Of a DNA stretch of 64,000 bases, positions 1 through 64,000 are shown in pieces. The stretch spans positions 1 to 64,000 of the forward strand of contig NZ_RBZW01000066.1 of NCBI RefSeq assembly GCF_006543045.1, written 5' to 3'. The first letter of the stretch is position 1. Every line of letters begins with the position of its first letter. The stretch is from Salinadaptatus halalkaliphilus (GTDB lineage Archaea; Halobacteriota; Halobacteria; Halobacteriales; Natrialbaceae). Below the pieces are notes generated by a model that was not told the origin of the DNA, made no database searches, and saw only the letters and a list, made by a program, of their open reading frames with translations. A program made the position numbers and the translations under genes.

Positions 1-1
1 C

Positions 2-766
2 GAGCATGGCTCGAACCCGTCGGCGATGGAGACCTACGCCGAACGCGATGGCGACGGCTACGTGCTCAACGGCTCGAAGACCTGGATCACGAACTCGCCC
101 ATCGCCGACATCGCCGTCGTCTGGGCACGCGACCGTTCGGCCGCGGACGACCCCGTGCGGGGCTTCCTCGTCGAGACCGACCGCGACGGCGTCTCGACCA
201 ACAAAATCGACGAGAAGCTCTCGCTTCGCGCCTCGATCACCGGCGAAATCGGTCTCAACGACGTGTGGATTCCCGAAACGAACGTCCTGCCGGGCGTCTC
301 GGGCATGAAAGGCCCGCTGTCGTGTCTGACCCAGGCCCGCTACGGTATCGCCTGGGGCGCCGTCGGCGCCGCCAGAGACGCCTTCGAGGAGGCGCGCCAG
401 TACGCCACGGACCGCGAACAGTTCGGCGGGCCGATCGGCCAGTTCCAGCTCCAACAGCGGAAACTAGCGGAGATGGCGACCCAGATCACGCTCGGGCAGT
501 TGCTCGTCTACCGGGTGGCCGATCTGAAAGAGCGTGGCGACCTGCGCCCCCAACACATCTCGATGGCCAAGCGAAATAACGTCAGCATGGCGCGCGATCA
601 GGCCCGCGTCGCCCGCGAGATGCTCGGGGGCAATGGCATCACGACCGACTACTCGCCGATGCGACACATGGCCAACTTAGAGACGGTCTACACCTACGAG
701 GGCACCCACGACATCCACACGTTGATCCTGGGCGAAGATCTGACCGGTATCCCTGCCTACAGGTAG
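2..766 (+). CDS. Acyl-CoA dehydrogenase, glutaryl-CoA dehydrogenase-like (5' partial)
   Basis: The reading frame is open from the window edge, so the N-terminus is missing. The visible part starts in the flavin-binding middle domain (HGSNPSAMET, then GSKTWITNSP) and runs through the all-alpha C-terminal domain. The C-terminal YEGTHDIHTLILG matches the glutaryl-CoA dehydrogenase branch, where the Glu of YEGTHD is the catalytic base. The family oxidises an acyl-CoA to the enoyl-CoA using FAD and passes electrons to ETF; the glutaryl enzymes also decarboxylate. Substrate choice cannot be proved because the N-terminal substrate-binding part lies outside the window. Confidence 0.85.
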   Translation, partial: EHGSNPSAMETYAERDGDGYVLNGSKTWITNSPIADIAVVWARDRSAADDPVRGFLVETDRDGVSTNKIDEKLSLRASITGEIGLNDVWIPETNVLPGVSGMKGPLSCLTQARYGIAWGAVGAARDAFEEARQYATDREQFGGPIGQFQLQQRKLAEMATQITLGQLLVYRVADLKERGDLRPQHISMAKRNNVSMARDQARVAREMLGGNGITTDYSPMRHMANLETVYTYEGTHDIHTLILGEDLTGIPAYR

Positions 767-843
767 CACGCCGCCGAGCGTCGACTTTCAGCAGTGTCGT
801 TCGATCAGTCGGTTTCTTGTAGCATTCGATCGAACTGCCAGTC

Positions 844-1383
844 GTGACCGACGACAGTTCCCGCCACGAGCGCGTTCGCCACCATGCGACACCGGGTGCC
901 AGCAATTCGCTTGCCCACTGGACGACCGCGAAGGGGCCGCTTCGGGTTGCGTATAACTACGTCCTCGTCTGGCTCGCTCGAATCGCGCCGAGCCTCCGGC
1001 TTCGACGCTGGTTCTTGCGACGGCTCGGCGTCACCGTCGGCCCGGGTGTCTCCTGGGGACTCGAGGCGACACCTGATGTCTTCTGGCCGGAACTGATCAC
1101 GCTCGAGGACCACGCTATCGTGGGCTACGACGCAACGGTGCTCTGTCACGAGTTTCTGCAAGACGAGTACCGGACGGGTGAGGTGGTCGTCGGGGAACGG
1201 GCGATGATCGGGGCCGGTGCGATCGTCCTGCCGGGCGTCGAAATCGGCGCCGACGCTCGCGTCGCGGCGAACTCGCTCGTAACCCGCGACGTCGAACCGG
1301 GGACGACCGTTGCAGGCGTTCCCGCACGACCGATGGGCGGTGACGACGCGAGTGGCGGCGTAAACGACGGCTCGAGCGAATAG
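844..1383 (+). CDS. Acyltransferase with hexapeptide (left-handed beta-helix) repeats
   Basis: 179 aa from a GTG start. An N-terminal helical stretch with hydrophobic YNYVLVWLARI is followed by hexapeptide repeats (VGPGVSWGLEATPDVFWPELITL..., then IGAGAIVLPGVEIGADARV split over residues 120-140) ending in the typical GVPARPMG tail. This is the fold of O- and N-acetyltransferases of the LpxA/CysE class. His141-type catalytic residues cannot be assigned with confidence, although a YDATVLCHEF stretch offers a His. The acceptor is unknown; sugar or cell-surface acetylation is a guess. It follows the acyl-CoA dehydrogenase by 77 bp on the same strand. Confidence 0.75.
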   Translation: MTDDSSRHERVRHHATPGASNSLAHWTTAKGPLRVAYNYVLVWLARIAPSLRLRRWFLRRLGVTVGPGVSWGLEATPDVFWPELITLEDHAIVGYDATVLCHEFLQDEYRTGEVVVGERAMIGAGAIVLPGVEIGADARVAANSLVTRDVEPGTTVAGVPARPMGGDDASGGVNDGSSE

Positions 1384-1451
1384 TCGGCGAGGGAAAGGGG
1401 CTGTGATCCGCCGCGGAAAACGGGCGCTGTCGGATCGGGACGAACCCTCGG

Positions 1452-2621
1452 CTACAGCGACGACCAGGAGGAGCGGGCCGTCCCCCAGGAGGTGATGTCG
1501 GCGATCCAGCGGGCGGCGATCAGTTTCTTCAGCGTCTCCGCGGGGACGCCGCCGAAGGTGTCGACCGGCAGCGAGACGCCGAAGGCCGGTTTGACTTCGT
1601 GGGCGACTGCCTTCTCGCCGACCGAGATGACGGTGCCTTTGTCCTCGAACTCCCAGGTCTTGAGCGGCCGTCCCTCGATCGCACGAGCGATGTTCTCGCC
1701 GACGACATCGGCGGCCTGCCAGGCGGCCTGTGCGGTCGGCGGTGCGGGCTGGTCGCCCTGGTCGATGATCGCCGAGTCGCCGATAGCAAAGACACGGTCG
1801 TCGGATGTCTGGAAGGTCGCTTCGGCGTTGACGCGATTGTGTTCGTTCTCGAGGTCGACGTCGTCCATCGCATCGCGTCCGGTAATGCCGCCGGTCCAGA
1901 CGAGCACGTCGTGGTCGAGGGGCTCACCTTCGTCGAATTCGATGGCGTCTTCGTTCGCTTCAGTGATCGGATCGTCCGTGTGGATCTGGACGCCGGCGTC
2001 CTCGAGGAGATCACGAAGCGCCTGCTGGACTTCGGGATCGTTGCCGGGGAAGATCTCTTCGAGTGCTTCCACGAGGTGGATCTCGATCGGTGCGCGATGG
2101 TTGTCGCGGAATTCGGCGATCTCACCGGCCGTCTGGATGCCCGAGAGGCCAGCGCCGCCGATGACGATCTGGGCCGGCTCGCCGCGGGTCGCTTCCTGGC
2201 TGGCTTCTTTGACGGCGTCGTGGATCTCGAGAGCGTCGTCGAGGCTCTTGAGCGTCATCGAGTGGTCCTCGAGGCCGGGGATACCGTAGTAGGCGGTTTG
2301 AGTACCGAGTGCGACAAGTACGTAGTCGTACTCGACATCGGCTTCGTCGGCGAGGGAAACGACCTGTTCGTCGACGTCGAGGCCGGTCACCTCGTCCTGA
2401 ATGAACTGGGTCGACGGATCGGCGATCTGGTCGACCGGGAAGGTGATATCGGTACGGACATCCGGATCGCGGATTACACGGTGGGCTTCGTGCAAGACGA
2501 GATGATAATCGACATCAGCGATCCAGGTCAGCTGTGCGTTTCCCCCGAGTTCCGACTGGAGCGTATTGATCGCACCGGCACCGGCATACCCCGCGCCGAG
2601 TACGACGACATTCTCAGTCAT
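1452..2621 (-). CDS. NAD(P)/FAD-dependent oxidoreductase, type II NADH dehydrogenase-like
   Basis: 389 aa. The N-terminal dinucleotide fold VVLGAGYAGAGA binds FAD, a second fold IVIGGAGLSGIQTAGEIAE (near residues 150-170) binds NAD(P)H, and VFAIGDSA near residue 275 is the FAD-closing motif. The order and length fit the NDH-2/sulfide:quinone reductase superfamily. No cysteine pair of the SQR type is seen, so NADH:quinone oxidoreduction at the inner face of the membrane is the likely role. The C-terminal amphipathic segment (LKKLIAARWIADITSWG) could be the membrane anchor. It is a single-gene unit; arginase ends 90 bp upstream on the same strand. Confidence 0.8.
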   Translation of the reverse strand: MTENVVVLGAGYAGAGAINTLQSELGGNAQLTWIADVDYHLVLHEAHRVIRDPDVRTDITFPVDQIADPSTQFIQDEVTGLDVDEQVVSLADEADVEYDYVLVALGTQTAYYGIPGLEDHSMTLKSLDDALEIHDAVKEASQEATRGEPAQIVIGGAGLSGIQTAGEIAEFRDNHRAPIEIHLVEALEEIFPGNDPEVQQALRDLLEDAGVQIHTDDPITEANEDAIEFDEGEPLDHDVLVWTGGITGRDAMDDVDLENEHNRVNAEATFQTSDDRVFAIGDSAIIDQGDQPAPPTAQAAWQAADVVGENIARAIEGRPLKTWEFEDKGTVISVGEKAVAHEVKPAFGVSLPVDTFGGVPAETLKKLIAARWIADITSWGTARSSWSSL

Positions 2622-2710
2622 GGTGCACAGTCGGAATCACTCTGTTACAAAGGTGTTGGAACGCGTACAGCGATGTTAAATGATGACATTTGGCACAGTT
2701 ACTGGCGATA

Positions 2711-3628
2711 TCACAGAATTCGTTTCCCGAAGGCACTCGCGGTGAGGTCGGCTGCAAGCGTCGCCGTCTCGTTAGCTTCGTCCAGAATCGGGTTTACCTC
2801 GACGACGTCCATCGAGCGCACCACGTCGTCACGCTCGTGGCGATCGGAAATGGTCTCGAGGGCGGCGTGAGCCTCGCGGTAGGTCACGCCGCCGCGAACG
2901 GGCGTGCCGACGCCGGGTGCGGTTTTCGGGTCGAGCCAGTCGAGGTCGAGACTGACGTGGACGCCGTCGGTGCCGTCGGTCGCAACCGCGAGGGCGTCTT
3001 CGACGACGGCCGTAATGCCACGTTCGTCGATATCGGCCATCGTGAACGCGGTCATCTCACTTTCCTGAACGAGTTCGCGTTCCCGGTCGTCGATGCTGCG
3101 AAGACCGACGTAGGCGATCGACGACTCGCGGACACCGGGGGCGTGTGCCCACTCGAGTTGGCCGAAGACGCCCCGACCGAGGACCGCGCCGAGTGGCATT
3201 CCGTGAACGTTGCCACTCGGGGATGTTTCGGGGGTGTTCAGATCGGCGTGTGCGTCGAACCAGATTACGCCGACGTCGGCGTCGTCGGCCGATCCGTTCA
3301 GCGACCCGATCGCGACCGAGTGATCGCCGCCCAGTACCAGCGGAAACGCACCGTCGGCGAGTGTCTCCGAGACGTCGGTTGCCAGCCGTGAACAGACGTC
3401 TTCGATCTCGCGCAAGAACTTGGCATCGCCACGCGTCGGCGGATCGGCGTCTGGATCACGGGCTTCCGCACGCGGCACCAGCAAGTCGCCGGTATCGACC
3501 GGGTCGACGCCGGCAGCCTCGAGTTCGTCGGCGAGTCCGGCGTAGCGAATCGCGGACGGCCCCATGTCGACGCCGCGGCGGTTGGCTCCGTAGTCCATGG
3601 GTGTGCCGATAATTCGGACGGTCGACAT
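2711..3628 (-). CDS. rocF: Arginase
   Basis: The start is the ATG giving MSTVRIIGTPMDYGANRRG, about 305 aa; an in-frame ATG three codons upstream is also possible. Manganese ligands are visible in GGDHSVAIG, WFDAHADLNTP and DLDWLDPKTAPGVGTP, and SGNVHGMPLG is the arginase-type substrate loop that separates arginases from agmatinases. The enzyme hydrolyses arginine to ornithine and urea with a binuclear Mn centre in the cytoplasm. It is transcribed alone, divergently from the DtxR-type metal regulator about 130 bp away; a shared metal link is only suggestive. Confidence 0.9.
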   Translation of the reverse strand: MSTVRIIGTPMDYGANRRGVDMGPSAIRYAGLADELEAAGVDPVDTGDLLVPRAEARDPDADPPTRGDAKFLREIEDVCSRLATDVSETLADGAFPLVLGGDHSVAIGSLNGSADDADVGVIWFDAHADLNTPETSPSGNVHGMPLGAVLGRGVFGQLEWAHAPGVRESSIAYVGLRSIDDRERELVQESEMTAFTMADIDERGITAVVEDALAVATDGTDGVHVSLDLDWLDPKTAPGVGTPVRGGVTYREAHAALETISDRHERDDVVRSMDVVEVNPILDEANETATLAADLTASAFGKRIL

Positions 3629-3669
3629 CGGTCTCACGTTCGTGGGCGGTCTGTTTGACCCTACCGAAT

Positions 3670-3683
3670 GACTGTCGACAGTC
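3670..3683. promoter_or_regulatory. Perfect palindrome upstream of arginase
   Basis: GACTGTCGACAGTC is a perfect 14-bp palindrome about 42 bp upstream of the arginase start, in the divergent intergenic space. Its position would suit an operator for rocF. No second copy was noticed in the window, so the role is an inference. Confidence 0.3.
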
Positions 3684-3734
3684 GTGATGTCTCCGAGCTG
3701 GCGATGCTGACGATAGCAGTCGACAGCTTTAGGG

Positions 3735-3748
3735 TTAGACGGCTCTAA
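3735..3748. promoter_or_regulatory. DtxR-type operator in front of the regulator gene
   Basis: TTAGACGGCTCTAA is an imperfect inverted repeat (TTAGAC / CTCTAA) ending 11 bp before the ATG of the DtxR-family gene. A TATA-like CTTTAGG lies just upstream, so a bound repressor would block transcription start. The same motif occurs twice before the ZIP transporter, pointing to autoregulation plus regulation of that transporter. Confidence 0.65.
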
Positions 3749-3759
3749 TTTGCCGGACG

Positions 3760-4440
3760 ATGATGTTGAGCGACGTGATGGAGGATTACCTCAAGGTGAT
3801 CTACCAGCTCCAGCGCGAGCACGACGGCCGGATCAAAACCTCCCAGATCGCCGACGAACTCGAGGTCACGTCGCCCACCGTCACGAGTATGATCGAGAAA
3901 CTCGAGGATCGCGAACTGGTCGACCGCGAGAAATATCGCGGCGTCACGCTGACAGCGGAGGGCGAAACCGTCGCGCTCGAGGTCGTTCGTCACCACCGAT
4001 TGCTCGAGGCGTATCTCACCGAACATCTCGATTACGACTGGTCGGAAGTCCACGCCGAGGCCGACCGACTCGAGCACCACATCAGCGAGGACTTCGAGGC
4101 ACGGGTCGCCGACGCGCTCGACCAGCCCGATGTCGATCCACACGGCTCGCCGATTCCCGGTGCTGATCTCGAGCCACCCGAGCGGCCAGAGGGGAAGTCG
4201 GTCGCTGAGTTCCCCGAAGGCGAGACCGTCATCGTCGAAGAGGTTGCCGACCACGACCCCGACGTACTCTCGTATCTCGCCGACCACGGCGTCGAACCGG
4301 GTGTGGAACTCGAAATCCTCGAAGTCGCACCGTTTGGCATGGTGACGGCCCAACCGAGCGGTCTCGAAGAGGCCGTTTCGCTTCCGGAATCGGTCGCCTA
4401 TCACGTCCGCGTTTCCCGGCCGGCGGAGATCGAATCCTAA
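3760..4440 (+). CDS. Metal-dependent DtxR/MntR-family transcriptional repressor
   Basis: 226 aa. Residues 1-62 form the winged helix (DYLKVIYQLQREHDGRIKTS... with the recognition helix VTSPTVTSMIEKL), residues 65-130 the metal-binding dimerisation domain (VVRHHRLLEAYLTEHL, LEHHISEDFEARV, with His and Glu ligands typical of DtxR/IdeR/MntR), and the C-terminal third a FeoA/SH3-like domain. Length is like IdeR rather than the shorter MntR. Such proteins sense Fe(II) or Mn(II) and repress uptake genes. Palindromic operators lie before this gene and before the ZIP gene, so it likely controls both. Haloarchaeal relatives are named Idr, SirR or TroR; I cannot tell which one this is. Confidence 0.88.
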   Translation: MMLSDVMEDYLKVIYQLQREHDGRIKTSQIADELEVTSPTVTSMIEKLEDRELVDREKYRGVTLTAEGETVALEVVRHHRLLEAYLTEHLDYDWSEVHAEADRLEHHISEDFEARVADALDQPDVDPHGSPIPGADLEPPERPEGKSVAEFPEGETVIVEEVADHDPDVLSYLADHGVEPGVELEILEVAPFGMVTAQPSGLEEAVSLPESVAYHVRVSRPAEIES

Positions 4441-4511
4441 CAGCGACGGCGTGTAGCAGTCGCTGAGTTCCTTCCGACACACTGTCTTCTCGAGGCACCG
4501 CTTTCAAACAT

Positions 4512-4526
4512 TTAGATCGAGTCTAA
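4512..4526. promoter_or_regulatory. DtxR-type operator, distal copy before the ZIP gene
   Basis: TTAGATCGAGTCTAA carries inverted TTAGA/TCTAA half-sites, 29 bp upstream of the proximal copy. With that copy it makes a tandem site between the regulator gene and the ZIP transporter. Confidence 0.55.
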
Positions 4527-4554
4527 CCTCGAGTTCGATGGTAAAGACATAAGT

Positions 4555-4568
4555 TTAGACGTGTCTAA
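4555..4568. promoter_or_regulatory. DtxR-type operator, proximal copy before the ZIP gene
   Basis: TTAGACGTGTCTAA is an inverted repeat with perfect six-base arms (TTAGAC/GTCTAA). It ends 9 bp before the ATG of a short leader ORF, almost the same spacing as the operator before the regulator gene (11 bp). A TATA-like ACATAAG at about 4546-4552 fits transcription starting at or near that ATG. Confidence 0.7.
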
Positions 4569-4577
4569 TCAGTGGTA

Positions 4578-4619
4578 ATGAGTTGGCAGTTCGTTTCCAG
4601 TGACGGTGAGAAGACGTGA
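4578..4619 (+). CDS. Possible 13-residue leader peptide before the ZIP transporter
   Basis: ATG opens a 14-codon ORF (MSWQFVSSDGEKT, stop) that overlaps the GTG of the ZIP gene by four bases (GTGA), the classic arrangement for translational coupling. The ATG is placed relative to the operator and TATA-like box as expected for a leaderless start, and a GGTGAG ribosome-binding sequence for the ZIP start lies inside the leader. It is not in the frame of the ZIP gene. It may be a real leader or chance; conservation would decide. Confidence 0.35.
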   Translation: MSWQFVSSDGEKT

Positions 4620-5548
4620 GCGGTCGATCGATAGCTGATCTGCCGCCATGGGTCCTTGCTGTCGGTCCGGTCGTTATCCTCGGGGGCGTCTTCGGTCTGT
4701 TGTATGCCATCTCACCGTTCGGTGACCTGGCTGCGGTCGGTGAGGCGAGTACACTCGAGATTATCTGGATGCTCGCCGTTATCGGTGTGTTTGCGGGAAT
4801 CGTCCCGGTCGCGATCGGGATGCTCTGGTTCCCGTTTATCCGCGATCTCGATCCGCGGTATCTACATGCCTTCCTCGCACTGGCGGCTGGTGTCCTGGTG
4901 TTTATCGCGATCGAAATGACCGAAGATATCGTCGAGAACGGCGCCGAAGCCGGGAGCCCCTCGCTTGCCATCGTGTTGGCGATCGTCGGCATCAGCGGTA
5001 CCTTCCTCGTGATGTACGCGGCGAGTACGTGGCGCCAGCGAACGATGGCCGACACGCAAAAAAGCGGCCTCGAGATCGCCTACCTCGTCGCGCTCGCGCT
5101 CGGACTCCACAGCATCGGCGAGGGACTGGGTATCGGCGTCTCGTTCATCCAGGGCGACGCCACGCAGGTGCTCTTGCTCATGTTGGCGTTCGTTCTTCAC
5201 AACGTCATGGAGGGGCCGACGATCGTCGCCGCCGTGGCGCGTGATCGGAATACGCCGCCGCTTCGTCACTTCGCCGCGATGGGGCTGCTCGCGGGCGGTC
5301 CGGTTATCCTCGGCGGCTGGATCGGGAGCTTCGGCGAAGCGCCGCTGCTTGCCGTCCTCTTCTTTGCGATCGCGGTCGGTGCCATCTTACAGGTGCTCAT
5401 CGAGGTTGCCGAACTCATCCGCTTCGACGCCGAAGCCATCCTCACGCGCGTCAACGCGGCGACGTTCGTCGGCGGCTTCGTCCTCATGTTTTTGCTCGAG
5501 GATGTCGTTACGGAACTCGTCCTCGAAGGCTGGCTACTGGCGCCGTAA
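4616..5548 (+). CDS. ZIP-family divalent metal transporter
   Basis: 310 aa from GTG, with a GGTGAG Shine-Dalgarno six bases upstream. Eight or so membrane segments are visible. The metal-binding ZIP core is in the central helices: LGLHSIGEGLGIGVSF and VLHNVMEGPTIVAAVA contain the H-x3-EG and HN-x2-EG signatures that bind Zn/Fe/Mn. These proteins import (or in some cases export) divalent metals across the cytoplasmic membrane without ATP. Tandem DtxR-type operators precede the gene and the regulator gene lies immediately upstream, so iron or manganese is as likely a substrate as zinc. Confidence 0.88.
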   Translation: MSGRSIADLPPWVLAVGPVVILGGVFGLLYAISPFGDLAAVGEASTLEIIWMLAVIGVFAGIVPVAIGMLWFPFIRDLDPRYLHAFLALAAGVLVFIAIEMTEDIVENGAEAGSPSLAIVLAIVGISGTFLVMYAASTWRQRTMADTQKSGLEIAYLVALALGLHSIGEGLGIGVSFIQGDATQVLLLMLAFVLHNVMEGPTIVAAVARDRNTPPLRHFAAMGLLAGGPVILGGWIGSFGEAPLLAVLFFAIAVGAILQVLIEVAELIRFDAEAILTRVNAATFVGGFVLMFLLEDVVTELVLEGWLLAP

Positions 5549-5712
5549 TCGCCCGGCTACACAGCCGGAAGGGGCTCGACCGAACAAACAGCGGATAGCG
5601 AGGTGAAAAAACGACGGCGCGTGTGTTCTATTCCAAATTCGCCGGAATATCGCCTTCAAACCGAGCGGCCTCACCCGTCGGGTTTAAGGATTGCAATTAC
5701 GAATACTTCAGT

Positions 5713-6246
5713 ATGTCATCCATCGAACTGACGCCGAGTCAGAAGAAGATTCTCCGTGCATTGACGAATCTCCACAAGGAGTCCGAAGACGCTATCAAAG
5801 GCGAGGACATCGCCGAGCAGGTCGACCGAAACCCGGGGACGATCCGCAACCAGATGCAGAGTCTCAAAGCCTTACAACTGGTCGAAGGCGTACCCGGGCC
5901 GAAAGGCGGCTACAAGCCGACCGCCACGGCCTACGAGGCCCTCGAGATCCAGCAGATGGACGATCCGGCCTCCGTCCCGATCGAACACGAGGGCGAACCT
6001 GTCACCGACGTTATCGTCGAAGAGATCGATCTCTCGAGTGTCCACCATCCCGAACTCTGTCGCGCCGAGATCCATATGCAGGGATCGATGGGTGACATCT
6101 CCGAAGATGACGCCGTCGTCGTCGGACCGACGCCGCTGTCGAAACTCGTCGTCGAAGGTCGTGTCGACGGCAAGGACGATACGAACAATATTCTGATCCT
6201 CCGTATCGAGGATATGGTCGCGCCTGCAGAAGAACCGAATCACTGA
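5713..6246 (+). CDS. Winged-helix regulator, Rrf2/TrmB-like, haloarchaeal type
   Basis: The start is the ATG giving MSSIELTPSQKKILRAL (177 aa); a TATA-like TTTAAGG sits about 25 bp upstream, as in leaderless genes, so the longer in-frame upstream extension is unlikely. Residues 5-75 are a winged helix with recognition region RNPGTIRNQMQSLKAL and wing GPKGGYKPT, as in Rrf2/MarR-like proteins. Residues 85-175 form a conserved alpha/beta domain (VIVEEIDLSSVHHPELCRAE, PLSKLVVEGRVDG) of unknown ligand. There is one Cys, so Fe-S binding of the Rrf2 kind is not supported. Target genes are unknown. Confidence 0.7.
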   Translation: MSSIELTPSQKKILRALTNLHKESEDAIKGEDIAEQVDRNPGTIRNQMQSLKALQLVEGVPGPKGGYKPTATAYEALEIQQMDDPASVPIEHEGEPVTDVIVEEIDLSSVHHPELCRAEIHMQGSMGDISEDDAVVVGPTPLSKLVVEGRVDGKDDTNNILILRIEDMVAPAEEPNH

Positions 6247-6296
6247 GTTTCGACGGACGTAGCGGCTTCTGCCTCCAGTGTTACGCCTCGAGGGCG

Positions 6297-8774
6297 TTAC
6301 TCGTCTGATTCCTCGGCCGCTATCGACGCCGCTTTAATGTCGTCGATACTGGCGACGGCGTCACCAGGTTCGACTGCCATGACGATGACGCCCATCGTGT
6401 TGCGCCCGACCGTCGAAACCTCGTCGGCGCGGGTCCGGACGATCTGGCCGCGCTCGCTCATTAACACGAGGTGATCGTCGGCCGAGACGGCTCTGACCGC
6501 CGTCACTGGACCGTTTCGCTCTCCGGTCTTGATATCGATCAGCCCTTTGCCGTATCGCGATTGCGTGCGATACTCCGAGAGCAACGTCCGCTTGCCGTAG
6601 CCGTTTTCCGTGACGGTAAGTAGCGCTCGCTCGTCGTCCTCGTCGGTCGCGACGAGGCCGGCGACGGCGTCCTCGCCCTCGAGGTCGATGCCGTTGACGC
6701 CGCGGGCCGACCGCCCCATCGCTCGTACTTCGTCTTCGTCGAAGCGGATCGTCATCCCGCCTTCGCTGGCGATGACCAGATCCTGCGAGCCGTCGGTGAC
6801 TTCGACATCGACGAGTTCGTCGCCCTCCTCCAGGTCGGCGGCGATGATACCCGTCGTGCGAATGTTGTCGAACTCCGAGCCGGCGGTCCGTTTGACGTAG
6901 CCGTGTCGGGTCACCATGGTGACGAACTCGTCGTCGCCGAAGGCGTCGGTGTCGACGATGGCCGTGATGTCCTCGCCGGAATCGAGATCGAGGATGTTGA
7001 CCGCGGATTTTCCGCGGGCCGTCCGGCCCATCTCCGGAATTTCGTAGGTCTTGAGCTGGTAGACTTTGCCCTGGTTAGTAAAGCAAAGCAGGTAATCGTG
7101 GGTGTTCGCTCTGAAGACCGTCGAGACGCGATCGTCCTCCTTGACGTCCGCGCCGATGATTCCTTTCCCGCCTCGACCCTGGGGGTCGAACTGCTCGATG
7201 GGCATTCGTTTGACGTAGTCGTCTTCGGTCATGACGACGAAGACCTCTTCTTCCGGGATGAGATCTTCGTGCGTGACCGTGCCCTGGTCCTCGACGATCG
7301 AGGTGCGCCGATCGTTGGCGTACTCGTCTTTGACCGCGCGGAGTTCTTCCTTGATGACGCCGAGCAGTTCCTGCTCGCTCTCTAAAATCTCGGTCAGGCG
7401 TTCGATTTCAGCCTGTACCTCCTCGTACTCGTCTTCGATCTCGGTGGCCTCCATCGATGTGAGACTGCCGAGTTGCATCCGGACGATGTGGGTTGCCTGG
7501 GCTTCGGAGAAGCCGTAGGCCTCCTGCAGTGCTGTTTTCGCGTCGTCGCGGGTCTCGCTGTTGCGGATCAACTCGACGATGTCCTCGGCGTTCTCGACGG
7601 CTTTCAGCCGGCCCTCGAGGATGTGTGCGCGGTCCTCGGCTTCTTCGAGATCGTACTCGCTACGCCGGCGGACGACCTCGCGGCGGTGGGCGACGTACTC
7701 CGCTAAGGTCTCTTTGAGCGAGAGGACGCGTGGCTGGCCGTCGACCAGCGCGAGATTGATGACGCCGAACGTTTTCTCGAGGTGGTTCTCGAGGAGTTTG
7801 TTCTTGACGACCTCGACGTTTGCGCCGCGGTTGCACTCGACGACGATGCGGACGCCGTCGCGGTCGGATTCGTCACGGAGATCCGAGATGCCCTCGATCT
7901 CGCCGTCGGTGATGTCTTCGGCGATACGTTCGACGAGGCGGGCCTTGTTGGCTTGATAAGGCAGTTCCGTAATGACGATTCGCTCACGACCGTTCTGCCA
8001 CTCCTCGACCTCGAACTCGGCGCGGACCCGAATGCGCCCGCGACCAGTTTTGTACGCCGAGTAGATGGCGTCGCGGCCGACGATGTTCGCGCCAGTCGGG
8101 AAGTCCGGCCCCTTGACGTGGTCCATCAGGTCCTCGACCGTCGCATCGGGGTCGTCGATCAGTTCGATCGTGGCGTCGATTACCTCGCCGAGATTGTGTG
8201 GCGGGATGTTCGTCGACATGCCGACGGCGATCCCCGAGGAGCCGTTGACCAGCAGGTTCGGGAACGCTGCCGGCAGCACGTCCGGCTCCTGTAAGCGATC
8301 GTCATAGTTCGAGGAGAAGTCGACCGTGTCCTTCTCGATATCCTCGAGTAACTCTTCGGCGACGGGAGCCATCCGGGCCTCCGTGTATCGGGGCGCCGCG
8401 GCCGGATCACCGTCCATCGAGCCGAAGTTCCCCTGGCCGTCGACTAGCGGATACCGCATCGAGAAGTCCTGGGCCATTCGGACGAGCGTGTCGTAGATGG
8501 CGCTGTCGCCGTGTGGGTGATAGTCACCCATCGTCTCCCCGACGATCGAGGAGGACTTCCGGTGGGACGAGCCCGAGCTGACGCCCATTTCGTGCATTGC
8601 ATACAGGATGCGCCGGTGGACCGGCTTCAGACCGTCCCGGACGTCCGGGAGCGCACGACCCGCGATGACGGACATCGCGTAGTCGATGTAGCTCTGTTCC
8701 ATCTCGTCCTCGATGCGGACGTTCTCTACCGCTCGCGCCTCGACGTCTGTTGGATCGGGTACGTCTGAACTCAT
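6297..8774 (-). CDS. gyrA: DNA gyrase subunit A
   Basis: 825 aa, usual length. The N-terminal breakage-reunion domain contains the quinolone-pocket region ([13 protein letters not shown], residues 83-95) and the DNA-cleaving tyrosine in [12 protein letters not shown] (Tyr130). Coiled-coil and tower segments follow, and the C-terminal half is a six-blade beta-pinwheel with the gyrase-specific box [10 protein letters not shown], which wraps DNA and marks this as gyrase and not topoisomerase IV. With GyrB it introduces negative supercoils using ATP. It follows gyrB by 16 bp on the same strand, clearly one operon. Confidence 0.97.
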
Positions 8775-8790
8775 GTGCTCACCTCGTCAC

Positions 8791-10722
8791 TCATATGTCG
8801 ATCCACTCTGCTTCGGGCGCGTGGTCTTTGATGAACTGCTTGCGCGGTTCGACGGCGTCGCCCATCAGCACGGAGAACATCTTGTCCGCCGCGGCGGCGT
8901 CCTCGACCGTGATCTGTTTGAGGATGCGATTGTCGGGGTTCATCGTCGTCTCCCAGAGCTGTTCGGGGTTCATCTCGCCCAGTCCCTTGAATCGCTGAAC
9001 CTGCGATGGGTTGCCGTTGCACTTTTCGGCGACGATCTCGTCGCGCTCGGCATCGGTCATCGCGTCGTAGGTCTCGCCGCGATACCGGATGCGATAGAGC
9101 GGCGGCTGGGTCGCATAGACGTAGCCACCTTCCAGCAGCGGTCGCATGTGCCGGTAGAAGAAGGTTAGCATGAGCGTCCGTATGTGGGCGCCGTCGACGT
9201 CGGCGTCGGTCGCCATGATGATCTTCTTGTAGCGGATGTCCTCGATGTCGAACTCGTCACCGATCCCCGCGCCGATGGCGGTGATCATGTTCCGGATCTC
9301 GTCGTTCTCGAGGATGCGATCGAGGCGGTGTTTCTCGACGTTCAAAATCTTCCCCTTGATCGGCAGGACGGCCTGAAATTCGGGATTTCGGGCCTGTTTC
9401 GCGCTGCCGCCCGCGGAGTCACCCTCCGCGATGAACAGTTCGGCCTCGTCGGGGTCTTTGGTCTGGCAGTCGGCCAGTTTGCCCGGCAGCGAGGTCGACT
9501 CGAGCGCGGACTTGCGTCGGGTGAGCTCTTCGGCTTTCTGGGCGGCCATGCGGGCTTTGGCGGCCTCGACGGCCTTGGCGACGATGGCCTCGGCGGTGTC
9601 GGGGTGCTCCTCGAAGTAAGTGCCAAGCCCCTCGTGCATCGCGCTTTCGACGATCCCTCGTACTTCACTGTTGCCGAGTTTCGTCTTCGTCTGGCCCTCG
9701 AACTGGGGGTCGGGATGTTTGATCGAGATGACCGCGGTCAGTCCCTCGCGGATGTCCTCGCCCTTGAGGTTGTCCTCGAGATCCGAGAGAAGGCTATTTT
9801 CGTTGGCGTAGTCGTTGACCGTCCGGGTGAGGGCTGTCTTGAAGCCCGTCAGATGTGTCCCGCCCTCACGGGTGTTGATGTTGTTCGCGAAGGCGTGGAT
9901 CGAGCCCTGGAGTTCCTGGGTGGCCTGCATGGCCACTTCGACCTGGATGTTCTGGTCCTCGTCCTCGAAGTAGATGACATCCTCGTGCATCGCCGAGCGC
10001 GTCTCGTTCAAATACTCGACGAACTCGCGGATGCCGCCGTCGTACTCGTACGTCTCCGCGAGCGGGCCGTCGTCGCTAGCGTCTTCGCGTTCGTCCGAGA
10101 GCGTGATGCGAACACCGGAGTTGAGGAAGGCGAGTTCGCGAAGCCGGTTCGAGAGCGTCGAGAAGGAGAATTCGTCGGCCTCGAAGATACCGGTGTCTGG
10201 CCAGAAACGGATCGCCGTCCCCGTCTCCTCATCGGGTTTCATCTCGCGGACCTGCTCCATGTCGCCGACGGGTTCGCCGGCTTCAAAGGCGTGTTCGTAG
10301 ACGGCACCGTCGCGTTTGACCGTCGCCTCGAGTCGTTCGGAGAGAGCGTTGACGACGGAAACGCCGACGCCATGCAGCCCACCCGAGACCTGGTAGGACT
10401 TGTTATCGAACTTCCCGCCCGCGTGGAGGACAGTGAGGATCACCTCGAGGGCCGGGCGGTCGTACTCCTCGTGGGTGTCGACGGGGATGCCACGACCGTC
10501 GTCGGTAACGCTCACCGACCCGTCTCCGTGGATCGAGACGGTGATGTCGTCACAGTGACCAGCCAGTGCCTCGTCGATCGAGTTGTCCACCACCTCGTAG
10601 ACCAAGTGATGGAGTCCTCGAGAGTCGGTAGAGCCGATATACATCGCCGGCCGTTTTCGGACGGCCTCCAGGCCTTCGAGGACCTGAATTTGTCCGGCGC
10701 CGTACTCGCTTTCCTGGGACAT
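8791..10722 (-). CDS. gyrB: DNA gyrase subunit B
   Basis: 643 aa. The GHKL ATPase domain is at the N-terminus (VYEVVDNSIDEALAGHC, DDGRGIPVD, GGLHGVGVSVVNALS), then a transducer domain, then the TOPRIM domain (EGDSAGGSAKQARNPEFQA, ATDADVDGAHIRTL) that holds Mg for DNA cleavage, and the short C-terminal GyrA-binding tail (QRFKGLGEMNPEQLWETTM). It is the first gene of the gyrB-gyrA operon. The upstream 280-bp divergent space carries a partial hairpin element. Confidence 0.97.
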   Translation of the reverse strand: MSQESEYGAGQIQVLEGLEAVRKRPAMYIGSTDSRGLHHLVYEVVDNSIDEALAGHCDDITVSIHGDGSVSVTDDGRGIPVDTHEEYDRPALEVILTVLHAGGKFDNKSYQVSGGLHGVGVSVVNALSERLEATVKRDGAVYEHAFEAGEPVGDMEQVREMKPDEETGTAIRFWPDTGIFEADEFSFSTLSNRLRELAFLNSGVRITLSDEREDASDDGPLAETYEYDGGIREFVEYLNETRSAMHEDVIYFEDEDQNIQVEVAMQATQELQGSIHAFANNINTREGGTHLTGFKTALTRTVNDYANENSLLSDLEDNLKGEDIREGLTAVISIKHPDPQFEGQTKTKLGNSEVRGIVESAMHEGLGTYFEEHPDTAEAIVAKAVEAAKARMAAQKAEELTRRKSALESTSLPGKLADCQTKDPDEAELFIAEGDSAGGSAKQARNPEFQAVLPIKGKILNVEKHRLDRILENDEIRNMITAIGAGIGDEFDIEDIRYKKIIMATDADVDGAHIRTLMLTFFYRHMRPLLEGGYVYATQPPLYRIRYRGETYDAMTDAERDEIVAEKCNGNPSQVQRFKGLGEMNPEQLWETTMNPDNRILKQITVEDAAAADKMFSVLMGDAVEPRKQFIKDHAPEAEWIDI

Positions 10723-10871
10723 ACAAAACCTACTGTCGGGTAGTGGACGCCCACTAATAAAGCTTCACGTACGCGCGCGAGCGCGACCTATACCAGCCGC
10801 TCGCTCAATACTCACCCCAGCACAAACAAGGCGTTCAAATCCGTGATGGTGGCGGGAATCATTCGGACTCC

Positions 10872-10905
10872 TGATACGGCCCGCTGTAACTGTTTTCCGG
10901 AGCGA
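10872..10905 (+). repeat. Partial copy (left half) of the TGATACGG hairpin element
   Basis: TGATACGG followed by GCTGTAACTGTTTTCCGG aligns with the left arm of the intact copy at 11564, but no matching right arm follows. It lies between gyrB and the next gene and appears to be a decayed copy. Confidence 0.5.
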
Positions 10906-11005
10906 TGCTCGACCGCGTGAGATTCGTCCGTCGACTCGAGGCTACTGGCCTGCAACCTCGCGCACCGGACTCTTGCTCACGTGGACCCACCCTTCGCTGG
11001 AGACG

Positions 11006-11566
11006 ATGACGCGACCATCCTGGAACAGGGACGAACACGACCCAGAGGTGAAACACGACGCACGTGGCTACAGCGATGGGGAACCGACGGACCGGGATAC
11101 GATCGCGTCCGATCCGAACCCGAACCGACGCGGCAAGTGGCTCTCGGTCGGTATCGCCGCCCTCGGTGTCGTGACGATCGGCCAGACACTCGCCCTTGAG
11201 GTCGCGGCGAGCGCGTTCTGGAACGCCTTTTTGGTGGGTGGTGTACTCGTCCTCGCCGGCGGGTACAACTACTCTCGGCGCTCGAAGCAGGAACTCGGAA
11301 GCGCCGGTGTCGCGTCCCTGGCTGCCGTCGCCGGCCTGTGGCTCGTCGCGTCGCCGTTCGTGATCGGTCCCGGCGCTGGTCCGACCCTGATGGGAAACGA
11401 AAGCAGTGCCTGGCTCACGCTGACCGTCGGACTGCTCGCGCTCGGCTGTGGAAGCTACAGCGCCGCCATGATCCGGCGACGGCGCCTCGAGGCCAACGAC
11501 CGCCGTATGACCGATACCTCGCCACCGAGGGCTGTCCCCAATGGAGACGACGTTCGGCTCGATTGA
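11006..11566 (+). CDS. Haloarchaeal membrane protein with SPW-like repeat
   Basis: 186 aa from ATG (MTRPSWNRDEHDP); an upstream TTG would add 11 residues. The N-terminal 45 residues are polar. Four membrane segments follow: WLSVGIAALGVVTIG, AFLVGGVLVLAGGY, LAAVAGLWLVASPFVIG and WLTLTVGLLALGCG. LWLVASPFV resembles the SPW motif of small bacterial and archaeal membrane proteins, normally found twice, here once clearly. Function is unknown. Its stop codon TGA is the first three bases of a hairpin element. Confidence 0.6.
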   Translation: MTRPSWNRDEHDPEVKHDARGYSDGEPTDRDTIASDPNPNRRGKWLSVGIAALGVVTIGQTLALEVAASAFWNAFLVGGVLVLAGGYNYSRRSKQELGSAGVASLAAVAGLWLVASPFVIGPGAGPTLMGNESSAWLTLTVGLLALGCGSYSAAMIRRRRLEANDRRMTDTSPPRAVPNGDDVRLD

Positions 11567-11649
11567 TACGGATTACTGTAACGATTTACCGGCGCACCCG
11601 CCGCCCGGGTCGCGGGTGCGCCGGAAATGACTTACAGTAAACCGTATGA
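11564..11649. repeat. Hairpin element, intact copy 1
   Basis: 86 bp. The left end TGATACGGATTACTGTAACG and right end ACAGTAAACCGTATGA are imperfect inverted repeats; inside is a perfect GC stem CCGGCGCACCCGC / GCGGGTGCGCCGG with a short loop. The TGA at the left end is the stop codon of the preceding gene and the right arm contains the ATG of the antiporter gene. It belongs to a dispersed family with copies near 27.4, 37.9, 47.5, 53.8, 57.0 and 59.2 kb. Confidence 0.9.
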
Positions 11650-13744
11650 GTCCTCGATAGTTTCCGACCTCGAAATCCTGGCTTCGAGAGTATCACTGAC
11701 TCCACCGTTCGACGACCCCGTATTGGTCTTCGGGCTCGCGGTCGTCGTCTTTCTGGTTGCGCCGCTTCTCCTCCAGCGCTACCGCCTGCCGGGAATCGTC
11801 GGGATTATCCTCGTCGGCGCTGCGATCGGGCCGAACGGACTCGGCCTGCTCGAGCGCGGTGAGACGATCCAACTGTTGGGCGAGGTCGGACTGATCTACC
11901 TGCTGTTTTTGGCCGGCCTCGAGATCGACATCGCTCAGTTCGTCGCGTACAAAGATCGAAGCATCGTCTTCGGACTGCTCTCGTTCGTGATTCCGCAGGC
12001 GGTCGGGATGGCCGTCGGCGTCGCCCTCCTCGAATTGACGCTGCCGGCGGCGGCGCTGTTTGCGGCGATCTTCGCTTCCCACACGCTGCTTGCGTATCCG
12101 ATCGTCACTCGGCTGGGGATCGTCACGAACGAGGCGATGACGGCGACCATCGGGGGGACGATCCTGACCGATACGCTCGCCTTGCTCGTGCTCGCCATCG
12201 TCATCGCCGCCACCGAAGGAACACTCGATGCTGTCTTCTGGACCCGACTGGCGGTCGGGCTGGCCGTCTTTTTCGTCGGCGTCTGGCTCCTGGTTCCCCG
12301 GCTCGGTCGGTGGTTCTTTCGCCGGCACCACGAGGAGAGTTACGTCGAGTACCTGTTCGTGCTGGCCGTGTTGTTCACCTGTGCCTTTCTCGCCGAACTC
12401 GTCGGCGTCGAGCACATCATCGGCGCCTTCCTCGCCGGCCTGACGCTCAACCGACTGGTGCCCGAGACCGGGACGCTGATGAACCGCATCGAGTTCGTCG
12501 GCAACGCCCTGTTCATTCCGTTCTTCCTGCTGTCGGTCGGCATGCTCGTCGACGCGCGGGTCGTCCTCGAGGGAACCGAAACGCTCGTTCTCGCCACGGC
12601 GTTGCTCGTGATGGTCGTCGCGACGAAGTACGTCGCCGCGTGGGTCACCGGGCGGATGTACGGCTACTCCCACGAGGAAGTCGCCGGTATGTTTGGCCTG
12701 TCGGTCGGGCAGGCGGCGGCCGCGCTCGCGATCGTCCAGATCGGCTTCGACGCGGGCGTCCCCGGCTTCGGCCAGCACATGCTAAACGCCGTCGTCGTGA
12801 TGATTCTAGTCGTCAGCGTCCTCAGCCCCATCGCCGTCGAGCGAGCCGGTGCCGGGATCGTTCGCGCTCGAGCGCAGGCGCCATACGACCTCGCCGAGAC
12901 GACCCAGCGGCTTCTCGTCCCGGTGTCGCGGAACTCCTGTCACGCCGAGTCGCTGCTCGATCTCGCGGTGACGATTCGTGACCCGCGAGACGACGAGTCA
13001 ATTCATACGCTGTCGGTCGTGCAGCCGGACGGGATCGCCCAAACGGAGGCAAACGTCGTCGACGCGAGGGCGCGTCTCGAGGAGCTGTCGGCCTACGCGG
13101 CGAGCGCGGAGGTTTCGGTCCTCCCCCATACCCGCGTCAACCACAACGTCGCCTCGGAGATCGTCAACGCGACCATCGAACACCGCATCACCACGCTCGT
13201 CATCGGGTGGGACGGCGCTCGCTCGCGAACGCAGGCCGTCTACGGGCACGTCATCGACCAGGTGCTCGATCGAACGACCCAACTCGCACTCGTCGGTCGC
13301 GTCCGCGAGCCGCTAAACACCACGGGACGGATTCTGCTCGTGGTCCCACACGGCGTCGAACACAACGACGGGGTCGACGAGGCGGGTCACACCATCGGAC
13401 TCGTCGCAGACGGCGTCGACGCGCCGATCGAGGCGCTCGTCGTCGGCGCGTCCGATTCAATCGACCAGCACCACGAGAACTGGATCGAGGCTGCCGTTCC
13501 CGACGGGACGACGTCGGTCGAGACCGTCCCGGACTGGGAGGCGCTAGAGGACAGGCTCGAGGCGGCGTCTCGAGCCGACGACCTCGTCGTCTGTCTCAGC
13601 TCCCGCCGCGGCGATATCGGCTGGCAGCCCGACCTGCAGACGGTACCGAGCCGGATCGCGAGGCGGGCGGATGGTAATTTCGTCGTCGTCTACCCCGCAA
13701 CTGACGCGAAACCGGACGATCGGCAGTTCTTCCGGTTCACGTGA
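11627..13744 (+). CDS. Cation:proton antiporter (CPA2/Kef type) with C-terminal Usp-like domains
   Basis: 705 aa. Residues 30-410 carry 12-13 membrane segments of the Na+/H+ exchanger fold ([19 protein letters not shown] near the start, [23 protein letters not shown]). The remaining 290 residues are soluble and resemble one or two universal-stress-protein alpha/beta domains ([32 protein letters not shown]). It likely exchanges K+ or Na+ for H+, with the cytoplasmic domains sensing nucleotides. The first eight residues MTYSKPYE are encoded by the hairpin element; the only other in-frame start-like codon is a TTG at 11723, inside the first membrane segment. Confidence 0.85.
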
Positions 13745-13791
13745 GGGAACGATCCCGTCCGGTTCGCGTGCAGTCAGGACCTCGAGCCGAC

Positions 13792-14052
13792 ATGCGACTG
13801 CGACGACACACGTATACCCCGTGGTACTCGTTCGTCGATATAGCAGAATTGGTGATGCTCGCCGTCGCCGCCGTCGTCGCTCTCCAGATCCCGCTGGCAA
13901 TTGTGGTCCACGTCGACGCCAAACGGCTCGGCCTCGCGAATCCCGCGATGTACGAACTCGGCATTCTGGTTCCCACGGCCGGACTCGCCGTCGCGTTCGT
14001 CTATTTTTCGCGTCGGCGTGAGCTGCCGCGGGCGGACGACGCGAGCGAATAA
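13792..14052 (+). CDS. Small two-TM membrane protein, haloarchaeal hypothetical
   Basis: 86 aa from ATG (MRLRRHTYTPWYSFVDI); a GTG at 13741 overlapping the antiporter stop (GTGA) would add 17 residues and couple translation. Two membrane segments, VMLAVAAVVALQIPLAIVV and LGILVPTAGLAVAFVYF, flank a short loop with VHVDAKRLGLANPAMYE, a phrase seen in small haloarchaeal membrane proteins. The position right after the antiporter suggests co-expression, perhaps as a small partner. No function is known. Confidence 0.6.
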   Translation: MRLRRHTYTPWYSFVDIAELVMLAVAAVVALQIPLAIVVHVDAKRLGLANPAMYELGILVPTAGLAVAFVYFSRRRELPRADDASE

Positions 14053-14071
14053 TGGGCCGCCGCCGGACAGA

Positions 14072-14824
14072 TTAGATCGCGGTCAGGACGATCATCACGG
14101 CGAGATAGAGCGCCACCGTGCCCGTCGCGAGCCGAATGCCGCGATGGTTGGTGAGAAACCGGATCGGCGTATCGTCGATCACTCGTTCCCGGACGCTCCG
14201 AGGTTCGCGACGGACCGAGACCGGCGGCGACGCGAACACGCTCGAGCGAACCGGCGCCTCCTGACGGCGGTCGGCGAGGGCTGCCGTCGACAGTCCGTGG
14301 TTGCTCGAGAGCGAGTCGAGGTGGCAGGCGGGCAGACACTCCAGAAGTAGCCCGGCACACGGCTCACAGAGGGTGAGGTGGTCGTACTCGGTGTCGGCGA
14401 CACTCGTCGACTCGGTCGCCGGGGGGACGTCGTTCCAGGCGACGAGGTCGCTCGGCTCGAACTCGTGACCGCAGCGACTGCACCACTGATCGTCGGGGGT
14501 TCGCATCCTGGCGACGGCCTCGGGTGCCTCTCGATTCGGAAAGAGTGGTGCTTCGTCGCGAACGTCGTCGAACGACCTGTTGGACTGGTGGATGACGCCG
14601 TGACAGGGGCGACACAGCGTCAGCAGGTTCTCGAGTTCGTCGGGACCCCCGGCGCCGCGAGGGACGACGTGGTGGGCCTGTAGGGTTCGATCGTCGGCCC
14701 CGCAGCGAGTACACGCGTAGCCATCGCGACGCAGGGTCGCGCGTCGCAGTTCGTCCCAGCCGTCGCCGTAGCCGCGGGAGTCGGCTCTCGCGTCGTCGAT
14801 TCCATCCTCGTCGCGGCGCCCCAT
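14072..14824 (-). CDS. HNH endonuclease-like protein with a second zinc site and C-terminal membrane anchor
   Basis: 250 aa from the ATG giving MGRRDEDGIDDARAD. Residues 25-80 form an HNH nuclease: CTRCG and CRPCH zinc pairs around LQAHHVVPRGAGG, with DELENLLTLC containing the Asn. A second zinc-ribbon-like pair follows (CSRCGHEF ... CEPCAG). The C-terminus holds one hydrophobic helix (ATGTVALYLAVMIVLTAI). HNH proteins cut DNA; a membrane-tethered version is unusual. No methyltransferase or toxin partner is next to it, so a restriction or defence role is not shown. It is convergent with the small membrane protein gene, 19 bp apart. Confidence 0.75.
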   Translation of the reverse strand: MGRRDEDGIDDARADSRGYGDGWDELRRATLRRDGYACTRCGADDRTLQAHHVVPRGAGGPDELENLLTLCRPCHGVIHQSNRSFDDVRDEAPLFPNREAPEAVARMRTPDDQWCSRCGHEFEPSDLVAWNDVPPATESTSVADTEYDHLTLCEPCAGLLLECLPACHLDSLSSNHGLSTAALADRRQEAPVRSSVFASPPVSVRREPRSVRERVIDDTPIRFLTNHRGIRLATGTVALYLAVMIVLTAI

Positions 14825-14914
14825 CGGTCGATACTGTGTGGGTGAGGCACAAATCTCCATCGGCGCGCTATCGACATTGCGTTTGCGCGGCCAAGGACTA
14901 CTGACAGATCGCCT

Positions 14915-15550
14915 GTGGCTGGTTGTGGTAAGCCATCAACGACAGTCCGCGGTGTCGTCTACAACGACTCCCACGACGTATCGATCGAAGCCATCGACGA
15001 TCCGGAACTCGAGGGGCCGAACGACGCAATCGTCGACGTGACGACGGCGGCGATCTGTGGCTCGGATCTCCACATGTACGAAGGCCGTGCTGGCGCCGAC
15101 GAGGGGATGGTCTTCGGCCACGAGATCATGGGCGAGATCGCCGCAGTCGGCGACGTGTCGAGCCGCTCGAGGCGGGCGACCGGGTCGTCCTGCCGTTCAA
15201 CGTCGCCTGCGGGTTCTGTGAGAACTGCGAGGAGGGCCACTACGGCTACTGCGAGAACGTTGCCGAAACGCCGGGCGGCGCCTACGGCTCCGTTCAGATG
15301 GGGCCGTATTAGGGCGGGCAGGCCGATCAGGTCCGGGTTCCCTTCGCCGATTTCAACGCCCTGAAACTCCTCGACGAGGGGCACGAAGACGACTTTATTA
15401 TGCTCGCCGACGTGTTTCCGACGGGTTGCCGGCACGGCCGAACCGAGCTTTCTGGTCTCTCACCGCGTCTCGCTCGAGGACGCACCGGAAATGTACGAGC
15501 GGTTCGACGAGCGCGAAGCCGGTGTCACGAAGGTATTGCTCAAGCCTTGA
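14915..15550 (+). pseudogene. Zinc-dependent alcohol dehydrogenase, decayed
   Basis: The N-terminal GroES-like domain is readable: VSIEAIDDPELEGPNDAIV, TTAAICGSDLHMYEG (catalytic Cys) and VFGHEIMGEIAAVG. At about 15156 one base is lost; the reading continues in the next frame as EAGDRVVLPFNVACGFCENC (structural zinc Cys cluster) and meets a TAG at 15310. After LADVFPTG at about 15427 the frame changes again and only the C-terminal end remains (SHRVSLEDAPEMYERFDERE), stopping at 15550. About 400 bp of the NAD-binding Rossmann domain are gone compared with the usual 350-residue enzyme. Frameshift, stop and deletion together exclude function. Confidence 0.85.
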
Positions 15551-15666
15551 ATTTATGATGTCAATTTACAATCGTGCGTGACTTCTGATTTCCTGCTGTT
15601 GGTTTGGGTACGAAATATAAAGTAGAAAATTTGATAACACGTCCGCGAGTCGTCCTCGCCACCGAG

Positions 15667-15879
15667 ATGGCGAATCGAGACGATGTCGATCGAGTTCTTG
15701 CGGGCTGTACCGACTGCGATTCTGTCTACGCGGCGCGAAAGTGGCCAGATGGTGACGTGCAACTCATCGGGCAGGAAGCCTGTGAATGCGGCTGTCGGGA
15801 GTTCGTCGTCGTCGGGGACAGCGACAGCACGGCCGACTCCCGTGAGCCAAACACCAGAAGCGAGACCAACGACGAGTAA
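15667..15879 (+). CDS. Small Cys-rich (zinc-ribbon-like) protein
   Basis: 70 aa from ATG (MANRDDVDRVLAGCTDC). A CTDC knuckle at residues 14-17 and CECGC about 30 residues later could bind one zinc ion; the tail is polar and disordered. A TATA-like AAATATAAAG at 15613-15622 lies upstream. Small zinc-finger proteins of this size are abundant in haloarchaea, and most have no assigned function. An in-frame upstream start would cross the promoter-like DNA and is less likely. Confidence 0.6.
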   Translation: MANRDDVDRVLAGCTDCDSVYAARKWPDGDVQLIGQEACECGCREFVVVGDSDSTADSREPNTRSETNDE

Positions 15880-15909
15880 CGAGACTGCTGATGCGGGCGT
15901 CTCTCGATC

Positions 15910-15950
15910 GTTGACATCCTCCTCCGCGTGAACGCGGAGGAATCCCGAGC
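15910..15950 (+). mobile_element. Solo right end of an IS200/IS605 (tnpB-type) element
   Basis: GTTGACATCCT precedes the perfect hairpin CCTCCGCGTGAACGCGGAGG (15921-15940), then AATCCCGAGC. From memory of haloarchaeal tnpB elements, this layout (GACATCCTCC-hairpin-AATCCC) marks the right end, 3' of tnpB. No tnpB lies next to it on this strand, so it is a remnant or a non-autonomous copy. Confidence 0.55.
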
Positions 15951-15963
15951 GGACGGAAATGAC

Positions 15964-16212
15964 TCACATTGATTGCTGGTAGCCACAGTGTGGACAGATC
16001 AGTTTTCCATCCGCCACCAGCAGGTAACTTCGATCGCACCGGTCACACGGGCAGCCGATCGTGATATCCGATTCCCGTGCGATCCCCTGCAGCGTGTTGT
16101 GCAATCGGCGCAGTTGGTGTTCGGTCGCCTCGAGACGACTGTTCAATTGCTCGAGTGGTCTGTCGGCCGGTCGCTGCTGTCGATCGCGTGGAAAGAGTCG
16201 ATTGGGATCCAT
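15964..16212 (-). CDS. Small coiled-coil plus zinc-ribbon protein
   Basis: 82 aa from ATG (MDPNRLFPRDRQQRP). Residues 20-48 form an amphipathic helix (LEQLNSRLEATEHQLRRLHN), probably a coiled coil. Residues 54-80 contain CPCDRCD ... LICPHCGYQ, two CxxC pairs of a zinc ribbon. Similar small proteins bind nucleic acid or partner proteins; nothing more can be said. It lies 70 bp downstream of gcvPB on the same strand. The solo IS end begins just beyond its stop. Confidence 0.6.
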   Translation of the reverse strand: MDPNRLFPRDRQQRPADRPLEQLNSRLEATEHQLRRLHNTLQGIARESDITIGCPCDRCDRSYLLVADGKLICPHCGYQQSM

Positions 16213-16281
16213 GCGCGTGGTACGCCAGCGACGACGAAAACACAACCGCCTCTCAGACGGCGCGACAGTCACGCCGGCGGG

Positions 16282-17808
16282 TCACTGTCCGGACGACTCC
16301 TCGAGGGCGTGCCACGAGAGGCGCGGGTTTCGAGCCGCGGTCGTCTGGTCGATCCGCCGAGCGGCCGTCCGCTCGGGGGCGTCGGCCAGTGTCTCGTCGT
16401 CCTCCTCCGCGACGGCGTTGAACGCGCCGGCGAGGCGATCGAGCGTCGCCTTGCTCTCGACCTCGGTGGGCTCGGTCATCAACGCCTCGGGGACGATCTC
16501 GGGCCACTTCGTCGTCGGCGGGTGGACGCCGTAGTCGAGCATTCGCTTGGCGACGTCGGCGGCGTCTTGTTCGCCTGCGCTGGCGACGAACTCGTGGTGG
16601 AACGGCTCGTAGGGCACCTCGTACTCGATCTGGCTCGCGAGGTAGTTCGCGTTGAGCACCGCCATCGCGCTTGCGTCCGTCAGTCCCGCATCGCCCAGCC
16701 GAGCGATATAGGCGAACGCCTTCAGGAGGACGAGCCAGTTGCCCTGATAGCCGTGGACCTTGCCGATGGTGTTGTCGGGATCGAACAGTTCGTAGGTTCG
16801 GCCGGCCGACGCCGCGTCGCTTTCGTCGTCGGCCCCCGCTTTCCGCACTCGAGGTGCGGGCAGGAAGGGCTCGAGATCCTCGACGACGCCGACCGGACCG
16901 GCGCCGGGCCCGCCGCCGCCGTGGGGCGTCGCGAACGTCTTGTGGACGTTATAGTGCATCACGTCGAAGCCCATATCGCCGGGGCGAGCGCGGCCGAGCA
17001 GGGCGTTCAAGTTCGCGCCGTCGTAGTAGAGCAAGCCGCCGACGTCGTGGACCATCTCGGCGATCACCTCGATATCGCGCTCGAACAGGCCGAGCGTGTT
17101 CGGGTTCGTCAGCATCAGCGCGGCCGTGTTCTCCGAAAGGGCGGCCTCGAGCGCGTCGAGGTCGACTCGGCCCGCGTCGTCGCTCGGCAGGGAGACGACA
17201 TCGTAGCCGCCCAGTGCCGCGGTGGCGAAGTTCGTCCCGTGGGCGCTCTCGGGAACGATCACCTCGTCGCGGTGGCCCTCGCCGTTGTATTCGTGATAGG
17301 CCGCAGCGACGCGGATGCCGACGAACTCGCCGGCAGCGCCCGCGGGCGGCTGCAGCGTCACGGCGTCCATGCCGCCGATGCGGCCGAGATAGTCCTGCAG
17401 GCGATAGAGCACCTCGAGTGTGCCCTGAATCGACCGTTCCGAGCGATCGGGGTGGACGGCAGCCGACGGGAACGCGGCGACGTCTTCCGTGAATTTCGGG
17501 TTGTACTTCATCGTACACGATCCCAGCGGATAGGGCCCACTGTCGATCCCGTAGATCATCTGGGAAAGGCGCGTGTAGTGACGTGCGAGTTCCGGCTCGG
17601 ACAGCGCCGGCAACTCGAGGGAATCGCGCGTGAGGTCGTCGGGAAGGGGCGAGTCGACGGCGGCGGTCTCACCTGCGGTTGCAGCGTCGTCCGCGTCGTT
17701 GCCGTTCCCGATCTCGACGCGCGTCAGATCCTTCTGGGACAGCAGCGGCTCGTACTGGCCGTCCTCGACGTAGCGGGCCTGATCGTACCGCACTCGGTCG
17801 TCGGTCAT
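16282..17808 (-). CDS. gcvPB: Glycine dehydrogenase (decarboxylating) subunit 2
   Basis: 508 aa. The pyridoxal-phosphate lysine is in [18 protein letters not shown], followed by the glycine-rich loop typical of P-protein C-terminal halves. [12 protein letters not shown] and [12 protein letters not shown] are further family signatures. With GcvPA it forms the heterotetrameric P-protein, which decarboxylates glycine and loads the aminomethyl group on lipoyl-GcvH. It overlaps gcvPA by four bases (ATGA), so the two are translationally coupled. GcvT and GcvH are encoded 23 kb away in this window. Confidence 0.95.
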
Positions 17809-19142
17809 CGAACCACCTCCGCGAATTCCTCGCTGAACTGGCCGAGCGTCTCCTCGGGAACCCCCGCGACGCAGATCTGCAGTTCGTGCTCGCCGACGAC
17901 GTGAACGGCGTACCCTCGCTGCTCGAGGGCCCCGGCGACATCTGTGGCCGCCTGGTCGACGTCGACGACGAACTCGCGGAGGTGGTGACGGTCGTGGACC
18001 GGCGCGGTCACGCCCTCGAGCTCGTCGAGTTCGGCCGCGAGGTCTCGAGCGCGGGTTACCCCGCGGGTCGCGAGTTCGACCAGGCCGTCCGGGCCGAGGA
18101 CGGCGGCGTGCATCGCGGTCCGAAGCGCGACCCAGGCCTGGTTCGTACAGATGTTACTCGTGGCGCGTTCGCGCCGAATGTGTTGCTCGCGCGTTTGCAG
18201 GGTGAGCGTAAACGCCCGGCGGTCGGTCGCATCCTCGCTCGCGCCGACCAGCCGGCCGGGAACCTGTCGAAGATAGTCCTCGCGGGTCGCGAACAGCCCC
18301 AGCCCCATCCCGTAGCTCGTCGGGAGCCCCAGGACGCTCGCGTCGCCGACGACGACGTCCGCGCCGACATCCGCCGGTCGTTCGAGGAGGGAGAGGGCGA
18401 TCGGATCCGAGCCGAGGACGAACAGCGCCTCGGCGTCGGTCGCGAGTGTGGCCACGTCCGCGAGTCGTTCCTCGATCGTCCCGCGAACCGTCGGATTCTC
18501 CGCGTACAGCATGACGACATCCTCGTCGACGGCATCTTCGAGGGCCGCGAGATCCACGGTGGCGTCGGCGGTCGGGTAGGTCTCGATCGACAGGTCGGTG
18601 CCGGCGACGTAGTTCTCGAGGGTACCTCGACGTCCCTCGCGCAGCAGATCGGGGACCAGCACGCGCGTACCGCTGGTCTCGCGAACGCGATCTGCAAGCG
18701 TCGCAGCCTCGCCCAGCGCGGTCGCCGCGTCGTACATCGAGCAGTTGGCGACCTCGAGGCCGGTCAGCTCGACCAGCAGCGACTGGTATTCGAACAGCGC
18801 CTGCAGAAAGCCCTGGGAGACCTCGGGCTGGTACTGCGTGTAGGAGGTGAGATACTCCGATCGATCCGCGAGATGATCGACCAGCGAGGGAACGTAGTAG
18901 CCGTAGTGGCCACGTCCGAGCAGTTCGACCAGGTCGTCGTTGCGCTCGAGAATCGACCGGACGAACCGTCGCGTCTCCCGCTCGGATCGCGCGTCGATGC
19001 CGAACTCGTCGTCGAACCGTACCGCTGAGGGAACGTCGAAGAGCTCCGTGACCGTGTCTGTGCCGATCACCTCGAGCATCGCCGCCCGTTCTTCGTCCGT
19101 GTGGGGTGCGTAGGGACTCCCCGTGGGTCGTGAGTCGTCCAT
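17805..19142 (-). CDS. gcvPA: Glycine dehydrogenase (decarboxylating) subunit 1
   Basis: About 445 aa from the ATG giving [18 protein letters not shown]; an ATG four codons upstream is possible but less typical. Signatures: [27 protein letters not shown], and [14 protein letters not shown] of the P-protein N-terminal half, which has no PLP lysine. It pairs with GcvPB in glycine cleavage. The split P-protein is usual in archaea. No glycine-responsive element was recognised upstream of the gene. Confidence 0.95.
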
Positions 19143-19281
19143 CTTAGTACCCACCTCGGACGAACGGTACGGCAGGCCGCCACTTGCGTCGAACGTCAGT
19201 GTCGATTCCAGACACGATACCAGAGCGTAACGGCCACGGGCTAATTAACGCATACGGTCCGACAGCGTCTCGCTGGCGCAG

Positions 19282-20535
19282 CTACCCCGACTGGCCCGAC
19301 TCGTCGTCGCTCGTCGGTTCCGTCCCCGTTTCGGTCGCGCCATCGCTGACCGAACCAGTCGCGTCCTCGTCGGAGACAGCCGTCTCGTCGCTCTCTGATT
19401 CGGCGCCGTCCTCGGGCGAGATTCCGGTCTCCGGATCGGTATCGACTGCGGGATCCGCGGCCATCTCGTCACTCTCGAGCGTCTCCGCATCGTCGAGATC
19501 GTCCGCGGGTCCAGCCCGGCGCTCTCGAGCGGCGACATCGAGGATGATCTTCGCACCGCCGAGGACGACTGGGCCGATGAACAGCCCGACGGCGCCGAAG
19601 ACGACGAGCCCGCCGAAGATACCGACGACGATTATCGCGGCGTTGAAGGCGCTCGTGCGGCCGATGAGCGCGGGTCGCAGATAGGTATCCGAGGCGCTGA
19701 CCAGCGAGCCGTAGGCGACCAACAGCAGGGCGGCGACGGGGCGACCGAGAACGAGGAGGTAGATCGAGACTGGCACCCAGACGCCGAAGGCCCCGACCAA
19801 CGGCAGTAAGGCGAGTACGAACGTCGCGACCGTCAGGAAGACGACCGCGGGAACTCCGAGCAGCTCGAGCCCGATACCGAGCAGTATCGCCTGAATGGCC
19901 GCAACGGCGACGTTTCCGACGACCGAAGCCCACATGAGTTGATCCAACTCGGCGAGGAGTTCGTCCTGCAGTTCGTCCCGAATCGGCAGTACCGTCCGCG
20001 TCCAGGCTACGAGCCGATCGCCGTCTCGCAACAGCGCAAAGAGGACGAACAGCGTCACCGTGAGGCCGATGAGAATCTGAGGCAGCGCGCTGACGAGTTC
20101 GAGCGTCGTCGTCGCCAACTCCTGGGCGGCCGTCCCGATCGGTTCCTGGTACGTCTCGTAGGTCTCGACGATATCGACGGCGTACCCCGTGCTTTCGAGG
20201 TAGGATTCGATCGTCTCGATGCCGAGATCGCCCTCCTGGATCGCTGTGAGTACCTCGAGGGCTTCCTCGAGTGCGATAAGCAGGACGTACGCGACCGGCA
20301 ACAAAATCGCGAGGATGGCGACGACGACGAGCGTCATCGCCGCGACCATCGAGCCGACGTAGCGCTCGAGGCGCCGTTGCAGCGGCGTGAGAATGTACGC
20401 GAGGACGACGCCCAGAAGCACGTACTGCAGATACGGGAGAATCACGAGTGCCCCGAGGCCGGCGCTGACGAGCGCCAGTGCGGTGAGTCCGGGGCGCTCG
20501 GCGAGTCGTCCGCGGATCGCGGGCCGATCGGCCAT
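19282..20535 (-). CDS. AI-2E family transporter (PerM/YdiK-like)
   Basis: 417 aa. Seven or eight membrane segments lie within residues 12-320. Family marks are YLQYVLLGVVLAYILTPLQ near the start, a periplasmic-side central stretch, and AFGVWVPVSIYLLVLG with FIGPVVLGGAKIILDVA near the end. The last 80 residues form a highly acidic Asp/Glu/Ser tail, as common in haloarchaea. Members include AI-2 exporters, Na+/H+ antiporters and peptide-related permeases, so the substrate is open. It lies upstream of the gcvPA-gcvPB operon, same strand, about 140 bp apart. Confidence 0.8.
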   Translation of the reverse strand: MADRPAIRGRLAERPGLTALALVSAGLGALVILPYLQYVLLGVVLAYILTPLQRRLERYVGSMVAAMTLVVVAILAILLPVAYVLLIALEEALEVLTAIQEGDLGIETIESYLESTGYAVDIVETYETYQEPIGTAAQELATTTLELVSALPQILIGLTVTLFVLFALLRDGDRLVAWTRTVLPIRDELQDELLAELDQLMWASVVGNVAVAAIQAILLGIGLELLGVPAVVFLTVATFVLALLPLVGAFGVWVPVSIYLLVLGRPVAALLLVAYGSLVSASDTYLRPALIGRTSAFNAAIIVVGIFGGLVVFGAVGLFIGPVVLGGAKIILDVAARERRAGPADDLDDAETLESDEMAADPAVDTDPETGISPEDGAESESDETAVSDEDATGSVSDGATETGTEPTSDDESGQSG

Positions 20536-20596
20536 AGATTCCGTTATCGGCCGGATGCTAAGTAGATCGGTGAAATCGGATCAGCTTTCCGATAGA

Positions 20597-23065
20597 TTAC
20601 TCGTCGTCGAGCAGCGACCGCGAGGAGTTGGTGACGACCAGCAGGCTGCTCGCACCCATCGCGACCGCGGCGAACAGCGGGTTGAGCAGGCCAGTAACGG
20701 CCAATGGAATCGCGATTCCGTTATAACAGAACGCCCAGCCGATGTTGCCTTTCACGCGCCGATCGGTCGCGCGGGCGAGTTCGAAGACGGTGTCGACCGA
20801 GCCGATGTCGTCGTCGACGAGCGCGATGTCGGCGGCGTCGGCGGCCATCGCGGTACCGCCACCGAGCGCGACGCCGAGGTCCGCGGCCGCAAGCGCCGGC
20901 GCGTCGTTCGTCCCGTCACCGACCATGACCGTCAGGCCGGTTCCCTTGAGCCGTTCGATGGTCTCGGCTTTCCCTTCCGGTGGGACGCCGGCGAAAACCT
21001 GGTCGACGCCCTCGTGTTCGCGAAACCGCGTCGCCGCCCGGGCGTCGTCGCCGGTGAGGACGATCACGTCAGCTCCAGACGCCGAGATCGACGAAACCGT
21101 CTCCTCCCAGCCGTCTCGGAGGTCGTCGCCGACGACGATCACCCCCTCGGCGCGTCCGTCGCGGCCGACGGCGACCGGCACTCGTCCCGTTTCGCGACGG
21201 TCGTCGATCCGGGCCTCGAGATCGTCGGGAACCGTCCACCCCTTCGTCCGGAAGAGGTCCGGATGGCCGACGACGATCTCCGCACCGTTGACGACGCCCG
21301 AGACGCCGTTTCGATGGCTCTCGACGTCCTCGAGGCGGTCGTCCGCGGCGCTCGCCTCGAGGCGGCCGCCGTCGGGTATCGACTGTCCGTTCGACTCGCC
21401 GTCGTCGCTCGAGGCTCCATCGAGATCGCCGGCCGCGGCGATCGCCCGCCCGATCGGGTGGGCCGACTGGCGCTCGAGCAGCGCGGCCGACTCGAGGAGA
21501 CCGTCCCCGAGGTCCGTCTCGACGACGGTCATGTCGCCGGTTGTCAGTGTCCCGGTCTTGTCGAAGACGACGGTGTCGGCGTCGCGCAGCCGTTCGAAGA
21601 CGCTGTCGTCGAAGACGACGATCGAGCGCTCGAGGGCGTCGCGGATGCCGGCGGCGACCGCAAGGGGGGTGGCGAGCCCGAGCGCGCAGGGACACGAGAC
21701 GATCAGGACGGTTAGCCCGACCAGCAGTGCGCCGGCGATCCCGGCACCGAGCGCGAGGTAGACGGCGGTGACGACGAGCGCCAGGACGAGGACGAGCGGG
21801 ACGAAGATCGTCGCGAGCTTGTCCGCGAGCTTCTGGATGCCGTGATTCGAGCTTTGGAGATCCCAGACGAGTTCGGAGATACGATCGAGGGTGCTCGTCG
21901 CGTCCTCGCCGACACGAATCGTGATCGAGCCGTCCGCAACCAGCGAGCCGCCGACCACGTCGTCCCCGGCCGATTTCGTCACCGGCAGGGACTCGCCGGT
22001 GACGACTGCTTCGTCGATCGCTGCCTCGCCGTCTGCGATCGTCCCGTCGACGGGGATCCGTTCGCCGGGACGGACCAGCACGCGGTCGCCGGCGGTTAGC
22101 TCGTCGACGGCGACGGATTCGTGGTCGCCATCGGCCGTGAGGCGTGTGGCCTCGTCGACCTGGACGGCGGTCAGATCCGAGAGTCGGTCCATCGCCTCCT
22201 GTTTCAGCGTCGACTCGTAGTAGCTGCCGACGGTGACGATGACGATGATCGCGACGGTCACGTCGTAGTAGATGTGCGGCCCGCCGACGACGATCGAGAG
22301 CGTGCTGTAGCAGTACGCGCTAACCGCGGCGATCGCGACGAGCAGGTCCATGTTCGGCGACCGCGTCTGTATCGCGACGGAGGCCCCCTGCAGGATCGGT
22401 TTGCCCGTCACGCCGAGGATGATCGTCGTGAGTGCGCCGATGATGATGTAAAACGGCGTCGCGAGGTCGCTCGCGAGCGTCGCCTCGAAGAACTCGAGAG
22501 TTCGCTCGTCGTAGACCCACGCGCCGAAGTAGGTCGGATAGATGATGACGACGTACTGGAGCATCACCATCATCCCCATCAGAACCCCGACCGCGACCCG
22601 ACCCATCTCCCAGTTGTCGGCCCGGCGCTTGCTCACCTGATCCTCGCGGTCGTAGGCGCTGTAGCCGAGCTGGCTGATATCGTCTTTTAGCGACTCGATC
22701 GAGGCGACGGCGGGATCGTGATCGATCCGCACCGTCTCAGTGACGTAACTCGAGCGAACGTCGCTGACGCCCTCGGCCTCGCCCGCAACCGACTCGATGA
22801 ACGCCTCGCAGGTCCCACAGTACATGCCGTCGACCTCGAGAAACGTCGTCTCGTGACCGGGCGGGCGCACGTGATCCTCGTCGGGTTCGTCCTCGATTCG
22901 GGCCCGACGGACGTCCGCGGCATCGACCGCCTCGACGTTGTCGAGGGTCTCGTAGACGTCGCGACAGCCGACACAGCAGAAGGCGTCGCCGTCGCTTTCG
23001 ATGTCGCTGCCTGCGACGGGCAGGTCACAGAGCGTACAGCCGTCGTCGGAGTGCTCGGTCGTCAT
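20597..23065 (-). CDS. Copper P1B-type ATPase, CcoI/FixI-like
   Basis: 822 aa. An N-terminal cysteine cluster (CTLCDLPVAGSD ... CCVGCRDVYETL, residues 11-45) of the type found in CcoI/FixI is followed by an HMA domain with GMYCGTCEAF. Eight membrane helices carry the ion gate CPCALGLATP; then come phosphorylation motif DKTGTLT, HPIGRAIAAA and hinge GDGTNDAPALAAADLG. The CPC motif and N-terminal domain say Cu(I). CcoI enzymes export slowly and supply copper to terminal oxidases, while CopA relatives detoxify. The neighbouring SafE-like gene, seven bases away, matches the CcoI context. Confidence 0.88.
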   Translation of the reverse strand: MTTEHSDDGCTLCDLPVAGSDIESDGDAFCCVGCRDVYETLDNVEAVDAADVRRARIEDEPDEDHVRPPGHETTFLEVDGMYCGTCEAFIESVAGEAEGVSDVRSSYVTETVRIDHDPAVASIESLKDDISQLGYSAYDREDQVSKRRADNWEMGRVAVGVLMGMMVMLQYVVIIYPTYFGAWVYDERTLEFFEATLASDLATPFYIIIGALTTIILGVTGKPILQGASVAIQTRSPNMDLLVAIAAVSAYCYSTLSIVVGGPHIYYDVTVAIIVIVTVGSYYESTLKQEAMDRLSDLTAVQVDEATRLTADGDHESVAVDELTAGDRVLVRPGERIPVDGTIADGEAAIDEAVVTGESLPVTKSAGDDVVGGSLVADGSITIRVGEDATSTLDRISELVWDLQSSNHGIQKLADKLATIFVPLVLVLALVVTAVYLALGAGIAGALLVGLTVLIVSCPCALGLATPLAVAAGIRDALERSIVVFDDSVFERLRDADTVVFDKTGTLTTGDMTVVETDLGDGLLESAALLERQSAHPIGRAIAAAGDLDGASSDDGESNGQSIPDGGRLEASAADDRLEDVESHRNGVSGVVNGAEIVVGHPDLFRTKGWTVPDDLEARIDDRRETGRVPVAVGRDGRAEGVIVVGDDLRDGWEETVSSISASGADVIVLTGDDARAATRFREHEGVDQVFAGVPPEGKAETIERLKGTGLTVMVGDGTNDAPALAAADLGVALGGGTAMAADAADIALVDDDIGSVDTVFELARATDRRVKGNIGWAFCYNGIAIPLAVTGLLNPLFAAVAMGASSLLVVTNSSRSLLDDE

Positions 23066-23071
23066 CGGTCG

Positions 23072-23911
23072 TTAGTGGGGGCCGTGATCGGCGCCCGTCT
23101 CGAGGGCGTCGTAGAACGGGAGTTCGGGGTGTGGCAGGTGGATCCCCAGACTCATCAGGCCGTGGGCGAGCAGGACGTAGCCCAGGACGACGAACGCGAG
23201 TCCGAGCAGTCGGTGGATCCGCTGTCGGTGTGCGACATCGACCGTGTCGATGACGGTCCCGTAGGCGAAGACCGCCGGCACCGTACCGATACCGAGCGCG
23301 GCGAGTGCCAGCGCGCCGCCGGTTGGCGAACCGGTTGCGAACGCGTACAGAAAGGCCGGATACAACACTGGACAGGGTAACAGGCCGTGGACCGCTCCCA
23401 ATCCGACGATACCCGGCCCGTTTGCGAGCCGATCGACGTGACCCGTGAGCCAGCCGGTGACGCGGGCCCCGCCTGGGACGGAGAGTCCGCCGGTGGTTCG
23501 CCCGAGGAGGTAGTAAACGCCAGTCACCACGACGAAGCCGCCGACCAGCAGGCCGACACCGCCGCGAGCCAGATCGGCGACGGCCGTCAACTGCGCTGTC
23601 GTGACGAACAACGCGCCCCCAAGCGCGCCGAAGAAGCCGCCCAGAACGGTGTAGCTCGCGGTTCGACCGAGATTGAACAGCGCGTGCTGGCGCACCGCGT
23701 ACGTCGTAAGGTGACCTCGTCGCCCCGAGCCGTCGCCCCGCGTCGGACCAGCGCCGGAGCCACGTGTCGCGTCGGCACTGCCTCCATCGTCCATCCGACT
23801 GGCGTACACCGTCACGAGCGGGCCACACATTCCGATACAGTGGGCTCCAGCCAGCAGGCCGATGACCAGAAAGAGCACCACGTCGATCCCGAGGAGTGTG
23901 AGTGGATCCAT
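23072..23911 (-). CDS. SafE/TauE-like membrane protein of the copper-oxidase assembly type
   Basis: 279 aa, about six membrane segments. The first one holds GAHCIGMCGPLVTVYASRM, a Cys-x3-Cys membrane motif shared with the cytochrome-biogenesis relatives of SafE/TauE (the UreH/DsbD-like superfamily), and GLLPCPVLYPAFLYAFA is a second Cys-Pro motif. These Cys residues could handle copper or disulfides in the membrane. In bacteria such genes sit beside ccoI/fixI and ccoS. Here it directly precedes the copper ATPase in the same operon (gap of six bases), supporting a joint role in supplying copper to a haem-copper oxidase. Confidence 0.75.
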   Translation of the reverse strand: MDPLTLLGIDVVLFLVIGLLAGAHCIGMCGPLVTVYASRMDDGGSADATRGSGAGPTRGDGSGRRGHLTTYAVRQHALFNLGRTASYTVLGGFFGALGGALFVTTAQLTAVADLARGGVGLLVGGFVVVTGVYYLLGRTTGGLSVPGGARVTGWLTGHVDRLANGPGIVGLGAVHGLLPCPVLYPAFLYAFATGSPTGGALALAALGIGTVPAVFAYGTVIDTVDVAHRQRIHRLLGLAFVVLGYVLLAHGLMSLGIHLPHPELPFYDALETGADHGPH

Positions 23912-24067
23912 AGCTAAACGGTGATTGCGTTACTGGATCTATCGGCCGGAGCACGTAGTGCGTTTCGCCTCGCGGTCGGCGGTGGACGCCGCTCCCGTTC
24001 CACGGCCGTCTATACCCACGAGTGACGCTCTCGATTCCCGTGGGGTGGTGACGTCCGAACCCCACTC

Positions 24068-25051
24068 CTACAGGTGCGTTATCGTCTCCCGAATCAGGTC
24101 GTCGTCGGCCCATCGAGAGGGGATGTACGCAACCGGCGAGTTCGCACCGGCCTCGCCGAATCGATCGAAGCTCTCGGCGGCTTCCGCTGGCGTGCCGGCA
24201 GCGCCGAACGCCGACACCATCTCGTCGGTGACCGCGGCTTCCGCACCGGCCTGACGGTCTTCCTGCCAGCCGGCCTGAATAGCGTCGGCCTCGTCTCCGA
24301 ATCCGAACGACGACGCTGCGTTGGCATAGTACTCCCCCATCGCGCCGACGTAAAAGCCGATGAGCGAGCGGACGTGTTCGCGGGCACTGTCTGGGTCGTC
24401 CTCGGAGATACAGGTCGGCACCCACGGCGCGACGTCGACATCGTCTATCGACCGATTCCCCCGCTCGGTTCCGCGTTCGACGGCCTCGAGCGCGTCGTCT
24501 ATCCCGGTGTTTGGGACGAGCAGCGGCATCCATCCGTCGGCGAACTCACCAGTCAGTTGACGGTTTGTCTCGCCCATCGCAGCGAGGTATATCGGGCACT
24601 CGTAGTACTCGTCCATATCGAGCGCGAACCCCGAGAGCTCGAACAAGTCGCCGTCGTAGTCGACCCGTTCGCCAGCCAGGAACGCCCGAATGATCTCGAC
24701 GTACTCTCGCGTCCGACGCAGCGGCTGGTCGAACTCGACGCCGTGGAAGTTCTCGATTACCGCCGGTCCGCTGGTCCCGAGTCCGACGCGAAAGCGACCG
24801 TCGCCGATGTCTGCCAGCGTATTGGCCGTCATCGCCACCGTCCCCGGTGTCCTGGTGTAAATGTTGAAGATACCCGAACAGACGTCGATCGACTCGGTTC
24901 GTTCGAGCAGTTGTGTCAGTACCGGAACCGCTGCTGCGCCCCACGATTCGCCGGCGTAAACCGACTCCAACCCCTGCTCCTCCGCGAGCGTCGCGTACTC
25001 GAACAACTCCGCTCGCTCACTGCTCCCGAGAGTCACGCCACTTGCTAGCAT
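24068..25051 (-). CDS. F420-dependent LLM-class oxidoreductase (haloarchaeal NP1902A-like family)
   Basis: 327 aa from ATG (MLASGVTLGSSERAELFEY); an ATG 18 codons upstream is possible. This is a luciferase-like TIM barrel: TLAEEQGLESVYAGESWG, NTLADIGDGRFRVGLGTSG, GEFADGWMPLLVPN. The TGEFADGWM and GLGTSG stretches are the usual F420/FMN contact regions of methylenetetrahydromethanopterin reductase-like enzymes. Methanogenesis is absent in haloarchaea, so the substrate is unknown. It is a single gene followed downstream by 156 bp of non-coding DNA. Confidence 0.8.
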   Translation of the reverse strand: MLASGVTLGSSERAELFEYATLAEEQGLESVYAGESWGAAAVPVLTQLLERTESIDVCSGIFNIYTRTPGTVAMTANTLADIGDGRFRVGLGTSGPAVIENFHGVEFDQPLRRTREYVEIIRAFLAGERVDYDGDLFELSGFALDMDEYYECPIYLAAMGETNRQLTGEFADGWMPLLVPNTGIDDALEAVERGTERGNRSIDDVDVAPWVPTCISEDDPDSAREHVRSLIGFYVGAMGEYYANAASSFGFGDEADAIQAGWQEDRQAGAEAAVTDEMVSAFGAAGTPAEAAESFDRFGEAGANSPVAYIPSRWADDDLIRETITHL

Positions 25052-25142
25052 GGTTTCGGGTTTCGTGGACACGAGGTTGAAGCTTTGCGTCCGCGACGGT
25101 TTCACCGGCTCTCAGCGAGCGGCCACCATCGGCAGCGCCGGC

Positions 25143-25592
25143 TTAGCCATCGAGTCCGTCGACTGTCGTCGAGTACGTCTCGCCGAACACGTGGTGTTCT
25201 GTCACCGAAACACGGCGGAGCCGACCCGAAACCGTTGCCTCGAGCCGATAGCCGCCTGCGACGAGGTCGTCGGTACAGCCACCGAGTCCGACGCCGCCGG
25301 TCCTGTCGTCGGCAGCGACGACGAGCAGATCCAGCCTGTTCTGTGAGCCCTCGAAGCCGGCGTGGGCCAACTCGACCGTCCCACACTCGCTCGAGCCGTA
25401 CTGGACCGTGCCGCGAGCCGTTACCGTCTCGCCGTCGACGCTAACCGCCGGATCGTCGTCGACGGCGAGGTCGGTGCTCGTTCGCTCGAAGTCCGTCCGT
25501 ACGCTCGAGCCGACGACTGGGAGCCAACCGAGACAGCCAGCAGTCAGCGCCACTCCGGTCGTCGCCCCTGCAAGCATCGTCCGTCGCTGCAT
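25143..25592 (-). CDS. Tat/lipobox-type lipoprotein, function unknown
   Basis: 149 aa from ATG (MQRRTMLAGATTGVALTAGCLG). The leader has an RR pair, a short hydrophobic core and lipobox LTAGC (Cys19), so the mature protein is probably lipid-anchored outside the cell after Tat export. The mature part is beta-rich with two further Cys (SSECGTVEL; GLGGCTDDL) that could form a disulfide. It resembles small haloarchaeal secreted proteins with an unnamed beta-sandwich. Transcribed alone, divergent from the HTH regulator at 25873. Confidence 0.65.
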   Translation of the reverse strand: MQRRTMLAGATTGVALTAGCLGWLPVVGSSVRTDFERTSTDLAVDDDPAVSVDGETVTARGTVQYGSSECGTVELAHAGFEGSQNRLDLLVVAADDRTGGVGLGGCTDDLVAGGYRLEATVSGRLRRVSVTEHHVFGETYSTTVDGLDG

Positions 25593-25872
25593 ACAGCAGA
25601 CGAGGAGTACGATACGCATACGGATACCGGTCGGTAAAACGCTGTTTTGACCGTGATCCGTCTGGGTTCTACCCGTGATTTGGCGGTCGAGACGAGTTGC
25701 TTCGCCGGTGAGATGGAGACCGCGGGAGGGCTCGCCGTTCTTCGGAAACGACTGCCGACAGTCCGACGCCACGACTGTTCGATACGTTCCAAAGAACGCT
25801 CCCCGATTTGGCTGTCCACGACAATCAGTGGCAGGGGTATTGATTAAGTAGGATCCGATAAAAATAACCCCT

Positions 25873-26724
25873 ATGGACCCCCCTGAAGAGCGTGTTCTCC
25901 GTCTGGTCGCTAATCCGGAAAACCGGGCCGTATTGACCGTTCTCAACGATGCTGCGAAGCCCGTGACGTTGTCCGAACTCGTCGACCGACTCGCGACCCA
26001 GACGCCGGATCTCATTGCAGATATCAGTAACGAAGCCGCTCGCAAGCAACTGCAGTTGTCCTTGCACCATCACAATCTGCCAAAACTCGACGAAGCGGGA
26101 CTCGTCACGTACGACCGGTCCCAAAACGTCGTCTCCGACGAGCGGTATCCGTCCGTCGACGCCGAGTTGGTCGAACTCGAACTGATCGATGAGTTGCGGT
26201 CCTATTTCAGCGCCGGCACTGATGTTTCGGCGGACGCGATCGGCGTCGTCGAGGGCCAGGACGACGTGATCGAATACGCCAGAGACCTGACTGATGAAGC
26301 TGACGACGAACTGTTCTACATCTACGTCTCCGAGGTACTGCTACAGAACGAGTGCGTCCGCCGAGTCGATGCCGCACTCGAGCGCGATGTCGATGTCGCA
26401 CTCGGGTCGAAGAACCCGGAGGTGCGAGAACGAGTCCGAACCGAGTTGCCGGGCACCACGATCTGGGAACCACAGCTCGACTGGTTGAGTTCGCCCGCAC
26501 AGTATCCAAAGATCGGCCGACTCGTCTTCGCCGATCGCGAGAAGATCATGCTCGCCATTCTCGACGAGTCTGAGGTCGACGGTACGACGACCGAGACGGC
26601 AATCGTTGGCGAGGGCCAGTCGAACCCGCTGGTCGTTCTCGTCCGACAGCTGTTGGGGCCCCGACTCGATCACCTCGATTACCAGAGCGACGAGTTTCTG
26701 GACGATCTACCGTTCGAACCGTGA
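25873..26724 (+). CDS. Haloarchaeal HTH regulator with C-terminal TrmB-like sensor domain
   Basis: 283 aa. Residues 1-95 match the haloarchaeal DUF7344 type of winged helix (RVLRLVANPENRAVLTVL, SLHHHNLPKLDEAGLVTYD). Residues 125-280 form an alpha/beta domain (DDELFYIYVSEVLLQNECVRR, DREKIMLAILDE) similar to sensor domains of TrmB/DICT-type regulators. The ATG is preceded by GATAAAAATAACCCCT; a TATA-like TTGATTAAG lies about 28 bp upstream, fitting a leaderless start. Ligand and targets are unknown. A smaller protein with the same HTH follows 221 bp downstream. Confidence 0.7.
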   Translation: MDPPEERVLRLVANPENRAVLTVLNDAAKPVTLSELVDRLATQTPDLIADISNEAARKQLQLSLHHHNLPKLDEAGLVTYDRSQNVVSDERYPSVDAELVELELIDELRSYFSAGTDVSADAIGVVEGQDDVIEYARDLTDEADDELFYIYVSEVLLQNECVRRVDAALERDVDVALGSKNPEVRERVRTELPGTTIWEPQLDWLSSPAQYPKIGRLVFADREKIMLAILDESEVDGTTTETAIVGEGQSNPLVVLVRQLLGPRLDHLDYQSDEFLDDLPFEP

Positions 26725-26945
26725 CGCCGCGGCGCGGCATCGGCCGCTCGAACAAGTCGGCTATTCTGCCCGAATTGATACCCTCCTCCGCCGAAGGCCG
26801 TGGTATTGCGCCTGTCCAGCGTATAACTGCGTACTAACGACTCGGGGTCAGTGAGTAACGGTGGAATTACTCGATTGTCAACCGATCGTCCAAACCACAT
26901 TGGGAGAACGCTTGTGGTGCAACCGCTCTCAATACTCAGTTACCG

Positions 26946-27335
26946 ATGACTCGAGCAAACTCCCTCACCGAAACCGCCAAGTACGAACTCCTTTCGGACA
27001 CGCGCCGACTCCATCTGCTGACGCTGCTCTCGGAATACGGCTCGGCGGATCTCGAGACACTCACCCGCCAGATCGCGGCTCGCGAACTCGACGACGACCC
27101 CGCGGTGATCGCCGAGGACGTCTTCCAGCGTATCAGTATCTCGCTCGTCCACAAACACCTGCCACTTCTCGAGGAACACAACGTCGTGCAGTTCGACTCG
27201 GATCGACACACCGTCACGCTGATGGACGTCGTCGACGAACTCGAGTTGTGCTCGAGCGGACCGACGATCTCACTCTCCAGCGGCTCCTGTCGGAGTAGTT
27301 CGGTCGACCGTGGTCCGGACGAGAGCAGGTGCTGA
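26946..27335 (+). CDS. DUF7344-type small HTH regulator
   Basis: 129 aa. SDTRRLHLLTLLSEYGSADL, DVFQRISISLVHKHLPLLEE and HNVVQFDSDRHTVTL are the helix and wing of the DUF7344 winged helix, typically near 100 residues. The last 30 residues are Ser/Cys-rich and look like unconserved read-through, which may mean the original stop was lost. Such proteins are common single-domain regulators in haloarchaea, with no known targets. Confidence 0.65.
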   Translation: MTRANSLTETAKYELLSDTRRLHLLTLLSEYGSADLETLTRQIAARELDDDPAVIAEDVFQRISISLVHKHLPLLEEHNVVQFDSDRHTVTLMDVVDELELCSSGPTISLSSGSCRSSSVDRGPDESRC

Positions 27336-27375
27336 GCAGTTTGCTGTCCCGACGCGGCGGTGCAACGACGGTCGT

Positions 27376-27459
27376 TCATACGGACGCTGTACGTCGGTAC
27401 CGGCGCATCCGCGACCCATCCTGGGGTTTGCTCCAGTGACAGAGTACGGCAGGCCGTAT
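27376..27459. repeat. Degenerate hairpin element (first of a tandem pair)
   Basis: TCATACGGACGCTGTACGTC and CCGGCGCATCCGCGACCC match the left arm and core of the hairpin family in the orientation of the copy at 37855; the right arm (CAGTGACAGAGTACGGC) is poorly conserved. It abuts the next copy. The exact right boundary is uncertain. Confidence 0.5.
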
Positions 27460-27543
27460 TATACGGTTTCCTGTAGTCAATTACCGCCGATCGCCAGAAC
27501 GGGGTCGGCGATCGACGGTACATAGTTACAGTAATCCGTATCA
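27460..27543. repeat. Hairpin element, copy 2
   Basis: Ends TATACGGTTTCCTGTAGTC and TTACAGTAATCCGTATCA are inverted repeats, with an inner stem ACCGCCGATCGCC / GGCGATCGACGGT. It lies between the HTH gene and the convergent tRNA-Lys. The space 27336-27673 holds only this tandem pair; no gene was seen. Confidence 0.7.
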
Positions 27544-27673
27544 GTGGTCGCACCGGCAGTGATCGACAACAGATCGTCCGATACATCGGCATCAATCGTT
27601 GTCGCACGCGGATAACTTCAAATCGCGCCGGATCCGTTACCTGTCGCTTACGGATTCGTTCGCGACAGGAAAG

Positions 27674-27747
27674 CGGGCCGGGCGCGATTTGAACACGCGA
27701 CCGTCTGATTAAGAGTCAGACGCTCTGCCGGACTGAGCTACCGGCCC
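27674..27747 (-). tRNA. tRNA-Lys (CTT)
   Basis: On the minus strand a 74-nt cloverleaf folds: acceptor GGGCCGG/CCGGCCC, D-arm GCTC...GAGC, anticodon stem TCTGA/TCAGA with loop CTCTTAA (anticodon CTT), T-arm GCGTG TTCAAAT CGCGC, and a G discriminator. The CCA end is not encoded, and there is no intron. An AT-rich AAATTTT lies about 20 bp upstream as a possible promoter box. Confidence 0.95.
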
Positions 27748-27980
27748 TCGAGTCAAAATTTCCCTCCGGCAGTGAAATACGTTTCCCTTGGAACCGGCCG
27801 TGCCAGAGGGGGCCATAGCATCACGCTCGCCGGTCAGATCTCGTGATCTAGTAGCCACTGCACGTCTGATCACACAGCTATCGTGTGACTAGGTGTGCAG
27901 TGACTTGCAGCGGCGACTAGACTCCGAGGACGTGCAATTCTTCGGGAGCGTTAAGTGTGGTCGGTTCGAGCACACAGTCA

Positions 27981-29429
27981 ATGAGTACGGGGGTTACGAT
28001 TTCGTCGATTTCTGACTACGCTATCTTGGGCTGTGGGAGCGTCGGCTACGCCGTCGCGGAAGAGCTCGTTGAACAGGGAAAAGACGTCCTGATCGTCGAC
28101 CGCGACGAAAGTCGCGTCGAGTCACTTCGCGACCAGGATCTCGATGCCCGCACCGCAGATATCCAAGAACCCGAAGCCGCCGAGTTGGTCGCCGACCGCG
28201 ACGTCGTGTTGATCCTGGCGTCGAACGTCGAATCGAACAAGCGAGCGGTCGAACGAATTCGCGAAGCCAACGACGGCCAGTTCGTCGTCGCTCGAGCGAG
28301 CGATCCGGTCTCCGGCGACGAACTCTCCGAACTCGGCGCCGACATCGTCATCAACCCGTCCTCCGTGATCGCCGAATCCGCACTCCGGGCCCTCGAGTCG
28401 GGCGAACTCGAGTACAACGCGGGGAAACTCGCCGGCCTGCTCGAGGAGACGGCCTCGCGGCTGGCGATCATCACCCAGGACAGTCCGGATCCGGACTCGA
28501 TCGCCAGTGCGGCGGCGATGCAGGCCGTCGCCGACCACCTCGGCGTTGAATCCGACATCATCTACCTTGGCGACATCGGCCACCAGGAGAATCGTGCGTT
28601 CGTCAACTTACTCGGAATCGATCTCGTCCAGTGGGACGAACTCGAGGATCGGTCGGTCTACGATACCGTGGCGCTGGTCGATCACGCGACCTCCGCGGAG
28701 ATGGACCTCTCCGTCGACGCGCTAATCGACCACTACGAACCCGAGACGGAGTACGAACCCGAGTTCGTCGACATTCGGCCGAACATGTCCTCGACATCGA
28801 CGATCATGACGAAGTACATCCAGGAGTTCGACATGAACGTCTCCGAAGAGGTCGCGACGGCCTTGCTCTATGGCATTCGCGCCGAAACCCTGGATTTCAA
28901 GCGCGATACGACTCCCGCAGATCTCACCGCCGCAGCCTATCTCTATCCGTTCGCCAACCACGATACCCTCGAGCAGGTCGAGTCGCCGTCGATGTCCCCC
29001 GAAACGCTCGACGTACTCGCGGAAGCCATCGCCAACCGCGACGTTCAGGGCAGTCACCTCGTCTCGAACGCCGGCTTCGTCCGGGATCGGGAGGCACTCA
29101 CCCAGGCTGCGAGCCACCTGCTCAACCTCGAGGGCGTCACGACGACAGCGGTCTTTGGCATCGCCGACGAGACCATCTTCCTCGCCGGTCGGTCGAAGGA
29201 TATCCGCATCAATATCGGCAAAGTGCTCGACGACGCCTACGGCGAGATGGGCGAAACGGCGGGGCACTCGACACAAGCTAGTGCGGAGATTCAACTCGGC
29301 ATCTTCACCGGAATCGAAATCTCGGACGACAATCGTGAGACGCTGCTCGAGCTGACCGAAGAAGCGGTCAAGCGGACGCTGTTCGACGCGATGGGCGTCG
29401 ACGGGACGGAAGGTTCGAACGGCTCCTAG
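27981..29429 (+). CDS. RCK/TrkA-N domain fused to a DHH-DHHA1 phosphoesterase
   Basis: 482 aa from ATG (MSTGVTISSISDYAILGCG); an upstream GTG would add eight residues. Residues 10-130 are a Rossmann-like TrkA-N domain (AILGCGSVGYAVAEELVEQG, VDRDESR). Residues 150-310 form a DHH domain (ITQDSPDPDSIASAAAMQ, VALVDHATSAEMD) with Asp/His metal ligands, and the C-terminus is a DHHA1 domain. This combination resembles archaeal nanoRNase/pAp-phosphatase-like or cyclic-dinucleotide phosphodiesterases with a nucleotide-sensing module. Substrate is not provable. Its stop overlaps the 3' end of the convergent PRC-barrel gene. Confidence 0.82.
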   Translation: MSTGVTISSISDYAILGCGSVGYAVAEELVEQGKDVLIVDRDESRVESLRDQDLDARTADIQEPEAAELVADRDVVLILASNVESNKRAVERIREANDGQFVVARASDPVSGDELSELGADIVINPSSVIAESALRALESGELEYNAGKLAGLLEETASRLAIITQDSPDPDSIASAAAMQAVADHLGVESDIIYLGDIGHQENRAFVNLLGIDLVQWDELEDRSVYDTVALVDHATSAEMDLSVDALIDHYEPETEYEPEFVDIRPNMSSTSTIMTKYIQEFDMNVSEEVATALLYGIRAETLDFKRDTTPADLTAAAYLYPFANHDTLEQVESPSMSPETLDVLAEAIANRDVQGSHLVSNAGFVRDREALTQAASHLLNLEGVTTTAVFGIADETIFLAGRSKDIRINIGKVLDDAYGEMGETAGHSTQASAEIQLGIFTGIEISDDNRETLLELTEEAVKRTLFDAMGVDGTEGSNGS

Positions 29430-29719
29430 GCGAGTACTTCGTCTTCTTCTTCGTCCGGATCCCGGACGCGTTCGACCACGTCGTTGACGAGGATGATGTC
29501 GCCCACCGAGCGAACCCAGCGGTAGGGAACGATGACGCCTTGTTCGGTGCGGGCCTCTTCGGTGAACAGTTCCGAGTTCAGATTGCCGAGTGCGAGACCG
29601 ACGACCGCTTCGCCGTTGAGATTCAGCTGCAGGTCCTCGACTTCGCCGACGAAAACGCCGCTGTTGGAGTAGACTTCGCGACCGACGAGGGAGGTAATCT
29701 CCTGGGGAGTGTCGTCCAT
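29426..29719 (-). CDS. PRC-barrel domain protein (CdpB-like)
   Basis: 97 aa from ATG (MDDTPQEITSLVGREVYSN); an ATG four codons upstream is possible. The sequence is one PRC-barrel: REVYSNSGVFVGEVEDLQL, VVGLALGNLN, VPYRWVRSVGDIILV, then an acidic tail. Haloarchaeal PRC-barrel proteins CdpB1 and CdpB2 act in cell division with SepF; this protein has the right size and form, but I cannot tell which, if either, it is. It is convergent with the DHH gene, sharing four bases at their 3' ends. Confidence 0.75.
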   Translation of the reverse strand: MDDTPQEITSLVGREVYSNSGVFVGEVEDLQLNLNGEAVVGLALGNLNSELFTEEARTEQGVIVPYRWVRSVGDIILVNDVVERVRDPDEEEDEVLA

Positions 29720-29833
29720 GTCAGGGTGCATGCGCGGCTGGCTCTTAATTGTTGGTCAGACGTGACGGTTGCCCGAAAAAATAACTGGCTACCGAAAGAG
29801 TCTCGCGTTCACCGCGACTCGGCAGCGTCGGCG

Positions 29834-31015
29834 TCACGCCGAGTCCAGGAGTGCTTCGACGGCGACGTGATCGGTCAGCAGCGTCCGCATCCGATCGATC
29901 GTCGCCGCGTTCTGGGTGCGACCGCTTCGGACGACATCCTCGGCGCGTTCGACGGTCGTCAGCGTGTCCGTCTGCACCGAGAGAACGGGGAGTCCGTGCT
30001 CGGCTGCTTGGCCGAGGATCGCCCCCGATGGCCGGTGTCCACCGGCCAGGATGAGACACCGAACGCCAGGCGCTTCGATCGCAGCCGTGTGAATGTCGGC
30101 CCGGTCGCCGCCCGTGATGACGGCGGCGTCTTTCGTCCGGCGAAAGTGTGCCAGCGCGCTGTCGGCACTCATTGCTCCGACGGCAAAGCGTTCGACGTAG
30201 GCGTCGGCTCCTTCTTCGACGAGCACCGAGGCACCGATCTCGTCGGCCAGTTCCGCGACCGTCACGCCGGAGAGTTCGCGCTCGCTCGGGAGCATGCCGT
30301 AGACCGAGATATCTCGGCCCTCGAGGTACGGCACCACGTCGGTCTCGAGCGTATCGTAGGCGGCGTCGGCGACGTCGTTGAAGACGACGCCGGCGAGGCG
30401 GTCGCCGAACGTGCGGGCCGCGGCGAGCACATCGTCGACATCGCCGGGCACCTCATAGGGCGCGACCAAGAGGACGCGGGCATCGAGCAACGCGGCGAGG
30501 TCGGCGTCGGTGAGATCGACGATACCACCGATGTCGTACCGGCCGCCGCCCTCGAGAAACAGCCGGTCGTGATCGGCCGCGACCGTCCCGTAAGCCTCGC
30601 GGACGCGTTCGTGAAGCTCCGCGCGATCTTCGCGACCGCGGATGGCCTGTTCGACGAAGGTTGGCGAGTAGACGACGGGTTCGAGATCGTGTACCTCGGC
30701 CTCGAGATCGAGAATCTCCCGGGCCAACAGCGGATCCTCGTCGAGCGTCTTGCCGACGTTACTCTGGAGACGGGTCCCCTTCGGTTTCATGTAGCCGACG
30801 CTGTCGCCGTCCTCGCGGGCGAGTTGGGCGAGCGCCAGCGTGATCGCCGTCTTCCCGGTCGATTCCTCGAGCGAGGCCACGAGCAGGGGCCCGGTGGCCG
30901 ACTGTTGGTCACTCCCGTCGGCAGTCGTCGTCGCGGTGCCGGTCGGGTCGTCAGCGGTATCGGTCTGGCCGTTCGTGGCGTCGGTCTGGTCGGTTGCAGT
31001 ATCGCTGTCGGTCAT
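29834..31015 (-). CDS. Phosphotransacetylase-family protein (BioD-like ATPase plus DRTGG domain)
   Basis: 393 aa. The first 42 residues are a Thr/Asp-rich, probably disordered stretch. Residues 43-220 are a P-loop/BioD-like domain (LLVASLEESTGKTAITLALA, LFLEGGGRYDIGG), and residues 235-345 a DRTGG domain (ALAHFRRTKDAAVITGGDRA). It corresponds to the N-terminal regulatory part of large bacterial Pta enzymes and lacks the catalytic phosphate acetyltransferase domain. It overlaps the acetate-CoA ligase gene by four bases, so it may regulate or assist acetyl-CoA/acetate conversion. Confidence 0.8.
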   Translation of the reverse strand: MTDSDTATDQTDATNGQTDTADDPTGTATTTADGSDQQSATGPLLVASLEESTGKTAITLALAQLAREDGDSVGYMKPKGTRLQSNVGKTLDEDPLLAREILDLEAEVHDLEPVVYSPTFVEQAIRGREDRAELHERVREAYGTVAADHDRLFLEGGGRYDIGGIVDLTDADLAALLDARVLLVAPYEVPGDVDDVLAAARTFGDRLAGVVFNDVADAAYDTLETDVVPYLEGRDISVYGMLPSERELSGVTVAELADEIGASVLVEEGADAYVERFAVGAMSADSALAHFRRTKDAAVITGGDRADIHTAAIEAPGVRCLILAGGHRPSGAILGQAAEHGLPVLSVQTDTLTTVERAEDVVRSGRTQNAATIDRMRTLLTDHVAVEALLDSA

Positions 31016-33108
31016 AGTTTCTCGGTGTCGACGGTGAGTCTGAGGTCGATCGCCTGTACGCCGTCCGGCCCGGCGACGAGCGGGTTGATGTCTAACTCGA
31101 GGATCGCCGGGAAATCGGTCACGAGCTGTGAGAGTCGCTGGATCGTCTCGACGACGGCGTCGACATCGGCGGGCTCACGCCCGCGAGCGCCGCGCAATAG
31201 CGGCGCGGCCTGGATCTCGTCGATCATCGCGCGGCCCTCGCTCTCGCCGATCGGCGCGACCCGAACCGAGGTATCCTCGAGGATTTCGACGAAGATACCG
31301 CCCAGGCCAAACAGCAAGAGCGGGCCGAACTGGGGATCCCGATTCATCCCGACGATCGTCTCAGTCGCGCGCTCGAGGTCGACCTGTTCTTGCACCTGGA
31401 CGCCGAGGATCGTCGCGTCGGGTTGGTAGTTGCGGGCTCGAGCGACGATATCCTCGAAGCTGTCTTCGACTGCGTCGTCGGGGACCCCAATGCGGACGCC
31501 GCCGATGTCGGACTTGTGGGAAATGTCGGGGCTGACGATCTTCATGACGACGTCGCCGTCGATCGATGTGGCGACCTCGAGTGCGCGCCCCGGATCGTCG
31601 ACGATCTCGCCGTCGGGCGTCGGGATGCCGTAGGCCTCGAGCAGCTCCATCGACTCGATTCCGAGGCGGTTGTCCGGCCGGGAGCGAACGCGCTCGAGAA
31701 CGTCTCGCGCTCGCTCGCGGTCGACGTCGAAGGTCGTCGGTTCGTCGATGGACTGGTGGCGAATCTCCCGATAGTGTGCGAGGGCGTCGAGTCCCGCCAC
31801 TGCCCTGGATGGATCGAAGTAATTCGGCACGCCGAACTCCCGGAGGACTTCCTCGGCGGCGCGAGCCCGTTGGCCCCCCATCAGACAGGTGACGATCGGC
31901 TTGCCCGACTCCTCGCTGGCCTCGATGACGAGTTCCGCAAGGCGGTCATACTCGAGGACGGCCGTCGGCGCGCTGACGACCACCGCACTCGAGACGTTCG
32001 GATCGTCGAGGGCGATCTCGAGCGCGTCGCCGAAGCGGTCCGAATCGGCGTCGCCGATGGCGTCGATCGGGTTGTAGACGTTCGCCTCGTCGGGCATCGC
32101 CGCGGCGAGTTCGTCGATCGTCTCGTCGGTGAAGTCGGCCATCTCGAGGCTCGAGTCGCCGATCGCGTCGGTCGTCAGCACGCCCGGCCCGCCCGCGTTC
32201 GTCACGACCGCGACGCCGTCGCCGTCGGGTTCGGGGAGCCCCGATAGTGCGCGCGCGTAGTCGAACAGCTCCTGGACCGAGTTCGCTCGGAGAACGCCAG
32301 CCTGCTCGAGGCCGGCCTCGTAGGCTCGTTCGCTGCCGGCGATCGCGCCGGTGTGGGACGACGCCGCCTGCGCGCCGGCATCGGTGCGCCCGGACTTGAC
32401 GAGGACGACCGGCGTCTCGTCGGTCACCTCACGAGCGGTTCGAACGAACTCGTGGCCGTCGTCGATCCCCTCGAGGTAGCCGATGACGACGTCGGTCTCG
32501 GAATCGTCGCCCCACTCGCGGACGAAGTCGGTTTCGTCGAGAACGGTCTTGTTGCCGAGCGAGACGACATCGCGAAAGCCAATCCCCTGCTCGTTGGCCC
32601 AGTCGAGAACGGCGGTGATGAACGCCCCCGACTGACTCATAAAGGCGATCGACCCGTCCCGAGCGTCTTCGGGGCCGAACGTCGCGTTCAGGCCGACCGG
32701 CGTCGACATGATGCCGAGGCTGTTCGGGCCGACGACGCGCAGATCGTACTGTGTGGCGAGTTCTCGCAATTTTCGTTCGCGTTCGGCGCCCTCGCTGCCG
32801 GTCTCGCCGAAGCCGGCCGTGATCACGACGACCTCGTCCGTTCCCGCCTCGCCGAGTTCCCGAATCGTCTCGAGGACGATCGGCGGGGGAACGACGACCA
32901 CGGCGAGATCGATCGGTGGCGCGCTCGCGACGTCCGGATAACACTCGAGGCCGAGCACCGACTCCCGATCGGGGTTGATCGGAACGATCTCGCCGTCGAA
33001 GCCGGACTGGAGATTCTCGAGGATCGCCCGGCCGACGGCACCCTCGCGGTCGGTCGCACCGACGAGGGCGACGGTGTCGGGGGCGAAGAGATCGGATAGC
33101 CGTCCCAT
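31012..33108 (-). CDS. acd: Acetate-CoA ligase (ADP-forming), fused alpha-beta subunits
   Basis: 698 aa from ATG (MGRLSDLFAPDTVALVGAT); the much longer open frame upstream overlaps the zinc permease gene and is not real. CoA-binding fold at the start (ALVGATDREGAVG), ligase domains with SSHTGAIAGSE (around residue 265) holding the phosphorylated His, then the ATP-grasp domain (KIVSPDISHKSDIGGVRIG, LLLFGLGGIFVEIL). It converts acetyl-CoA plus ADP and phosphate to acetate and ATP, the archaeal acetate-forming route. The next gene starts within its stop. Confidence 0.9.
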   Translation of the reverse strand: MGRLSDLFAPDTVALVGATDREGAVGRAILENLQSGFDGEIVPINPDRESVLGLECYPDVASAPPIDLAVVVVPPPIVLETIRELGEAGTDEVVVITAGFGETGSEGAERERKLRELATQYDLRVVGPNSLGIMSTPVGLNATFGPEDARDGSIAFMSQSGAFITAVLDWANEQGIGFRDVVSLGNKTVLDETDFVREWGDDSETDVVIGYLEGIDDGHEFVRTAREVTDETPVVLVKSGRTDAGAQAASSHTGAIAGSERAYEAGLEQAGVLRANSVQELFDYARALSGLPEPDGDGVAVVTNAGGPGVLTTDAIGDSSLEMADFTDETIDELAAAMPDEANVYNPIDAIGDADSDRFGDALEIALDDPNVSSAVVVSAPTAVLEYDRLAELVIEASEESGKPIVTCLMGGQRARAAEEVLREFGVPNYFDPSRAVAGLDALAHYREIRHQSIDEPTTFDVDRERARDVLERVRSRPDNRLGIESMELLEAYGIPTPDGEIVDDPGRALEVATSIDGDVVMKIVSPDISHKSDIGGVRIGVPDDAVEDSFEDIVARARNYQPDATILGVQVQEQVDLERATETIVGMNRDPQFGPLLLFGLGGIFVEILEDTSVRVAPIGESEGRAMIDEIQAAPLLRGARGREPADVDAVVETIQRLSQLVTDFPAILELDINPLVAGPDGVQAIDLRLTVDTEKL

Positions 33109-33179
33109 CGGGTGGCGATTCAGTGCGTGTCGAGTTAAAGGTCCCTTTCGTTCCCGGTCCGAGGGATCGTCGGCCGAAC

Positions 33180-34274
33180 TCAATGCATCGACAGCGCGGG
33201 CCCGGATCGACCCAGAAGCAGCGTGAGAGCGACGGCAAGCAGGTAGATCAGGATGGCGACGACGATGATCGACCCGCCGGAGGGCAGACTCGCACCGATC
33301 GCGAACGCGAAGCCGCCGAGTACCGACGCCTGGCCGAACAGAATCGAGAGCGAGAGCGTCTCGCGGAAGCTCCGAGCAATCTGTGAGGCGGCCGCGACGG
33401 GGATCACGAGCATCCCGGCGACGAGGATCACGCCGAGCACCTGCATCGCTCCCACGACGACGACGGCCGTCATGACAACCAACAACGTGTTGTATCCCGA
33501 AACGTTGAATTGAGCGACCTTCGCAGCTTGCTCGTCGAAGGTGATGAACAGCAGCTGTTTGTAGGTGACGGCGACGACGGCGACGACCGAAACGGCGAGG
33601 ATCGCCATCATTCGTGCGCCACCGGCGGTGACGACCGACAGACTGCCGAAGAGCCACTCCTCGATATCGACGCCGATGCCCATCGATCCGCGACCCCAGC
33701 TGATCAGCAACGTTCCGATCGCGAAACTGCCCGCGAGCATGATCGCGATCGGCACGTCGCCGTACGTACTCGTCCGCTCGGTGAGCCACTGGACGGCGAG
33801 TGCGCCCAGGGCGCTGACGATCAGTGCGACCACGAGTAACGATCCTTGCCACCCCGTCACGGCGATGAACAGCAATCCGATGGCGACGCCGGCAAAGGCC
33901 GTGTGGGCGAGCGTCTCGCCGATAAGTGCCATCTGTCGGTGGACGAGGTAGGTGCCGACCAGCGGCGCGACGACGCCGATGAGCACGGCCGTCGCGATGT
34001 TTCGCCACATGAACGCGTGTTGGAAGACGTTCGTCCCGAGGTAGTAATCGAGCCACGCGCCGGCGATCAGGAACTGCTCGAAGGCGAGCCCGACGGCAGG
34101 GTACTCCCTGAGCCAATCGAGTGCGATAAAGACGACCATCGCCGCAGCCAACACACCGACGATCGCGACGCCGATCAGCTGTATCAGCTCTCGAGCGTCG
34201 GTTTCATCGCCTTGCAGCTGGCTGCCTTCGACGGCCGAGTCGGGATCGACCGCGTGGTCTTCACTCCGGCTCAT
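33180..34274 (-). CDS. Zinc/manganese ABC transporter permease (ZnuB-like)
   Basis: 364 aa. The N-terminal 30 residues are polar; about nine membrane helices follow. Family-3 ABC permease marks are HRQMALIGETLAHTAFAGVAIG (the EAA-like region) and VLGVILVAGMLVIPVAAASQIA. It forms the membrane channel for metal import with the ATPase and binding protein next to it. It overlaps the ATPase gene by one base. Zinc is inferred from the His-rich partners at this locus. Confidence 0.88.
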   Translation of the reverse strand: MSRSEDHAVDPDSAVEGSQLQGDETDARELIQLIGVAIVGVLAAAMVVFIALDWLREYPAVGLAFEQFLIAGAWLDYYLGTNVFQHAFMWRNIATAVLIGVVAPLVGTYLVHRQMALIGETLAHTAFAGVAIGLLFIAVTGWQGSLLVVALIVSALGALAVQWLTERTSTYGDVPIAIMLAGSFAIGTLLISWGRGSMGIGVDIEEWLFGSLSVVTAGGARMMAILAVSVVAVVAVTYKQLLFITFDEQAAKVAQFNVSGYNTLLVVMTAVVVVGAMQVLGVILVAGMLVIPVAAASQIARSFRETLSLSILFGQASVLGGFAFAIGASLPSGGSIIVVAILIYLLAVALTLLLGRSGPALSMH

Positions 34275-35014
34275 CAGTGGTGGTGATGAACGACCGTCCC
34301 CGTCGTCCCGTAGGCTTCGCTCAGTGCGTCGCTCTCGACGAACGATTCCGTATCGCCGTGATGGTACAGTGTCGTGTTGAGACAGGCGACGTGGTCCGCA
34401 CGGTCCGTGACGACGCCGATGTCGTGTTCGATGAGGACGATCGTGATGCCCGAATCGTTCAGGGAATCGAGCAACTGGTAGAAGGCGTCTCGCGACTCGG
34501 CGTCGACGCCGACGGTGGGCTCGTCCAGGGCGAGCAGATCCGCTTCGGAGGCGATCGCTCGCGCGATGTAGGCGCGCTGGCGCTGACCCCCAGACAGCTG
34601 GTTGATGCGCTGATCGGCAAGATTAGCGATATCGACGGTCTCGAGGGCCTCCTCGGCGATGCGTTTGTCCGCGTCGCTCAGCCGACCGTGGCCGACGTGG
34701 GCGAATCGCCCCATCCGCACGCACTCTCGGACCGTCACGGGCATCGTCCCGCCCTGGCTGGTCGCCTGCTGGGAGACGTAGCCGATCCGCTCGCCGTCGT
34801 CGAACTCGTCGACGGGTTCGCCGAACAGTTCGACCGACCCCTCGTCGGGACTGTGCAGGCCGAGCATGATGTGCAACAGCGTCGTCTTTCCGGAGCCGTT
34901 GGGCCCGATCAGTCCGAGGAAGTCACCGGCCTCGACGGTGAGGCTGACGTCCTCGAGGGCGGGTTTCTCCCCGTAGGCGAACGAGACGTTTTGAATATCG
35001 ACGACCGAACTCAC
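34274..35014 (-). CDS. Zinc/manganese ABC transporter ATP-binding protein (ZnuC-like)
   Basis: 246 aa. Walker A GPNGSGKTTLLH, signature LSGGQRQRAYIARA, Walker B DLLALDEPTVGVD and the switch His (IVLIEHDIG) are all present. The C-terminus ends in HHHH, a possible metal contact. It powers import through the adjoining permease. A separate 103-bp gap follows the binding-protein gene, so it may have its own promoter. Confidence 0.92.
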   Translation of the reverse strand: MSSVVDIQNVSFAYGEKPALEDVSLTVEAGDFLGLIGPNGSGKTTLLHIMLGLHSPDEGSVELFGEPVDEFDDGERIGYVSQQATSQGGTMPVTVRECVRMGRFAHVGHGRLSDADKRIAEEALETVDIANLADQRINQLSGGQRQRAYIARAIASEADLLALDEPTVGVDAESRDAFYQLLDSLNDSGITIVLIEHDIGVVTDRADHVACLNTTLYHHGDTESFVESDALSEAYGTTGTVVHHHH

Positions 35015-35117
35015 TGTATTCTCACGTTCATCTCGAACCTGTGTCGGTTTAGTTCTTCCATTTTACCACGGTTAGTTCGTTGTCGGGACGATCGGTGGTG
35101 GCGCTGCTTTGGTTCGA

Positions 35118-36506
35118 TTAGGCGGCATCGAGGGCCTGTCGAAGCGACGGGATCGTCACCTCTTCCATCTGTTCGATCCAGCCCCAGCCCTGCTCGCTCC
35201 AGGACTCCATCGTCCCCTCCGCGGGAGTGATGGGGACGTAGTCGTCGGCGTCGGTGTTTTCGAGCAGCAACTCGACCATCTGCGGAACGTCCTCGTCCGG
35301 GTTCGGCGTCTCGAAGGGATCGTAGAGGATCGTATCGATGTCGTGTTCTTCGACGACCTCGATCGTCTCGGCGATGTCGGCCTCGGTCTCGGCGGCGTCG
35401 GGCGAGATGCCGACCGGAGTATGTAACTCGAAGTCGTACCGGTGTTCGATGTACTGGAACGAGTCGTGGCCCGCGAAGACGGCGAGGTCGCGGCTGGCGT
35501 CGGCTGCGAGGTCCTGAAGCTGCTGATCGACCTCGGTAAGACGCTCGGTGTAGTCGGCCGCGTTGTCCTCGTAGACGGCCGCGTTATCCGGATCGACCGC
35601 GGCCAATCCGTCGGCGATCGTCTCGACGATGGTCTGTGCGAGCACCGGGTCGGCCCAGACGTGAGGATCGTAGAACTCGGGGGCGTCGTCCTCGTCTAAC
35701 TCCTCGACGACCGTCGCCGAGAGATTGTCGTTGCTCGTGTCCCAGACGACCTCGCCGTCGGCGACGAGTTCGAAGACGACGCGTGTGGTATCGACCTCGA
35801 GGCCGTGGAAGACAACGGAGTCGCCTTCGGATTCAATTTCGACGACACCTTCCTCGGCTAGGTCGGGGATGCGAGCGTCGATCTGGAACGGTTCGTTCTC
35901 GCCGAGTGGGAGCACTCGACCCTCGTCGTCTTCGAAGACGCCTTCGACGGCGACGGAACTGTCGAGTGGGATGTCGGGAAGTCCGCCGTGCCAGTGGTCG
36001 CCGTGCCAGTAGGTGATCTCGCCGCCCGTCTGTCGATCGTAGAGGTCGAAAGCATCGACGGTCACGTCGGTCGAATCGAACGCCTCGGCGTCGGCCGGCA
36101 CCCGGTCGTCCTCGACTGCCCGATCGATCGGGAGCAACTCGTTTTGCAGGCGGTCCATTCCGTCGATCAACGCCACATCGGTATCGGTCTCGAGGTCGGC
36201 TGCGATGTCCTGTGCCCAGGCAAACTCGGGGGTATCGAGGTAGACGAAGACTTCGGTGTCGGCGATTTCGCGTTGGAGGTCGGCTGGTGGCTCCCAGCCG
36301 TGTCCCATCTCGCCGGTCGTGACGGGATTTTCGATCGCCATCCGGTCGCCGGTAATCTCTTCGGTCCAATCCCAGAGCGCGAAAAAAGCGGCGTATCCGC
36401 CTTCTGCTGTGGTGCCGCCGTCGGGCTCGCTGAGACAGCCCGCAAGCGTCGCGAGTCCAACGCCGCCGGCCCCGCTCCGGAGGAACGAGCGTCGTGAGAG
36501 AGTCAT
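35118..36506 (-). CDS. Zinc-binding ABC substrate protein (ZnuA-like) with inserted His-rich domain
   Basis: 462 aa, far longer than the usual 300. Tat leader SRRSFLRSGAGGVGLATLAGC gives a lipid-anchored Cys24. The cluster A-1 binding protein is split: the N lobe carries GEMGHGWEPP (His69), the C lobe DPHVWADP (His282), FAGHDSFQYIEHRYDFE and YDPFETPN. Between them, residues 148-268 hold an extra domain with WHGDHWHGGLPDIP, homologous by eye to the repeats of the His-rich lipoprotein encoded upstream. The insertion replaces the short His loop of ordinary ZnuA and may pre-bind zinc. The protein captures zinc outside the cell and passes it to the permease. Confidence 0.88.
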   Translation of the reverse strand: MTLSRRSFLRSGAGGVGLATLAGCLSEPDGGTTAEGGYAAFFALWDWTEEITGDRMAIENPVTTGEMGHGWEPPADLQREIADTEVFVYLDTPEFAWAQDIAADLETDTDVALIDGMDRLQNELLPIDRAVEDDRVPADAEAFDSTDVTVDAFDLYDRQTGGEITYWHGDHWHGGLPDIPLDSSVAVEGVFEDDEGRVLPLGENEPFQIDARIPDLAEEGVVEIESEGDSVVFHGLEVDTTRVVFELVADGEVVWDTSNDNLSATVVEELDEDDAPEFYDPHVWADPVLAQTIVETIADGLAAVDPDNAAVYEDNAADYTERLTEVDQQLQDLAADASRDLAVFAGHDSFQYIEHRYDFELHTPVGISPDAAETEADIAETIEVVEEHDIDTILYDPFETPNPDEDVPQMVELLLENTDADDYVPITPAEGTMESWSEQGWGWIEQMEEVTIPSLRQALDAA

Positions 36507-36556
36507 ATCTCATAACACGCGCTCGAGCTTAAAAGAGTTATTATATTGGACTAGTG

Positions 36557-36565
36557 TATTAATAG
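36557..36565. promoter_or_regulatory. TATTAATAG motif upstream of the zinc-binding protein gene
   Basis: The motif (palindromic core TATTAATA) lies 51-59 bp upstream of the znuA-like start in AT-rich DNA. The same nine bases occur 53-61 bp upstream of the His-rich lipoprotein gene. It may be a shared TATA box or a zinc-responsive operator. Confidence 0.4.
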
Positions 36566-36651
36566 TAGAGAATACTCTGTGGTGTTCGGTTAGTAACGAG
36601 ACGCGTGGTCGAAACGGGCGATCGACGACCGGCGATAGCAGCGAGACGGGG

Positions 36652-37587
36652 TTAGTGGTCCTCGACCTCGACCGCGATCGGCGCGCTCTCCCAGTCGGCG
36701 TGGTCGTCGTGCCAGAGCTTGAAGACGACCTCGGTTTCGCTCTCGTCCTCCCCGTAGATGTGGACGTGATCACCGTGCCAGTGCTCGTCGGGATCGATCG
36801 CGACGATTCCGTCCTCGGCGTCGTCCGCGAGCGTCACGGCTAGTTCGTACTCCTCGTTGCCACCGATCGGGATCTCGTCACCGTGATCGTCGAGGAACTC
36901 GGCGCCCAGCGAGATGTTGTCGTCGACGTGAACGTGTGGCAGTTCACCGTCCCAGTGGCCGTCGTGGTACTCGGCGACCTCCTCGTGGGGGTCCTCGGAT
37001 CGATCGATAATCTTCAGCTCGTCGACCTCACCGTGCCCGTGGTCGTCGTGGTCGTAATCGTCGACCGCGACCTCGAGTTCGGGTGACTCGTAGACGACGT
37101 CGCCGCTATCGACAAGTTGGACGACGACCTCGGTAAAGCCCGCTTCCTCGCCGTAGACGTGGACGTGATCGCCGTGACCGTCGACGCTGACGGCGTCGTC
37201 GGCTGGCTCGATGGCGAGTTCAATGTCGTCCCCGAGCGCTACTTCGTCGCCGTCGTCGTCTTCGACGTACGCACCGACCGAGACGTAGTCGCCGTGGGGC
37301 ACCTCGAGCGGACCGTGGTCCCAGTGGTCACCGTGAACGTATGCAATCACCGCTTCGTCGAGATCTCGATCGAGAATTTCGAACTCGGAGATCCCGATCT
37401 CGTCGTGGACGTCACCGTCGTGGTCATCATCGTGATCATCATCATCGTCATCGTGATCGTCGTGGTCGCCGTCCTCGGAATCTCCACCGTTCTCGTCGCC
37501 GAGACAGCCAGCGATACCGAGTGCTGCGAGCGAGCCAGTAGACGCAAGCAACGTTCGCCGGGAGCGCAGACGTGGCGTGTCAGTCAC
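36652..37587 (-). CDS. His-rich lipoprotein with two copies of a zinc-site domain
   Basis: 311 aa. Tat leader RSRRTLLASTGSLAALGIAGC gives lipid-anchored Cys28. Residues 40-62 are a His/Asp linker (DHDDHDDDDDDHDDDHDGDV). Two repeats follow (66-176 and 190-308), each with a motif like YVHGDHWDHGPLEVP or YHDGHWDGELPHVH, a beta-sandwich-like middle (GDEVALGDD; GDEIPIGGN) and GHGDHVHVYGEE or WHGDHVHIYGED. The same domain is inserted in the neighbouring ZnuA-like protein. It probably binds zinc outside the cell and feeds the importer, a role like ZinT or AztD; this is inference. It lies upstream of znuA, same strand, with its own promoter-like region. Confidence 0.75.
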   Translation of the reverse strand: MTDTPRLRSRRTLLASTGSLAALGIAGCLGDENGGDSEDGDHDDHDDDDDDHDDDHDGDVHDEIGISEFEILDRDLDEAVIAYVHGDHWDHGPLEVPHGDYVSVGAYVEDDDGDEVALGDDIELAIEPADDAVSVDGHGDHVHVYGEEAGFTEVVVQLVDSGDVVYESPELEVAVDDYDHDDHGHGEVDELKIIDRSEDPHEEVAEYHDGHWDGELPHVHVDDNISLGAEFLDDHGDEIPIGGNEEYELAVTLADDAEDGIVAIDPDEHWHGDHVHIYGEDESETEVVFKLWHDDHADWESAPIAVEVEDH

Positions 37588-37639
37588 GTGTAGTCACCAT
37601 CATCCCGTTACGAGTGGTTGGTAATGAACTTGGCGATAT

Positions 37640-37648
37640 TATTAATAG
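37640..37648. promoter_or_regulatory. TATTAATAG motif upstream of the His-rich lipoprotein gene
   Basis: Same nine bases and nearly the same distance to the start codon (53 bp) as the copy before the ZnuA-like gene. The rest of the 407-bp space 37588-37994 holds no convincing gene; its right part is the hairpin element at 37855. Confidence 0.4.
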
Positions 37649-37854
37649 ACACCAATTAAAGACCTTCCACTACCAAGATGCAATATTGGAATTCTCGAGT
37701 TAGCATCGGCGTACAGCCATCGGCGACGCATCGTCTCGAGCATTGTCGTCTCCGCACTCCGACGCTCAGGGTATCGTCTCCGTATCCTGACGCAATCAGG
37801 GGCAGCAACACGGCGGTATCTCCCCGGCGGCTTCGCGATTCGCGTCCGCTCTGT

Positions 37855-37997
37855 TCATACGGTTTACTGTACGTCATTTCCGGCCCAGCCGCGACCCGGG
37901 CGGCGGGTGCGCCGGTTGACTCGCTTCGCTCCTCGACCGAGGCTCGTCTCACACAGTTCGACTCACCGCCGGGACATCGGTACAGTAATCCGTATCA
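37855..37997. repeat. Hairpin element, copy 3 (enlarged)
   Basis: Left arm TCATACGGTTTACTGTACGTC and right end TACAGTAATCCGTATCA are the family ends, but the middle is 143 bp instead of 86 bp. The core CCGGCCCAGCCGCGACCCGG is present, then about 60 bp of unrelated sequence (GACTCGCTTCGCTCC onward) precede the right end. Seen from the minus strand, its TGA closes a short ORF. Confidence 0.75.
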
Positions 37998-38096
37998 GTC
38001 CTCGGTTCCGATCAACAGCGTGTCGGAACGCTCGTCGCTCACGCGAAAGGCGGGACCGCTCTCGCTGTCGACGGTAGCTTGCGGGTGTGTCGACAC
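37995..38096 (-). CDS. Possible 33-residue ORF ending in the hairpin element
   Basis: GTG opens MSTHPQATVDSESGPAFRVSD and ends in LLIGTED with the TGA of the hairpin's TGATACGG. Codon usage is acidic and haloarchaeal in character. It begins 17 bp after the ybaK stop. It may be a tiny gene, the 3' remnant of a gene cut by the element, or chance. Confidence 0.25.
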   Translation of the reverse strand: MSTHPQATVDSESGPAFRVSDERSDTLLIGTED

Positions 38097-38112
38097 TCCG
38101 ACGGGCGACCGA

Positions 38113-38589
38113 TCACTCAGCGACCGTTGCGGGCTCGCCGTCTGCAAACTCGCACAGTCGGTCGGGATCGATCGGAAACACCGTCTGTGGCGTCCCTGCG
38201 GCGGCCCAGACGGTATCGTACTCGAGCAAGGTTTCGTCGACGACGACTGGAACGGATCGGTCGTGACAGAACGGCGGGACCCCGCCGATCGACCAGCCGA
38301 GTTCCGATTTGATCCGGTCGGCCTCGGCCATCGAGACGGCGTGTGCCGGCGCGTCGACGGCCGCGGCGAGCGCGGACTCGTTGACTCGATTTGCCCCGCT
38401 GGTGACCGACACCACGAGCGAGTCGTCGGCGTCGAAGACGAGCGAACTGGCGATCTGGCCGACATCGCAGCCGACCGCCTCGGCGGCGTCGGCGGCCGTC
38501 TTCGTCCCGTCGGGAAACTCCTCGACGGCCGGATCGAAATCGTAGCCTTCGCGTGCGCGCTCGACGAATACGGTCGCTCGTTCGTGCAT
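38113..38589 (-). CDS. YbaK/EbsC-family aminoacyl-tRNA deacylase
   Basis: 158 aa. The YbaK fold is recognised by EAVGCDVGQIASSLVFDAD, the catalytic lysine equivalent replaced by local residues, VSVTSGANRVNESALAAA and GWSIGGVPPFCHD, the conserved GG-P loop. Members hydrolyse mischarged tRNA (Cys-tRNAPro or Ala-tRNAPro) in trans. Length fits the single-domain form. It is alone, with no synthetase nearby. Confidence 0.85.
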   Translation of the reverse strand: MHERATVFVERAREGYDFDPAVEEFPDGTKTAADAAEAVGCDVGQIASSLVFDADDSLVVSVTSGANRVNESALAAAVDAPAHAVSMAEADRIKSELGWSIGGVPPFCHDRSVPVVVDETLLEYDTVWAAAGTPQTVFPIDPDRLCEFADGEPATVAE

Positions 38590-38622
38590 CGCGTTGCCGT
38601 TTCGGGCGGGGAGTAAAAAACC

Positions 38623-39045
38623 TCACTCGAGCGAGACCGTCAACCGGACACCGTCGCGACGACGGTACGCCACCGGTTCGTCGGCCGAACCGGAACGAAC
38701 GACATCGAAAACGTCGAAGCGAACGACGAGTCGCCCCGGCTCGATCGTGGCTCGCAGTATCGGGCCACGGCTCGTCACCACGACGTAGGGCGGACCGGCG
38801 ACCGGCTGTGCCTGGAGGGCGTAACCGGTCGCCGCGACGACGTCTGCGAGCACGCGTGGCAACCGAGACAACAGGCCGGATTCCTCGAGGGCGGCCTCCA
38901 ATCGCGCCGTCACGGCCCCGCGGTCGGTCGTCCGGGACGAGTCCCAGGGGTCGGCGACCGCATCGCCACAGCGGTCGATCGCAGCGACGACCTCGTCGTG
39001 TTCGGCCTGCAACCGGCGCCGGGCGGCCCGCACTGGCTGTGACAC
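38623..39045 (-). CDS. Haloarchaeal hypothetical protein
   Basis: 140 aa, soluble. The first 40 residues are helical (QPVRAARRRLQAEHDEVVAAIDRC), followed by a helical middle and a beta-rich end (PPYVVVTSRGPILRATIEPGRLVVRFDVFDV). I do not recognise a family with known function; similar proteins seem confined to haloarchaea. It precedes ybaK by 33 bp on the same strand, so the two may be co-transcribed. Confidence 0.6.
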   Translation of the reverse strand: MSQPVRAARRRLQAEHDEVVAAIDRCGDAVADPWDSSRTTDRGAVTARLEAALEESGLLSRLPRVLADVVAATGYALQAQPVAGPPYVVVTSRGPILRATIEPGRLVVRFDVFDVVRSGSADEPVAYRRRDGVRLTVSLE

Positions 39046-39154
39046 GACTGCCAGTGGGACCGCGGGCTACTACAAGCTCTCGACTCGCCGTCGCCGAAGC
39101 CATCGTCGCGCCGACGATCGCGGTCGGATCGCCGCCGTCAGCGTCTCGAGGCGC

Positions 39155-40276
39155 CTACAGGTGGCCCGCAAGCGTCCAAAGGATCCACGATCCGCCGCCG
39201 ATCAGGCCGACACCCGCGATAGCACAGCCACATATCGTCCGACGAACGTGACATCCCATCTGGTGTTCACAACCAGGTGTCAGGACGAACTCCGACGCCG
39301 TCTTTCCGGCCGTAATCACCGGCAGATCGGCCGTCTCGTTCGGGATCGACGGCGATTCGGCGTCCACATCGGCGACGCCCACCACCGTCACCGCCTCGCC
39401 CGGCTCGAGCGTCGCCTCGTGGTAGACCCAGTCCCGGTCGGTACGCTCGAGGCCGCTCGTCTCGCGAAGCGCGGAGACGATCCCCCTCGGCGTTGGCTCG
39501 TCACCGGGGACGGCAGCCGAGGCCGATCGCTCGAGGCGCAGTTGCGCGTCGGTCGGATCGACAACGACCCGCCCCGAATCGTCCCGCAGGGCAAACGGTC
39601 GCCGGCGATCCGTGAGTTGCTCGCTCCCCTCGGCCAGTGACGCAATCGGATCGCTCGAGCGACGCTGGCTCGAGCCCGTCGTCTGAGTCGAATCGGTCGA
39701 CCGACCGCCGCTCGCGAGCGGATCGAACGTCGAGGACTCCTGAAACGTCGTACGAGTTCCCGACAGCTGGTAACAGACGGACTCGGCGTCGCTGATGGGT
39801 GCCTCGAGTGGCTCGGTGAGCGCTTCGATCCGGCCCGACACCAGCACGCGCCCGGCGTCGACGGTGGCTGCGTCGACCGGCTCGGTTCGGCTCACGGTGA
39901 GGAACAGACGAAGATTCGTCAGCACGCCGCCCAGGAAGTAGAAGCCGGCGCCGACGAGCAACCCACCGGCCGTGAAGACGAAGAGGACGGAGCGCCGTCG
40001 TCGGAGGACCCCATCGCCACCGATCGGAAACTGGCCGACCGCAAACGGCAGCCAGACGACGAGGACGGCAAGCAGCATCAACGCACCGTAGAGACGCGGG
40101 CTCATGTGGACGCGGCGGTCGACCCACTCGACACCCGTCCGGGCGTCGTCCTGCCAGGTCGCGAGGCCGGCGACGAGCACCCAGACGTGTAACAACAGCA
40201 CCAGCGCGATGATATCGAGGCCGGTTATGGTCGCAGCTGGCAGCGGCGGCTGCACGACCGATCGGTGGAGAACCAT
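39155..40276 (-). CDS. GIDE/Mulan-like membrane protein
   Basis: 373 aa. Three N-terminal membrane segments (IIALVLLLHVWVLVAGLAT, YGALMLLAVLVVWLPFAV, VFTAGGLLVGAGFYFLGGV), then a soluble domain with VLVSGRIEALTEPLEAPISD and ESVCYQLSGTRT, which matches the GIDE (BAM) domain of the E3 ligase Mulan, and a C-terminal membrane helix. No RING finger is present; ligase activity is not implied. DSGRVVVDPTDAQL is a further family mark. It lies 18 bp downstream of gcvH on the same strand. Confidence 0.7.
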   Translation of the reverse strand: MVLHRSVVQPPLPAATITGLDIIALVLLLHVWVLVAGLATWQDDARTGVEWVDRRVHMSPRLYGALMLLAVLVVWLPFAVGQFPIGGDGVLRRRRSVLFVFTAGGLLVGAGFYFLGGVLTNLRLFLTVSRTEPVDAATVDAGRVLVSGRIEALTEPLEAPISDAESVCYQLSGTRTTFQESSTFDPLASGGRSTDSTQTTGSSQRRSSDPIASLAEGSEQLTDRRRPFALRDDSGRVVVDPTDAQLRLERSASAAVPGDEPTPRGIVSALRETSGLERTDRDWVYHEATLEPGEAVTVVGVADVDAESPSIPNETADLPVITAGKTASEFVLTPGCEHQMGCHVRRTICGCAIAGVGLIGGGSWILWTLAGHL

Positions 40277-40294
40277 CGTACGGTACGCCCGCTT

Positions 40295-40678
40295 TCAGGC
40301 GATCTGGTCTTCGTAGTCGGCGGCAGTCAGCAGCGCCTCGAGTTCGGCCGTGTCGTCGGCGTCGATCTCGAGCATCCAGCCGTCGCCGAAGGGATCGTCG
40401 TTGACGAGTTCGGGCGCGTCGAACAGTGCCTCGTTGACGCCGACGACTTCGCCGCTTACCGGTGCGTAGAGATCGGAGACGGCTTTGATCGATTCCACGA
40501 CGCCGAACTCGCCCTCCTGGGAGACCGTCTCCCCCTCGTCGGGCAGTTCGACGAAGACAACGTCGCCGAGTTCGTCCTGTGCGAAGTCCGTGATGCCGAC
40601 GCGGACGACGCCGTCGTCTTCGTGTGCCCACTCGTGCGATTCTAGATACCGTCGATCCTCAGGAATGTCGAAGCTCAT
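40295..40678 (-). CDS. gcvH: Glycine cleavage system H protein
   Basis: 127 aa. The lipoyl lysine is in [38 protein letters not shown] and [17 protein letters not shown] are the family ends. It carries the aminomethyl group from the P-protein to GcvT and then the dihydrolipoyl group. It overlaps the gcvT stop by four bases (ATGA), so translation is coupled. The P-protein genes are 21 kb away. Confidence 0.96.
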
Positions 40679-41817
40679 TGTACTGTTTCGATGAACGGAG
40701 TCGTTTCAACCCTTGCTTTCTTCGATTGACCGCGAACGACGACCTGCAGGGTCGTCCCCGGCTCCGCGTACTCGGTCGGGACGTAGCCCAGGCCGATCGG
40801 GCGCTCGAGCGTCGGGCTCATCGTGCCGCTGGTGATCGTGCCAACGACGCGGCCGTCGGTGTTCGTGATGTCGTAGCCGTGTCGCGGGACGCCGCGATCG
40901 ATCAACTGGATGCCGACGAGTTGCTCTTCGGTCTCCGACTCCTCGAGACGTGCCAACGCGTCGCTGCCGACGAAGTCGGTCTCGAGTGCGACCACAAAGC
41001 CGATGCCGGCCTCGTAGGGCGTCCGCGGGTCCGTCTCGTAGTCGAAGTCCTGTCCGGCCAGCAACAAGCCGGCTTCGATTCGAAGCGTATCGCGTGCGCC
41101 GAGTCCACACGGTTGGCAGTCGAACGCCGACCAGAGTTGCTCGGCCGCCGACCAGGGGACGATCAGTTCGAATCCATCTTCGCCGGTGTAGCCCGTTCGA
41201 GCGATCCAGCACTCCACGCCCTCGACCGTCACGTACCGGGCCGTAAACCGCTCGAGGTCGGCGACCGATTCGTCGGTCCGGCCCTCGACCGACTCGACCG
41301 CGTTCGGCCCCTGGACGGCGAACATCGCGTACTCGTCGGTTCGGTTGTCCACGGTCGCCTCGAGGTCCCACTCGTTGCGGTGCTCGACCCACCGCTCGTG
41401 GATGGCCTCGTCGGCGCCGGCGTTCGGGACGAAGAGGTACGTCGGATCGCCACTGTGGTCCTCGCCCTCGCGACTCTCTGTTGCCGGTTCGTCGCCTGCA
41501 TCGGGGAGCCGATAGACGACCGTGTCGTCGATGATAGAGCCGTCTTCGTCGGTGATCGTCGCGTACTGTGCGTCGCCGACCCCCAGCCGGCTGACATCGT
41601 TCGAAGTAAGTCGTTGCATCAACACCGTTGCGTCCGGCCCGCTGACGTGGATCTGGCCCATATGCGAGACATCGAAGATCCCGACATCGTCCCGGACGGC
41701 CGCGTGTTCGGCCCGAATCGAGTCGAACTCGACGGGCATATCCCAGCCGCCAAACTCCGTGAACTTCGCACCACGCTCGTCGTGTGTCCCACGTAACGGC
41801 GGCGTCTGAAGCGGCAT
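40675..41817 (-). CDS. gcvT: Glycine cleavage system T protein (aminomethyltransferase)
   Basis: 380 aa. Family signatures: [65 protein letters not shown] and the barrel end [19 protein letters not shown]. It transfers the methylene group from aminomethyl-GcvH to a tetrahydropterin and releases ammonia. First gene of gcvT-gcvH; divergent from the aldehyde dehydrogenase gene across 168 bp. Confidence 0.96.
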
Positions 41818-41985
41818 ACTCGAGATATCTCTCCCGGAGTAGTAATGTCTTTTCGTCGCTGTGGCTGCTGTCGCCCGAGCAGTCGTGCTGGCCGAACGAG
41901 TAAATCACTTCCAATTACAACACCGTTTCCACAGGCACGATATTGGCAAACATATTTACCCGAAACAAACGGGACTAGAATCGGA

Positions 41986-43464
41986 ATGAGCACACTAGAT
42001 CTCGACCCAACGTCCGATTGGGGCCGCATTTACGTCGACGGAGCGTGGCGTGAGGCGACCGGCGGTGAGACGATTCCCGTCGATAATCCGGCGAAACAGG
42101 AAGCGTTTACGTCCGTCCCCGCAGCGACCGTCGAAGATGTCGACGCGGCCTACGAGGCGGCCGACCGGGCCCAGTCCGACTGGGCGGCTACGTCTCGCGA
42201 GGAGCGCGATGAAATCGTCCAGAACATGCTCGATCTGCTCAATGGCCACTACGACGAGGTTACAAGCCTGTTAGCGACCGAAGCCGGCACACCACAGTTC
42301 CGTGCCACGGCCGAGTTCGCGACCGCTACCGGTGACCTCGAGATGGCCCGTTCCCTCGAGATGCCTGACGAAGACATCCGTCAATCGACGTCGATCCCGG
42401 ACAAGGACAACCACGTCGTCTACGAACCGGTCGGCGTCGTCGGCGTCATCTCGCCGTGGAACTTTCCCCTGCATCTCTCCTTGCGCGCGGTCGCTCCGGC
42501 GATCGCACTCGGTAACACCGTCGTGCTCAAACCAGCGACGGACACGCCGATTACGGGCGGATTGCTCATCGCGAAGCTCTGTGCGGCCGCGGGCGTCCCC
42601 GACGGCGTCGTCAACGTCGTCACCGGCCGCGGCTCCGAAATCGGCGACCGCGTCGTCGAGCACCCGGCGGCACGCGTGATTTCCTTTACCGGTTCGACCG
42701 GTGTCGGCAAACAGGTCGCCGCACAAGCCGGCGAGAACCTCGCGCTGCCGGCACTCGAACTCGGTGGCAACGCCCCCTTCGTCGTCACCGACGAGGTCGA
42801 CCTCGAGCAGGCCGCGAAAGCCGGTGCGTTCGGCTCCTTCTTCCACCAGGGCCAGGTCTGTATCTCGATCAACCGCCATCTCGTCCACGAGTCGCGCTAC
42901 GACGAGTACGTCGACCGGCTCGTCGCCCACGCCGCGTCGCTCGTGAGCGGGGACCCCGCCGAGGACGAATCGGTCACCTTCGGCCCGGTCCAAAACGAGA
43001 CTCAGCGCGAGGACGTTCTGGCGTTCGTCGAGGAGTCGATCGAGGCCGGCGCGACGCTCGAGACCGGCGGCGAGGCCGAGGGGCTGTTCGTCGAGCCGAC
43101 GGTCCTGTCTGACTGTACGAACGACATGGCCGCCGCGTGCAACGAGCACTTCGGTCCGGTCGCACCCGTCATCCCCTTCGAGGACGATGCGGAAGCGATC
43201 GAACTGGCCAACGACACCGAGTACGGGCTCTCCTCGGCGGTGTTTTGCGAGGACGAAAGGCGCGCTCGAGAGCTCGCGGACCGGATCGAGGCGGGCATGG
43301 TCCACATCAACGATCAGCCGATCAACGAAGACCACAACGCGCCCTTCGGCGGCGTCAAACAGTCCGGTCTCGGGCGCTATCACGGCGAGTGGATCCGCCG
43401 GGAACTGACCGAACCGAAGTGGATCTCGGTCCAGTACGAGGATCGAGACTACCTCGTGTTCTAG
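41986..43464 (+). CDS. NAD(P)-dependent aldehyde dehydrogenase
   Basis: 492 aa from ATG (MSTLDLDPTSDWGRIYVDG); a longer in-frame extension crosses the promoter. VVGVISPWNFPLHLSLRAV, GSTGVGKQVA, catalytic Glu in LELGGNAPF and catalytic Cys in FFHQGQVCISINR are all present. It oxidises an aldehyde to the acid with NAD(P)+. The substrate is not visible; benzaldehyde/salicylaldehyde-type relatives share HQGQVCIS. A TATA-like ACATATTTACC lies about 28-38 bp upstream. Confidence 0.88.
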   Translation: MSTLDLDPTSDWGRIYVDGAWREATGGETIPVDNPAKQEAFTSVPAATVEDVDAAYEAADRAQSDWAATSREERDEIVQNMLDLLNGHYDEVTSLLATEAGTPQFRATAEFATATGDLEMARSLEMPDEDIRQSTSIPDKDNHVVYEPVGVVGVISPWNFPLHLSLRAVAPAIALGNTVVLKPATDTPITGGLLIAKLCAAAGVPDGVVNVVTGRGSEIGDRVVEHPAARVISFTGSTGVGKQVAAQAGENLALPALELGGNAPFVVTDEVDLEQAAKAGAFGSFFHQGQVCISINRHLVHESRYDEYVDRLVAHAASLVSGDPAEDESVTFGPVQNETQREDVLAFVEESIEAGATLETGGEAEGLFVEPTVLSDCTNDMAAACNEHFGPVAPVIPFEDDAEAIELANDTEYGLSSAVFCEDERRARELADRIEAGMVHINDQPINEDHNAPFGGVKQSGLGRYHGEWIRRELTEPKWISVQYEDRDYLVF

Positions 43465-43507
43465 ACCGGATCGGACCGGGACGACGACGCGAATCTGCTC
43501 TCGCTCG

Positions 43508-45754
43508 TCACCTCCCCTTTTCGTCGATCGTCAGCCGGTAGCTTCCGCTCCCGTCCTCGGCGTAGACGAGAATCGTCACCGAATCGTCGTCCGAGACGTC
43601 GATCGTCACCGCTTCGTCGGCACCACTGCCCGTCGAGGCTTCGTGGTAGCTCGAGCGCGAGGGGTAACTGCCGTCGCGACGGACATAGAGGTCGAAATCG
43701 GCGTTTGCGGGGCCGTCGATCGAGATCGTGAGTTCGCAGGGCTCGTCCGTCTTAAACGAGTAGGTCCATCGATCCCTGTATCCCCACCAGCCGCTGGTGA
43801 GTGTTCCCTGAGTCGATGTCGTCTCCGTCTCCGTGCCACACTCGCGCTCGGCGGCGTCGGTCGTCACCTCGAGCGTCGCGGGATCCGTTTCGACGCCGTC
43901 GGGGCCGACCGCGCTGACGCCAAGTTCGTATGTCGTCTCCGGCTCGAGGTCCTCGACGGTCGCACCCGCGTCGGTCGTCTTGACCGCGGCGTCGCCGTCG
44001 ACGGCGACGACGTAGGACGCGGCGTTGGGATCGGACTGCCACTCGAGCTCGATCCGGGTTTCATCGACGGCGACAGCCTCGAGTTCCTCGGGCGGTGCTG
44101 GCTGTTCGAGGTCGTCGTCATCGTCCTCGTCGTCTTCGTCGTCCCCGCCAGTTTCCTTGATGATTTCCTCGGGTGACAGCCGTTCGCCGCCGAGCTCGAG
44201 CCAGGTAACGTCGGGTTGATCGAGGTCGATCGAGGTCACTGGGCCGTCGACGGTGAAGGCGTCCCCGTGTCCGCCGCCGGTAATGCCGCTTACGTCCCAC
44301 GTGCCGTCGTCTTCGTCGATGGTGTCGACGCCGGAGTAGGTCCCACCTTCGATGTTCCCGCCGGAGGGGCTCTCGTAAGGCGCGTCGGCGAACTCGACGG
44401 GGCCGTCGGCTGTGAACTCGTACTCGGCGAGGTACGCGTCCGGTTCGGTCACGACCGCGAGCAGGTTGTTGGGGAGTTCGTCGCCGTCGTCGCCGTCGTC
44501 CTGTTCGTCTTCGTCGTTACCGTCGTCGGGCTCGTGCCCGTCGGGAACGGTGTTGACGGCAGCGCCGGCGTCGACGCGGCCGTGGCCTTGTGCGTACGAC
44601 GATAACCCGATGTCGGTGGCCGTTTCTTGGAGGTGCTCGCGCAGTTCCTCGCTCGAGAGGTCGGGGAACCGAGAGCGGACGAGCCCGGCGACGCCGGCAA
44701 CGACCGGGGCTGCCATCGACGTCCCGGTGGCGTACGTGTAGTTGTCGTACAGTGTCGTCGAAAGGACGCCACTGCCCGGTGCCGTGAGGTCGATTTCGGG
44801 ACCGCGGTTGGAGTAGGACGCGAGGCGATCGTTCGAGGTAATCGCCGAGACGGCCACGACCGAGTTGTATGCGGCCGGGTAGGAGACACGTCCACCCTCG
44901 TTCCCGGCAGCCGCGACGAGCAGACAGTCCTGACTGTACGCGTACGAACAGGCGTTTGCAAGCGTTCGCCAGCTGCTTGCCGAGCCCAGTGAGAGGTTGA
45001 TAACGTCGGCTCCCTGGTCGGCCGACCACTGAATCGCGTCGGCGATGTCCGCCAGCGAGCCGGCACCGTTTGCGTTGAGCGCGCGGGCACTCAACATCGA
45101 ACAGTTACTGACGCCCGCCTGGCCCGTTCCGTTGTTCGTTCCGGCACCGGCGATGCCGCCGACGATCGTGCCGTGTGTTTCACTCGAGTTGACGGGGTAG
45201 GGATCGCTTCCGCGGCCGGCGAAGACCGCACCGATGCGGTCGTCCATGTTCTCGGCGATGTTCTCGTGGTCGTACTGGACCCCCTGGTCGACGATCGAGA
45301 GCACGACATCGGAATCACCCCACGTTCGGTCCCACGCACCGTCGCAATCGACCTGCTGTGGAGCGTACTGCTGGGAGTAGTACGGGTCGTTGGGCGTCTC
45401 AAACGACTCGAGGGTCGCATTCTCCTCGACGTACTCGATGTCGTCGATGCCCTCGAGTGCGTCTAGTATCTGTGCTTTCGCTTCGTCCGGGGTGTTCTCG
45501 GGAAGCTCGATCGTTGCGTAGTGAAGCGTCTCGTTCGTGTGAACGACATCGCCGTCGCTGAGTGCTCGTGCAACGACGGCTTCAGTATCCGGAACCGATG
45601 CGGAGACGCCGACGAGCAATTCCGTCGCCGTCGACTGGTCGTCTGCATCCTCGCTCGCACTGGCGACACCGCTCGAGCCGAAAAAAGCACCGAAGAGTCC
45701 GGCCGCCTTGAGTACCGACCGACGGTTACTATTCAGATCGTCGTCTGGTTGCAT
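43508..45754 (-). CDS. Secreted S8 (subtilase) protease with C-terminal FnIII and PPC-like domains
   Basis: 748 aa. Tat leader NRRSVLKAAGLFGAFFGSSG, inhibitor propeptide (residues 43-115), then the catalytic domain with Asp156 (IVDQGVQYD), His194 (ETHGTIVGG), oxyanion Asn285 (AAAGNEGG) and Ser346 (GTSMAAP), as in halolysins. An Asp/Glu-rich linker leads to a beta-sandwich of unknown type, a fibronectin-III-like domain (LEAVAVDETRIELEW) and a final PPC-like domain (WTYSFKTDEPCELTISIDG). It is an extracellular protease activated by propeptide removal. The C-terminal half is larger than in ordinary halolysins. Confidence 0.92.
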   Translation of the reverse strand: MQPDDDLNSNRRSVLKAAGLFGAFFGSSGVASASEDADDQSTATELLVGVSASVPDTEAVVARALSDGDVVHTNETLHYATIELPENTPDEAKAQILDALEGIDDIEYVEENATLESFETPNDPYYSQQYAPQQVDCDGAWDRTWGDSDVVLSIVDQGVQYDHENIAENMDDRIGAVFAGRGSDPYPVNSSETHGTIVGGIAGAGTNNGTGQAGVSNCSMLSARALNANGAGSLADIADAIQWSADQGADVINLSLGSASSWRTLANACSYAYSQDCLLVAAAGNEGGRVSYPAAYNSVVAVSAITSNDRLASYSNRGPEIDLTAPGSGVLSTTLYDNYTYATGTSMAAPVVAGVAGLVRSRFPDLSSEELREHLQETATDIGLSSYAQGHGRVDAGAAVNTVPDGHEPDDGNDEDEQDDGDDGDELPNNLLAVVTEPDAYLAEYEFTADGPVEFADAPYESPSGGNIEGGTYSGVDTIDEDDGTWDVSGITGGGHGDAFTVDGPVTSIDLDQPDVTWLELGGERLSPEEIIKETGGDDEDDEDDDDDLEQPAPPEELEAVAVDETRIELEWQSDPNAASYVVAVDGDAAVKTTDAGATVEDLEPETTYELGVSAVGPDGVETDPATLEVTTDAAERECGTETETTSTQGTLTSGWWGYRDRWTYSFKTDEPCELTISIDGPANADFDLYVRRDGSYPSRSSYHEASTGSGADEAVTIDVSDDDSVTILVYAEDGSGSYRLTIDEKGR

Positions 45755-45933
45755 ATAACGACAATCATCTGCTCCTGTAATTAGTAAAAACTTCTCGAAC
45801 TATATCCCATTTATTTGTATATTCTTTCAACTATGTCCTGTCATTCACAACACTATTGGCATATAAAGCACGAACAAATGAATATCACGCCTTATTGGAC
45901 GTTCGTTGAGCGATAAACTGCTACTGCGTTTGT

Positions 45934-46045
45934 TATACTGTTGGACAGAACTATTCAACGATCGGTCGCAGTGCTGCGGCCGTCACCGCAAGGACGGCCG
46001 CGAATTCGCGACCGACGTTTCACTGACTTCTGTCCGACAGTATTA
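45934..46045. repeat. 112-bp palindromic mini-element (MITE-like)
   Basis: Ends TTATACTGTTGGACAGAA and TTCTGTCCGACAGTATTA are inverted repeats. Inside are two nested stems: CGGTCGC/GCGACCG (45963 and 46008) and GCGGCCGTC/GACGGCCGC (45976 and 45993) around the loop ACCGCAAG. It is unrelated in sequence to the TGATACGG family. It fills the middle of the 372-bp space between the protease and the NYN gene. The remainder is AT-rich DNA with a TATA-like TTATTTGTATAT before the protease gene; no gene was seen. Confidence 0.7.
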
Positions 46046-46126
46046 GATAGACAGGGGAGAACGCCCCCTTACAGTCGCTGCGGGAAGTTTCGCTACACCT
46101 TTCTTTCCCCGTGGCTATCCCCGGGT

Positions 46127-46603
46127 ATGTTCGATACCGTTCGTGCCCGTCTCTCTCCGCGTGACACAGGAGACTCGGCCACACCGACGGTCGGATTGTT
46201 CGTCGACGGGCCGAACGTCTTTCGCGAGGAGTTCGACGTCGATATGAACGACCTTCGGACGGTCGCTACCGATCTCGGTCGGGTCGGCGTGTTGCGGCTC
46301 TATCTCGACGAACACGCTACCCCCGGTCTCATTCAGGCGGCCGAAGCTCGGGGCTTCGAGGTCGTCATCACGAGCGGCGACGTCGACGTCAAACTCGCCG
46401 TCGACGCAACGGCACTCGCTAGTGAGGGGACCTTCGATCGACTCGCGATCGCCTCGCGCGATACCGATTTCAAACCCGTCCTCGAGTACGCCGGCAAACG
46501 CGGCCTCGAGACGACGGCTATCGCTCCCGGCAGCTACGGTCGATCGGACGCCCTCCAGAACGCGGCCGACGACGCGATCACGCTGGAAAACGACACGCAG
46601 TGA
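46127..46603 (+). CDS. NYN-domain (LabA/DUF88-like) protein
   Basis: 158 aa from ATG (MFDTVRARLSPRDTGD). The PIN-like NYN fold is seen in VGLFVDGPNVFREEF (first Asp), VVITSGDVDVKLAVDATAL (acidic pair) and LAIASRDTDFKPVLEYAGKRG. Acidic residues fit a metal-dependent RNase active site; members are also involved in regulation. Target RNA unknown. No antitoxin-like partner adjoins it. Confidence 0.8.
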   Translation: MFDTVRARLSPRDTGDSATPTVGLFVDGPNVFREEFDVDMNDLRTVATDLGRVGVLRLYLDEHATPGLIQAAEARGFEVVITSGDVDVKLAVDATALASEGTFDRLAIASRDTDFKPVLEYAGKRGLETTAIAPGSYGRSDALQNAADDAITLENDTQ

Positions 46604-46759
46604 TCTACAGCAGCTACTGGACACGGTGGCTTGCTCGCGGCCTCTGTCGTCCCGACGATTCGGCCCACTCGCAAGGCAGTCGGCCACAGCGGGACCGACG
46701 GACATCGGTCCGTCTGTCCGACCAGCACCGTTATCAATCCGGTTCGAAAACGAGAGCGT

Positions 46760-47473
46760 ATGCAGCGAGCGATCATCGTCGGTGCGTCCTCGGGGATCGG
46801 TGAAGCTCTCGCTCGAGCGCTCGCCGACGAGGGCTACGAGATCGGATTGGCGGCCCGCCGAACGGAACGAATGCGGGCGATCGGCGACGAACTCCCGACG
46901 AAATCCTACGTCGCGACGATGGACGTAACGGACACCGACGACGCCCGCGAGGGGTTCGTCGAGTTGGCCGAGGCGATGGGCTCGGTCGATCTGGTCGTCG
47001 TCAACGCCGGCGTCGCACCGCTCAACCGCGATCTCGAGTGGGAGCCCGAACGCGAGACGATCGACGTCAACGTCCGGGGCTTTACGGCCATCGCGACGGC
47101 TGCGATGGACTACTTTGACTCCCAGGGTGGGGGCCACCTCGTCGGTATCTCCTCCGTCGGCGCACTCCTCGGGAATCCAAGTGCACCGGCTTACAGCGCC
47201 TCCAAGGCGTTCGTCTCGCGGTACCTCGAGGGACTCCGGTCCCGACAGGCCCGCCGCGAGACGGACGTGACGATCACGACCATCGAACCCGGGTTCGTCG
47301 ATACCGAGCTCTCCTACGGCTCGTTTTGGGAGTGCTCGCCCGAGACGGCAGCGAGCCAGATTGCTCGAGCGATCCAAACGCAGAAATCCCACGCCTACGT
47401 GACGCGTCGCTGGCGACTCGTCGCGTGGGTCCTAATGGCACTTCCCGAACCCGTGCTTCGGCGGCTCCTCTGA
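46760..47473 (+). CDS. SDR-family oxidoreductase
   Basis: 237 aa from ATG (MQRAIIVGASSGIGEALAR). The NAD(P) loop GASSGIG, VVNAGVAPLN and the catalytic SISSVGALLG...YSASK (Ser, Tyr, Lys) define a classical short-chain dehydrogenase. An arginine pair after the loop (LAARRTERM) suggests NADPH. A hydrophobic C-terminus (LVAWVLMALPEPVLRRLL) may touch the membrane. The stop TGA is the first three bases of a shortened hairpin element. Confidence 0.85.
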   Translation: MQRAIIVGASSGIGEALARALADEGYEIGLAARRTERMRAIGDELPTKSYVATMDVTDTDDAREGFVELAEAMGSVDLVVVNAGVAPLNRDLEWEPERETIDVNVRGFTAIATAAMDYFDSQGGGHLVGISSVGALLGNPSAPAYSASKAFVSRYLEGLRSRQARRETDVTITTIEPGFVDTELSYGSFWECSPETAASQIARAIQTQKSHAYVTRRWRLVAWVLMALPEPVLRRLL

Positions 47474-47501
47474 TACGGACTACTGACAGTACCGGTATGT
47501 C
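47471..47501. repeat. Shortened hairpin element, copy 4
   Basis: TGATACGGACTACTG is joined directly to ACAGTACCGGTATGTC, the left and right ends of the family without the central stem, about 31 bp. The TGA is the stop of the SDR gene. It lies between convergent genes. Confidence 0.55.
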
Positions 47502-47595
47502 CGCGAGCGCCCTGTGAGTGAGTCGTGAGCCCGGCTCGAGTCGGAGTCGAGGACGAAAAGCCCTCGCAGAATCACTTGTATCGGACAACGAGGGG

Positions 47596-48069
47596 TTAGC
47601 TGCGGTCGTCCGTGATCTCGGCGTCGACCGAATCGAACCGGTCGAACGCGTCTTCTGTGAGCTCGCCGGTCGTCTCGACGATGTCGGCCCACGCCTCGTT
47701 GTCCGGTGCGATGTCGAGCAGGCGTGCGATCTTCATGATCGAAAGGTGATAGACACGCTGTCGACCCGGCGCTTCCTCCCAGATAACCACGTTACAGGGA
47801 AAGAGCCCACCCATACGCAGCGTCTCGTCCAACGCCCGATCCGCGATTTCGGGGTTGCACGCCCCGAGGACGTAGTAGGGGTCTCGGTCCGCATCGACCT
47901 TCTCGTTTAATAGTTCCGCTGGCGAGAACTCGACGGGGATGCCGAAACCGACGTCCTCACAAACCTCTCGGACGTGTTCGATCGCTTCCTCGTGGTCCAT
48001 CTCGAGGACGGCCTGTTTCTCGCCGACATCGTCGGGATCGATCGTCGTTGGATCGATTGGCAAACGCAT
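47596..48069 (-). CDS. DUF302 protein
   Basis: 157 aa. EEAIEHVREVCEDVGFGIPVEF, PYYVLGACNPEIADRALDE and GLFPCNVVIWEE match the DUF302 domain, an alpha/beta dimer of unknown biochemical role. LGACNP with its Cys is the most conserved point of this family. The C-terminal 40 residues are helical. It is convergent with the SDR gene. Confidence 0.85.
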   Translation of the reverse strand: MRLPIDPTTIDPDDVGEKQAVLEMDHEEAIEHVREVCEDVGFGIPVEFSPAELLNEKVDADRDPYYVLGACNPEIADRALDETLRMGGLFPCNVVIWEEAPGRQRVYHLSIMKIARLLDIAPDNEAWADIVETTGELTEDAFDRFDSVDAEITDDRS

Positions 48070-48182
48070 ACGGGAGCGTTCGACTGCCGGACTCTTAACC
48101 TGTGGCCCCGGCGGCTGTCGTAGCCACTGCAGTGGTGGGTACCCGATCGCACGACGAATGCACGGCTCGGAGCGAGTGACAG

Positions 48183-48902
48183 TTAGTTCTCGTCGTTACC
48201 GTTTTCGTCGTCACCGTTGCCGTTACCGTTTTCACCGTTCTCGTCGCCGTTACCGTTCTCTTCGTCGCCGTTGCCGTTCTCTTCGTCGCCGTTGCCGTTT
48301 TCACCGTTCTCGTCGTCCGCCGCGTCCTCATCCTCACCGTTTTCGCCCTCGACGACTTCGATATCACCAATCATGGTCGTCGAGTGGGGTTCACAGACGT
48401 ACTGGGTCATCTCGTCGGTGACCTCGTCGATCTCGAGTGTCTGGGTCTCGCCTTCCTCGTCCATGATCTCGGTTTCGTAGTCGTCGACGACCTCGTCGTC
48501 GTCGTCCCAGATTTCGATGTTGTGGTTGGCACCGTCGGCGTTCTCCCAGGTAATCTCGTAGGATTCTCCTCCCTGCAGGGTGAGCGTTGGGTTCTCCTCG
48601 TCGGCGATCTCGTCGGGTTCGACGCCCATCCAAGCCTGGGTTTCGCCGTCGAGCATGATCTCCGTCTCGGGATCGATTGGCTCCTCGTCGCCGTCGGCTT
48701 CGTCGTCGTCCGGCTCCGTTTCCTCATCGGGATCGTCCTCTTCCGCGGGATCTTCCTCGTCTGGATCGTCGGGCTCTGCGGGATCTTCCTCCTCGTCTTC
48801 GTCGCCTGGCCCACCATTACAACCAGCGACGAGTGTCGCGGCCCCAGTCGCACCGGCGAGTTTCAGAATCGTTCGACGTGACATCGGATCTGTTTGTCGC
48901 AT
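48183..48902 (-). CDS. Blue-copper (halocyanin-like) lipoprotein with long acidic linkers
   Basis: 239 aa from ATG (MRQTDPMSRRTILKLAGA); a second ATG six codons in is also plausible. Tat leader SRRTILKLAGATGAATLVAGC gives a lipid-anchored Cys. About 55 residues of Asp/Glu/Pro linker follow. The cupredoxin domain (residues 85-185) has ligands His in ANHNIEIW and Cys, His, Met in QYVCEPHSTTMIG, a type-1 copper site. The last 50 residues are Glu-Asn-Gly-Asp repeats such as ENGNGDEENGNGDE. Halocyanins carry electrons outside the membrane; the repeat tail is unusual and may be a spacer or cell-wall contact. Confidence 0.82.
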   Translation of the reverse strand: MRQTDPMSRRTILKLAGATGAATLVAGCNGGPGDEDEEEDPAEPDDPDEEDPAEEDDPDEETEPDDDEADGDEEPIDPETEIMLDGETQAWMGVEPDEIADEENPTLTLQGGESYEITWENADGANHNIEIWDDDDEVVDDYETEIMDEEGETQTLEIDEVTDEMTQYVCEPHSTTMIGDIEVVEGENGEDEDAADDENGENGNGDEENGNGDEENGNGDENGENGNGNGDDENGNDEN

Positions 48903-49127
48903 ACGCGCCGCTTCAATTTCCAACGGGTTAAGTTACATCTGGGACATTATTGACCGTCACGGATTTTGAATGTAGTAAAGTAGAGGACATCTATAGATAA
49001 CCCTTCATTTATTTTCGAAGCGTGTGGTTATAAATGAGGAGCGGTACCAATACACACTATTTGCTCTTGGGACGGACTGTCAGGCGACACGTGTCGGCCC
49101 GGGCTATCGATTGTGACGAGTAAATCG
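48903..49127. other. AT-rich space with no gene seen
   Basis: This space separates the blue-copper gene from the IS200/IS605-type element. It holds AT-rich promoter-like DNA (GTTATAAATGAGG at about 49027) and no ORF that looks coding. The right end of the IS element begins at its far side. Confidence 0.5.
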
Positions 49128-49202
49128 CCTCGGGGTCAAGTGGTTCGAGAATCAGAGATTCTCGTCATCACGGAAATCGAAGATTTCCGTACGACCCCGA
49201 GG
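49128..49202 (-). ncRNA. Candidate omega-RNA/right-end structure of the tnpB element
   Basis: Outer stem CCTCGGGGTC/GACCCCGAGG encloses two perfect hairpins, CGAGAATC-AGA-GATTCTCG (49146-49164) and CGGAAATC-GAA-GATTTCCG (49171-49189), forming a three-way junction just 3' of tnpB. In IS200/IS605 elements the transcript of this region is the guide (omega) RNA and the DNA is the transposition end. The RNA itself is inferred by position. Confidence 0.5.
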
Positions 49203-49222
49203 CTTTCGCGTGGACTCCCGTT

Positions 49223-50606
49223 CTATGCCTCAACAGAGGTAGGGGGTACGTACTCCCCGCTCACGTTCAGCGTCCCGCGATTCAAGCGCACATCTACGGG
49301 TGCGCCTCCATCGTCTGCATTTTGCCGACGACGGAGATACTGCAAACCGATGTTCTTGGAAGCGTTGTAGTCGGCGTGGTTCTCATACCCACACTGGTGA
49401 CACTCGAACGACTCTCCGTCACGGTTATCGTCGTGGGTAAACCCACACGTCGAGCAACGCTTCGACGTGTTGCGTGGGTCAACCTGCACGGCTTCGATCC
49501 CGTGTTCTTCGGCCTTGTATTCGACGTACTCGGAGAGGCGTCGGAACGCCCAGACGTGTTGCCACGTTGCCTCAGGAATATTCTCCCGAATGTGGGTTAA
49601 GTCCTCGAACACGATGTGCGAACAGTCGTTCTCGACGGCTTCCTCAATAAGTTCGTTCGCCACCGTGTGCAGGTATATCTCGAACCGCCCGTACTCTTTC
49701 TGCCCGACTGATTCAATGTTCTCGTGGGCGTGTCGAGACCCACACTGCTGAAGCGAGCCACGACGTTTCTCGTACTCTCGTCGCCAATGGTTGAACTCGT
49801 CTGCCGACCAGAATCGCCCCGTCGAAGCGACAGCGAGGTTGTTCACGCCCAAATCCACACCAAGGACTGTTCTGTGCTTGGACTCGGATTCAGACGTTCT
49901 CTCATATACTTCGACTTTCCGCATCGAAGCGTGGAGATACCAGTCACCGTCCCGATGTTGTAAGTGCGCCATTCGAAACTCGAAATCCTCATCGGAGACG
50001 TACTTCGTGGGTGGCGTCGCCGAGTCGTCGGGGAGGATGTAGTCGCACTCGACACGCCCGTCTACGGTCGAAAGAGAAACGTGGTCGCGGTGGAACGTCG
50101 CACTCCGCTTGTCGTAGACCGCGCTATCAGCAGAAAAGTGCGGTTGTGACGTGTTCTCGCCACGTTTGAGGCGTTCGACGCCGCTTTTGACGGCTTCGAC
50201 CGCCCTGCGAATCCCTTTCTGGACGAGGTTCGCGGTTAGGTCGGTTTCGTCGCGGAGTCGGTCGTAGAGGGCGCGTTCGGCTTTGGCTTTCGAGGTGACG
50301 TGGTAGCCGTCGTCGTCACCAGAAACGCACGCGTTTCTGGTTGGCAGCCAGATTCCTTAATGAATTAGCTAAGTTCTGGGAATAGTCCAGCGTCATTTGT
50401 GGGCAGTTAGAACCTGCAGTGGGACTACATCATACAGTCATTCCCAATACTTCTCTTGATCACTACGGAATCTGGCGACGCCCGTGCCAGCACCACTCGC
50501 TCGCGGTGTTGGCACAGTGTTTGAACTGCTCGACAGTCTCTCGAAGGAAATCCTCAGTTCCTTCGGGAGTGTCGAGTTTGATGACGGCGGTACGACGGTA
50601 TTCCAC
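49223..50606 (-). pseudogene. tnpB: RNA-guided nuclease TnpB, interrupted
   Basis: The N-terminal part starts at a GTG (50606) and reads EYRRTAVIKLDTPEGTEDFL ... ANTASEWCWHG. The frame then meets about 160 bp of foreign sequence with stops, and resumes in another frame as DDDGYHVTSKAKAERALYD through the RuvC-like nuclease: VLGVDLGVNNLAV (Asp), HIVFEDLTHIREN (Glu), the zinc finger CSTCGFTH...CHQCGYENHADYNASKNI (last Asp). All catalytic residues remain in the 3' part, which has an internal ATG at 49972 and could give a 249-residue fragment lacking the DNA/RNA-binding N-terminus. The family cuts DNA guided by omega RNA. Confidence 0.85.
50347..50476. mobile_element. MITE-like insertion within tnpB
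   Basis: A 130-bp piece is bounded by GCCAGATTCC and its inverse GGAATCTGGC, AT-rich inside, and has no ORF of note. Next to it lies the perfect palindrome CCAGAAACGCACGCGTTTCTGG (50319-50340). Together they separate the two tnpB parts, so the inserted DNA may span about 50319-50482. No clear target duplication is visible. Confidence 0.6.
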
Positions 50607-50682
50607 TGTAATTTCACATACAATACTGATGTTACTTACACATTTGGGAGTCAGCCTGCCATCGTGACGTGGTTTGTGTCAT

Positions 50683-50725
50683 TGAGTGTCGGCTTCCTCC
50701 CCGACCTCAAGGGTCGGGGCATCCG
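50683..50725 (+). mobile_element. Second solo IS200/IS605 right-end-like hairpin
   Basis: TCGGCTTCCTCC leads into the hairpin CCCCGACC-TCAAG-GGTCGGGG (50699-50719), then CATCCG. The form resembles tnpB-element right ends read on the plus strand and the solo end at 15910, but no plus-strand tnpB precedes it. It lies beyond the left end of the broken element. Confidence 0.45.
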
Positions 50726-50760
50726 CCTCGTACCGCCTGTGAAACGATCTGCAATCGAGA

Positions 50761-50928
50761 TTAGTCGCCGAGTAATTCGTCCCCACCATCGGGGTTGGGA
50801 TCCGCTACAATGCCGTCTTGTCTCCCTAAGACACGAGCGTGTGGCGCACAGACGGTTCGGTTGTCCCCCCAGGGAATGTGTAACTCGACGACCGCCGCCC
50901 GATCACACCCCTCCTCGGTACACTCCAT
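50761..50928 (-). CDS. Small zinc-finger-like protein, 55 residues
   Basis: ATG gives MECTEEGCDRAAVVELHIPW, with CTEEGC at residues 3-8 and VCAPHAR near 29-34: two Cys, then Cys-x2-His, able to bind one zinc. The tail is acidic (PNPDGGDELLGD). There is no earlier in-frame start because a TGA lies 19 codons upstream. The pattern CxxxxC...W...VCxxHA is typical of small haloarchaeal zinc proteins, which often affect growth or motility, but no function is assigned here. Confidence 0.6.
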   Translation of the reverse strand: MECTEEGCDRAAVVELHIPWGDNRTVCAPHARVLGRQDGIVADPNPDGGDELLGD

Positions 50929-50979
50929 ACCCGAATCTACGTCGCCATCGAACTCAGTGTTTGGGTCCCAATCACACGA

Positions 50980-51465
50980 TCAGAGCACGAAGACCGCGAC
51001 GACGAATCCAAGCAGTATCGTCGCCGTCAACAGCACCTGTACTGCCGTCGACGCGAGGATACCGATCGTGGCGTACAGCGCCGACTGTGCGCTCTGATCC
51101 AGGTCGCCGTTGCGGACGTACTCGAGGACGAAGACGGTCCCGAAGAGTCCGACGAGCAGTCCGACTGGCCCGGTAACGATCATGAGCACGATGGCGACGA
51201 CGGCTGCGCTCGCGGTCGTCGTCCACGACGCGCCGCCGGCTTTCGCGGCGATCGAACCGCCCAAAAACTCCACCGCCAGCGCGAAGAGGCCAAGCCCCGT
51301 CAGGACGACGAGCGTACCCGTTCCAGGCTCGGTAAAGCCGGAGGACCACCAGTAGCAGTAGAGCCCGGATAGCGAGAGCGCTCCGCCGGGAACGAGCGGG
51401 ATCACCGTCCCGACGACGCCGCCGACGAGCAACGCCAGCGCCAGCAGCGTCATGGCTTCGACCAT
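50980..51465 (-). CDS. DUF456 membrane protein
   Basis: 161 aa from ATG (MVEAMTLLALALLVGGVVG). Four or five membrane helices; VIPLVPGGALSLSGLYCYWW, GGSIAAKAGGASWTTTASA and GPVGLLVGLFGTVFVLEYV match the DUF456 family (PGP and GxxxGAKxxGAS motifs). The function is unknown. An upstream ATG would add nine residues. Confidence 0.85.
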   Translation of the reverse strand: MVEAMTLLALALLVGGVVGTVIPLVPGGALSLSGLYCYWWSSGFTEPGTGTLVVLTGLGLFALAVEFLGGSIAAKAGGASWTTTASAAVVAIVLMIVTGPVGLLVGLFGTVFVLEYVRNGDLDQSAQSALYATIGILASTAVQVLLTATILLGFVVAVFVL

Positions 51466-51547
51466 ACGTAAACTGACGGCGTATCGAGGCAAAGACCTGT
51501 TGTTCGTCTCTCTCTCTGGCTTTCGAGTGGATCGACCGTGATGACGG

Positions 51548-52204
51548 TCACCCCGACCGACGACGAATCAACAACCCGACGACGACCACGACACCGCCGC
51601 CGGCAGCGACGATCATCGCGGCCGGGACCAACAGCAACGCCGCCGTCCCCGAGTTGGATCCGTGCTCGGGCGCCACCGCGTAGTACGTGCCGTCGTCCTC
51701 GACGATCGGCGTCGCCGTGGGACCTCCTTCGGCCTCGACCAGTTCGCCGGTTTCGATCGCCGCTCGAGCGGGTTCGGATGCGTCCTCGAGCGGGACGGCG
51801 AGTTCGTCGGCGACGGATTCGCCAGTGCGCTCGGTGACGGTCAGCGTGACCGAGTCCCCGTCGACGCTCGCGGTGTACTCGTAGAGCGTCCCCTCGAGAA
51901 GGATGAAGTCGTACGTTTCGAACGCGAAAAATCCGGACGAGGCGTTCGGCGCGGTGCCCTCGTAGCTTCCCTCGACGGCTGCGGTTTCGAACGCCTCGCG
52001 CGTTTCGTTCCCGATCGAACTGCCGTGCTGTGCATCGTAGACCTCCGGCGCGACCGTCAGCTCTTCGACGTCGGTTTCGGGATCGAACTCCGTCGCCGAG
52101 AGCGATGGAATACCGCCAACTCCGGCGGCGCTACACGCGACCAGCGATGCGACGACGACGAGACAGCTCCCGAGAGCGATGCGTCGATGGAGGGCGGGGG
52201 GCAT
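51548..52204 (-). CDS. Secreted, membrane-anchored haloarchaeal hypothetical protein
   Basis: 218 aa. An N-terminal signal (RRIALGSCLVVVASLVACSA) is followed by about 150 residues of soluble domain and a C-terminal membrane helix (LLVPAAMIVAAGGGVVVVVGLLI) with RRRSG on the inner side. The Cys in VACSA may be a lipobox. The middle part (FETYDFILLEGTLYEYTASV) is a predicted beta domain; I do not recognise it. It is divergent from rtcB. Confidence 0.55.
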   Translation of the reverse strand: MPPALHRRIALGSCLVVVASLVACSAAGVGGIPSLSATEFDPETDVEELTVAPEVYDAQHGSSIGNETREAFETAAVEGSYEGTAPNASSGFFAFETYDFILLEGTLYEYTASVDGDSVTLTVTERTGESVADELAVPLEDASEPARAAIETGELVEAEGGPTATPIVEDDGTYYAVAPEHGSNSGTAALLLVPAAMIVAAGGGVVVVVGLLIRRRSG

Positions 52205-52346
52205 ACACCGTCGTTACTCGAGAATCCCCATATAGATATTGGATATCTAATATTTGGGGGATGGCACGGATCGTGCACCGTCCCCACCCACGACGCCTCG
52301 AGGGACAAGACGAACATCTTTCATCGTCGCCGACGGACTGTCGAAT

Positions 52347-53813
52347 ATGAGCAATCCCACGTTCGAGGTCGACGACGTCACGCTCGAGCAGGTCCGGGAA
52401 CACGTCTGGGAGGTTCCCCAAACGGGAGACATGCGCGTCCCCGCGAGGGTACTCGCCAGCGAGGCCCTGCTGGAGGAGATTTCGGCGGACAAGACGCTCG
52501 AGCAGATCACGAATACGACCCATCTGCCCGGAATTACCAACCACGCGATCTGTATGCCCGACGGCCACCAGGGCTATGGCTTCCCCGTCGGCGGGGTCGG
52601 TGCGCTCGACGCCGAAGACGGCTGTATTTCGCCGGGAGCGGTTGGCTACGACATCAATTGCGGCGTCAGAATGATGCGGACGAACCTGACCTACGACGAC
52701 GTTCGGGGTCACGAGGAGGAACTCGTCGACTCGCTGTTTACCAACGTTCCGTCGGGGCTCGGCGGCGGCGGCATCGTCGAGGCCGGCGCCGACACCGTCG
52801 ACGAAATCCTCGCACGCGGCGTCGACTGGGCCGTCGAGAACGGCCACGCCGTCGCGGACGACCGCTTGCACTGCGAGGACGAGGGAATGCGCGAGGAGGC
52901 CGACCCCTCGAAGGTCAGCCAGAAGGCCAAGGATCGCGGCAAGAACCAGATCGGCTCGCTGGGCTCGGGGAATCATTTCCTCGAGGTCCAGCGCGTGACC
53001 GATGTCTTCGACGACGAGGTCGGCGAGGCGTTCGGCCTCGAGGAGGACCAGATCGTCGTCCTCATCCACTGTGGGTCGCGCGGGCTGGGCCACCAGACGT
53101 GTAACGACTACCTGCGCAAGATCGAGCAGACCCACCAGGGGCTGTTGAACCAGTTACCCGACAAGGAACTCGCGGCCGCGCCAGCGGGCTCACAGCTTGC
53201 GGAGGACTACTACGGTGCGATGAACGCGGCGATCAACTTCGCGTGGGTGAATCGACAGCTGATCATGCACCGCACGCGACAGGTCTTCGAGCGCGTCTTC
53301 GAGCGCCCGTGGGAGGAGATGGAGATGGAACTGCTGTACGACGTGGCCCACAACATCGCGAAGAAGGAGACCCATACGGTTGGCGACGAGAAACGCGAAC
53401 TCTACGTCCACCGCAAGGGTGCGACACGAGCGTTCCCCAAGGGCCACCCCGAGGTTCCGAAGGCATATCGCGATGTCGGCCAGCCGGTCATCATCCCCGG
53501 CAGCATGGGCGCGGGCAGCTACGTGCTCCGAGGGGGCGCGAACTCGATGGATCTCACGTTCGGCTCGACCGCCCACGGGGCTGGCAGACTGATGAGCCGC
53601 ACGCAGGCAAAAAACGAGTTCTGGGGCGGCGACGTCCAGGACGAACTCGAGGCCCAAGATCAGATCTACGTCAAGGCCCAATCTGGGGCAACCGTCGCTG
53701 AAGAGGCGCCGGGCGTCTACAAGGACGTCGACGAGGTCGTCCGGGTCTCGGACGAACTCGGCATCGGCGACAAGGTCGCGCGGACGTTCCCGGTGTGTAA
53801 CATCAAGGGCTGA
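52347..53813 (+). CDS. rtcB: tRNA-splicing RNA ligase RtcB
   Basis: 488 aa from ATG (MSNPTFEVDDVTLEQVREH). Metal and guanylate site motifs are present: PDGHQGYGFPVGG, VGYDINCGVRMM (Cys ligand), GSLGSGNHFLEVQ, HCGSRGLGHQ and STAHGAGRLMSRTQAK, with the guanylated His. It joins RNA ends with 2',3'-cyclic phosphate and 5'-OH during tRNA splicing and repair, using GTP and Mn. The stop TGA is the first three bases of a hairpin element. Confidence 0.95.
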   Translation: MSNPTFEVDDVTLEQVREHVWEVPQTGDMRVPARVLASEALLEEISADKTLEQITNTTHLPGITNHAICMPDGHQGYGFPVGGVGALDAEDGCISPGAVGYDINCGVRMMRTNLTYDDVRGHEEELVDSLFTNVPSGLGGGGIVEAGADTVDEILARGVDWAVENGHAVADDRLHCEDEGMREEADPSKVSQKAKDRGKNQIGSLGSGNHFLEVQRVTDVFDDEVGEAFGLEEDQIVVLIHCGSRGLGHQTCNDYLRKIEQTHQGLLNQLPDKELAAAPAGSQLAEDYYGAMNAAINFAWVNRQLIMHRTRQVFERVFERPWEEMEMELLYDVAHNIAKKETHTVGDEKRELYVHRKGATRAFPKGHPEVPKAYRDVGQPVIIPGSMGAGSYVLRGGANSMDLTFGSTAHGAGRLMSRTQAKNEFWGGDVQDELEAQDQIYVKAQSGATVAEEAPGVYKDVDEVVRVSDELGIGDKVARTFPVCNIKG

Positions 53814-53896
53814 TACGGTCTGTTGTACGTCATTGCCGGCACGACCGCCGTCCGGGTCGCGGTTGCGCCGGCAATGACGTACAGTAAACCGTATCA
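53811..53896. repeat. Hairpin element, intact copy 5
   Basis: A nearly perfect 30-bp stem: the left arm TGATACGGTCTGTTGTACGT continues to GCCGGC, and the right arm runs GCCGGCAATGACGTACAG to CCGTATCA, around a 26-nt loop. It stands between the convergent rtcB and membrane-protein genes and supplies rtcB's stop. Confidence 0.9.
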
Positions 53897-53933
53897 GACA
53901 GGGAGATGTATCGGCGTCCCGGTGGGCAGGGAA

Positions 53934-53955
53934 CTCGTTACAGTAGATTGTCTCA
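53934..53955 (-). repeat. Half hairpin element at the end of the membrane-protein gene
   Basis: Read on the minus strand, TGAGACAATCTACTGTAACG aligns with the family left arm (TGATACGGATTACTGTAACG). Its TGA is the stop of the gene at 53953. No second arm is left. Confidence 0.5.
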
Positions 53956-54627
53956 CTCGCGTGTTAGCGACCGGAGAATCGCCAGTAACCCACCGAGTTC
54001 GACACTTCCGATGACGACTAACGCTCCCGCATCGGAAACTGTCGTCAGCACGTACAACCCGGTAATGGTTCCGAAGGATCCGACGGTCAACAGTCCGAGA
54101 CCGACGGCCAGCAGTAGCATCGGTCGCTGTCCGTATCGTCTGTAGCCGCGATAGGCCTGGATCGTAACGAACGCGCCAACGATCGCGGGGAGACCGTTGA
54201 GGCCGGCCTCGACCAGCGACTCGTTCGGCCCGAATGTGTCGATGACTACGAACGGAACGATCAACGTCAGGAGCCCCCCGAGTACCGCGGCTGCGACTGC
54301 GCGCCCGCCGTGGCGTTCGGGCCGGCCGTAGATAGCGTAGAGAATCAACACCAGGCCTGCGAATTGGCTCGAGACCGCGACCGCGTTCGTGACGACCGAC
54401 GACGCACCGGCGGTCGAGAACACGATGCTAGCGGACGTACGTACCGTCGACGCTAATGCGATGCCGACTGCCAAAAACAGGACGGATCGCTCCCCTGATC
54501 GACGATACCCGCGGTACGCCACGAGTGCGATCCAGACACCGACGACGATCGTTGCGAACGCGAGGCCGAACGCAAACAGCCCGACAGCGGTCGAACCGCC
54601 TTCGACGGTGATTTCGATACCGGTCAT
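53953..54627 (-). CDS. Membrane protein with duplicated DUF7521-like unit
   Basis: 224 aa, six or seven membrane helices. The two halves are alike: VWIALVAYRGYRRSGERSVL with FLAVGIALAS, and FVTIQAYRGYRRYGQRPML with LLAVGLGLLT, each the AYRGYRR-x(4-5)-L motif of small haloarchaeal three-helix proteins. Relatives are usually single-unit proteins of about 90 residues encoded beside an ArsR-like HTH gene; this one is a tandem fusion. It overlaps the HTH gene upstream by four bases. Function unknown; a membrane sensor is likely. Confidence 0.65.
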   Translation of the reverse strand: MTGIEITVEGGSTAVGLFAFGLAFATIVVGVWIALVAYRGYRRSGERSVLFLAVGIALASTVRTSASIVFSTAGASSVVTNAVAVSSQFAGLVLILYAIYGRPERHGGRAVAAAVLGGLLTLIVPFVVIDTFGPNESLVEAGLNGLPAIVGAFVTIQAYRGYRRYGQRPMLLLAVGLGLLTVGSFGTITGLYVLTTVSDAGALVVIGSVELGGLLAILRSLTRE

Positions 54628-54980
54628 CTGAGTCCCTCGTACAGTTTCGTAAAGCGATCGACGGCGTCGGTCTCGGTCCGCTCGATAGAGACGGCGTAAC
54701 TGCCATCCTGCAGTTCGATCGTCACCTGTTCGAGCCGAGCGGAAAACCGTCGGTAGTGATGGCCGTCGGGGCTGGGGATCTGTTCCTCGTCGATCAAATC
54801 GTGTTCCTGCAATCGGTTGAGCCGACGGTAGACCGTCGGCGGAGAGGCATCACACTCCTCTGCCAGTTCCTCCGCCGACAGCGACTCGACACTGATCGCG
54901 GCGAGTATCGAGCGAGCGTACTCGTCCTCGAGCAGTTCGCCGATCGTCTCGGCGTCCATCTGGTCGCCAGCCTCTCCCAT
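54624..54980 (-). CDS. ArsR-like winged-helix regulator
   Basis: 118 aa. ARSILAAISVESLSAEELAE, CDASPPTVYRRLNRLQEHDL and the wing DGHHYRRFSARL form a standard winged helix; the last 30 residues are a helix for dimerisation. There is no ArsR metal-Cys motif. It is the first gene of a pair with the duplicated membrane protein, translationally coupled (ATGA), and divergent from the ABC exporter genes at 55082, which it may regulate. Confidence 0.78.
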   Translation of the reverse strand: MGEAGDQMDAETIGELLEDEYARSILAAISVESLSAEELAEECDASPPTVYRRLNRLQEHDLIDEEQIPSPDGHHYRRFSARLEQVTIELQDGSYAVSIERTETDAVDRFTKLYEGLR

Positions 54981-55081
54981 CGGTCTCCGGTTGTCTCCCC
55001 GACAGAAAATACTCCCGCAAAGAGTTTCCGAGCCAGAAGCTGTGGGTTCCGAACTAAGATAGTGTCACCCGACGATGGTGT

Positions 55082-56047
55082 ATGGTTGCAATCGAAACGA
55101 ATGGGTTGACCAAACGTTACGGCGATCACGCCGCTATCGACGGTCTCGATTTGACCGTCAATCGAGGCGACGTGTTCGGCTTCGTGGGCCCGAACGGGGC
55201 CGGCAAATCGACCACGATCAACATCCTTCTCGATTACGTCCGTCCGTCGGACGGCTCCGCGACGGTGCTTGGCTTCGACGCGCAGGAACAGCGCCGGGCG
55301 GTTCGCGAACGGATCGGCGTCCTCCCGGACGGATACGATCTGTACGACCGGCTCACCGGTCGTGAGCACATCCGATTTGCGGGCAACATGAACGGCGTTT
55401 CCGTCGACGAAGCGCAACTCCTCGATCGAGTCGGCGTGAGTATCGACGACGCCGAACGCCCGGTCGGGACGTACTCGACCGGGATGCGCCAGCGTCTCGC
55501 GTTGGGACTAACGACGATCGGTGACCCCGAGTTGCTGCTGCTCGACGAACCGACGAGCGGACTCGATCCCCACGGCGTGGCGCTGTTACAACAGCTCGTT
55601 CGCGAGGAAGCCGACCGCGGTGCGACGGTCTTTTTTTCCAGCCACGTCCTCGATCACGTCGAATCGGTCTGTAACCGGGTTGGGATCCTCGACGACGGAC
55701 GACTCGTTGCCATGGATACGATCGAGGGATTACGCGACGACGCCGATTCGGGGTCGACAGTCGAGATGGCAGTCGAACCGATGCCGGACGGTATCGACGA
55801 GGCGTTAGCAACGCTCGAGGCGGTCCACGCTGTAGACGTGACCGATAGCACGATCACCGTTTCCACGACGGATTCGGCCGCAAAACCCGCCGTCATCGAC
55901 TGTGTCAGAGACGCAGGCGCACGGGTAGCCGACGTAACGACCCGCGAGGCAACGCTCGAGCAGGTGTTCGATGCGTACACGACCCAACCGACGGACGGGC
56001 GACGGACGGCTGCTGGCAGGCCACCAGGAGGGAGGCGTGACCGATGA
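55082..56047 (+). CDS. ABC-2 export system ATP-binding protein
   Basis: 321 aa. Walker A GPNGAGKSTTINILL, signature YSTGMRQRLALGLT, Walker B LLLLDEPTSGLDPHG and switch FFSSHVLDHVESV are present; the C-terminal 90 residues are the extra domain of CcmA/NatA-type exporters. It drives an exporter with the permease gene that overlaps by four bases. Cargo is unknown. Confidence 0.92.
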   Translation: MVAIETNGLTKRYGDHAAIDGLDLTVNRGDVFGFVGPNGAGKSTTINILLDYVRPSDGSATVLGFDAQEQRRAVRERIGVLPDGYDLYDRLTGREHIRFAGNMNGVSVDEAQLLDRVGVSIDDAERPVGTYSTGMRQRLALGLTTIGDPELLLLDEPTSGLDPHGVALLQQLVREEADRGATVFFSSHVLDHVESVCNRVGILDDGRLVAMDTIEGLRDDADSGSTVEMAVEPMPDGIDEALATLEAVHAVDVTDSTITVSTTDSAAKPAVIDCVRDAGARVADVTTREATLEQVFDAYTTQPTDGRRTAAGRPPGGRRDR

Positions 56048-56964
56048 AGGGAACGGAGTCTCCGTCCGCAGCGTCGAACGGGACGACGGCGATCACCCGG
56101 TCAATTGTCGTCGCACGAAAGGAGTGTACCCACGCCGTTCGCTCGAGTACGCTCCGTCTCCTGATCGCGGTGTTACTCTTGGTCACGGTCGTGGCGTTTC
56201 GAGGGGCCGGTGGTTCCGGGGCTGCCCCCTCGCCGCTGCTGGCAGTCGACGTGCTTGCGCTCTTGTTGCAAGTGATCGTCCCCATCGCGGCGATCCTCGT
56301 CGGCTGTCTGACGCTCGCTGGCGAACGCGAGTCGGGGAGTCTCCGTTTCCTGTTCGGGCTGGCCCCGTCCCGGACCGAGGTCGTGTTCGGAAAGTTCCTC
56401 GGGACGATCGGTGTGCTCGCGGCCACACTCGGCGTCACGTTCGTGTTTGCCGTCCCGCTGAGTTATTTCATGTTCGGCGCTGTCGCGATCGGTGCACTTG
56501 CCGGACTGGCCCTTACCACCATGCTTCTCGCCGGGGCGTTCGTCGGGTTCGCAATCGGTGTCTCCGCGATCGCCGCGTCTCGAAAGCAGTCGATAGCGGC
56601 GGCTGTGAGCGGCTACATGCTCGTGACCTTTCTCTGGGAGCCAGTCGTTGCTGGCGCTCACTACGCCGTGACCGGCACGCTGCCCGACGGGGCGCTTCCC
56701 GCGTGGCTCCTGTTTCTCGAGCGTCTCAACCCGCTCGAAGCGTACGCCGCGGCAGCCGGCGCGATCGGCGTGGAGAACGTCCATCCGTTACGGATCACCT
56801 TCGGTCTGCTCGGCGGTGGTACCGGGAGGTCGATACCGGACGGGAGCGGCACAACGGCACCCATCTACCTCGCTGACGGGGTCGCAATCTGTATCCTGAT
56901 CGGCTGGATGCTGGTTCCGACGCTGATCGGACTCGTCTGGTTCAGACGCGTCGACCTCGCGTGA
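56044..56964 (+). CDS. ABC-2 type permease
   Basis: 306 aa, six membrane helices. The N-terminal VVARKECTHAVRSSTLRLLIA is the amphipathic entry typical of NosY/NatB permeases; GCLTLAGERESGSLRFLFGLAPSR is the ABC-2 signature. It works with the preceding ATPase. The stop TGA is the first three bases of a hairpin element. Confidence 0.88.
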   Translation: MKGTESPSAASNGTTAITRSIVVARKECTHAVRSSTLRLLIAVLLLVTVVAFRGAGGSGAAPSPLLAVDVLALLLQVIVPIAAILVGCLTLAGERESGSLRFLFGLAPSRTEVVFGKFLGTIGVLAATLGVTFVFAVPLSYFMFGAVAIGALAGLALTTMLLAGAFVGFAIGVSAIAASRKQSIAAAVSGYMLVTFLWEPVVAGAHYAVTGTLPDGALPAWLLFLERLNPLEAYAAAAGAIGVENVHPLRITFGLLGGGTGRSIPDGSGTTAPIYLADGVAICILIGWMLVPTLIGLVWFRRVDLA

Positions 56965-57047
56965 TACGGATTGCTGTAACGATTTACCGGCGCAATCGCC
57001 GCCCGGGTCGCGGTTGCGCCGGCAATGACGTACAGTAAACCGTATGA
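56962..57047. repeat. Hairpin element, intact copy 6
   Basis: 86 bp. Ends TGATACGGATTGCTGTAACG and ACAGTAAACCGTATGA, inner stem CCGGCGCAA/TTGCGCCGG. It lies exactly between two convergent ABC-2 operons. The TGA closes the permease gene. Sequence is close to copy 1. Confidence 0.9.
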
Positions 57048-57073
57048 GACGAACTGTCGTTCGTCGGTTCCGG

Positions 57074-57949
57074 TCAGTAGTCACCGAGGACGCCCAGACG
57101 ACGAGCGCGCCGCGTCGCATAGTGAAACACGACGTAGCCGCCGAGCAGGTATCCGACGGCCACCGCCAGGAGCAATCCGAGCTCTCCCAGGCCGAACTCC
57201 CACAGTCTCACCCCGTCGACCATCGTCCGTTGCAACATCGCGCTCCCGTGAGCCAACGGCAGAAAACGAGTCCACGGTGCGTCGAACACCGGCGCGGAGA
57301 TCAGGACGATGAAGCCAAACTGTAACAGATTGAGCCAGTTCCCGATCTGCTTGTAGAGGACGGTGATCCCGCCCGCAGCGAAACCCAGTCCCAGCACCGA
57401 CGTGATCGCCAGTCCGGCGACGGTGACGACCGTGATCGGCTCGAGTTGCAGTCTCGTCCCTGTCACCACCAGCATGACTCCGAGGACCACTGCGGAGGTG
57501 AGAAACGTCCGAACGACCTTCGCGACACCCTTCAACAGCGCAACGGGAGCGAAACCAAACGGTGTCGTGATGTGGCGCTCGAGCGTTCCCCACTGTACCT
57601 CGCTCGCGATGTCGTTCGATATCGAGGAGTACGCCCCAACCGACAGCGTCCACAGGAAGTAGCCGACGATGATCCCTTCGATCGAGTCGGTGAGCGCTTG
57701 CCCCGCGACCATCCGCCCGCCGTAGAACAACAGGGCGAAAAAGAACAGCGAGACGACGATCCCACCGATCGCGTTCGCGGGGTAGCGAACGAATATCAGG
57801 TACTCCCGGTACAACACCGCCCGCGTGAGATGGTAGTAACTCGCCGGTTGCGGGCCGTCGGTCGTGGTCGCGGGTTCGGGCTGGGCAGCGGCGTCGGACG
57901 GCGTCGACGCGGGCGTCTCGGGCCCCTCCCAGTCGGTCACGGCGACCAC
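57074..57949 (-). CDS. ABC-2 type permease (second exporter)
   Basis: 291 aa. The N-terminal 35 residues are polar; six helices follow with YREYLIFVRYPANAIGGIVV, EGIIVGYFLWTLSVGAYSS, VQWGTLERHITTPFG and LPLAHGSAMLQRTMVDG, the features of the DrrB/NodJ-like ABC-2 family. It overlaps its ATPase gene by 13 bp. Substrates are probably drugs, lipids or peptides; nothing decides. Confidence 0.88.
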   Translation of the reverse strand: MVAVTDWEGPETPASTPSDAAAQPEPATTTDGPQPASYYHLTRAVLYREYLIFVRYPANAIGGIVVSLFFFALLFYGGRMVAGQALTDSIEGIIVGYFLWTLSVGAYSSISNDIASEVQWGTLERHITTPFGFAPVALLKGVAKVVRTFLTSAVVLGVMLVVTGTRLQLEPITVVTVAGLAITSVLGLGFAAGGITVLYKQIGNWLNLLQFGFIVLISAPVFDAPWTRFLPLAHGSAMLQRTMVDGVRLWEFGLGELGLLLAVAVGYLLGGYVVFHYATRRARRLGVLGDY

Positions 57950-59007
57950 CCGTCCTCGGCCGGCTCGCCCAGCCCACCCGCATCGTCGGTCAACTCCACG
58001 AACACGTCCTCGAGATCGGGTTCGACCGTCCGGACGTGCTCGAGGGTGACGCCGGCGTCGCGGAGATGGGCCATCAGGTCGTACAGTTCGTCGCCGCCGG
58101 CCACGACCTCGAGACGGGTTCCGTCGGCGTCGCGTGCAACGCCGAGGACGTCGAACGCCTCCCGAAGCGACGCGAGAACGCCGTCGTCGATGGACGGGCT
58201 GGTGATTCGGACGATGTCGCGATCGGTTCGCGCGACCAATGCTGCGACCGTGTCGTCGGCGACGACCTGTCCGTCGGCCATGACGACGACCCGATCACAG
58301 ACGTCTTCGATAACGCTCATGTCGTGGCTACTGAGGACGACCGTCAGCCCGTCCTCGCCGGCGAGTCGTCTGAGTTCCTGTCGGAGCGTCCGTGAGCTTT
58401 CGACATCGAGACCCAGTGTGGGCTCGTCGAGAAAGACGAGTTCGGCACCGCCGGCCAACACGCTCGCCAGCGAGACTTTTTGTTTCATCCCGCGCGAGAG
58501 GTCTCGAACCGGTGTCTCGGCCTTGTCCGTGAGTCCGAGACGGTCGAGCAACCGATCGTGCCGTGTGGAGACGGAGTCGGGATCGACACCACTGATGGTC
58601 GCGAAATAGCGGAGGTTCTCCCGAACGGTGAGTCGCCAGTAGTCGTTCCGGGCACCCTCTAACATCGCGTCGACGTTCGCGTAGACGGCTCGCCGACCGT
58701 CCCCGATGTCGGTACCGAACACTTCCACCGTACCTGCATCCGGGACGACGATTCCGAGGATACACTTGATGAGCGTCGTCTTGCCGGCACCGTTGGGACC
58801 GAGAAGACCGACGACCGAGCCCCGATCGACCGTGACGCTCACGTCGTCGACCGCCATCACCCCGTCGGTGTCGGTCCCGAACTGCTTCGACATGCCCTCG
58901 ACGACGAGGGCCGGAACGCGTTTGGCATCCGAACGAGTGGAATCGCCGTCGTCCTGACTCGAGCTATCGAGTCCAGCCATCGAATCGGTCGGCGCGGAGG
59001 CGTTCAT
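57937..59007 (-). CDS. ABC-2 export system ATP-binding protein (second exporter)
   Basis: 356 aa from ATG (MNASAPTDSMAGLDSSSQD); a later ATG at 58980 is also possible. Walker A GPNGAGKTTLIKCIL, signature LSRGMKQKVSLASVL, Walker B LVFLDEPTLGLDVES, switch VLSSHDMSVIEDV. The C-terminal part is the DrrA/NatA-like extension. It works with the overlapping permease. First gene of the pair. Confidence 0.92.
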   Translation of the reverse strand: MNASAPTDSMAGLDSSSQDDGDSTRSDAKRVPALVVEGMSKQFGTDTDGVMAVDDVSVTVDRGSVVGLLGPNGAGKTTLIKCILGIVVPDAGTVEVFGTDIGDGRRAVYANVDAMLEGARNDYWRLTVRENLRYFATISGVDPDSVSTRHDRLLDRLGLTDKAETPVRDLSRGMKQKVSLASVLAGGAELVFLDEPTLGLDVESSRTLRQELRRLAGEDGLTVVLSSHDMSVIEDVCDRVVVMADGQVVADDTVAALVARTDRDIVRITSPSIDDGVLASLREAFDVLGVARDADGTRLEVVAGGDELYDLMAHLRDAGVTLEHVRTVEPDLEDVFVELTDDAGGLGEPAEDGWSP

Positions 59008-59120
59008 TAGTGACGCTATGGGCTTGAGACCGATAAACAACGACGACAAACTGCTCGTTTGTTCGCAGTGTCTACCGGGATGTACCGGTTGTAGGATCGG
59101 GCTACTGGAACGTCTCCCCG

Positions 59121-59203
59121 TCTCGTCCGGACTGCTGTCGTCTATCCGGCGCGACCGCGACTCCTCGTATCGCGCCGGAACTGGCGTACAGTAAACCGTA
59201 TCA
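59121..59203. repeat. Hairpin element, diverged copy 7
   Basis: The right arm CGTACAGTAAACCGTATCA is well kept; the left arm CTCGTCCGGACTGCTGTCG is diverged. An inner stem CCGGCGCGA...TCGCGCCGG is present. The TGA read from the right end is the stop of the small gene at 59201. Confidence 0.7.
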
Positions 59204-59413
59204 CTTCAGCCGAAACGGATTGTCCTCGTCGTCACCGTCTTCGCCCTCGCTCTCGTACGGTTTTCGCGCCGTGATCGTCACCGTCGCCTCTGGATCGTCG
59301 TCGTCGGCCCACGGGCTGTCGTAAGCCGAGATCTCGAGGTCGGTCACGTCCCACCCTTCCTCCTCGATGAGTTCGACGAGTCGGCGCTGATCCGCGAGCA
59401 TGTCGTCGTCCAT
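59201..59413 (-). CDS. Small acidic haloarchaeal protein
   Basis: 70 aa (MDDDMLADQRRLVELIEEEG). A helix is followed by two or three beta strands (WDVTDLEISAY, EATVTITARKPY) and an acidic tail ending NPFRLK. The family is confined to haloarchaea as far as I know and has no function. The stop codon is part of the hairpin element. It is divergent from moaA. Confidence 0.65.
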   Translation of the reverse strand: MDDDMLADQRRLVELIEEEGWDVTDLEISAYDSPWADDDDPEATVTITARKPYESEGEDGDDEDNPFRLK

Positions 59414-59563
59414 GGCGCGTCGTTCGTGACTCGAGCGGGTAGCTCTTGTGCCGTCGAGTCGCGGCGACCGACCGTCGACTCGCCGCCGCCCCGTAACTGA
59501 AATCGGTTACTGGCTGTCGAAATACCCGGCGTATTTAAGCGGATCCACCTACAACGAGGAGGT

Positions 59564-60568
59564 ATGCTCACCGACGAGTTCGGACGCGAGGTCTCTGGCG
59601 TCCGCGTTTCTCTCACCGATCGGTGTAACTTCGACTGTGTCTACTGTCACAACGAGGGGCTGGGCGACACCCGCGGGCCGATGGATCCACAGGACGAGGA
59701 GATGGAAACCGACGACGTCGTTCGGTTCCTCGAGGTCGCTGCCGAGTTCGATATCGAGGCGGTCAAGTTTACGGGCGGCGAGCCGATGCTTCGCCAGGAT
59801 CTCGAGGAGATCATCCGCCGAACGCCCGACCAAATGGAAGTCTCGCTGACGACGAACGGCACCTTCCTTCCGGGTCGGGCCGACGACCTCGTCGACGCCG
59901 GCTTGGCGCGGGTCAATGTCTCCCAGGACGCACTCGATCCTGAGGACTTCGCCGCCGTCACGAAAAGCGGGGCCTACGACAAAGTGCTCGAGGGCGTCGA
60001 CGCCGCGCTCGAGGCCGGCCTCGATCCCGTCAAACTCAACATGGTCGTCTTCGAGCACACCGCGGGCTACGTCCCCGAGATGGTCGATCACGTCGCAGAA
60101 AACGACGGCCTTCAACTGCAGCTGATCGAGTATATGCCGGAACTCACCGGCAGGCCCGAGTGGAACATCGACATCGAACGCGTCCACGACTGGCTCGCCG
60201 AACAGGCAGCCGACATCGAACATCGGGAGATGCACGACCGCCGACGGTACTGGATCGGGGAGGGCGACTCGAGCACCGATCCGAACGCCGGCCGCGGGAT
60301 GGTCGAAATCGTCGACCCCGTGGAGAACCCGACCTTCTGTGCGAACTGCCACCGCGTCCGGGTGACCCACGAGGGCTACCTGAAAGGATGTCTCAACCGC
60401 AACGACGATCTCAAATCGATGGGCGAGATGACCAAACCCGAGATCCGCGAGACGTTTCGCGAGGTCGTCGAAAGTCGGGTTCCCTACTACGGCGAGTACA
60501 TGATCAAAAACGGCGACGGCGAGTGGGAACTCAACGAGAAGTACCTCGAGGACTACGCGCAAGCCTGA
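59564..60568 (+). CDS. moaA: GTP 3',8-cyclase (molybdenum cofactor biosynthesis)
   Basis: 334 aa. The radical-SAM cluster is in [16 protein letters not shown] (Cys-x3-Cys-x2-Cys) and the second cluster in [20 protein letters not shown] with a third Cys in GCLN, the two-cluster mark of Moa[18 protein letters not shown] binds SAM. It starts the pterin path to molybdopterin from GTP. It is alone here; other moa genes are not in the window. Confidence 0.94.
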
Positions 60569-60640
60569 CGCCGGGTGTCGACCACGCCGTCTGTCAACGC
60601 TCCACAGTGGCTACCGACCGCGACTCGAGTGGGCCGTCGG

Positions 60641-61324
60641 TTAGTACGATCGACGCGCACCCAACGCCACGGTCAGCAACGCCGCGGCGGTCACCAGCAA
60701 CACGACCGCATCGACCGGAAGCGCGCCGGCACCGACCAGCGACACCGCGTAGCCGAGGAGTCCCGAAACGAGGCCGACCGAGAGACTCGAGACGAACAGG
60801 ACCGCCTCGAGACGGCGCGTCGGACTCTCCCGACCGAGTTGCTCGCCGAGGCCGATCCCACCGTGGGCGAGATCCCAGGCAAGCACCGTCGCGATCGTTC
60901 CCAGCACGGTCGGCTCGACCGCCGTCGACCCGAGGCCGCCGATGACGACCCCAGCGAAAACCGCCAGTGCCCCGATGTCGACCGCCGTTCGGTGGCCACG
61001 AATCAGACCGACACCGAGTACCGCCCCACCCACCGCGCCGATCGCGAGTCCGTTCACCGATCCCAGTCCCGCGAGGAGCGCGCCGAAACCCGCCGCGGCG
61101 ACGGCGACGACACTCGAGGCGACGGATGGGCGGTGTGTGAGTTCGACCGCGTCGAATGGCCGGTCGCTCGCCGATTCGATCTTCTCGAACGGCTGGCTGT
61201 CCATCGACGCGTCGGCCTCCAGCGGCGATGCAGTCGCCGTTTCGTCCGTCCCGGGCGATCGGTCGCCTGTCGTCTCGTCCGTCTCGAGCGACGGATCGTT
61301 CTCTCCGAATGATGAGTCACTCAT
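60641..61324 (-). CDS. Haloarchaeal membrane protein in the DUF58 cluster
   Basis: 227 aa. The first 65 residues are acidic and Ser/Thr-rich; five or six membrane helices follow (VAVAAAGFGALLAGLGSVNGL, GALAVFAGVVIGGLGS, VVLLVTAAALLTVALGA). Similar proteins (DUF7519 by memory) lie next to DUF58 and transglutaminase genes in haloarchaea. It overlaps the DUF58 gene stop by four bases. Function unknown. Confidence 0.65.
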   Translation of the reverse strand: MSDSSFGENDPSLETDETTGDRSPGTDETATASPLEADASMDSQPFEKIESASDRPFDAVELTHRPSVASSVVAVAAAGFGALLAGLGSVNGLAIGAVGGAVLGVGLIRGHRTAVDIGALAVFAGVVIGGLGSTAVEPTVLGTIATVLAWDLAHGGIGLGEQLGRESPTRRLEAVLFVSSLSVGLVSGLLGYAVSLVGAGALPVDAVVLLVTAAALLTVALGARRSY

Positions 61325-63312
61325 CGGCGCCCACGCTCCTGGAATCTGGCGAGCACTTCCTCGAGCGACTCGTCGCGCTGCCAGTCGACGACGGGAACGT
61401 CGGCTCGTCGGAGGTCAACACAACGAACGCGACGAGCGACTCCCGCGAGTTGCTGGCCGGCGGTTCGATCGGTCGTCGGATCCGGGCTGACGACAGTAAC
61501 GGGGTGGTCTCGCGCCTCGAGTCGCCGAGCGACCGTGACCGACGCCGGGTCACACAGCGGCGACAAGAAGACGATCTGGATTCGGTCGTCCAGTCGTCGC
61601 CGTATCGTTTTCAGTTGGGGTCGCCAGGAACCGGCAGTATCTGGCGGAGCCGGATCGAACTGGGGGTGGCTCCCGAGACGCTCTTGAATCCGCACCGCGT
61701 GGTCGCGTCCCGTCGTCGGGGCGAGCCAACAGAGGTCGGTATCGCGACCGCGAGTCCCGTCGCGGGTCGTCGGACCGAGCGCGGCGAGGCCAACGGTGTC
61801 GCCGGTCTCGAGTAGGGTCGCTGCGATTCGACCGGCGGCATCGACCGATCGATCCACGGCGTGAGTCGCGTCGGGCTCCGGTGCGAGGTATGCCTCCGTC
61901 CGGGCGTCGACGAGGACCAGTACCCGTGCCGACCGTTCCTCGTGAAACTCGAGGGTCGCGAGCTCGCCGGTTTTCGCCCGCCGGTTCCAGTCGATACGCG
62001 CGAGCGGATCGGCGGGCCGATACTCTCGGACGGAGTGAAACGTGGTCCCGGCGCCGGCGACATCCGTCGAGCGCCGGCCGGCGCGGGCAGTCGCGGCCGA
62101 CCGCAGTGCGAGGCGAACTCCGAGGGGCTCGAGCGCGGGTTCACAGACGACCGTCGTGTCGCTTTCTATGACGTACTCGTGCTCGCTCGACCGGGAGAGG
62201 TCGCGGACGACCGCGAAAACGGGGTCGAACTCGTGGCGACCGCGCCCGACCGCAACCGTGTACTCGAGCGTGACTGATTCGCCAGGGCGAAGCGCAGTGC
62301 CGAGGCGGCTGGAGCCCTCGGTGACGGCGAGTCCAGGTGGGACGCCGTCGACGAGACGGAGGTCGGGCACGAAACCGTCGCCGTCGTTCGTGATCGTCAG
62401 CGCGACGTCGATCTCGTCGCCGGGGTCGGGGTCTGCGTCGCTCAGTTCGCGCTCGAGTGAGAGTTCGAGTGTCGGTGGCTCGAGCGATCGGGCGAAGCCG
62501 GCGTAACCGATACCGACGACGCCCGCGAGTGCGACGGGCGGCGATTGGGCTATCGCACCGATGCCGACCGCACACAGCGCGACGACGCCGATCCCGGTCC
62601 AGTGGCCCGTCGATCGTCTGGCACGTAATTCGATGCCGGAGACCGCTCGATCCGCCGTTCGCTGTGGCGAGGACCGGTTCGAACGGTCGGGCTCGGCGGC
62701 TCGGCTCGTCGAGAACTGGCCGTACTCGGGTACCGATACGTTCGAATCGCTATCGATGGCACGCGACGAGGGAATCGCAGCGATCGCACCAGCGGTATGA
62801 CAGACGGCCGTTCGAAACCCCTGTTCACGGCCGACAATCGAGAGGAGTCGATCCCGAAGATCTCGAGGTGGTGGCTCGACCGACTCCGAGAGGTACGCGG
62901 CCGCGACCTGGTCGTCGGTCCAGGTCCCGTCCTCGATAGCACCCTCTGCAGCCGTCGTCGAGACGCCCTCGAAGCGGGTGAGCGCAGCGATCGCGGCTGT
63001 CCGGAGCCCGTGCTCGATGCGCCGACTCGAGGCGGTGAGTCCGATCCGCGACGTGCGAAACGAATCGAGAGCGTCCGAGAGCGAGTCGCCCGGGACCGGA
63101 ACCGTCGTTCGACGCTCCGGTGCCGGCGGTCGGCCCAGCGACCGACTGCCGCGGCGAGCGCTCATCGCCGACAGCGCGATCAGGAGGAGACAGGCGCCGG
63201 CGAGCGTGATCGTTTCCGGATTCAACCCGAGCGACCAGTCCCAGACCGCGATGCCGACGGCGCCGACGAGGGCGACGATGCCGAGACCGAGAGCGAGGCG
63301 CCAGCGGTTCAT
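61321..63312 (-). CDS. DUF58 protein with N-terminal membrane-linked extension
   Basis: 663 aa. The N-terminal 190 residues have two membrane helices (ALGLGIVALVGAVGIAVWDW, ITLAGACLLLIALSAM) and a helical soluble part (RIEHGLRTAAIAALTRFEGV), which in other haloarchaea I believe is a separate gene (DUF7269-like). Residues 235-663 are the DUF58 unit: two helices, a CARDB-like beta-domain, and VREYRPADPLARIDWNRRAKTG with a vWA-like VLVLVDART. It is part of a set found with MoxR ATPases, of uncertain role in surface or protein assembly. Confidence 0.8.
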   Translation of the reverse strand: MNRWRLALGLGIVALVGAVGIAVWDWSLGLNPETITLAGACLLLIALSAMSARRGSRSLGRPPAPERRTTVPVPGDSLSDALDSFRTSRIGLTASSRRIEHGLRTAAIAALTRFEGVSTTAAEGAIEDGTWTDDQVAAAYLSESVEPPPRDLRDRLLSIVGREQGFRTAVCHTAGAIAAIPSSRAIDSDSNVSVPEYGQFSTSRAAEPDRSNRSSPQRTADRAVSGIELRARRSTGHWTGIGVVALCAVGIGAIAQSPPVALAGVVGIGYAGFARSLEPPTLELSLERELSDADPDPGDEIDVALTITNDGDGFVPDLRLVDGVPPGLAVTEGSSRLGTALRPGESVTLEYTVAVGRGRHEFDPVFAVVRDLSRSSEHEYVIESDTTVVCEPALEPLGVRLALRSAATARAGRRSTDVAGAGTTFHSVREYRPADPLARIDWNRRAKTGELATLEFHEERSARVLVLVDARTEAYLAPEPDATHAVDRSVDAAGRIAATLLETGDTVGLAALGPTTRDGTRGRDTDLCWLAPTTGRDHAVRIQERLGSHPQFDPAPPDTAGSWRPQLKTIRRRLDDRIQIVFLSPLCDPASVTVARRLEARDHPVTVVSPDPTTDRTAGQQLAGVARRVRCVDLRRADVPVVDWQRDESLEEVLARFQERGRR

Positions 63313-64000
63313 CGCACTCGGTCCTCCGTACTGGCTCGGTCCCCTCTGTCGTCTCGACCCGTCGTTTCCTTGCTCTGCCAGTCCCGATCGGCGTCGGCCG
63401 CCTCGATCCGCCGGAAGACGGCCGACGCGCGCCGTTCCATTTCCGGCGTCGTCTCGAGGTCACCGTATCGGGCGTCCTCGAACAGCCGAGTGAGCGCCTC
63501 GACATCGTCGTGGTCGAGGCCGGCCGCGACCGCCGCGTCGGCGAACTCCCGCGGGGTCGTCGAGGCCGGTCGGTCGACCGACAGCAGCGCCGTCATCTCG
63601 CGCCAGGCGCGGTAGACCTCGTTGTCGACGTCGGTGCCGTCCTCGAGCCGGTCGGCGGCGTTCCCCGCCGCCGTCGCGACCGCCGCGACGTCCGAATCGG
63701 TCGTGACGGATTCTGGCGAGTCCGGGTCGTCGTCGATCGCCGACGCGCCGTCGCGACCGCGGGTGAACAACACGCCACCGACGAAGATCGCCGCGATCAG
63801 GGCGAGTCCGATCAGCAGCGGACTGACCGATATCGGCGTCGTCTCGGTGCCGTCGCTACCGGAACTCCCTCCCTCGCCGAGGATTCCTTCGGGGCCGGGC
63901 GACAGCGGCTGCGTGTCGGCGATCGGTGGGAGGAACTCGACGATCGCTGCGACGAGGACCGTCGCGAGCAGGCAGACGGCGATCAGTTTGACGGCCCGGC
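63309..64000 (-). CDS. DUF4129-domain membrane protein (5' partial at window end)
   Basis: The frame is open to the window edge. Visible is a hydrophobic helix (KLIAVCLLATVLVAAIVEFL), a Gly/Ser/Thr loop, a second helix (LLIGLALIAAIFVGGVLFT) and a soluble C-terminal domain with YRAWREMTALLSVDRPAST and TPREFADAAVAAGLD, the DUF4129 motif that usually follows transglutaminase cores. It overlaps the DUF58 gene by four bases. The true start lies near or beyond the edge. Confidence 0.75.
   Translation of the reverse strand, partial: RAVKLIAVCLLATVLVAAIVEFLPPIADTQPLSPGPEGILGEGGSSGSDGTETTPISVSPLLIGLALIAAIFVGGVLFTRGRDGASAIDDDPDSPESVTTDSDVAAVATAAGNAADRLEDGTDVDNEVYRAWREMTALLSVDRPASTTPREFADAAVAAGLDHDDVEALTRLFEDARYGDLETTPEMERRASAVFRRIEAADADRDWQSKETTGRDDRGDRASTEDRVR

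Follow-up and report, generated by a model that had tools for sequence, protein, structure and literature searches.

Among the described systems that come closest to the one analyzed here, AdcA of Streptococcus pneumoniae binds zinc and has, besides its ZnuA part, a further metal-binding domain that contributes to capture; this C-terminal, ZinT-like domain assists zinc uptake and also binds cobalt and nickel (PMC7858048). PhtD, which is encoded next to a ZnuA-type protein, contains HxxHxH motifs in repeated units and has been proposed to scavenge zinc, gives the metal to AdcAII (PMC3842936). ZepA, a single protein that contributes to extracellular zinc supply and is reported to be absent from Archaea, has an Ig-like sandwich domain, the motif H-X2-9-H-F/Y-H, a second domain and PEP-CTERM (PMC10957091). 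AztD, ZinT and ZrgA are accessory periplasmic zinc proteins that serve a ZnuA or AztC. The fold of AztD is a β-propeller.

The window analyzed here, a stretch of 64,000 nucleotides from the haloarchaeon Salinadaptatus halalkaliphilus, encodes ZnuA-, ZnuB- and ZnuC-like proteins and, next to ZnuA, a TAT-type lipoprotein with 28 histidines in its mature 284 residues (Table 1). The lipoprotein contains two copies of a domain of approximately 113 residues, and a third copy resides within ZnuA. The ZnuC-like ATPase ends with the sequence VVHHHH.

Table 1. Features of the lipoprotein-znuABC locus (positions in the window)
Feature	Position	Strand	Details
Promoter/operator-like element upstream of lipoprotein gene	37617..37645	-	TTAATAANATCGYCANNTTCATTANNAAC
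TAT-type lipoprotein gene	36652..37587	-	311 aa; signal RRTLL...GIAGC (twin-arginine + lipobox); two domain copies; no Pfam/NCBIfam family
Asp/His-rich tether, lipid-attached Cys to domain 1	37405..37467	-	from sequence
Domain copy 1 (lipoprotein)	37063..37392	-	motifs HGDHWDHGPLEVP; HGDHVHVYGEE; model pLDDT 91
Domain copy 2 (lipoprotein)	36664..37026	-	motifs HDGHWDGELPHV; HGDHVHIYGED; WHDDHAD; homology + model
znuA promoter region	36530..36566	-	TATTAATAC...ATAATAACTCTTTTA
ZnuA-like cluster A-I substrate-binding lipoprotein gene	35118..36506	-	462 aa; PF01297 E 1.7e-42
Domain copy 3 (in ZnuA, His-loop position)	35724..36059	-	HGDHWHG present; motif 2 histidines absent
ZnuC-like ATPase gene	34274..35014	-	Pfam/NCBIfam
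ZnuB-like permease (ABC-3) gene	33180..34274	-	PF00950 E 3.9e-52

A preliminary description of this DNA had placed the copies at residues 66-176 and 190-308 of the lipoprotein and 148-268 of ZnuA; the limits defined by a profile, 66-175, 188-308 and 150-261, respectively, agree with these within a few residues. The ZnuA copy shares 31% and 32% identity with lipoprotein copies 1 and 2 (the latter two are 40% identical to each other). Smith-Waterman scores for the pairs 1/2, 1/3 and 2/3 are 17, 14 and 19 standard deviations above those of 2000 shuffled sequences of the same composition, so that the similarity exceeds what an acidic, histidine-rich composition would produce, and chance likeness of this kind can be dismissed. 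The AlphaFold model of the lipoprotein, built from a 34-row alignment, has a mean pLDDT of 91.4 and comprises two β-sandwiches; that of ZnuA has a pLDDT of 86.4. All three copies show the same strand pattern of an Ig-like β-sandwich, and the series of 11 strands in the ZnuA copy is identical to that of domain 1. The predicted folds of the free and inserted copies match, and the refutation by unrelated folds that had been proposed at the outset thus fails. The suggestion of a single domain that occurs on its own as well as within the importer is also borne out.

Foldseek places the lipoprotein model closest to S-layer, Big-type and filamin Ig domains (lowest E 3e-6), with low whole-chain TM-scores of about 0.2-0.4, plausibly because the mutual orientation of the two modeled domains is uncertain. 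These neighbors favor the alternative that the role of the domain is structural, as an Ig-like spacer or as a surface domain of the S-layer or adhesin type, with histidines that are incidental or meant for another ligand and with a linkage to importers that results from operon co-transfer; the PKD/CARDB neighbors of some copies in very large secreted proteins point the same way. We nevertheless consider this explanation unlikely, given that no other feature of the family is as conserved as HxxHW, and that the domain adjoins metal importers of unrelated type and appears, in several lineages, to have been inserted into the loop with which ZnuA handles metal.

Among 189 distinct copies, the two histidines and the tryptophan of HxxHW are present in 100% of the 67 inserted in ZnuA, and the histidine that follows in 97%; the respective values for the 101 copies from smaller proteins are 88%, 95%, 99% and 74%. 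The putative metal ligands are therefore conserved among orthologues, as had been anticipated. The histidines of the second motif, HGDHVH, occur in 94/94/72% of the smaller-protein copies vs 49/61/29% of the ZnuA-borne ones. Because of this difference in conservation, motif 1 can be regarded as the core putative site and motif 2 as a mark of the free copies. For the ZnuA copy in the window, the preliminary description needs a correction: motif 1 (HGDHWHG) is kept, but the counterpart of HGDHVHVYGE reads EGDSVVFHGLE. The free and embedded copies thus differ in their histidine sets, and with the second-motif histidines lost, the ZnuA copy is only partly equivalent to the free ones.

The protein that accommodates the third copy is in other respects a regular member of its family, with a score of 146 bits against PF01297 (cut-off 29), a two-lobe fold and a model core closest to the ZnuA domain of AdcA (7jj8; TM 0.86 over the target). 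The histidine ligands H69 (GEMGH), H282 (DPHVW) and H347 (AGHDSF) lie in the motifs expected of zinc-type members, and a fourth, acidic ligand is likely to reside in YDPFE; the site is known from AdcA (PMC7858048). Just after the insert comes DPHVW (from residue 280); alignment to AdcA of S. pneumoniae picks up again at residue 276, where the histidine-rich stretch of AdcA ends. This places the domain at the usual site of the ZnuA histidine loop, as originally proposed. The loop itself, which is typical of zinc-type PF01297 members without being a requirement of the family, is absent before the second ligand of the window ZnuA, its place being taken by the domain. In other genomes, of Halorubrum (L242-L246), the same loop of ZnuA holds a different insert, WEWAGLYHLEAGTYTYTFHEGPDP...GHYVLFAQHAPAEF, flanked by long His/Glu tracts and matching no Pfam family above the cut-off; this position seems to take more than one type of module. 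The Salinadaptatus genome itself (C7, L070) and two further loci (L162, L163) encode a second ZnuA-like protein whose copy of the domain is divergent; at the latter two, a long histidine tract follows the domain, and the second zinc ligand is lost because DPHVW reads DAKFF. At one mollicute locus (L217, 10216-11367), a ZnuA with a partial, apparently decayed copy of 71 residues lies beside a ZnuA with two copies.

Sequence and profile searches yielded no match of the domain in Pfam, NCBIfam or PDB sequences, and the best profile match to a solved structure, 30 residues of an unrelated enzyme/regulator entry at E 0.05, was judged to be due to chance. The Pfam ZinT family, which covers ZinT and the C-terminal domain of AdcA, did not match either. 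Some Thermoplasmata bear a C-terminal copy of the domain, in a further likeness to AdcA; the difference is that the window protein has an Ig-like sandwich in the histidine loop instead of a ZinT-like domain at the C-terminus. The HxxHxH motif of the polyhistidine triad is present (HGDHWH, HGDHVH), but the PF04270 (Strep_his_triad) profile matched only 3 of 57 copies, with a best E of 0.0034 and, in one case, a score of 13 bits vs a cut-off of 27, and PhtD has a different predicted architecture. We know of no PhtD units inserted in ZnuA. The Ig-like sandwich predicted here differs from the β-propeller of AztD, and AztD, ZinT and ZrgA belong to other families, the domain having no Pfam or NCBIfam match. 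ZepA is alike in its Ig-like sandwich and in its histidine motif, which resembles HxxHWH; the distinction from ZepA is drawn from its published description. The open-access papers searched contain no description of the domain. It represents a new domain family whose accessory role would be of a familiar type.

The main feature of this family, which is invisible from one window, is its near-restriction to organisms of alkaline soda lakes across archaea and bacteria. A scan of 84,980 GTDB species genomes, for which the first profile (A1) proved too diverse, detected 62 loci in haloarchaea, Thermoplasmata, Firmicutes, Mollicutes, Actinobacteria, Myxococcales, Gemmatimonadetes and Bacteroidetes. 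Sixty of these come from haloalkaliphilic isolates or soda-lake samples and the other two (L122, L124) are of unknown origin; a caveat is that the scan pattern was drawn mostly from soda-lake sequences, although searches of whole groups with profiles point to the same result. Seventeen records are named isolates, all of which we take to be haloalkaliphiles: Natrialba, Natronococcus, Natrarchaeobius, Natronobiforma, Natronolimnohabitans, Halobiforma nitratireducens, Halorubrum alkaliphilum, Halorubrum vacuolatum and Natroniella acetigena. Nearly all of the other records bear sample codes that refer to Kulunda soda lakes, the sites being described elsewhere (PMC6146748, PMC6704655); the codes Tc-Br11 and MSAO presumably denote soda-lake material.

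Profile searches matched 28 of the 147 genomes of the order that includes Salinadaptatus and 19 of the 394 genomes of its phylum, with only three genomes beyond the order, all of one genus and likely methanogens. In Halorubrum, which served as a control, PF01297 is present in all 53 genomes and the domain gives strong matches in four, namely H. alkaliphilum, H. vacuolatum and the Tanatar-1 MAG, all from soda lakes, and one more genome; a fifth genome has a distant match. The order of the mollicute loci encodes PF01297 proteins in 55 of 61 genomes; the domain occurs in six of the genomes examined, where the ZnuA loop holds as many as three copies in tandem. A single genome matched in the class of Tindallia (1/196) and in the order of Natroniella (1/13), in each case the one at the center of the search. 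Viral or plasmid spread was considered and set aside, there being no relatives in IMG/VR contigs or PLSDB.

In a tree of the domain (58 rows, 116 columns), the haloarchaeal ZnuA inserts, in their main group, form a clade (100/97); the mollicute inserts nest within mollicute lipoprotein copies (98/93); and the thermoplasmatal inserts for the most part join thermoplasmatal C-terminal copies (99/98). A single clade of all ZnuA inserts was rejected (AU p 2e-12), and a clade of the haloarchaeal and mollicute inserts alone was borderline and not firmly rejected (AU p 0.052); these values are optimistic because the groups were chosen after the first tree had been seen. Given that the haloarchaeal, mollicute and thermoplasmatal inserts form no single clade, the same ZnuA loop has probably received the domain repeatedly, a pattern that gene conversion could mimic with 116 columns and tandem copies. 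The ZnuA inserts offer a natural series in which to study by experiment how modules are inserted into a single protein loop.

The domain had been viewed as a module for zinc capture, and ZnuA/ZnuB genes indeed adjoin 38 of the 62 loci. This scope now appears too narrow, since the domain also accompanies cobalt ECF importers and occurs in fusion with a NicO-like protein: seven loci, all in Firmicutes and supported by Pfam, are near CbiM/CbiQ, and in two haloarchaeal proteins part of a NicO-like transporter, with Pfam scores below the cut-off, is fused to the domain. In Natroniella acetigena, an inserted ZnuA coexists with a free copy near CbiM/CbiQ; the likely methanogens have the domain beside CbiM and cobalamin genes; and in Bacteroidetes, a copy lies downstream of a TonB-dependent receptor. 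That the domain is specific for zinc everywhere, with copies at cobalt loci binding zinc for another purpose, agrees with the prevalence of ZnuA/ZnuB and seems rather unlikely in view of the copies that Firmicutes and likely methanogens keep next to CbiM/CbiQ and cobalamin genes.

We therefore favor, with a probability of roughly 0.6, the interpretation that this is an extracytoplasmic domain for the capture of zinc, cobalt or nickel which feeds several importers and occurs as free and ZnuA-embedded modules. Alkaline, carbonate-rich brine should contain very little free zinc, cobalt or nickel. The Ig-fold module would bind a scarce divalent transition metal via HxxHW(H), with the second motif probably helping in the free copies. 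The lipoprotein, on its Asp/His-rich stalk, would display two modules at the cell surface and gather Zn2+ from the brine, raising the local supply to ZnuA; the embedded copy, in place of a flexible histidine loop over the cleft, would serve as an entry point from which the ion passes to H69/H282/H347, for import by ZnuB and ZnuC. By analogy with the PhtD/AdcAII pair (PMC3842936) and with the ZinT-like domain in AdcA (PMC7858048), the metal would be gathered by free domains and loaded into ZnuA by the embedded one. In other soda-lake organisms, the same module may act with cobalt or nickel importers, which fits the binding of both metals by the ZinT-like domain of AdcA (PMC7858048).

The many histidines and acidic residues and the tandem copies would also suit a domain that buffers or sequesters metals for protection, in the manner of a periplasmic metallothionein, rather than aiding import; this is quite improbable considering the coupling to high-affinity importers, not exporters, and the presence of the domain in the binding protein itself. 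Counting against a role in feeding importers are the 17 loci with neither type of importer nearby (some at contig ends), the very large secreted proteins (600-1055 aa) without a known partner and the loss of the second histidine motif from the embedded copy; weaker members of the family in haloarchaea without a known habitat count against capture in soda lakes. The wider proposition, on which we are evenly divided, is that this is a previously unrecognized metal-capture domain of a soda-lake gene pool rather than of a lineage, spanning at least 7 phyla, several independent entries into the ZnuA loop and importers of zinc, cobalt and probably nickel. As a domain that marks soda-lake organisms and is joined to several importers, it makes trace-metal limitation in these habitats directly testable.

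Very large secreted proteins of haloarchaea (629-1055 aa; L041, L042, L045, L052, L125) contain 1-3 copies of the domain, and several start with ...DNDHACTH... after the signal. The likely methanogens (L167, L169, L170) have the domain also in a 393-aa protein, at its C-terminus, and in a 186-aa protein, next to apparent formate dehydrogenase genes. Of 13 aligned upstream stretches from Natrialbaceae, 12 retain the element that precedes the lipoprotein gene, and the thirteenth starts inside it. In the Salinadaptatus genome the element is the sole exact site, with one further site at three mismatches; the match of a looser pattern in the vicinity of a PurU-like gene is probably due to chance, and a regulon defined by this element was discarded. 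The znuA promoter region of the window is related to TTATTAAC...ATAATAACNCTTTTA of the orthologues, and the znuA genes share an upstream element of their own that is similar in sequence to that of the lipoprotein gene.
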